The position numbers were made by a program, and so were the translations under genes. The notes below the pieces were generated by a model that ran no database searches, was not told where the DNA came from, and was given only the letters and a program-made list of their open reading frames with translations. A DNA stretch of 27,766 nucleotides from a virus. Numbering within the stretch: the stretch's first letter is position 1; each line of letters starts with the position of its first letter. The DNA is taken from positions 1 to 27,766 of IMG/VR virus record IMGVR_UViG_3300031658_000083; one strand, 5' to 3'. This document shows, piece after piece, positions 1-27,766 of this stretch.

Positions 1-1502
1 GAGATCGATACGCTGAGTTATCTAAACGTAAAGATCAAGCCCAGTTTGCTAACGGGTGGGAAAATCGTGTAGCAGAGTTTGATACTGCTCAATCAGTAGC
101 AGCGACTACACCAAAACAACAACCCATTACTAGCAGCGCTATTATTAAGGCAATGTCAAAAGTTCCTGGTCAACAAGCTAACGCTGCGGCAATACGTCGA
201 GAAGATATTAATAAATCCTCAGGTATCGCACTTAGTTTAGTTGACACTAAAGGGGATCTAGATAACCCGATTGAATTAAACCGTGTATATAAGGCCATGC
301 TAAAAAAGTACGAAGGTACTGGCTTAACCTCAGATGAGAAGAAAGCAGCAGCGGTTGACCATTTATCTGTTCAACTGGGAAAAGATGTAAAAGCTTTAGG
401 TAGTGATAGACTTTCCTTGGCTGCAGCTAGAATTAAAGTTGAACAAGATTTAGGTAAGTTAACTCCACAAGAACTATTGACAATGGACACTTTCAAAAAG
501 GGAGCGTCCTCTGGTGTAGGGCAACCATTTGTTGCTAAATTACAGGGTCAAGTAGTTGTTCCACATGTACGGGCCGAGATAGTAGACCGGGTTAAAGCTA
601 AGGATGCAGAATTAAAGCAGCGCAACTTTGAAGTAACCCAAGGGCTTGCTGATGATATAAATAATATGATTCAATTTGGTGCCCCTCCTGCAGATATCGC
701 AGCAGCTAGAGCAGCGTTTGATGATTCTAAAAATGCCTATAGCTTGATTGAAAAATCAACAAGCGGCAAAGATCAATACACTGAAGCAGGTATTGCGGAA
801 TTTGATCGTGAGCGGTTGGCTGCAGAAGAGCGGTATACTGGAGTGTTGCCTGCTAGTTGGACAAAAATTAATAAAGAAATCGATGATTTATATAATATTA
901 GCCCGAATAGAGCACTTAATAAAGCTGCGGTAAAAGACGTTAATCTTGTGAATAAAAAGGTGTCCGACTATAATAATAAAAAGGGAGATACTTTATTAGC
1001 TAATCAAGCTAAGTTTACCGATAACTATGTGCAAGATCTTGTAGGGGAAGGTATCAGAGCGGAAGATATTAACATTTTCAAGAAAAAAATTATGAATAAA
1101 CTTCCCGGGTTTAGTGCTGCAAAAGCCGATTGGATTGTGTTTGAAGCAATGGGCGCAGTGTTAGCAGCTAATCCTGAAACCTTACGGGATACAAAGCTAC
1201 AGACTAAAGATAACGTGAATTCATTTACGCCAGAACGAGGGTCCACTATACAGTTGGCTGTTATTAAGAAAGCTCAAGAGCTTGCTCAACGATACAGTAA
1301 CCCAACGAAATCATATGAAGTTAAAGAAGGTACCGCACGTAAATTAGTATCTCGCGCAATTATAGCTTTCCCTGAAGATAAGATGACAAAATTAAATAAA
1401 GCTGTTGCTAAAATTGAAAATGACCATGATAAAGAAACACGGTACTCCACAAATTCCCCTGCAGCGTTATTTGGGATACCTGGCCTAGTCCGCAATAATT
1501 AA
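1..1502 (+). CDS. Probable virion protein upstream of vRNAP (5' end outside window)
   Basis: The reading frame is open to the left edge: the first complete codon is at base 3, and no stop occurs before TAA at 1500-1502. An ATG at 153 is therefore probably internal. About 499 residues are visible. They are rich in Lys, Ala, Asp and Glu, with no signal peptide, membrane segment or recognisable catalytic motif, and look mostly helical. The gene ends 15 bp before the vRNAP gene and is co-oriented with it, so both probably belong to one late virion operon. In N4-like phages the genes next to vRNAP encode particle or ejected proteins; that role is inferred here from position only. I do not recognise the family. 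Confidence 0.8.
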   Translation, partial: DRYAELSKRKDQAQFANGWENRVAEFDTAQSVAATTPKQQPITSSAIIKAMSKVPGQQANAAAIRREDINKSSGIALSLVDTKGDLDNPIELNRVYKAMLKKYEGTGLTSDEKKAAAVDHLSVQLGKDVKALGSDRLSLAAARIKVEQDLGKLTPQELLTMDTFKKGASSGVGQPFVAKLQGQVVVPHVRAEIVDRVKAKDAELKQRNFEVTQGLADDINNMIQFGAPPADIAAARAAFDDSKNAYSLIEKSTSGKDQYTEAGIAEFDRERLAAEERYTGVLPASWTKINKEIDDLYNISPNRALNKAAVKDVNLVNKKVSDYNNKKGDTLLANQAKFTDNYVQDLVGEGIRAEDINIFKKKIMNKLPGFSAAKADWIVFEAMGAVLAANPETLRDTKLQTKDNVNSFTPERGSTIQLAVIKKAQELAQRYSNPTKSYEVKEGTARKLVSRAIIAFPEDKMTKLNKAVAKIENDHDKETRYSTNSPAALFGIPGLVRNN

Positions 1503-1517
1503 ATATAGGAATATGAA

Positions 1518-4500
1518 ATGGTTAACCTGCATTCCTTTTCGGGATTAGACAGTTTAATACTAGGTAAAAAACAAACACTAGAACAGCTTGCTGAAGAAAA
1601 GCGTCTAAATATACAGAGTAAATCTGAGCTGGCTACCGTCGTAGCTAAGCCTGACTCGGATTCCATGACAGTTAGGGATCAATATGGGTTATTACAGGAA
1701 ATTCGTTCAGAGTTTTTTGACTCCCCAGATCGTCCTGAGTTAGGCGGATCAAAGATACGTCGTCAGAAAATTGCATATGCTGCCCAGTTTGGTGTAGATG
1801 TTGACCAAGTTACTGATGAAGATTTAATTACCTGGGGTAAAAATGTTTCTGCAGAAACTGCTAAAATGCATTTCAATGTTGGCGATGAAGTTAGATACAC
1901 CCCCACTGGTGAGAAGTCTAAATTAGCTGGGGATGATCGGATAATTTCTAAGATCTATAATAAGGATCTTGATCAACTCTCTGAGTTAACAAATACTGGT
2001 GCGTTGAATACTGCGGTTGCTGCTCCATGGAACCAGCAGCGCCTTATTGAGGCTAACCGGTTAAAGACAGAATTGCGCCAAGCTAAGGATCCTGGGTATA
2101 AATCAGGATACGATGAAGATGGTGATGCAATTGCTGTTCAACAAGTAGATGGTACTGTCACCTATGGTGATCGGGATAACCTTAGAGGTAATAATATTCC
2201 TCAGGTTAAAAGTGAAGAGAAATCTAATATAGGTAATTGGGGCAAGCCAGGCGATATATTCCTAAATACTCTTGCTAAAACAGTAGCAAATACTTTTGAT
2301 GTAGCTAAGCCTATCCTACGCCAGGTTATGGCGATTGGTAATGGCCGCATGAGTAACTCTTTAAGTGTTACTGATTTAATTGATGGTCATAATAATATTG
2401 CAGAAGTAGCTGACCCATCTGCGGTAATTACAGATGAGCAAGAAGCTTTGTTCAATGATATCATTAATCGAGGTGAAGATACTAATCTCAATACAGAAGA
2501 ACAGCAATTTTGGAATTCTACATCAGGGACTTTACTCCAGAATATGCACAATACTGTTTTAGCTAATATTGAAGATGCTAAAGCAATTAATAAAGTAGCA
2601 AACAACTTTCGTAAGACTATCCATGCTGGCGGGCTAGACGCTAAAATTAAAAAACAATACGATAAAGATTTTGAAAAAGATGGTTTTTTTGCTGCTAGCG
2701 CAAATATGTTAATAGACAATCCTTTGTATGCTATTGAAGAGTTAGCTGCATCATTGCCGGTTATGTTAGCAGCAATGACTGCCCCTGGTTTAGTATCTAT
2801 GTTTAACCAAAAAGCAGAAGACGCTATACTAGAACGAACTCAGGATTCTAATGATCCTTTAAGCCGGGAAGATATAAATGAAGTTAGAGTAGGTGCCGCA
2901 GTAGCAACACTATTTGAGCGTGTTGGTGCTGAGATAGTACTGAAGAAACTACCTGGCATAGATAAATTAACCATAGGATTATATAAGCAATTTCCTTTGC
3001 TTAATCATATATTAGCCCCAGCCACTAAAGTGGTTACTGCTGCGGTATTTGAAGGTGGTGCAGAAGCAGCAACATCTGTTGGTGAGCAATTTGCTGGAGG
3101 TAAAGACCTTAACCCAGCCGATATAGGGCATGCTGCCGCTATAGGCATAGGTGGGGGTGGAGGCGTTAAAGCCCCAGGTGCTGTAATTGATTTAGTTCGT
3201 GGGCAAACACCAGTAGTAAAAGCAAAGCGAGATGCGGTATTACGGGAAATGTTTACTCCAGAGACTATGGCCGGTACAGCTGAAGGGGTTCCTCTTCAAG
3301 CGCGTATTGATGAAATTAATAAAGCACTGGGAGAAACTCCAGGTGATCACCCTAATGTTATTCGTCTTACCAAAGAACGTGAAGAGCTGCAGAAACAGCT
3401 CGATGTAGCTAATCCTGAGGCTATCTCAGAGGAGCGTCACGTAGAGCTCAGTAAGGAACTAGAGGAACTTGATGCAGCATTGCCCAAAGAAGAAGTTAAG
3501 CCCTCTGAAGACGCCCCTACATCTTCTGTACAAGAAGAAGATACGGGCGTCCCTAAAGTAGAAGTATCTAAAGAAGTATTTGATGCTAAAATAACTGAAA
3601 GCCAGACAGGCACATTACAAGAAGCAGTAGCTGCCTTAAGTGCTTTAGCTAATGGCAAGCTTGAAGATGATCAACTTGATGCGTTAGACGCAGCCAGAGT
3701 GGCCTTACGAGAACGTGCTGGCAAAACTCCTACTGAGGAGGTTGAGCATAGCAGTTTACAGCCAGTTAATAAACAAGACCCTGCTAAGATTAAGACTGCC
3801 TTAGAAAATGCAGAGACTGAAGAAGACGTAGCTCACTTCAATAACATATTAAATGCTATAGAAGGTGAAGCTGCTCTCACAGAGCGGGATCCAAAGGTTA
3901 AGAAAGATACCAAGGAAGTAAGTGATGACATTAAAAATGGTGTCACTGACCAGTGGACAGGTTTTCAAACATATGTAGAACGTATTGCTGAAATCACAGA
4001 AAATGAAGCTGATCTTGATAATAGAGATGGGCAAATAAAAGCTGTTGAAAATCAGATGAAAACTCATCTTGATAATATGAAAGCCAAATTAGCAGCATTT
4101 ACTAAAGCCCGGGCTACTACGCCCCCAGCTGGTATGGTTATGGTGGTTAAGGGTACCCGCAAAGATCCAGAGAGCCAAGATCGCACTATGGAATATGCCA
4201 TAGAGCCTATGCTTGAAGCAGATTTTAAAGCAGAGCGTACTAAAACTGGTTATGCTACTCTTATCACTGAGGAGGTATCATCCGGGTTAATAGAAAATAT
4301 TGAGCAAGAAGTAGCCTTTGGTGAATCTATGTTTGCCATGGTTAATGGGCATAAAGATACATCCTTTGTTAAAGCAGCACGTAACCAGGTATTAGAGGCT
4401 AGACAATTAGAATTAGACTTTGATGCTTTAGATGCTCAGCAAGTCAATACTACAACTGCCCCCCTTAGTAAGGCAGATATTGATAATCTAGATGTTGAAC

Positions 4501-7500
4501 AAAGTACTCCAGAAAAGGAGGATACTAATGATGACCAGCCAGAAAGTACGAATACACCAGAAGCTCCTACGCCTGTTTCTGGGGATACTAGTGCTAGCAG
4601 TACGGCTGCGCCAAGCACACCTGATGGGGAAGCAGCTACTAAAGATAGTAAGCCAGGAATCCAGGAAACATCAAAAGAAGATGATGCCGAGAATGCTGAG
4701 CAATTATCAGAAGAAGAAGGCATTAACCGGGGAGAAGCTACTCCGCCTGTAGAGGAGATTTCAGAGCAAGCTGATGAAGCTCCTGCACCCAAGGTAGGTA
4801 AACCTAAAGGAAGCAAGGTAGCTGCAGCCATCAAGGCTGGTACAGCTCCTGTAGTTGATTTTATAGCAGGATCGGCATTACCGTTTATTACAGCAGCTTT
4901 TGGTAAAGCAGGAAGTGTATTAAGGCAGTCAAAATTAGCTGGGTTATCTTTGCCTGAATTGATTAAATTTAAATCAAATAATGGTATTCAGAATATACCT
5001 ACGGCAGCCTTTGATACTGAGGTAGCTTTGGTTGCTGCACTTGTTGAATTAAAAATGAGTCCAGCGGGGGCAGCTATATTAGCTAAAGCATTTAAAGGGT
5101 TTAATAAGCGTTATAAAAAACTAACCCTTAAGGCACCAGATAATGCTGAAGGGCATGCTCTTAAAAAAGCGTTTACTATGCTGTATACAATGGATGGTAA
5201 AACCTCGAATTATGAGGCTCCTCCTCAAGTAGTGTTTGCTTTAATGCTAGGTAACATGGCTTGGGTAAATCAGAATCCTCTTAATAATGCATTGCAGCAA
5301 AAGCATGAGCAAGAGCGGTTTATGTATGGTAGCCAGGGTGGACGCTTATCTAGAACTGAACAAAATCAGATTGCTGATTTAGGACATTCTTATATTTTAT
5401 CTGCTAACGGAGTAGGAGCTCATGTTGCTAGTTTATTGAATATATCTGCAGCCACTGCTGAGACTGAAATATATAAAGCTAACTTAGTGACTGCTTTAGG
5501 TATTGTAGCGATGCAGGTAAACAACGGTACCTATTATGATTTACTAGCACATAGGTGGAACTTTGGAGATGCCCCCTATGTTGAAGGGCGTTCATTCAAT
5601 ACGGCTACTGCTCCAGATCCTATAACAGGTAAGAGTAAGCACACTAAGCCAGTATTCCGTCATATATTTATGAAAGAAAATATTAAATTCAGTGAAGCTG
5701 GTGCCACCACATTAGATGAAGCTGAAACTATATTTGGTAAAGCTACTGAATATGAAAATAATTACCCGATGCAAAAAATCCCTACCCATGTGGTGGATGC
5801 AATACGGGGTACTTTTGGGGGTATTCCTAAGAAAACCAGAAGTGTGTTAAAGAAACTGCAGAAGACCGTATGGACTTCGTCAGATTCCTTTACTGGTGCT
5901 GCAATGCTTCAAGAGCAACATATGGCTACCCTATACAATTTAGTAGGTGTAGTTGATATTCCTCACGGAACTCACCCAGCTGCTAGAGAGCGCCTAGAGG
6001 CGCAGAACCAAGATAAAATTGATACTTTAAATTTATTATTTGAAGCTAAAAAAGATGGTTATTTGGAGAAGTTTTTCTTTAAATATAACCTAATGAACCA
6101 GAACCGTATTATGATGGAAGGCCGTTTAAATCCGCAGTCTAGCCACATTACGCGTTACTTGGTTAAGCCTTTTGATACAGCTACATATACCAAAGAAAAT
6201 ATTCATGAATTCAAATTAGCTGTAGTAGCTAATCTTGGGTATAAGGTGGATAAACATATCGATGCTCCTGAGTCCAATGGAGCTAAATCTGAAATAGAGC
6301 AGATACCTGCTGCTAACATATTGGCGACCTTTGACGCTCTCATATTAGATACTAACATTATCGCCGCTGTTGACGCCCTAAAGACAGGGGATATTGCTAC
6401 GCTTGCTGAAGAGCTTGATATTATTAAGCGAAGATTTGGTGGAGATTTATCAATACTCACTGCCATCACTGCTTTAGTAGAGTATGGAGACGGCACTGCT
6501 ACATCATTTAAGTCAGATATTACAATGGAAATCGATGGCATTACTAATGGTTTTGCCATGAATATTCTTCAGTTTCCAATGTTTGGTAATGACGGTACTT
6601 TAAAGAAACGCCTAAACCAAACTGGTACTTACTTTGGTGTTACTACTGACCCAGTAACTCATTTAGTTGATGGTATTTTTCGCACAGGTAAGCAACCAGA
6701 TGTTTATTTAGATTTACAGAATGCTGTTATTCAAGCAACTGAAAGCAAAGATAGTGTAGAGCAGACCAGAAATGCCGCATTAAACAGATTGTTTCCTGAA
6801 ATAATGGATCCAAGTGCGCGGGATATAGTGAAGACAGCATTTATGGTCTTTATGTATGGTGGCGGTGTTGCATCAATTACTCGAGATATTGCTAAAGATA
6901 TTATTGCTGATTTGTATATTCAACTTGGAGACATCCAGCGGGAATATAATGCTACAGCTGATTTTCCTTCAGTATTTAGAGATCAAAAGGTTAAAGATTT
7001 TGAAGCAGATCTACTAACATTAGGGGCTAAACCTAGTAGAAAAATCCGTAAAGCAATAGTTCATAATACATCTACTTCATTATTAGATGGTAAAGAATTA
7101 ACCTTCAATGAAGAAAGTATGACTGTTTTAATAGGTGGGTTGCTTAAGCCTAGATTTAAGGCAGGCTTAAATTCTATTCTTGGAGGCACCGTAGATGCCC
7201 GTAACGCCGTCATACAGGCTGGTGAAGTGATGCATGCTGTGTTTATGCAGCATTACGAAAAGGCTGTAGCTGAGGCTATGGCGGACGTAGGTGGGCGTAA
7301 CTTAGCTCCATCTGAAATCCGTAAATTAGTTTCAGGAGAAAATCTACGTAAATGGCTACCTCAATATGAGGGCCCTTTAAATGAAGATGGTGAAAAAATA
7401 TTTGTAGATTTATCTAAACAAATTACTGATGAACTTGTTAAAGATACTCTTGATGATGTTGTATATGATTACGCAGACCCAAATGGCAAGAATGGACGTA

Positions 7501-10500
7501 GCAGCACCAGTAATGGATTGCCTGCTAAGAGATTTGCTAGACCTGGTGTTAGTGCATTGATACGCGGTATTATCAATATGGATGCTTCGTTAATGACTTT
7601 AGCACTGGATTCTAACCCACAAGTGTTGAGTTTATATGATGCTGTCATGGGGCGCCCTGGTGACCTGACTGCTATATCTAAAGGCTATGGTGAGAATTAC
7701 CTAAAATTAGGTATGAATCATAGCGTCATGGAATCTATGCGTTTGCAAATGCAAAAGGTTATCGATGATACCCGGGCATTAGATGCTAAGAATGGCACTA
7801 ATTTAATGGCTGCTGCTGAAGCATGGGTAACTAAAAACTCTCATGATAAGAAAGCCACTTATGCAAGCGCAGTAGCTAAAGTGCACGGCAATGCTGCTGC
7901 AGTATTAGAAGCCAGAAAAAATTTACGTAGTTTAGGTGAGATGACATCTAACCAGCTGTATAAACCTGATACTGCTGTTGTGGATCCTAATTCAGCTCCA
8001 TCATATGATGAGCGGAAAGCAGATATACAGGATAAATTAAATCTAGCTAAGCAAGCTGTATACCTTGCTCAAGAAAAACTTAAAGAACTGCCTGCTGTTA
8101 CCAGCAAAATACTGGATGATTTATTTGAATCTGAAGGAGCTGTTGATGCTCTTAAAATGCTTAAAGAAATCACTCCTACAAACATAGGTTTGTTTATTAA
8201 GATAGCTCGCAGTAATACAGAAAACCGGGCAACAGAGAGAGTACTCCGAGAAATTGGGGAAATGTTTAAATCTGAAATACAGGATAAAAACATAAGTACT
8301 TCTGCTGCTAAAATATTAGCTAGCTTGTTGGGCGGTACAAATACTAATTCAGCAGAATTGGCAGAGAAATACAGAGCCCGGGGTAAGGATAAACTTATTG
8401 CCCGTGTTAAGGCAGAGCTGGATGTGTATACTCATTCCCTTGAATTCATTGAATCAGAATCTGCCTTTAATGCAGATATACAGGTTCTTAGAGATGAGCT
8501 ATTATCTCTCGAACATTTGCGTAGAGAAAATCCTAAGCCAACCTTAGCTGGTGATCTTGATTTAAGTAACATACAGACGTTACTTGCTAAATTTAAAGCA
8601 CTGTCCCGAGGTTATCATAGCTCAGATGCTGCCCATGAAGCACACTCCTCAGTCTTACAGCGTACAGTTAATACATTAGCTAAAGGACTTGAGAATGCTG
8701 CTAGAATTAAAATAAGCGTTGAGCAGATAGATGGGCCAACACAAGGCTCATATAATACTCGCCGTAACAAACTAAGGGTCTCTATGAGCCGTCAACCACC
8801 TGCGTCTGCCAATGGGCAGTCTCCGGAGGAAGTGTACGTCCACGAGCTCACTCACGCCCTCACAGTGACGGCATTAAGAGAGAACCCGATAGTTCGTAAT
8901 ACTTTAGAGAAATTATATAAACGTACTAAAAAAGACATTGATGCTAACGGTAAACATGAAATATTCTTGAATGGAATACCTAAAGCAGATTGGTCAGCTA
9001 AAGATATTGAGATGGCCGAAGCTCAGTATGATTATTTGTTTGATAACAGCAAAGGTGAAGCTAATAGATTAGCAGAATTTTTAGCATATTCTGTGAGTAA
9101 TAAGGCCCTCGTCACTCATTTAGAAAGTATATCTAAAGAGCAGCGTACTCGCAGTGAAGGTCTTGCTGGTTTATTTGCTCGGGCTATTGAAATTGTTGCA
9201 GACGCATTTGCAAGAGCCATGGGTAACAAAGCCCAGGCTAATGCTCATATGGATGTGATGGTAATCCTTGAGCAACTGATGCAGATCCAAAGTAAAAATG
9301 AAACTATTGCCTCAAGGATGGCTAATAAGATAGTAGCTAAATCCGATGTTTATGATGAAAAAATTAGAGAAGTCCTGCAAAGACAGGCTGAGCGCTTAAT
9401 TAAAGCAGACACTACCAGCAAATTACGCAAAGTATCTAACTCGGTAATTGGTGGTGCAGCATTACATATGAGTGAGAATGCAGTATCTGCTCAAGTCCTT
9501 CGCAAAGTGCACACTATAATGGGTGCCACAGTAATGTCTATCGCTGGTGAGATGGGTGACGGTGTACTTACCAGCCCACTAATTAAGCAACTATTGCAAG
9601 TTAGAAACGCATCAGCTAAAGCTCGCCAAGATACCGAACGGGATTATCTTGATTGGTTTAATAATAAAATTTGGAAATCCACTACCGGTAAAGATATTAA
9701 TGTTGAGACAAAAAATGCATTAACTAATGTAATGTTACGCACCCAGATATCTAGCCTTCTCCGTGTTAAAATAAATGGAACTAAAATAAGTGCTTCTGAT
9801 ATTAATAATTTAATAGGCAATACAACAGCTGCTGCAGATCTACGTAAAAATTTACGGGCGGCTTTGTTGACTAAAATGGGATTAAAAGAGGCTGACAGGG
9901 CTATTGAATATGCCACTGAATTAGGTCATTTTATGGCCAATGGTGAAACCTATTTACCTGATGCACACCAAAATCCTGCATCAATTATTAGATCAGAAAT
10001 TGCTGCTAAAGACCGCCAAGAGCACCCAACTATGCTGCCAGATCTGCAAGCGTATGTTTCGCTAATAGCATTAGGAGCTACAGATGCTCGGGAAATTTCT
10101 ATGGTTAAAGAATTATCCACCAATGAATTTGAAAAAGATGGCGCTAATAACGGCATTATTGATATCTTAGATGCTCACGCTAGCTTTACTCAGTCTTCTG
10201 TTGAGGAGCTATTTGGGAATAATCCTATGCAAACACAATCTGGTTGGATTGTTGAACGTGTAGATAACCTGCACAGTATGGTAACTGGTGGTAGCTCAGC
10301 TAAGGAAATGAAGCAGAAAAAACAAGGTAGCTATAGTCAGCATGTTCCCTTAGGCGATATCCCCGGCCTCGATACTCCACACGATACTTTGTATGTGTCA
10401 CGTCAGATGCCTGAGGTTCGTTATGTTTCTGGTATTTTCTCTAATACCGGTCAACATACTAAGGGCACAACTATTGCTGAAATGCTTGCTGATGACCCTA

Positions 10501-11993
10501 AATATAGGGATCCAGTTACTGATAAAATTAATTGGAAAAAGATTAGAAAAACTATTAAAGGTGTAGCTAAAGAACAAGCTAGGGCAGCTCGATCGCTCAA
10601 TAGAGATGACCGTCTTAAGCTTCGTCCTGTCCGAGATGATTCAGGCAATATTGTAGATTACCGCGTTATAATGGATCACAAGACCAAGAAAGAATTACTC
10701 TCACCAGATTTAGAATTTCAAAATGTGTTTGCTCACATGCAATCTAATTTTGTAGATAAAAAGAATAGTATCATTACAGATAAGCATACTGTTGATGAGC
10801 TTGTGCGCGAGCAGCAGACCCTATTAGAGACTATTCCAGAACGATTCATTGATATCATGGATTCAGAGTCTAAATACAAAGAGCAGTATCGTAGACTTCC
10901 TAAAGAAGTACGGGATTATATGCAGCAATATATGATCGATGGTACATTTATGGTGCGAGATAGTATTGTGAATAAGGTGTTTGGTTTTCAAGCCAAAAGC
11001 TTGAGTAACATTGATTTCCTACAAAAAGATTCTAGGGCCATGGCCAAGTGGGCAACCAGAATGGGGCAGCATATTGTTACATCCTTTGTGTCATACGGTG
11101 TAGATCGTATTGTGGTTGCTACTACTGCAGTCATTGCCGGTAACATTATGTCTAATAACTTCCAATTAATGATGCGTAAAATTGGCCCTGTATATATTGC
11201 TCGTAAAACTTTGGAAGGTTTTCAAGAATATCAAGTTTATCAGAAAGATGCTGATAGACTTCGTGAGCTAAATAGGCAGATTAAGATTAAAGATTTGAGT
11301 GATGCTAGCCCTGAGAAACAAGAGGCTATTGCTACCTTTATAAGAATGCAGAATAATAAGATGCATAAAATGAGTGAAGCCGGATTAAACTCTTTGATTG
11401 TGGAAGATCTAAATGAAGCCTCTACTAAAGGATATTTGGATCGGGCTCAAAAGGTAATGAACTCTGATAAGTTCACAAAGTATACTAATAACTTTGCGGC
11501 AAACGCTATAGGCACGGCTGCCAAGACTGTCTTTATGACAAGTAGCAGCGCTCCATATAGGGTATCTAAAAAGGCAGTGGCGTTATCTGACTTCTTAGCT
11601 CGATACGTGATGATCGAGCATGCTATGGAAGTTAAAGGCGAGAGCTTTGAACAAGCTATGTTCGAAGCAGTTGATGCCTTTGTATTATTTGATGAGAACT
11701 TAGATCCAAATATAGATGCTTTAAGCTCAGTAGCTGGTGTGCTGTTTGCCTCATACTTTATGCGTAACCACAGAGCGGTTAAGCAATTAGTTAAAAAGCA
11801 CCCAACTTACGTAGCAGCCTCAGCTGGGTTGCAGCACATATTGGATATTCAGACTTTAGCTAATATGAATAGCTCACTATATATGGGCAATATTGTAAGT
11901 AATTTGCAGCTGGATGATTTAGGAGTTACGGCAGCCACAACTACTTTACCAGGTAATATTGCAGATGGGTTAGATGAATTACCTATATTTTAA
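1518..11993 (+). CDS. Giant virion-encapsidated RNA polymerase (N4 vRNAP-like)
   Basis: 3491 residues, close to the roughly 3500 of N4 vRNAP. In N4 this protein is packaged, injected with the DNA and transcribes early genes. The start ATG follows an AGGAA ribosome site. The core motifs of single-subunit T7-type polymerases are visible. An MMEGR block (R1536) replaces TxxGR. Motif A holds D1673 in EIDGITNGFA. Motif B matches Rx3Kx7YG exactly (R1768, K1772, Y1780, G1781). Motif C is LYDAVMG (Y2040, D2041), with Tyr where T7 and N4 have His. The spacing R-D-K-D of 137, 99 and 269 resembles my recollection of N4 mini-vRNAP (R424, D559, K670, D951: 135, 111, 281). Residues 1 to about 980 form an N-terminal region with a Gly run near 547. 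Residues about 980-1100 are an acidic Ser/Thr/Pro/Glu linker. The C-terminal region (about 2150-3491) has HELTH at 2442-2446 with a possible third ligand E2520. Confidence 0.93.
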   Translation: MVNLHSFSGLDSLILGKKQTLEQLAEEKRLNIQSKSELATVVAKPDSDSMTVRDQYGLLQEIRSEFFDSPDRPELGGSKIRRQKIAYAAQFGVDVDQVTDEDLITWGKNVSAETAKMHFNVGDEVRYTPTGEKSKLAGDDRIISKIYNKDLDQLSELTNTGALNTAVAAPWNQQRLIEANRLKTELRQAKDPGYKSGYDEDGDAIAVQQVDGTVTYGDRDNLRGNNIPQVKSEEKSNIGNWGKPGDIFLNTLAKTVANTFDVAKPILRQVMAIGNGRMSNSLSVTDLIDGHNNIAEVADPSAVITDEQEALFNDIINRGEDTNLNTEEQQFWNSTSGTLLQNMHNTVLANIEDAKAINKVANNFRKTIHAGGLDAKIKKQYDKDFEKDGFFAASANMLIDNPLYAIEELAASLPVMLAAMTAPGLVSMFNQKAEDAILERTQDSNDPLSREDINEVRVGAAVATLFERVGAEIVLKKLPGIDKLTIGLYKQFPLLNHILAPATKVVTAAVFEGGAEAATSVGEQFAGGKDLNPADIGHAAAIGIGGGGGVKAPGAVIDLVRGQTPVVKAKRDAVLREMFTPETMAGTAEGVPLQARIDEINKALGETPGDHPNVIRLTKEREELQKQLDVANPEAISEERHVELSKELEELDAALPKEEVKPSEDAPTSSVQEEDTGVPKVEVSKEVFDAKITESQTGTLQEAVAALSALANGKLEDDQLDALDAARVALRERAGKTPTEEVEHSSLQPVNKQDPAKIKTALENAETEEDVAHFNNILNAIEGEAALTERDPKVKKDTKEVSDDIKNGVTDQWTGFQTYVERIAEITENEADLDNRDGQIKAVENQMKTHLDNMKAKLAAFTKARATTPPAGMVMVVKGTRKDPESQDRTMEYAIEPMLEADFKAERTKTGYATLITEEVSSGLIENIEQEVAFGESMFAMVNGHKDTSFVKAARNQVLEARQLELDFDALDAQQVNTTTAPLSKADIDNLDVEQSTPEKEDTNDDQPESTNTPEAPTPVSGDTSASSTAAPSTPDGEAATKDSKPGIQETSKEDDAENAEQLSEEEGINRGEATPPVEEISEQADEAPAPKVGKPKGSKVAAAIKAGTAPVVDFIAGSALPFITAAFGKAGSVLRQSKLAGLSLPELIKFKSNNGIQNIPTAAFDTEVALVAALVELKMSPAGAAILAKAFKGFNKRYKKLTLKAPDNAEGHALKKAFTMLYTMDGKTSNYEAPPQVVFALMLGNMAWVNQNPLNNALQQKHEQERFMYGSQGGRLSRTEQNQIADLGHSYILSANGVGAHVASLLNISAATAETEIYKANLVTALGIVAMQVNNGTYYDLLAHRWNFGDAPYVEGRSFNTATAPDPITGKSKHTKPVFRHIFMKENIKFSEAGATTLDEAETIFGKATEYENNYPMQKIPTHVVDAIRGTFGGIPKKTRSVLKKLQKTVWTSSDSFTGAAMLQEQHMATLYNLVGVVDIPHGTHPAARERLEAQNQDKIDTLNLLFEAKKDGYLEKFFFKYNLMNQNRIMMEGRLNPQSSHITRYLVKPFDTATYTKENIHEFKLAVVANLGYKVDKHIDAPESNGAKSEIEQIPAANILATFDALILDTNIIAAVDALKTGDIATLAEELDIIKRRFGGDLSILTAITALVEYGDGTATSFKSDITMEIDGITNGFAMNILQFPMFGNDGTLKKRLNQTGTYFGVTTDPVTHLVDGIFRTGKQPDVYLDLQNAVIQATESKDSVEQTRNAALNRLFPEIMDPSARDIVKTAFMVFMYGGGVASITRDIAKDIIADLYIQLGDIQREYNATADFPSVFRDQKVKDFEADLLTLGAKPSRKIRKAIVHNTSTSLLDGKELTFNEESMTVLIGGLLKPRFKAGLNSILGGTVDARNAVIQAGEVMHAVFMQHYEKAVAEAMADVGGRNLAPSEIRKLVSGENLRKWLPQYEGPLNEDGEKIFVDLSKQITDELVKDTLDDVVYDYADPNGKNGRSSTSNGLPAKRFARPGVSALIRGIINMDASLMTLALDSNPQVLSLYDAVMGRPGDLTAISKGYGENYLKLGMNHSVMESMRLQMQKVIDDTRALDAKNGTNLMAAAEAWVTKNSHDKKATYASAVAKVHGNAAAVLEARKNLRSLGEMTSNQLYKPDTAVVDPNSAPSYDERKADIQDKLNLAKQAVYLAQEKLKELPAVTSKILDDLFESEGAVDALKMLKEITPTNIGLFIKIARSNTENRATERVLREIGEMFKSEIQDKNISTSAAKILASLLGGTNTNSAELAEKYRARGKDKLIARVKAELDVYTHSLEFIESESAFNADIQVLRDELLSLEHLRRENPKPTLAGDLDLSNIQTLLAKFKALSRGYHSSDAAHEAHSSVLQRTVNTLAKGLENAARIKISVEQIDGPTQGSYNTRRNKLRVSMSRQPPASANGQSPEEVYVHELTHALTVTALRENPIVRNTLEKLYKRTKKDIDANGKHEIFLNGIPKADWSAKDIEMAEAQYDYLFDNSKGEANRLAEFLAYSVSNKALVTHLESISKEQRTRSEGLAGLFARAIEIVADAFARAMGNKAQANAHMDVMVILEQLMQIQSKNETIASRMANKIVAKSDVYDEKIREVLQRQAERLIKADTTSKLRKVSNSVIGGAALHMSENAVSAQVLRKVHTIMGATVMSIAGEMGDGVLTSPLIKQLLQVRNASAKARQDTERDYLDWFNNKIWKSTTGKDINVETKNALTNVMLRTQISSLLRVKINGTKISASDINNLIGNTTAAADLRKNLRAALLTKMGLKEADRAIEYATELGHFMANGETYLPDAHQNPASIIRSEIAAKDRQEHPTMLPDLQAYVSLIALGATDAREISMVKELSTNEFEKDGANNGIIDILDAHASFTQSSVEELFGNNPMQTQSGWIVERVDNLHSMVTGGSSAKEMKQKKQGSYSQHVPLGDIPGLDTPHDTLYVSRQMPEVRYVSGIFSNTGQHTKGTTIAEMLADDPKYRDPVTDKINWKKIRKTIKGVAKEQARAARSLNRDDRLKLRPVRDDSGNIVDYRVIMDHKTKKELLSPDLEFQNVFAHMQSNFVDKKNSIITDKHTVDELVREQQTLLETIPERFIDIMDSESKYKEQYRRLPKEVRDYMQQYMIDGTFMVRDSIVNKVFGFQAKSLSNIDFLQKDSRAMAKWATRMGQHIVTSFVSYGVDRIVVATTAVIAGNIMSNNFQLMMRKIGPVYIARKTLEGFQEYQVYQKDADRLRELNRQIKIKDLSDASPEKQEAIATFIRMQNNKMHKMSEAGLNSLIVEDLNEASTKGYLDRAQKVMNSDKFTKYTNNFAANAIGTAAKTVFMTSSSAPYRVSKKAVALSDFLARYVMIEHAMEVKGESFEQAMFEAVDAFVLFDENLDPNIDALSSVAGVLFASYFMRNHRAVKQLVKKHPTYVAASAGLQHILDIQTLANMNSSLYMGNIVSNLQLDDLGVTAATTTLPGNIADGLDELPIF

Positions 11994-12208
11994 TTTTTAA
12001 TGGGAGGCTCTTCATCAGGCTCATCACTTGCCCCAAATACCTTAAGTATTATAAATAGGGCTACTCCTATTGCCGTCACTACTACTATTTGGGTTAACCA
12101 AAAAATCCCCATAAGAACAGGAATAGCTATAGCTAGGATAACGATTGCGAAGAACGCGTATTTCACGTTTCCCAGTATTGTTTTTAATTTGTCTAAGTAA
12201 TTTGGCAT
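11990..12208 (-). CDS. Small two-helix membrane protein
   Basis: 72 residues. A basic amphipathic start (about 1-16) is followed by two hydrophobic stretches, about 17-36 and 39-59, and an acidic tail rich in Asp, Glu and Pro. This fits a small inner-membrane protein with two transmembrane helices. The size and topology would suit a holin-like or membrane-anchoring role, but no family was recognised and no endolysin lies next to it. Its stop overlaps the vRNAP stop by 4 bp on the opposite strand. It is the last gene of the minus-strand cassette that begins with SSB. The ribosome site before ATG 12208 is weak, and a second frame starts at 12251 in an ATGA overlap with the upstream gene, so the N-terminus is uncertain. 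Confidence 0.65.
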   Translation of the reverse strand: MPNYLDKLKTILGNVKYAFFAIVILAIAIPVLMGIFWLTQIVVVTAIGVALFIILKVFGASDEPDEEPPIKN

Positions 12209-12247
12209 ATAGCTGATCTTTCTGCTTATTTACCCGATCCGCTAAAC

Positions 12248-12997
12248 TCATTCGAATAACGAATTGATGTTCAGCTCTTCGGCCTTTGGGGTTGTGGCTT
12301 CCTCTTCTTTATCAATAGTTTCTTCAACACTACCGGTTTCAAACGGAGCACCAGAGTCTGCAACATCAGAGGCATGCTGTTCAAACGCAGAAAGAGGAGT
12401 ATTAGGATCCTCATCTGTATTCTCAGCCTCCGCATCAGTGATAACAGCAGCCTCGCCCTGTACGTCAGCAGCTTCAAGAGTCTCAGCTGGTAGATCAACA
12501 GTAGATTCTGCTACCGCCTCTGCAGCGAGCTCTTCAGACGCTGCAGCATTAGCTTCATCGACGATTCCATCAATACGAACTTTCTCTTTCGTATCAACTT
12601 TAGCTTTCTCTTCAGCTTCTTCATCGAGTTCAGTAAATGCTTTGGTCTCACCCTTTTCTTCAGGAGTAAGAATACGGTTCAATTCGATCTCTTTTTTATG
12701 GAGAGCAATTTCAGCTAGGTTACGACGACGACCAGGTTTAGGAGCGAACTCCCACTTGATTCCATCAGGTGCTTTAGCAGTAGCAATAGAAGCTACTTTA
12801 CTGGTATCAGCCAAGTCACCTTTTTCGATAGGTAACGCCTCATGATCCAAGACTTCGTCATCCCGAAATTTTGTATTAGCATTTTGGGATACTGGAATAG
12901 TCTCTGGCAAAATACCAGGAAGCAACTTGAGCGCGATCTCTCTGAGCTCAGCTGCGTTAAACATAGTAGTAAGGTCTACTTCAAAATTTATTTTCAT
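12248..12997 (-). CDS. Acidic hypothetical protein with SLF-type C-terminus
   Basis: 249 residues. An AGGAA ribosome site precedes the ATG. Residues 1 to about 120 are mixed and include a basic patch (KPGRRRN near 90). The second half is low-complexity, Ala/Glu/Asp-rich and probably disordered. The chain ends ELNINSLFE, which resembles the SSB terminus TGSLFS two genes upstream. The gene lies 8 bp after the resolvase, in the SSB-resolvase cassette, so a role in DNA replication or recombination is likely but unproven. The acidic, coil-like tail could act as a protein-docking segment or partial DNA mimic; this is inference. I do not recognise the family. Confidence 0.8.
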   Translation of the reverse strand: MKINFEVDLTTMFNAAELREIALKLLPGILPETIPVSQNANTKFRDDEVLDHEALPIEKGDLADTSKVASIATAKAPDGIKWEFAPKPGRRRNLAEIALHKKEIELNRILTPEEKGETKAFTELDEEAEEKAKVDTKEKVRIDGIVDEANAAASEELAAEAVAESTVDLPAETLEAADVQGEAAVITDAEAENTDEDPNTPLSAFEQHASDVADSGAPFETGSVEETIDKEEEATTPKAEELNINSLFE

Positions 12998-13005
12998 AAT
13001 CGTTC

Positions 13006-13461
13006 CTAATTTAGTAGCCCGTAATGAGCTATCATTAATGCGTCAGATCTACCATCGATCAATCCGCCTTGGGGGCCGTGTAATGCAGCCATGGGGTATA
13101 ACGATGAAGCAATCTGCGCAACTTCGTTCTTAATAGCTTTACCTTTAACGGTAACGCCTATGAATTTTTGCCAAACTTTAGGAGTAACTTTATTGGCTTT
13201 AATGCCTTGAGTTACTATTTCAGACATCGCAATAACGATGCCTAGGTTTCTGCCGAAACCAAAATTAGATTTAGCGGACATACCGAACAAAGAATGAACA
13301 TCTTCACGCCAAACTTTATCTATATGTTGATTATGCAGCCATTTAGTAGCATCATAAATGGAGTGCTTATGTAGGTCGAGAAGAGCAGTGTATGTTGGAT
13401 CTTTGTCATCCAACACACACAATGCTCCTTTAGACCCCGGATCAATTCCGCAGACTCGCAT
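13006..13461 (-). CDS. RuvC-like Holliday junction resolvase
   Basis: 151 residues with the RNase H-fold layout of RuvC-type resolvases. D7 lies in GIDPGSKGA at the first strand, E53 in VWREDVH, and D136 and D140 in IDGRSDALMIAHYG at the C-terminus. These match the four acidic residues that bind two metal ions in the family. The expected job is to cut branched recombination or replication intermediates before packaging. The length is near that of phage and poxvirus RuvC-like enzymes and slightly shorter than bacterial RuvC. Its first base coincides with the last base of the SSB gene, so the two are probably translationally coupled. Confidence 0.88.
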   Translation of the reverse strand: MRVCGIDPGSKGALCVLDDKDPTYTALLDLHKHSIYDATKWLHNQHIDKVWREDVHSLFGMSAKSNFGFGRNLGIVIAMSEIVTQGIKANKVTPKVWQKFIGVTVKGKAIKNEVAQIASSLYPMAALHGPQGGLIDGRSDALMIAHYGLLN

Positions 13462-14207
13462 TAGCTAAAAAGTGAGCCTGTATCAGTAGCAGGTGCTTCA
13501 TCTGCAGCCGCTCCGCCACCCATGATATCAGCTGCTGAAGCGCCTGCTCCATCAGCTTTCTTCTTGGTTTTGTCAATAACGGCGCCGGTATTTTTAGCGG
13601 CCCATTTATCAAACATTGTAGCGTCATCACCACTGAGGATTTCTTCAGTAGTTTTGCCATCAGAGTTACCGAAAAATTTGCACTCGTTAATCGTACGAGT
13701 TTCACCGGTTGGCTCATACTGGCCGGTAGCATCATTTTTCTTAGACTTATCATCAGTAATTTGATGAACCGCAACTTTGATTATTTTATTATGGACAGCC
13801 ATAATTACAGGACGTTCTGTTGGAACTTCCTTGCTTTGAGCCGGATCATATACGTTAATGGTCTTTTTCTCAGCAGTGGCCATGCATTTAGCAAGACTTT
13901 CACCAGTAGCAGCAACACACAACGAGTTAGCTACAGAGTACCCAGGTAGTGGGAAGTCTTTGCCATCTTTCGTGTAATATGTTTTGTTGCCTTTGGCTTT
14001 ACCAGATTTAATCCAGAAAGATTCTTTAAGCTCTTTGCCGTCAGAGTTTTCTAAGATTACGTTGAAGCTTACTGCTTCAGATGCAGACTGATTCAAGAAT
14101 GCCATTTTAACAGTGGCATCATAAACACCAGACTCCCAAGCAAACCCGCCTCCGAGTCGCTCGATCGATTGCGTCTCAACAGACGCAGGTAGTTCCCATT
14201 CTGACAT
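13461..14207 (-). CDS. Single-stranded DNA-binding protein (N4 gp45-like)
   Basis: 248 residues. The N-terminal two thirds match the pattern I know from a phage SSB family: SGVYDATVKMAFLNQS, a KELKESFWIKSG strand, the tyrosine-containing KTYYTKDGKDFPLPGY block, and the PTGETRTI region. The C-terminal 50 residues are Ala/Gly/Asp-rich and disordered, ending in TGSLFS, which fits an SSB-type partner-docking tip. In N4 the SSB of similar size is needed for replication and also acts in transcription by phage RNA polymerase II and by host polymerase at late promoters. Here it is the first gene of a four-gene cassette and is preceded by a promoter-like sequence at 14244-14270. An AAGGA ribosome site lies 8 bases before the ATG. 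Confidence 0.85.
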   Translation of the reverse strand: MSEWELPASVETQSIERLGGGFAWESGVYDATVKMAFLNQSASEAVSFNVILENSDGKELKESFWIKSGKAKGNKTYYTKDGKDFPLPGYSVANSLCVAATGESLAKCMATAEKKTINVYDPAQSKEVPTERPVIMAVHNKIIKVAVHQITDDKSKKNDATGQYEPTGETRTINECKFFGNSDGKTTEEILSGDDATMFDKWAAKNTGAVIDKTKKKADGAGASAADIMGGGAAADEAPATDTGSLFS

Positions 14208-14243
14208 ATTTTATATCCTTATGTTATGGGGTTAAAGTAAGCG

Positions 14244-14270
14244 ATTATACTACAAATCACTCATTGATAA
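14244..14270 (-). promoter_or_regulatory. Sigma70-like promoter candidate for the SSB cassette
   Basis: On the minus strand a perfect TATAAT (14244-14249) lies about 40 bp before the SSB start. Fifteen bases further upstream is TTATCA (14265-14270), a 4/6 match to the -35 box. The spacer is shorter than the usual 17. It sits in an 82-bp non-coding gap between the 63-residue gene and SSB. Confidence 0.4.
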
Positions 14271-14289
14271 TAGCTAAATAAGTTAATTA

Positions 14290-14481
14290 TTATACATCAA
14301 TTATGACAGCTTTTTCTGTTTTAGCCCGGTACTTTTTAAGCACATCAATAAATGTACGTAGGCTCATATTAGGATCAGTCATTAGTGCTTGCAGTGCAAT
14401 TTCTTCAACTACAGCAAGGCCAAAGATAGTAGAAGCAAATACCATGTTTTGGGTTAATTTTGTTTTTAGATCATCAGCCAT
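14290..14481 (-). CDS. Small hypothetical protein (63 aa)
   Basis: 63 residues, with an AAGGA ribosome site 7 bases before the ATG. The chain is helical with a hydrophobic middle (FGLAVVEEIALQALM, about 20-34) and a basic stretch (LKKYRAKTEK) near the end. No membrane segment is convincing because the middle contains two glutamates. It stands alone between the structured non-coding island upstream and the SSB promoter gap downstream, so it may be the only protein made from that transcript. Function unknown. Confidence 0.7.
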   Translation of the reverse strand: MADDLKTKLTQNMVFASTIFGLAVVEEIALQALMTDPNMSLRTFIDVLKKYRAKTEKAVIIDV

Positions 14482-14501
14482 TATTTATTCCTTGGTTTAT
14501 A

Positions 14502-14581
14502 TTTAGGAGCTAAGACGACGGTGGAGCCGGGTGGAGATCAGATCCTGGACTCAATTATACACTGCCATCTTAGCACCTAAA
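14502..14581. repeat. Long-arm inverted repeat (14 bp, one mismatch)
   Basis: TTTAGGAGCTAAGA (14502-14515) pairs with TCTTAGCACCTAAA (14568-14581) at 13 of 14 positions. The loop is 52 bases and contains two direct GGTGGAG copies. The left arm ends about 20 bp before the start of the 63-residue gene. It could be a cruciform, a leader RNA fold or a protein-binding site. Confidence 0.6.
14554..14581 (-). promoter_or_regulatory. Weak promoter candidate upstream of the 63-aa gene
   Basis: A minus-strand TATAAT at 14554-14559 lies 16 bases after TTTAGG (14576-14581), a poor -35 match. It is just downstream of the terminator-like hairpin, where a new transcript would be expected to start. It overlaps the long inverted repeat, so the match may be incidental. 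Confidence 0.25.
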
Positions 14582-14585
14582 GATA

Positions 14586-14615
14586 AACCCTCCCCTGGGT
14601 AGGCAAGGGAGGGTT
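14586..14615 (-). terminator. Rho-independent terminator candidate
   Basis: A perfect 9-bp stem AACCCTCCC / GGGAGGGTT (14586-14594 with 14607-14615) has a 12-base loop and a G+C-rich core. On the minus strand the stem is followed by TTTATCTTTA, a moderate U-tract; the plus-strand exit lacks one. It would end transcripts coming from the ATPase gene and the RNA-like element before it. Confidence 0.6.
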
Positions 14616-14619
14616 AATA

Positions 14620-14677
14620 GATAGGCCCCGGTAACGAGGAAACATGCTCCATAAGGAGAGCTGAAATCAGTCCTATC
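14620..14677 (-). ncRNA. Cloverleaf-like structured RNA candidate
   Basis: A closing stem GATAGG/CCTATC (14620-14625 with 14672-14677) encloses three hairpins. In minus-strand RNA order these are CTG-AAT-CAG type (14661-14670, 3-4 bp), CTCC-TTAT-GGAG (14647-14658) and CCTC-GTTACC-GGGG (14626-14639). The last pairs through a U-G wobble only in minus-strand RNA; plus-strand RNA would have a C-A mismatch, so the structure favours the gene-sense strand. Arm and loop sizes do not fit a canonical tRNA, and there is no TTCRANY loop. It lies directly upstream of the terminator, as expected for a small RNA's 3' boundary. Function unknown. Confidence 0.35.
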
Positions 14678-14701
14678 CTGCACAAGATAAGATTAGTGTG
14701 G

Positions 14702-14747
14702 CTCTAATAGTGCGGTACCACACTGGTACCATACACAATAATTAGAG
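14702..14747 (-). promoter_or_regulatory. Nested palindrome with N4 vRNAP-promoter geometry
   Basis: The inner stem GGTACCA/TGGTACC (14714-14720 with 14724-14730) is 7 bp with a 3-base loop, CAC on the plus strand. The outer stem CTCTAAT/ATTAGAG (14702-14708 with 14741-14747) encloses it. N4 vRNAP promoters are 5-7 bp hairpins with a 3-base loop and a central purine on the template strand. With plus as template the central base is A14722, and transcription would run leftward from about 14711. It lies just past the ATPase stop, so a terminator or processing hairpin is the main alternative. Confidence 0.4.
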
Positions 14748-14757
14748 ACTTACACCA

Positions 14758-15495
14758 CTAACTATAATATTCATGCAGCCGGTTGATTACATTTTGGACG
14801 TTATTATCAATATAAGTTTCTTTAACATCCCACATTCCCATTGGGCTACGAATACGCTCATTGACCGTTTCTTTAGTTAATCGGGTCTGAAATACATATT
14901 TGAAGCCCAAAAGTTTATCTTCTTCGCTAATTTCACACAATTTTGAAGCAGCGTTAATATCTGTTAATTTAGCTAATGGTAGCTTTTTAGTGGAAATAAC
15001 AGTGGAGAAATAACTTTCAATTCCTTGGTTCATTAAGGACCCTTTGACCTTAACGATAGTCTCATTAACCATTTCAGATTCGTTGAGAACATCAGAAGTG
15101 TGAGCTAGAAATATCACATTCTTAGTGGACTTGGCCACTACCTGAGACATTAGGATTTTAAAGTATTGGGCGTAATTACCCCAGGCCTTCATAGTATTCT
15201 CTGAGTTAAGCACCTTAGTGCCCTCATAGAGATCCATCATGTAGGTCAGAGTATCCACGATGATTGTGTGCACCTCAGGCATCTTCTCAGCCTGTTCAAA
15301 GGCCTGGAACACCTGAGCTGATGCGGTGACATTGAGTTTTTTAAAGTCTGATTTAAATGGTAATTTTTTACCATTTTCGCAGTTGATATAAATAACACCA
15401 GGTTGATCTTTCAAATCCTTTAAGCTGGCTGATTTACCGGTAGCAGATTTACCTGATACCAATATAAGATTATCGTTTGTTATTAGGTCAGTCAT
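14758..15495 (-). CDS. RecA-fold/AAA ATPase
   Basis: 245 residues from the ATG at 15495; a TTG four codons earlier is also in frame. Walker A is GKSATGKS (15-22) and Walker B is HTIIVDT (D81). There is a conserved-looking polar stretch NVIFLAHTSD near 130, where phage ATPases of the Sak4/RecA-like group carry motif 3. These proteins usually act as recombination or DNA-handling ATPases on phage replication complexes. That fits the resolvase, SSB and nuclease nearby, but the exact subfamily is not settled. The start overlaps the upstream deoxynucleotidase gene by 8 bp, so translation is likely coupled. The gene is followed by the structured island. Confidence 0.8.
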   Translation of the reverse strand: MTDLITNDNLILVSGKSATGKSASLKDLKDQPGVIYINCENGKKLPFKSDFKKLNVTASAQVFQAFEQAEKMPEVHTIIVDTLTYMMDLYEGTKVLNSENTMKAWGNYAQYFKILMSQVVAKSTKNVIFLAHTSDVLNESEMVNETIVKVKGSLMNQGIESYFSTVISTKKLPLAKLTDINAASKLCEISEEDKLLGFKYVFQTRLTKETVNERIRSPMGMWDVKETYIDNNVQNVINRLHEYYS

Positions 15496-15964
15496 TATGT
15501 TGTCCAATTATTTGTGCGGCTATATTATGTGAATTACCTGGGGTAAATAAAATAGCTATTCCACCATTAATTTTCCAAGCATCACACACTTTTTGCCGGT
15601 CATCTATCAATATGGCTCCAGGGTAACTAAAGGCTCCCTTACCTGCTGTGTTCATACAAAAGGCAACAGGGTGCATTCCAAAACCATGTGATTGTAGCCA
15701 ATCTAATTTTTGTTTAGCTATATCAATATGATGAGGTAAGCCGCCAGTACTAGTCATAAAACAAATAGGTATATTGTTATTATGAATGGTATCAACCATA
15801 CGTATGCCTTCTTCAATAGGAGGCATGCGGCGAAATACTTCACCATCTACGCAAGTGCATTTCCAGAATTTATCAGCAAGTTTATTACTATATTGCTCAC
15901 CAAATACATCAATAATAGCTTGATCAAAATCAGCTATAACGCCGTCCATGTCTATATAAATCAT
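15488..15964 (-). CDS. HAD-family 5'(3')-deoxyribonucleotidase-like phosphatase
   Basis: 158 residues with all HAD motifs. DMDGV carries nucleophile D5 and acid D7; T71/S72 lie in FMTSTGG, K109 in AGKGAF, and D121/D122 in ILIDDR. The order and size match the NT5C-type 5'-nucleotidases often found in phages, which remove phosphate from (deoxy)nucleoside monophosphates. A role in the nucleotide pool during infection is likely, together with the MazG-like gene further upstream. The start is an ATGA overlap with the stop of the preceding small gene, and the end overlaps the ATPase start by 8 bp. Confidence 0.85.
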   Translation of the reverse strand: MIYIDMDGVIADFDQAIIDVFGEQYSNKLADKFWKCTCVDGEVFRRMPPIEEGIRMVDTIHNNNIPICFMTSTGGLPHHIDIAKQKLDWLQSHGFGMHPVAFCMNTAGKGAFSYPGAILIDDRQKVCDAWKINGGIAILFTPGNSHNIAAQIIGQHND

Positions 15965-16164
15965 TGAATGGATTCCAGTTCTAAAACACGGGCTGCGAGA
16001 TCAGTATTAGCATTAGCTAAATCTTCTAAAGCAGTAGCCGCTGTCATCAATAAATTTTCAATATGGGTATCAGGCACTGTGCTAACAAATTCATGGGGAC
16101 CATGGCCTATAACAGTCTGTTTCTTAGGCTTAGCTGCACGTAAACTGCGTAGAAGCTTATCCAC
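15961..16164 (-). CDS. Small hypothetical protein (67 aa)
   Basis: 67 residues: a basic N-terminus (LLRSLRAAKPKKQT), a short turn region, and a helical C-terminal half (about 35-67) with heptad-like Leu/Ala spacing. It could form a short coiled coil. The gene overlaps the preceding gene by 8 bp and the next by 4 bp, which supports it as a real member of the operon. It has no recognised family. Confidence 0.7.
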   Translation of the reverse strand: MDKLLRSLRAAKPKKQTVIGHGPHEFVSTVPDTHIENLLMTAATALEDLANANTDLAARVLELESIQ

Positions 16165-16504
16165 CTTCAGGACCGCCCATCATTTCATCAAAACTTTGAG
16201 AATTATTTTCAACAGTAGCATTTTCCATAAGAATACGAACTTGCTCTTTAAGCTCAGCAATCTCTTGGGCAGCAGTTAGTTTTACAGATTTGCGTAATAT
16301 GCCCCAGCTACGGCCGCGTACACCGGCTATGTTACCTGGGTTAATATTAGCTTCAGGAAGATCTTTGTTAATAAGATTTGCCATTTTGACATCAGTTAAA
16401 CCATCAGTATAGGTCACTGTGCCGTCTTCATGTTCAACTAATACTTTTTCGAGCTTTTTAAAAATAGCCCGTTTAGCTTGATTAAATGGTAGTAATTGAG
16501 TCAT
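16157..16504 (-). CDS. Hypothetical protein with winged-helix-like N-terminus and coiled coil
   Basis: 115 residues, with GGAG 7 bases before the ATG. Residues about 30-72 (TDGLTDVKMANLINKD, then NIAGVRGRSWG) follow the pattern of small phage DNA-binding domains: a helix, an 'is the next helix reached' turn and a VxxxRxxxxG end. Residues about 75-95 form a Leu-rich coiled coil (IAELKEQVRILME). The tail is Asn/Ser/Gly-rich and acidic. A DNA-binding or regulatory role is plausible but not shown. The gene follows the spacer with tRNA-like fragments and starts the tightly overlapped run that leads to the ATPase. Confidence 0.7.
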   Translation of the reverse strand: MTQLLPFNQAKRAIFKKLEKVLVEHEDGTVTYTDGLTDVKMANLINKDLPEANINPGNIAGVRGRSWGILRKSVKLTAAQEIAELKEQVRILMENATVENNSQSFDEMMGGPEGG

Positions 16505-16557
16505 TGTATATCTCCAGTTAATTTAAAGTAATGGGGTCTTTCCCTCCTGTCATGCTT

Positions 16558-16660
16558 TTCTCTACCAGTGAGAATACCACTAGAACCAGGCGATCTAGTG
16601 ACGGGACTCGAACCCGCATCACTTACCTCAACCTCAGCAACCGAGCGGAGTCGAACCGCA
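16558..16660 (-). other. Scrambled tRNA-like fragments (possible permuted or decayed tRNA)
   Basis: In minus-strand order there are three tRNA-like pieces. First is a T-arm-like hairpin GCGG-TTCGACT-CCGC (16645-16659). Second is a T arm CGGG-TTCGAGT-CCCG (16602-16616) followed by acceptor-like TCACTAG (16595-16601). Third is acceptor-like CTAGTGG, TA, and a D arm TTCTC-ACTGGTA-GAGAA (16558-16583). The acceptor halves of pieces two and three pair over 7 positions (one G-U), but the 3' half comes first, separated from the 5' half by 11 bases. I could not fold a canonical cloverleaf in normal order. The whole 163-bp spacer (16505-16667) holds no other gene I can support. Confidence 0.4.
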
Positions 16661-16667
16661 TTACTGG

Positions 16668-17051
16668 TTAGACTGCCGCGATAGCTTTCTCGAGTTGTTT
16701 CTCGGTCATGTTATCAAGAGCAGAGTCTTGTTTACGAGCCAATGCGCCAAGGAGCTTATCCTTAGTTTCTTTATTTTCAGCACTAGCAATTTTGTCATCA
16801 CGTTCAGCTTTTTTGACAGTCAAAATATGCAAGACAACTTTGAATGCCAATGCGGCTTTAGTGTTTTCAGGTTTGGTTTCTTCAAGGAAGTCTTCTTCTT
16901 CCAGAGTCTTAACTTCTTGGTTAAGACCCTTAGCAATTACATTCAATTGCTCAAGATTGAAGTCCCACAAATCTTCAGTGGCAATTACGCCTTTGACAGT
17001 ATCAAAGCGCAATTTAGCACGGGTAGCTTTTTCGAATAGTTCTTTAGCCAT
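16668..17051 (-). CDS. Conserved phage protein (KLRF/EDLWDF family)
   Basis: 127 residues from the ATG at 17051, chosen because AGGAG lies 7 bases upstream; a longer in-frame start would run into the preceding gene. The sequence matches a pattern I know from many tailed-phage genomes: MAKELFEKATR, KLRF, a TVKGV-x-x-ATEDLWDF block (about 20-32), then a long charged helix (NQEVKTLEEEDFLEE), VVLHILTVKKAERD, and a final LARKQDSALDNMTEKQLEKAI. Function is unknown in the family. It usually travels with replication or structural genes; here it follows the 675-residue protein by 13 bp. Confidence 0.85.
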   Translation of the reverse strand: MAKELFEKATRAKLRFDTVKGVIATEDLWDFNLEQLNVIAKGLNQEVKTLEEEDFLEETKPENTKAALAFKVVLHILTVKKAERDDKIASAENKETKDKLLGALARKQDSALDNMTEKQLEKAIAAV

Positions 17052-17064
17052 AACGGATCTCCTG

Positions 17065-19092
17065 TTAAAAGTTAATTTGAATTGGTCGGTTAAATGAACC
17101 CTCAACTTTAGCAATTACGCTATTACGTTGCGTGGTTGAAAAGCCTAGTCCAGATAACTGGTCATTAGAATGCTCAACCCTCATTTTAGATCCAAGGGCC
17201 TCGAATACATTCTTATGTGTTAGCAGTGATTCTTTGAGGAATTCATTATAGAATCCTCGAGGATTGTTGTTATTAATACATCCATTTAGAAAGAAGAAAT
17301 AATGCTGGTTACCATTAGGATGTTGATCATCCCAATAGTTAGGACTGCGCATCATAGAGGATACCTCAACAAATGAATTTGTTTTAATACCCCATACTTC
17401 TTTTTGAGTCAGTTGAGAATCCATTGAGGATATAAATTTAATACCGTCTGTTTTACTGAATGTGAGTGTAGCAACAGGAACTTTTTCACCTCGCTTAAGT
17501 TCTTTGTCATAAGAATAAGAGTAGATATCTCCCTCATATTCTATCTCAGCAGTGAAGCCAGTTGTACCTCCAGCATGATGATAATTATGCACTAAAAATT
17601 CATAAGTACCTTCTTGCATTTTAGCCTTATTAGTCCAGGTAATGTTTTCAACAGCTATCTTATTACGAGGTCGAGTAACATCTACATCTAGCTTTCCAGA
17701 CGTACTGGCATTGGTCATATTTGAGTAATAAATTGTATTACCCTTAGGTTCAATACAATGGGCATCGAAGTCATTTTGGTTGTTGTCACCATCGTTCCAC
17801 ATAATAGAGAAACGAAGAATACCATCCACCTTACCACCGGCAGCTTTAACATGCTGCTTCATGCTGTCAGCAATGTCACCATTATATGACCATGAGAAAT
17901 TGTTATCCCATTTAAACATGCTTGCAGCAGAGGTATCTTGAGGAGCAATTAAGCTCATAAGATTGCCCTGATTCTTATTCTCCATCAGTAACTGAATGGA
18001 TTTAGTAGTAGGCAGCACATCCTTAATAAAATCATCTATGCCAATCTCAGTGATCTTAGATAGATTCTTGGTAGATTCAGGTACCTCGCTGGCCAGATCA
18101 TCAAATACATTAACACCTGTTTTCTTGGAAAACCAGTTGATGAACATCACGTTATTCACTGTGATATCATCCATTATAGCATGCTTACGGCCGAGTGATT
18201 CAACATACCCCAAATCGGTTAGTGTTTTCTCAGCTTCTTCAATCATACGTTTGGTGAAGATAGCTTTAGGCCGCTTGTAATTAGTAGGCGCCACAACTGA
18301 TTCAAACATGGTAACTGCTTCATCCAGTTCCTTGCCTTCAGACAGATTAACCATCAAAGTACCAATGGCACTATTACGCATGCGGCTAACTGGAGAATTA
18401 ACAGAATTCACCCAGCACCAATTATCTTGTTGACCCAATGGGATATCATTTAGATAAGATATTTTATTTTTCAAAAATAACTCAATGATGCCTTTAAATT
18501 CAGCACCACGATACAGGGAGCCTTGTGCTATGAGTTCAAGGATAGTGTCGGCAGCATGAACCTCAAGAGTATCTAGAGCACGTTTAAACGTCTCCTTAGA
18601 CGTACGTATGGATCCTTTAGCAGTGGCAATAGAATCACCATCACGTTTAACCATTGAACTAGGTAAAGTCAGATGGAAGTGCTCATATTTGATTACGCTA
18701 CCAGAATCAGATTCTTTATGATTATGATCCATACCAACTGTGCCTTCACGATAGAAGAATGCATCTTTGATATTGGCGGTCTTAACAAACCGAGCCATCT
18801 TTTTAGCTACTCCTTTAAAAGGGGCTGCTACGTCTATATCCCAAATACTGACAAGTTCATTGTCTTTAAGGACAACAACATTACCAATATTACGGATGAA
18901 TTGCTTACAGCATTGGCAGTCAAATTCACGACGCTCTTTGACAATTTCATTGGTGCCTTCTGGGTATGCATCCAGATAAGTATTCCACGTATCATCTACA
19001 TTAACATTTGTGATAAATAGCGGATTGCCTTCTTTAATCATGACCTGAAACTGTTTCTGAATTGCTTCTTTAAGCAAGTTAAAATTACTCAT
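17065..19092 (-). CDS. Large conserved phage protein with CxCC motif and beta-rich C-terminal domain
   Basis: 675 residues from the ATG at 19092, which has GAGGAG about 8 bases upstream; an upstream extension would overlap tRNA-Pro. Residues about 20-75 carry a pattern seen in unannotated phage proteins: WNTYLDAYPEGTN, then EFDCQCCKQFIRNIGN. A helical middle follows. Residues about 420-560 (FSIMWNDGDNNQNDFDAH, DVDVTRPRNKIAVENI, YEFLVHNYHHAGGTTG) resemble DUF2135-like beta-sandwich domains. The chain ends with a 100-residue region (NYWDDQHPNGNQHYFFFLNG). The Cys cluster could bind metal. Its role is unknown, and it pairs with the small EDLWDF-type gene downstream. A virion or DNA-modification link would be speculation. 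Confidence 0.85.
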   Translation of the reverse strand: MSNFNLLKEAIQKQFQVMIKEGNPLFITNVNVDDTWNTYLDAYPEGTNEIVKERREFDCQCCKQFIRNIGNVVVLKDNELVSIWDIDVAAPFKGVAKKMARFVKTANIKDAFFYREGTVGMDHNHKESDSGSVIKYEHFHLTLPSSMVKRDGDSIATAKGSIRTSKETFKRALDTLEVHAADTILELIAQGSLYRGAEFKGIIELFLKNKISYLNDIPLGQQDNWCWVNSVNSPVSRMRNSAIGTLMVNLSEGKELDEAVTMFESVVAPTNYKRPKAIFTKRMIEEAEKTLTDLGYVESLGRKHAIMDDITVNNVMFINWFSKKTGVNVFDDLASEVPESTKNLSKITEIGIDDFIKDVLPTTKSIQLLMENKNQGNLMSLIAPQDTSAASMFKWDNNFSWSYNGDIADSMKQHVKAAGGKVDGILRFSIMWNDGDNNQNDFDAHCIEPKGNTIYYSNMTNASTSGKLDVDVTRPRNKIAVENITWTNKAKMQEGTYEFLVHNYHHAGGTTGFTAEIEYEGDIYSYSYDKELKRGEKVPVATLTFSKTDGIKFISSMDSQLTQKEVWGIKTNSFVEVSSMMRSPNYWDDQHPNGNQHYFFFLNGCINNNNPRGFYNEFLKESLLTHKNVFEALGSKMRVEHSNDQLSGLGFSTTQRNSVIAKVEGSFNRPIQINF

Positions 19093-19123
19093 AATAGCAA
19101 TCTCCTCGCAGGTTAAGTTGAAT

Positions 19124-19199
19124 TGGTCTAAAGGGATGGATTTGAACCACCGACAATGCTGTCCAATCAGCATGCTCTACTAGGCTGAGCTACCTCTAG
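19124..19199 (-). tRNA. tRNA-Pro(UGG), abnormal anticodon loop
   Basis: Acceptor CTAGAGG/CCTTTAG, TA at 8-9, D arm GCTC-AGCCTAGTA-GAGC, five-base variable loop TTGTC, T arm GGTGG-TTCAAAT-CCATC, discriminator A and encoded CCA. Every element has canonical length except the anticodon hairpin, which reads ATGCTG-ATTGGA-CAGCAT. That gives a 6-base loop on a 6-bp stem, or an 8-base loop if the top G-C opens. U33-UGG-A37 fits proline, and the D loop resembles tRNA-Pro. It lies just upstream of the 675-residue gene. Confidence 0.85.
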
Positions 19200-19216
19200 T
19201 TAATTAGGATGAGAGG

Positions 19217-19249
19217 CAGCTCCGAAGGCCGTAAAGCCCAGGAGCTGCA
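19217..19249 (-). repeat. Stable hairpin between tRNA-Pro and tRNA-Cys
   Basis: An 8-bp stem GCAGCTCC/GGAGCTGC (19217-19224 with 19242-19249) contains a second short stem GGC/GCC. It has no U-tract on either side, so it is unlikely to be a terminator. It may space or guide processing of the flanking tRNAs. Confidence 0.5.
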
Positions 19250-19315
19250 TCGTAAGGGTTTCCACCAAACTTCCCTGATTTTGTATATAGGCGAATGACC
19301 CGAAATTCTTAGCTA

Positions 19316-19348
19316 ACCTGCAACATCTATCCATGGTCTATTACAGGT
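19316..19348 (-). repeat. Hairpin favoured in gene-sense RNA
   Basis: ACCTGTAA pairs with TTGCAGGT on the minus strand (19316-19323 with 19341-19348) over 8 bp including one U-G wobble; the plus-strand version has a C-A mismatch. The loop is 17 bases. It lies in the 181-bp spacer between the two tRNAs, where I see no gene. Confidence 0.4.
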
Positions 19349-19380
19349 GTTTCGGTCCCTATCAGGTTTCATTAGTAATT

Positions 19381-19457
19381 TGGTCTGGGAAACGGGATTT
19401 GAACCACGTAAACCTCTCGTTATGCAATCGAGTGCTCTACCATTGAGCTATTCCCAG
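19381..19457 (-). tRNA. tRNA-Cys(GCA), imperfect arms
   Basis: Acceptor CTGGGAA/TTCCCAG is perfect. TA at 8-9, D arm GCTC-AATGGTA-GAGC, discriminator A and encoded CCA are all present. The anticodon arm CTCGA-TTGCATA-ACGAG has an A-A mismatch at 31-39 and U at 37. The T stem is ACG(T)GG against CCCGT, with one bulged T. Cys is the best reading; Ala(UGC) in an enlarged loop is the alternative. The first ten bases overlap the end of the 55-residue gene. Confidence 0.75.
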
Positions 19458-19615
19458 TTATATAATTCTGCCCATATATCCCTATCCAACTCACGGCTAC
19501 CCTCAGTAGCGGTGTCGAGCTTTCCTAATAAAGTAAGATTAGGAACTGTGGGGATTATTGATTTTTTGTGCCGTAAGGCATTGGTAATAGCTTTAGAGAT
19601 AGGTCTATATGCCAT
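19448..19615 (-). CDS. Small conserved-looking phage protein (55 aa), overlaps tRNA-Cys
   Basis: A 55-residue frame starts 2 bases after the stop of the 153-residue gene and ends inside the tRNA-Cys acceptor/D junction. The sequence begins MAYRPISKAITNALRHKK and ends ATEGSRELDRDIWAELYNWE. The GSRELDRDI stretch is a pattern I associate with small phage proteins annotated as hypothetical, which supports coding. The ribosome site (AGGG, about 8 bases upstream) is modest. Co-orientation and 2-base spacing support coupling to the upstream gene. Function unknown; it could be a remnant of a longer family member. Confidence 0.65.
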   Translation of the reverse strand: MAYRPISKAITNALRHKKSIIPTVPNLTLLGKLDTATEGSRELDRDIWAELYNWE

Positions 19616-19617
19616 GT

Positions 19618-20079
19618 TTAATACCCTGCTTTTTTAAGATCTCTGGCTAATTTCCGCATGGCATCATGAAATTGTTTAGGATCGTCAATGTTATATAAAG
19701 GTACGTGTCTATTAAACTTCACGCCTTTGTGCGAGTCCAGACGCATCCCTGTAAAACCAGCTTCGCAATTTCCTTCACGGAAATCATCTAAGGCATCTAA
19801 TTTACCATTTGTTGTTTGTGGAAAATAGGCAGTAACTCTATTTTGTACACCACTGGGGCTAGCTGCACTATCTATAGATACTTCAAGAGTACGGGCCATA
19901 ACTGCACCAGCAAAGCAAACTTCACAATATTCACCATTATTTTTATCATGCCAGGTGGCCATATTTACGGAGTATTCTTCCATTTTTTCAACAGCCTTTA
20001 AATCCTTAAGGGCTAATCTGATTAATGCAGATGGTACAGTTGGTAATTTTACTCTCTTAAATTTTCTTATTTTAGGCAT
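19618..20079 (-). CDS. Conserved phage hypothetical protein (CxxCFAGAVMA family)
   Basis: 153 residues. An AGGA ribosome site is formed by the last codons of the primase gene, 7 bases before the ATG. The pattern is one I know from phage genomes: SALIRLALKDLKAVEK (about 17-32), YSVNMATWH, then CEVCFAGAVMARTL (about 52-65), and a LDALDDFREG block. The two cysteines in CEVC may bind metal together with H44, though only weakly suggested. It has no signal peptide. The family has no assigned function that I know; its place after the primase suggests a replication-period gene. Confidence 0.82.
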   Translation of the reverse strand: MPKIRKFKRVKLPTVPSALIRLALKDLKAVEKMEEYSVNMATWHDKNNGEYCEVCFAGAVMARTLEVSIDSAASPSGVQNRVTAYFPQTTNGKLDALDDFREGNCEAGFTGMRLDSHKGVKFNRHVPLYNIDDPKQFHDAMRKLARDLKKAGY

Positions 20080-20083
20080 GATA

Positions 20084-22237
20084 TTATCCTCGTTTTTGGA
20101 CTTCCTTACTTATAGATTTTACTGTGCTATTCCTGAACTGATCTTCAGGCAGTGGTGTCTCTAAGGAGTCATTAAATGTTTCTAACTTTGCAACTATCTC
20201 ACCTAAAGGTAACCCTGAATCAACAAGTACCATACCATAACGGTATAGGTGTGTTGCCCGGTTGCCTTTAGATGTGTGCGTCATAAACCAACGCTCAATA
20301 TTGCCGACGCCAGTAGCAGTAATCTGCGCCTTGGTCTCATCCGATCGCTTAGTTTCCGGAATGAACATAGTGGCATCAATTATAGTTCCGTCGTTATATT
20401 CATATTGACCAGGATGAGAAGCCCACTTACGAGCAATATCTTTAGTAGATTCATCTACTGGGAATGGCAGCCATTCAAATACATTAGCTATAAATTTAGA
20501 GTATTCTGGTGCACTTAATTTAAGTCTATGTGACATAGGCAAAATAAGGCGAAATCTATTGATTGCTGCAGTATGTCGTTTGGTTGTTGAGATTAAGAAT
20601 GTGTAATCTTCCAGTAATGCTTTAGCTGTAGATATACTCACATCCCCATCACAATCTAAGATCAATAGATCGAAGCCTTGAATAGCGTTATCGCTACTGC
20701 GATGACCATTTACAAAGCCATGGGCTGTGTAATGATAGTCTTCGGCCGTAGTTAGCTTATGCAGCTGGCTGAATGGAGGATGGTCAGTTACGTAATTATA
20801 AGCAATATCCCTACTAATACCGACTGTTAAGCTGTTTAGATCAAGCTCTGCCAGAGTTTCCCCTGAGAAGAATTCAATATCGTCTAGCATGCGCTTCCGG
20901 ATAACAATATTATTTTTATAACCGAAGGACATAGCTAGAGTCATTAGGTCTCTACGTTGGGACTCTGACCCCCTATAAAATGGCAGCTCTTCAATTAGCT
21001 CATGTTGAGTCACTTCGTTGTCACAATTAGCCATATAGTGAGCTAAGCGCTCATAAGGGCCCTGTTTGCGCATCATGGAGTGGAATGCCTCTCCGGAATC
21101 TTCAACTACGCTGATGGCGTAATCTAAGTGGTCCTGAGTAATCTCCTTAGCCCCATCAGCATAAGCATATGCTCCAGCCAGTTTAAGAGCCTTGTAGTAG
21201 CGATGCATCATCTCTGCCTTATGAACGGCCATATGTTCCTTTAGACCGTCTGCATAGGCCTCACACTGCATCTGATACTCGATGAGATATATAGAGTTAG
21301 CAGCAGACATAGTTAAAATAGGATTAAACGGACGTTTACCAAAATTAGCAAATGCTTGCTGAATTGCTTGGGTATCAGCAGCTAAGCTACTATCCACCAT
21401 TTGGGCGTATCTCTCTTTAGCAGAAGCATATTTAGTGCGGTGAGTTTCCACTGTATAGCCAAATAATAGCCGACGAGCATATCCTGTTTCTAGGAATTGT
21501 TTAAACTCTTCCTCTGTTTTACCGCCGTCTAAGAGCTTAGTGGGCGTACCAAACATCATCAAATTGGTGGGAGTGTTACCAGGGAGCTCCTCAGAACGTA
21601 TGTTTTCAACAGTATTCTTAATTAGCTTTTGTTTAACTAACCCCACATCGTAGAGCTCGAGGAACGTATTTAACACATCGACGTTGCCGGTCATATTAGA
21701 CCCGACTTCATCGAGCTCAAAATTCATAGAGCCTGCAGAGGCTAATAATAGCTTCTCTCGCATCTGCTTAACAGCAGGTCCTGTGCCGCTATCAAAGCTA
21801 AATGCTAGCTCTCCAAGACGTTCGAAGTGCTTTTCAAATTTATCTAATTGAATGCCTACTTCCTCCGGTAGAGATAGTAAGCTCTGGCCACTGTTACACC
21901 GTGCTCGAGCCTTCTCCTCAGCAAGGGTATTCATGTGTTCCTCAGCATGCCTAGGAAATACATTATCCAAAAATTCTTTCTTAAAGTGAGAGATAAACTC
22001 CCTCTCTAGAATATTAGTAGAGTGCCCTTTACCGGTACCAGATACCATGAGATTAAGCACATAAGTGTTAACCGGGATTACATCCCGATCATTTGTTTGG
22101 ATGTTGCACCGCATCATTGAGGCTACCTTAGATAGGTAATAGCCCACCAGAATACGGAAGAAATGTCTATTATCATTATTTACCTTTCTCACTAGTATAT
22201 CTACGATCTTTTCCGAAAACGGATGATATTTTTTCAT
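20084..22237 (-). CDS. Primase-helicase (P-loop N-domain plus AEP-like primase C-domain)
   Basis: 717 residues, with its ATG in an ATGA overlap with the upstream small gene. The N-terminal domain (about 55-390) looks like DUF3987-type helicase-like proteins: P-loop SGTGKGHS (66-73), Walker B-like NFELDEVG (D176, E177) and arginine pair R255/R256. The C-terminal part has archaeo-eukaryotic primase features: LLILDCDGD (D528, D530), STTKRHT (H555) and RFRLILP (R561, R563). N4-like phages carry a DNA primase of this size in the same neighbourhood (N4 gp42, from memory). It probably primes lagging-strand synthesis for the split polymerase and works with the SF1 helicase. The order of domains, with primase at the C-terminus, is notable. 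Confidence 0.83.
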   Translation of the reverse strand: MKKYHPFSEKIVDILVRKVNNDNRHFFRILVGYYLSKVASMMRCNIQTNDRDVIPVNTYVLNLMVSGTGKGHSTNILEREFISHFKKEFLDNVFPRHAEEHMNTLAEEKARARCNSGQSLLSLPEEVGIQLDKFEKHFERLGELAFSFDSGTGPAVKQMREKLLLASAGSMNFELDEVGSNMTGNVDVLNTFLELYDVGLVKQKLIKNTVENIRSEELPGNTPTNLMMFGTPTKLLDGGKTEEEFKQFLETGYARRLLFGYTVETHRTKYASAKERYAQMVDSSLAADTQAIQQAFANFGKRPFNPILTMSAANSIYLIEYQMQCEAYADGLKEHMAVHKAEMMHRYYKALKLAGAYAYADGAKEITQDHLDYAISVVEDSGEAFHSMMRKQGPYERLAHYMANCDNEVTQHELIEELPFYRGSESQRRDLMTLAMSFGYKNNIVIRKRMLDDIEFFSGETLAELDLNSLTVGISRDIAYNYVTDHPPFSQLHKLTTAEDYHYTAHGFVNGHRSSDNAIQGFDLLILDCDGDVSISTAKALLEDYTFLISTTKRHTAAINRFRLILPMSHRLKLSAPEYSKFIANVFEWLPFPVDESTKDIARKWASHPGQYEYNDGTIIDATMFIPETKRSDETKAQITATGVGNIERWFMTHTSKGNRATHLYRYGMVLVDSGLPLGEIVAKLETFNDSLETPLPEDQFRNSTVKSISKEVQKRG

Positions 22238-22458
22238 ACTTCAAACCTAAAATCAGGGGGTAAAACGGTATCTTCTAATAGCAGTTCTGTTGCGACAAAT
22301 TTACGTAATGATTCAATGTGAATATCTGACTTAAAATAATTGTACGCGATGCGATTAAAGATATTCTGGGCATGATTAATGCGGTATTGTTCTGCAACGT
22401 CTCTAGGCTGCATCATGGTATGTAGCTGGATAGTTAAGCCTATGTTAGCTGTTATCAT
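22234..22458 (-). CDS. Small hypothetical protein (74 aa)
   Basis: 74 residues, with GGAG 5 bases before the ATG. It is mostly helical (PRDVAEQYRINHAQNIFNRIAYNYF, about 18-42, which I describe rather than assign), followed by a hydrophilic end. Its stop overlaps the primase start by 4 bp. tRNA-Arg ends 15 bp upstream of its start, so the tRNA lies in the leader of this mRNA. No family recognised; close coupling suggests it helps or controls the primase. Confidence 0.72.
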   Translation of the reverse strand: MITANIGLTIQLHTMMQPRDVAEQYRINHAQNIFNRIAYNYFKSDIHIESLRKFVATELLLEDTVLPPDFRFEV

Positions 22459-22473
22459 TATATCTCCAGAATT

Positions 22474-22551
22474 TGGTGGGCCCCCCAGGACTCGAACCTG
22501 GGACCTCCTCTTTAGAAGAGAGGCGCTCTATGCCAACTGAGCTAGGGGCCC
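22474..22551 (-). tRNA. tRNA-Arg(UCU)
   Basis: Canonical cloverleaf: acceptor GGGCCCC/GGGGCCC, D arm GCTC-AGTTGGCATA-GAGC, anticodon arm CCTCT-CTTCTAA-AGAGG, variable loop AGGTC, T arm CCAGG-TTCGAGT-CCTGG, discriminator A and encoded CCA. UCU reads AGA/AGG, and AGA codons are common in these AT-rich genes. Confidence 0.96.
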
Positions 22552-22559
22552 GTATTATT

Positions 22560-23552
22560 TTATAAGACTAACCGGCCATCTTTTAACATGGCTTCAGCTT
22601 GATTGCATATACCAACAACTGGGCAATAACGACATGCTTTTACCTCACCGGGTACAGTTTTAATAATACCAACATCACCATCACTGGCTTTGCGGATTAG
22701 TGCTTCATCAAGAACATCAAAGTTCTTAGTGGCACGGGTCATAGCTTTAGGGTTTTTATAGTATTTATGGACTGTTTTAGAGGCCCATAATTCTTCATCA
22801 GTACATTCCGGAAGCATCTCCTGTGGAGCATCAGCGAGGGCCTCATAGGCCTCAAGCTTGTTCTTGATCCAGTTCTCTGTCTCTTCATCAGACCATAGCT
22901 CATAGCGCTTAGTGAGCACCTTGAGAGGAGGATACTGCTTAGGATCCTGTCGAGCTTTGGCAGCCGACCAATCAGTAAAGATATAATTGATGTTGATGTA
23001 ATCAGAGGTGATCTTATCAGGATTTAGCCATTTATAAATACTGCCCTGAATAGTGTAATTCAGAGAATTACTGTCATAAATGTAAGTCCAAACACTGGTA
23101 GATTTATAATCGTTAAGTGTTCCGTCTAATACCAGATCATATTTACCAGTAACGTAGAAGCTTAGTATTTGCTTTTCAGCACGTTGCTCTACATAAACAG
23201 GAATTTGTCCTTCTTTTAATGTGCCTGGTGCAGGGTTAACTACAATACGCTCAACAGCATCATCAGAGGCGCCTAGCACCTTAAGAGCTTTGGCAATATT
23301 ATTATGGTCTGTCCAAGCTTCTTCACAACCTGTATGAATAGCCTGCCCCATTCTAGAGGCAACCAAGTCAGAGATATCTACAGACTTCATAAGCTGCTTA
23401 TTCTGTTGAGATAAAACTAGCTGCCTGAGTGGGCGTATTAATCCAGTTGCGCTGACAGAATTAGGACGATCATCGTGATCATAATCGTCATAGATTAAGA
23501 ATACCGCTAATGCTAGCGAAATGTCATGCTTATTTGTGTATTTTAAAGCCAT
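22560..23552 (-). CDS. RecB/Cas4-type PD-(D/E)XK nuclease with Fe-S cysteines
   Basis: 330 residues. H73 and C76 lie in AIHTGCEEA. The nuclease core is KYDLVLDGTLNDYK (D139/D143, D148, K150), followed by Q169 in YTIQGSIYKWL. CRYCPVVGIC at the C-terminus supplies C307, C310 and C316. The one-plus-three cysteine arrangement matches the 4Fe-4S cluster of Cas4/AddB-like nucleases, which cut single-stranded ends. N4-like phages have an exonuclease of this kind beside primase and polymerase. Likely roles are recombination or host DNA degradation. The gene begins in a TAATG overlap with the MazG-like gene and ends 8 bp before tRNA-Arg. Confidence 0.88.
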   Translation of the reverse strand: MALKYTNKHDISLALAVFLIYDDYDHDDRPNSVSATGLIRPLRQLVLSQQNKQLMKSVDISDLVASRMGQAIHTGCEEAWTDHNNIAKALKVLGASDDAVERIVVNPAPGTLKEGQIPVYVEQRAEKQILSFYVTGKYDLVLDGTLNDYKSTSVWTYIYDSNSLNYTIQGSIYKWLNPDKITSDYININYIFTDWSAAKARQDPKQYPPLKVLTKRYELWSDEETENWIKNKLEAYEALADAPQEMLPECTDEELWASKTVHKYYKNPKAMTRATKNFDVLDEALIRKASDGDVGIIKTVPGEVKACRYCPVVGICNQAEAMLKDGRLVL

Positions 23553-23863
23553 TATTTTACCTTATTTTTTAAATATGTGCCATTAGGCCCAAAGGTTTCT
23601 AATTTAGTTAATTTGTTTCCAATAGCCGTATTGATCATATCTTCGGGTATTCCTAGCAATTTAATACATGCAAGCAGATCCCCAATTTCTATAGCTAAAA
23701 CACGCCAATTTGGTAAACCATTATAGTAAGTATGGTGATGATCATGTGCCCCAAATCGTTTTATTTTTGTGATAGCCTGAATGACTTCAGCAGATTCTTC
23801 TATAATTAAATCAAGATATTCTTCATTTAATTGGGGAGGTTGGGGATTATCTGAATCAGACAT
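23552..23863 (-). CDS. MazG-like nucleotide pyrophosphohydrolase
   Basis: 103 residues. The metal-binding signature of all-alpha NTP pyrophosphatases is visible: E22-E23-x-x-E26 in IEESAEVIQA, and E59-x-x-D62 in AIEIGDLLACI. The short length fits single-domain phage MazG-like proteins. These cleave NTPs or related nucleotides to the monophosphate and pyrophosphate. Here the product could feed the HAD nucleotidase encoded later in the same direction. The start overlaps the end of the helicase gene by 8 bp. Confidence 0.78.
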   Translation of the reverse strand: MSDSDNPQPPQLNEEYLDLIIEESAEVIQAITKIKRFGAHDHHHTYYNGLPNWRVLAIEIGDLLACIKLLGIPEDMINTAIGNKLTKLETFGPNGTYLKNKVK

Positions 23864-25145
23864 TTACGTACACGTTCTTGCTGGCTCGAGTTAGGGCAAC
23901 ATACATTAGCCGAGCTTTAGTAGCTTCGTCTCGGCATTTATTGATGTTGACTCTATCGATGAATACAGCAGGAAATGTGCCTCCTTGAGCCTTATGGGTT
24001 GTGCCAGCAAAGGGTGGACGGAGATCCGCCAGGGAGTTCTTTGTATCATAGAACTGCACCCATGCTGCCTTGGATTTACTAGCAATAGCTTCAGATTTTA
24101 ATTCATTTAATACTTTGTCAGCCGCCCCCTTATTCATAGGGCAAAATACTGATTTTTCTCGAGATCTGGTGAACTTATTATAGTCCCCTGATACCCGGAC
24201 ACTATACCCAGGTATACCACAATGTTCTGCTTGGATAAAGGACTTAACAAATACTATTTCATTGTTAGTGAGGACAATGTGGTCACCCTGTTTGACTATG
24301 CTATTAGCTATCAACCGCTCATCTTCATAGAAGGGTTCTATGCTATCTTCAAGGAAGTATGCAGCCTTACGAATCATGGCATTATAATTAATAGCAGATT
24401 CATTAGTGTAGGTGCAGAGCGGGGTGTCTATTACGGCACCGGCATCATAAGCCATATATTTTTTAACAAATTGAGTTACAAATTCAGCATGCGGTAATAC
24501 AGTGATACCTTCACCAGCAGCATTTAAATTTGTTTCAATAATAGGCATATCTTGACGCTGGCCTTTAATGAATTCACGGAATTCAATAGCTTTCTCTAGA
24601 ATAGGATTACCACCTGCTTGACGATGAACTTTAGTTAATGTGAATGTGGCCAATGTGCCATCAAATATACTGCAGATATCTTTTGGAGGCGGTAGTTGAT
24701 ATGGATCCCCTACAAATAATATTTTAAGGCGTTTCTTTTGGACAGTAGTTACCATAGCTTTAAGGAATAAATTACCAATCATGGATCCTTCATCAACAAC
24801 CACAACTGAGCCATTAGGTATTAGACATATGCCTGCAGGTTTCAGGGTCTCTTTGCCAAATCTGGTTACTGAGGGCTTAAGTTTGAATGCCGCATGCGCA
24901 GTAATGACCTCATGTCCAACAACGTCTGATAGTACTGATGCAGCCCTATGAGTGCTGGCGCATAGCTCAATATTAATATCAGGTTCCCGTGCCCAAATTT
25001 CTTGGATTAGTTCTTTAACCACGGTAGTTTTACCAGTACCTGCTGAGCCTGTAAGTACAGCTAAAGCATGGGCATCTGTATCAAGTAGCGCATCACAAAT
25101 ACCTTGTACTGCGTCAGTTTGATCCTGTGATAATTGAAAGCTCAT
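23856..25145 (-). CDS. SF1 DNA helicase (Dda/RecD2-like)
   Basis: 429 residues with the SF1B motif series: GSAGTGKT (33-40), THRAA (65-69), VVVDEGSM (D118, E119), GDPYQLPP (146-153), VHRQ (about 173), THKAQGGTF near 380, and YVALTRAS (about 415-422). T4 Dda is the best-known relative of this length: a 5'-3' helicase that helps start replication and strips proteins from DNA. The gene lies directly after the polymerase C-half and overlaps it by 32 bp. AGGAAA precedes the ATG. A replication role with polymerase and primase is well supported. Confidence 0.92.
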   Translation of the reverse strand: MSFQLSQDQTDAVQGICDALLDTDAHALAVLTGSAGTGKTTVVKELIQEIWAREPDINIELCASTHRAASVLSDVVGHEVITAHAAFKLKPSVTRFGKETLKPAGICLIPNGSVVVVDEGSMIGNLFLKAMVTTVQKKRLKILFVGDPYQLPPPKDICSIFDGTLATFTLTKVHRQAGGNPILEKAIEFREFIKGQRQDMPIIETNLNAAGEGITVLPHAEFVTQFVKKYMAYDAGAVIDTPLCTYTNESAINYNAMIRKAAYFLEDSIEPFYEDERLIANSIVKQGDHIVLTNNEIVFVKSFIQAEHCGIPGYSVRVSGDYNKFTRSREKSVFCPMNKGAADKVLNELKSEAIASKSKAAWVQFYDTKNSLADLRPPFAGTTHKAQGGTFPAVFIDRVNINKCRDEATKARLMYVALTRASKNVYVNV

Positions 25146-26115
25146 TTTGTATTTCCTCGATAGTAGCCTTGTTAGGCAGTGTTTGTAACTTGTGCCAAGA
25201 TTTACCTATCTCGAGTGAGGCCGACAATATGACATCAGTAGATCTGATGTCAGGATCGTCTTGCCATTCCATCTCTTCAATAAGCACATCATTTAAAAAT
25301 TTAATATATTTTGGGTCATTCTTTATTAAGAAATACCCAGCATCATGAATCATGTTAATTGGTAGTATTACTGTGGCATACCCGGCTCGTTCAATTCGGT
25401 TATTAGTAGCAATCATTGCCCGATTAAGCAGCATGCCCCAAGACTGTGTCACTGCATTATTAGCGCTGCGAGCTTCAGCCTCTGCTTCATATGGGGTTTT
25501 AGAATTACCCAGAATACATTTTGATATTATCGGAGTTCTTAGCTTAAGCCCAAAGGCACATTCTACATACCCGTGCTTAATCATAAATTGCTTATTACGT
25601 TCGTTAAATTCCCCTGATACTTTATAAAGTTCATGAAATGCATTCTCTATTTCAATAGCTTTTTCCATTGGAAACCCGCTCCGCTTATGCAGAGTATAGG
25701 CAGTGCCCATATACTGTAGAGCGAAGGTGGGTTTCTTGGAATCTTGTCTTAAGATAGGGTATTTAGTAGCAATAGAATTGATGCTGCTAACATCATTAGG
25801 ATCGATGTCAGGCATTTGATCTGTAAAGTATTTCTGAGCTCTCATAGAGTGCCCATCATAGCCATCAGTATAGACCTTAATCCTGTTAGGATCCTGGCTC
25901 TTAATAGCTCCAATCTTCTCCTCTAAAGCATCGAAGTCAGCTCCTGCAAATAACCACCCACCTTCGTAGGAGACAGCCCCCTGAACCTGATCTTGTAGAT
26001 CTGGGGGTAATTTAATTAGTAATTGCCCGTATTGTTGAATATCCTTTATTTCGCCTTTATGTATTAATTGGTCTAATTTTTGAAGAGTATTATTTATCTC
26101 GGTGCTGTAATTCAT
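25114..26115 (-). CDS. DNA polymerase I family, C-terminal polymerase half of a split gene
   Basis: 333 residues holding the entire polymerase core. Motif A is GADFDALEEKI (D60, E65), motif B is RQDSKKPTFALQYMG (R123, K127/K128, Y135, G137), and motif C is MIHDAGY (H257, D258). It lacks the exonuclease domain, which is encoded by the gene at 26597-27766. The first about 50 residues have no clear motif and may form the contact with the other half. The likely ribosome site is AGGAG 13 bases upstream, or a GGA nearer the ATG, both inside the HNH gene. The start overlaps that gene by 26 bp, and the reading frame differs from the N-half by one base. Confidence 0.9.
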   Translation of the reverse strand: MNYSTEINNTLQKLDQLIHKGEIKDIQQYGQLLIKLPPDLQDQVQGAVSYEGGWLFAGADFDALEEKIGAIKSQDPNRIKVYTDGYDGHSMRAQKYFTDQMPDIDPNDVSSINSIATKYPILRQDSKKPTFALQYMGTAYTLHKRSGFPMEKAIEIENAFHELYKVSGEFNERNKQFMIKHGYVECAFGLKLRTPIISKCILGNSKTPYEAEAEARSANNAVTQSWGMLLNRAMIATNNRIERAGYATVILPINMIHDAGYFLIKNDPKYIKFLNDVLIEEMEWQDDPDIRSTDVILSASLEIGKSWHKLQTLPNKATIEEIQNELSIITGSN

Positions 26116-26584
26116 AGATCCGCAAATGCTCCTCTAACCCATGTTCAACAAAATATGCTTTGCGGGCTTCATGCCCCTCTTCTGCTGTCAGGAATTTACC
26201 TATTTCTTTTCTTTTCTTATTAACGGTAACCGTAGCTACCCATTTCTTTTTAACGCTGTGCCAGCTAACGCCAACATACCCAGAAGTATTTAATACTGAT
26301 TTACCTCTATTTCCTGCTTGCGCAGCTAAAGGAATCCAGGTGCAATTAGAGGGGTTATACCCTTTTGTGAAATCTACACGCTCAATTGTAAGTTTGTCGG
26401 TATACCCGTGTAATAGTGCCCACGCCATAAATTCTCGCCAGGAATTACGCCATGATTCACAAACTACAATACCTTTGCCCCCGTATTTATAATACCCAGA
26501 ATGTGTAGGTAAATGGCAACGAGCTACCATAGATTCCCACGTTCTAAATAGGCGAGTAGCTTTTATTCGATGGTTTGTTGACAT
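26090..26584 (-). CDS. HNH/AP2 free-standing homing endonuclease inside the DNA polymerase
   Basis: 164 residues from the ATG at 26584, chosen because GGAG lies 6 bases upstream; another ATG at 26596 directly follows the polymerase N-half stop. The N-terminal part has the family pattern RTWESMVARCH, YKYGGKGI and CESWRNSW, then TIERVDFTKGYNPSNCTWI, the HNH core. Residues about 102-150 (SGYVGVSWHSVKKKWVATV) are an AP2 DNA-binding domain. Such mobile endonucleases cut the allele that lacks them and spread by repair. It separates the two polymerase halves and overlaps the start of the C-half. It is co-oriented and probably co-transcribed with both. Confidence 0.9.
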   Translation of the reverse strand: MSTNHRIKATRLFRTWESMVARCHLPTHSGYYKYGGKGIVVCESWRNSWREFMAWALLHGYTDKLTIERVDFTKGYNPSNCTWIPLAAQAGNRGKSVLNTSGYVGVSWHSVKKKWVATVTVNKKRKEIGKFLTAEEGHEARKAYFVEHGLEEHLRIYELQHRDK

Positions 26585-26596
26585 AGTTAGCTCCAT

Positions 26597-27766
26597 TTAA
26601 AGGTTAGTGGCAGAGGCCATAATATCAGCCCATTTATCTTTGTCAACTAAGTACTTCGGCCCAGGCGCCACTATGCAGCTTTTAACTAATTTACCCATTG
26701 GTCCCTGAGCAGGTAGATTTGTAAGGTTAGGTGAATTACTGGATAGTCTCCCTGACTGAGTACCGCCTAATTTAAGATTACCATGAAGAAAATATACTTC
26801 CTTCATAAATGCTTTAATGAAGGTACCATTAATCTTGCTGTTATCAGCCAGCTCTATGACAAAGTCTAATAGATCTAAAATATCCTGGTCTTGGGTATGA
26901 TTCTTTAGATCCTCTAGTACATCAGCGCCAGTGCCTGCTGCCCCTGATTTTGTTTTTTCTAAGATAGGTAAGCCAAGCATATCAAATAATAATTTAATTA
27001 ACTGAGGGCCACTATTTGGGTTGAACTCAACATCTTTAAAGTCATCCACTGTTTTTACAAGTTTGACTAATTTAGCATTAGCCTTCTCGCAGGTATCTAT
27101 TTTCAATTGTATATTGAAAGCAATAACATGAGTGTTTAACTGTATTTGTTGCTCGAGAGCCCTCTCTTTGGCAGCTAAGATCTTATGAACTTCAGCGACC
27201 CTATCAGGGTCCATAGGGAGACCCACCAGCATCATCTTGAGCAGCGGGTATAGGCTGGGCTGGAATATCTCCAAATATGGCCTAGATGTTAGCTCTACAT
27301 GGTATTTTTCATATAGATACACAGTACCTAGTACATCAATTAGGTTATATTCGAGTATTTCTTTTTTGGTGTGTTTGGTAATATCTTCGATCTCAATCGC
27401 GTAATTACCTACATATTCTAAAGCACATTCTTTGAGCCCCAATGCTACCTGAGTGGTAGCATTTTTAGCCAAGTAAGCCATGAGCATTGTATCGTCGAAT
27501 GTTCTAAAATAATTAAGACCCTCCATCATACCAGCGTAATCAGTGGCATGCTTCATCCACAAGCTTCTGATTAATAACTTGGCATCAAATAAGCCACCAT
27601 GGAATATTAATTTGCCTTTGTAATTTTGGAGGAATTCTTTTAGATAAAATAACCCATTGATATCTAAATCGATGGCCACGCCATCATGTTTAGTCCAAGC
27701 AAAAGCTATTGATACTATTTTAGAATCTAGCTCTAGCCCGGTAGTTTCAATGTCAGCAGCAAGAAC
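26597..27766 (-). CDS. DNA polymerase I family, N-terminal exonuclease half (5' end outside window)
   Basis: 389 residues are visible and the frame is open to the right edge. The end of the window adds the Exo I motif, AADIETTGL (D and E at visible residues 5 and 7), upstream of a GTG at 27679 that could be mistaken for a start. Exo II appears in FHGGLFDAKLL and Exo III in YNLIDVLGTVYL, so 3'-5' proofreading is probably active. The palm start GGTQSGRLSSNSPNLTNLPA is present, but the chain stops in ATNL before motif A. The polymerase motifs are in the downstream gene. Its TAA lies 12 bp before the HNH start. The natural start is not in the window. Confidence 0.92.
   Translation of the reverse strand, partial: VLAADIETTGLELDSKIVSIAFAWTKHDGVAIDLDINGLFYLKEFLQNYKGKLIFHGGLFDAKLLIRSLWMKHATDYAGMMEGLNYFRTFDDTMLMAYLAKNATTQVALGLKECALEYVGNYAIEIEDITKHTKKEILEYNLIDVLGTVYLYEKYHVELTSRPYLEIFQPSLYPLLKMMLVGLPMDPDRVAEVHKILAAKERALEQQIQLNTHVIAFNIQLKIDTCEKANAKLVKLVKTVDDFKDVEFNPNSGPQLIKLLFDMLGLPILEKTKSGAAGTGADVLEDLKNHTQDQDILDLLDFVIELADNSKINGTFIKAFMKEVYFLHGNLKLGGTQSGRLSSNSPNLTNLPAQGPMGKLVKSCIVAPGPKYLVDKDKWADIMASATNL

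Follow-up and report, generated by a model that had tools for sequence, protein, structure and literature searches.

In Aeromonas phage Aeh1 the NrdA protein is split by the gene mobE into NrdA-a and NrdA-b (PMC2988022). Both parts are made as polypeptides and function is kept without splicing (PMC2988022). A replicative polymerase of family B is split in Aeromonas phages 25 and 44RR into gp43A and gp43B, and these halves co-purify and are active (PMC2988022). A split family A polymerase was described for the OM43 phages MEP401 and MEP402, where the authors suspected an intron (PMC10580990). Here we compare these systems with a family A polymerase locus in which an HNH/AP2 gene lies between two polymerase ORFs.

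The stretch of DNA that was analysed, referred to as the window, comprises 27,766 nt of the IMG/VR record IMGVR_UViG_3300031658_000083. It belongs to an N4-like (Schitoviridae) phage with a family A polymerase of N4-type profile and a giant virion RNA polymerase. This assignment is based on the Dda-like helicase, exonuclease and primase neighboring the polymerase locus, together with the virion RNA polymerase itself (3491 aa, PHROG 2206, positions 1518-11993). All features of the polymerase locus are located on the minus strand. The first half of the polymerase (26597-27766) is open at the contig end, its N-terminus lying beyond it. Its native part (26663..27766) comprises the 3'-5' exonuclease, the thumb and the start of the palm; it matches Pfam DNA_pol_A_exo1 as well as PHROG 17, the N4-type polymerase, and is collinear with the intact relatives L007-L035. 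The polymerase family PHROG 2573 was also matched at the locus. The native sequence ends with ...GKLVKSCIVAP and is followed by an added C-terminal tail of 21 codons (26600..26662) with the sequence GPKYLVDKDKWADIMASATNL and by a stop codon (26597-26599), directly after which an ATG is found. The ORF of the HNH/AP2 homing-type endonuclease opens at 26596; the best start is the ATG at 26584 with GGAG 6 nt upstream, resulting in a gene of 164 aa (26090..26584; PHROG 374/3377, weak match to Pfam AP2). Domains and site-specific occurrence are those of a homing endonuclease, and cleavage is predicted. The gene overlaps by 26 nt with the start of the second polymerase half (25114-26115), which begins with an added N-terminal head of 52 codons (MNYSTEINN...AVSYEG, 25960..26115) that is absent from intact relatives and continues from GWLFAGADF with native sequence (25114..25959). 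The whole inserted cassette of tail, stop codon, HNH gene and head spans 703 nt (25960..26662), its ends being set by the intact relatives.

ORFs and Pfam matches bear out the sequence-only reading of this locus as a family A polymerase in two genes with an HNH/AP2 gene in between: the first half covers positions 9-158 and the second half positions 146-380 of the 381 positions of DNA_pol_A, leaving no gap. Motif A (GADF), motif B (R...K...F...Y) and motif C (HD) are indeed all found in the downstream gene, and the exonuclease carboxylates (DIE, FD, Y..ID) are all located in the first half. The claim that the catalytic residues of both activities are kept is correct for the polymerase motifs and the exonuclease carboxylates but not for the Exo II Asn, the position of which is taken by Gly in the window. 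The break separates the palm helix (GKLVKSCIVAP) from the motif A strand (GWLFAGADF) and lies 7 residues ahead of catalytic motif A. In Taq polymerase the equivalent position is that between residues 602 and 603, 7 residues ahead of the catalytic aspartate D610.

At least 15 intact relatives, 72-77% (about 75%) identical to the window in the second half, lack exactly the tail and the head, and the closest relatives in IMG/VR mostly have a single intact ORF. Where the aligned intact relatives read GKLVKSCIVAP-(D/P)-GWLFAGADF or nearly so, the window reads ...VAP followed by GPKYLVDKDKWADIMASATNL and a stop codon, the HNH gene and MNYSTEINN...VSYEG before GWLFAGADF. At most one palm residue was lost with the 703-nt insertion. 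Judged by this alignment of both halves, tail and head are additions without a native counterpart in intact relatives. Their lengths had been put at about 21 and about 50 residues; the former is exact, the latter is 52. A tblastn match of residues 2-52 of the second half to the intact polymerases of inbricus and JWAlpha first suggested a native head. In the alignment, however, the insert of these two phages sits upstream of GKL.K.CF.AP and not after it. The match therefore reflects either another insert or chance resemblance, and a native head was rejected.

The break of the window recurs in L030 and L031, contigs from two different metagenomes, and in L090, one further phage. The HNH protein of the window is 66% identical to that of L030 and 58-60% to that of L090. 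Tails of 21 residues are present in the window, L030 and L090, with heads of 52, 52 and 51 residues, respectively. Tails of the window are 43-48% identical to those of L030 and L090, the common residues being Y-VD--KW--I, and the head start MNYST is kept in both. Since independent contigs share the break, homologous HNH genes and homologous tails, an assembly error was ruled out. Window-type tail and head sequences were found in three cases only, the window included. With an alignment of the HNH protein as query, all full-length homologues detected were located at this site of the polymerase gene. Viral contigs searched with the first half alone or with the HNH protein alone gave no matches, and cultured phages searched with the window tail and with the tail type of a second break site (626, see below) gave no useful match.

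The same break is also present in the cultured Escherichia phages phi G17, PGN829.1, U1G and ST4 (Gamaleyavirus), in which the parts are deposited as separate genes. The split had been regarded as a distinct case, a view which these deposited phages and four further break points in other N4-like polymerases contradict. The phi G17 group shares with the window the polymerase family, the break residue, a homologous HNH, a related head and a weakly related tail. It differs in the lengths of tail (26 residues) and head (44 residues), in an HNH protein of 218 aa with an additional N-terminal part unlike the window HNH, and in polymerase cores that are 39-46% identical to the window. None of 200 shuffles reached the profile score of the phi G17-type head against the window head, and 4 of 200 reached that of the tail. 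The two types of head are probably homologous by this comparison; homology of the tails is uncertain. Intact siblings, among them ECBP1 and G7C, show about 87-96% nucleotide identity in the flanks (~92%), which allows the phi G17-type insertion of ~841 nt to be read directly, with clean ends. A selfish gene interrupting the polymerase and leaving its halves in two frames might also be taken as a sign of decay, the phage using another polymerase instead. Yet no polymerase motif or exonuclease carboxylate has been lost and the Pfam model is fully covered, cultured phages carrying this split show lytic growth, no second polymerase was seen beside the split gene, and splits persist in several lineages. 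We consider decay very improbable.

We also assessed whether the halves could be joined by splicing. In the case of a self-splicing group I or II intron carrying the HNH gene the tails would be intron read-through and the mature mRNA would encode one chain. Phage polymerase group I introns often carry HNH genes, and the annotation of Pollock, Pylas and Bas69 as intron or join points in the same direction, as do genuine group I introns of the polymerase gene in PhAPEC5, Moonfish and nACB1, which served as positive controls and were all found by our Rfam search. Even at E=10 this search gave no group I or II match for the window, and it gave no intron in L003, L030, L090 and L270-L273. Folding of the window insertion RNA was no better than that of shuffles (z about 0.4), with only about 200 nt lying outside the HNH ORF. 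Several related insertions are strongly structured, with z-scores of -4.7 to -8.6 for phi G17, Pollock and L090; the Bas69 insertion also folds strongly. Among the relatives these scores do not separate the classes. For phi G17, where this was measured, most of the structure falls within the HNH ORF. RNA structure frequently silences known endonuclease genes (PMC2988022), which could account for the strong folding; an unrecognised RNA element within the insertion in phi G17, Pollock or L090 remains as a reservation. The first half of PhAPEC5 ends just 6 codons into its intron and no head is present, whereas tails and heads of the split polymerases hold frame and length and are under protein-level selection in relatives. 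Splits also enclose RNR and anti-defence genes, a further point against an intron. Based on Rfam, structure z-score and translated tails we rejected a group I or II intron in the window, and consider splicing of its mRNA into one reading frame quite unlikely.

A split intein would join the halves at the protein level, and the genomic layout is that of the fractured polB of phage MIJ3 with its endonuclease (PMC6892783). The required end residues are absent from the window: the tail starts with Gly instead of Cys, Ser or Ala, and the head ends with Glu-Gly before Gly-Trp, lacking a terminal Asn or His-Asn and a +1 Cys, Ser or Thr. Tail and head together comprise 73 residues, which is too small. 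An intein was rejected on end residues and size, and protein splicing appears extremely improbable.

A profile of intact N4-like polymerases was run over the fetched loci in order to map further breaks. Polymerases intact over the break region numbered 85; 22 were spread over more than one ORF, which in a few cases reflects a frameshift error. Breaks occur at five places in the gene, at profile positions ~490, ~573 (the window), ~604, ~626 and 653. At ~490 a small ORF without assigned function lies between the halves, at ~604 an HNH gene (including SP5M, Pollock, VEc25, Bas69 and Pylas), and at ~626 a GIY-YIG, RNR, Tad2-like, Acb2/Tad1-like or unassigned ORF; the break at 653 is the group I intron of nACB1. 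Splits thus persist in which genes for class II RNR, Tad2-like and Acb2/Tad1-like proteins lie between the polymerase halves. In L030/L031 the gene is broken at both 573 and 626, resulting in a three-piece polymerase. In the Pollock group (Pollock, VEc25, Bas69, SP5M and Pylas), as in the window, an N4-like polymerase is divided by an HNH gene, and its tail and head are in frame. This second type of cassette differs in the break, which is located about 30 residues further on (KVY|GYDGH), in the HNH family and in a beta-type tail. The records of Pollock, Pylas and Bas69 are annotated as intron-interrupted or joined. Tails of the 604 and 626 sites share one beta-type module (hhalign E 1.3e-7, 36 gapless columns), the match score of 33.9 not being reached in any of 200 shuffles (maximum 15.8). 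On the tree, split polymerases lie dispersed between intact ones, and the splits are stable in several lineages.

Selection on tails and heads was determined from the codon positions of nucleotide changes. Between Pollock and VEc25, 14 of 18 changes in tail and head fall on third positions (p=0.00014), and 11 of 15 between phi G17 and ST4 (p=0.0018). The corresponding value for the window and L030 is 32 of 85 (p=0.23); this pair is saturated, and protein-level selection for the window type therefore rests on the kept length, frame and residues. These counts support translation and purifying selection at the protein level for tails and heads in cultured relatives that are broken in a comparable way. 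Tail, HNH and head also move together. Pollock and VEc25 are 93% identical in the tail, 93% in the HNH and 97% in the head (dS 0.26-0.44), whereas their polymerase cores are only 51% and 67% identical (dS ~3). The shared tract extends beyond the cassette into its flanks, which is what homing with co-conversion would produce. SP5M and PD205 show no difference at all in tail and head while dS of the cores is 0.30-0.43, and Bas69 and N4, which belong to one species with 97.8% nucleotide identity, differ by the cassette. At the site of the window the HNH is 58% identical to that of L090 compared to 37% for core N, which suggests transfer at this site, too. Empty alleles of the window site are found at ~75% amino acid identity; no two near-identical phages were found of which one carries the element and the other lacks it.

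The halves might alternatively reassemble via their large native palm and thumb surface, with tails and heads being tolerated by-products of the insertion without a role. Split proteins can rejoin without added domains, and tails and heads have diverged more rapidly than the core (46-48% versus 69-70% identity between the window and L030). The maintenance of length and frame and the purifying selection in tails and heads speak against this, as does the occurrence of a homologous tail module at two break points (604 and 626) despite unrelated intervening genes. We therefore regard tails without function as unlikely.

AlphaFold2 predicts the second half with a pLDDT of 82, and its body has a fold that matches family A polymerases. 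The head is modelled as three helices (residues 5-19, 26-33 and 38-47; pLDDT 62-81), the last of which takes the place of the palm helix left on the first half and leads into the motif A strand. For the tail a short helix is predicted, with low confidence. The best-supported reading, with a probability of about 0.77, is that of a homing cassette with docking tails, the polymerase working as two chains without splicing. The HNH cassette would have inserted into the polymerase gene between the palm helix and the motif A strand, bringing an in-frame C-terminal tail with stop codon, the HNH/AP2 gene and, for the downstream half, a new start codon followed by an N-terminal head in frame with it. 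The two halves would be translated as separate proteins, and the tail helix and three-helix head would dock, thereby joining the halves and restoring the palm. With such docking tails in the cassette the essential enzyme could survive as two chains, neither RNA nor protein splicing being needed. In a co-infecting phage the endonuclease is expected to cut the cassette-less allele, and repair would copy tail, nuclease and head together. A free-standing endonuclease splitting the gene, with the extra ends as a possible interface, is also what the sequence-only reading had proposed; that the two chains form a working enzyme is inferred.

We see about even odds that such cassettes are a widespread class of mobile element among N4-like phages, with protein docking domains of their own and with endonuclease, tail and head moving as a unit. 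An essential enzyme would thereby come to consist of two or three non-covalently joined chains, and the elements would be a splicing-free counterpart of inteins and introns; once docking is established, the endonuclease could be lost and the gap reused, including by anti-defence genes.

Known systems support the principle: a two-chain enzyme has been established for Aeh1 NrdA and gp43A/gp43B (PMC2988022; PMC3267527), and by analogy may apply to the window. As in Aeh1 NrdA/mobE, a free-standing HNH gene interrupts an essential replication gene, the endonuclease lying between two ORFs that jointly encode one enzyme with no intron or intein detected, and both halves have extra sequence (21 and 52 residues) compared to intact homologues. 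Tails on both Aeh1 NrdA parts are reportedly interaction domains according to Crona et al. 2011 (cited in PMC3267527), who are said to have proposed from this one ribonucleotide reductase that endonuclease-acquired tails are a general survival route for gene fragmentation. The N4-like cases differ from Aeh1 in the host gene, in tails that move horizontally with the endonuclease and recur at several sites in many phages, and in sister phages that also have true introns in the same gene. For gp43A/gp43B, too, two genes encode a replicative phage polymerase and are separated by an endonuclease or untranslated segment, but this polymerase is of family B instead of family A, with another break position and other joining elements. 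In PhAPEC5 and Moonfish an HNH gene interrupts the same gene as in the window, but there with an Rfam group I match, without an in-frame head and with read-through of just 6 codons. In MEP401 and MEP402 a small ORF separates the two ORFs of a family A phage polymerase; these phages belong to another phage group and are likened here by description.

N4-like polymerases provide many natural split cases with several break points, and introns beside docking cassettes in one gene. Together with near-isogenic empty alleles in laboratory E. coli phages (Bas69 versus N4, phi G17 versus ECBP1) they make it directly testable how a polymerase functions despite a cut 7 residues from the catalytic aspartate. 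They also serve as a warning that the "intron"-annotated genes of Pollock, Pylas and Bas69 probably encode two polypeptides. In summary, an essential gene split by an endonuclease and equipped with interaction tails is already known, and the split of the N4-like polymerase is a variant of it; new are the mobile tails, their reuse at multiple sites and the three-piece polymerase.

Two identically arranged comparison loci, L030 (1763-5669) and L031, carry the polymerase gene in three pieces. The first break falls at the window's site and holds an HNH gene, and the second lies after MPDI and encloses a 192-aa ORF without known family; added tail and head sequences are present at both breaks. A further break was found at about position 490 on the profile of intact N4-like polymerases, between exonuclease/thumb and palm, in L099, L112, L116/L118, L117 and L087. 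This permanent break encloses small unrelated ORFs without known family, and no intron match was detected there.

Other genes also separate the polymerase halves. Anti-defence genes, of Tad2-like type or with an Acb2/Tad1 hairpin domain, do so at L177 4330-4832, L193 4291-4944, L197 4291-5021 and L196 4291-4484, where the endonuclease is absent (assigned by Pfam for L177 and L196, by sequence similarity for L193 and L197). At L162 4333-6536 the intervening gene encodes a class II ribonucleotide reductase, and tail and head are conserved around it.

The head end, QVxxAxxYxxGWLF, resembles the replaced palm segment KLVKSCIVAPDGWLF and looks as if copied from it in the window (tail 26600-26662, head 25960-26115), L030 and L090, a locus broken at the same site. 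The tail of the Pollock-type break (about 604) weakly matches (E 0.01-0.2) part of a protein, collagen-like or hypothetical, from Oenococcus phages phiS13, phi9805 and phiS11.

Very strong RNA structure (z -4.7 to -8.6) is predicted in the insertions of phi G17 (L265 2242-3083, mostly inside the HNH ORF), Pollock (L270 2498-3199) and L090 (3452-4153), possibly reflecting translational control of the endonuclease, whereas the window insertion lacks such strong structure.

Among deposited phages, nACB1 has an HNH gene flanked by two weak group I intron matches, one on each side (L005 3274-4076), and its record annotates the polymerase genes as separate. The Pollock, Pylas and Bas69 records enter the polymerase as intron-interrupted or joined; these three showed no intron match and show protein-level selection on tail and head, and the annotated join is probably wrong. 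Half 2 is annotated to start too late in PGN829.1 (L003 3001-3276), omitting the whole head, and in ST4 (L266 2952-3044), omitting most of it; the phi G17 and U1G records have this start correct.
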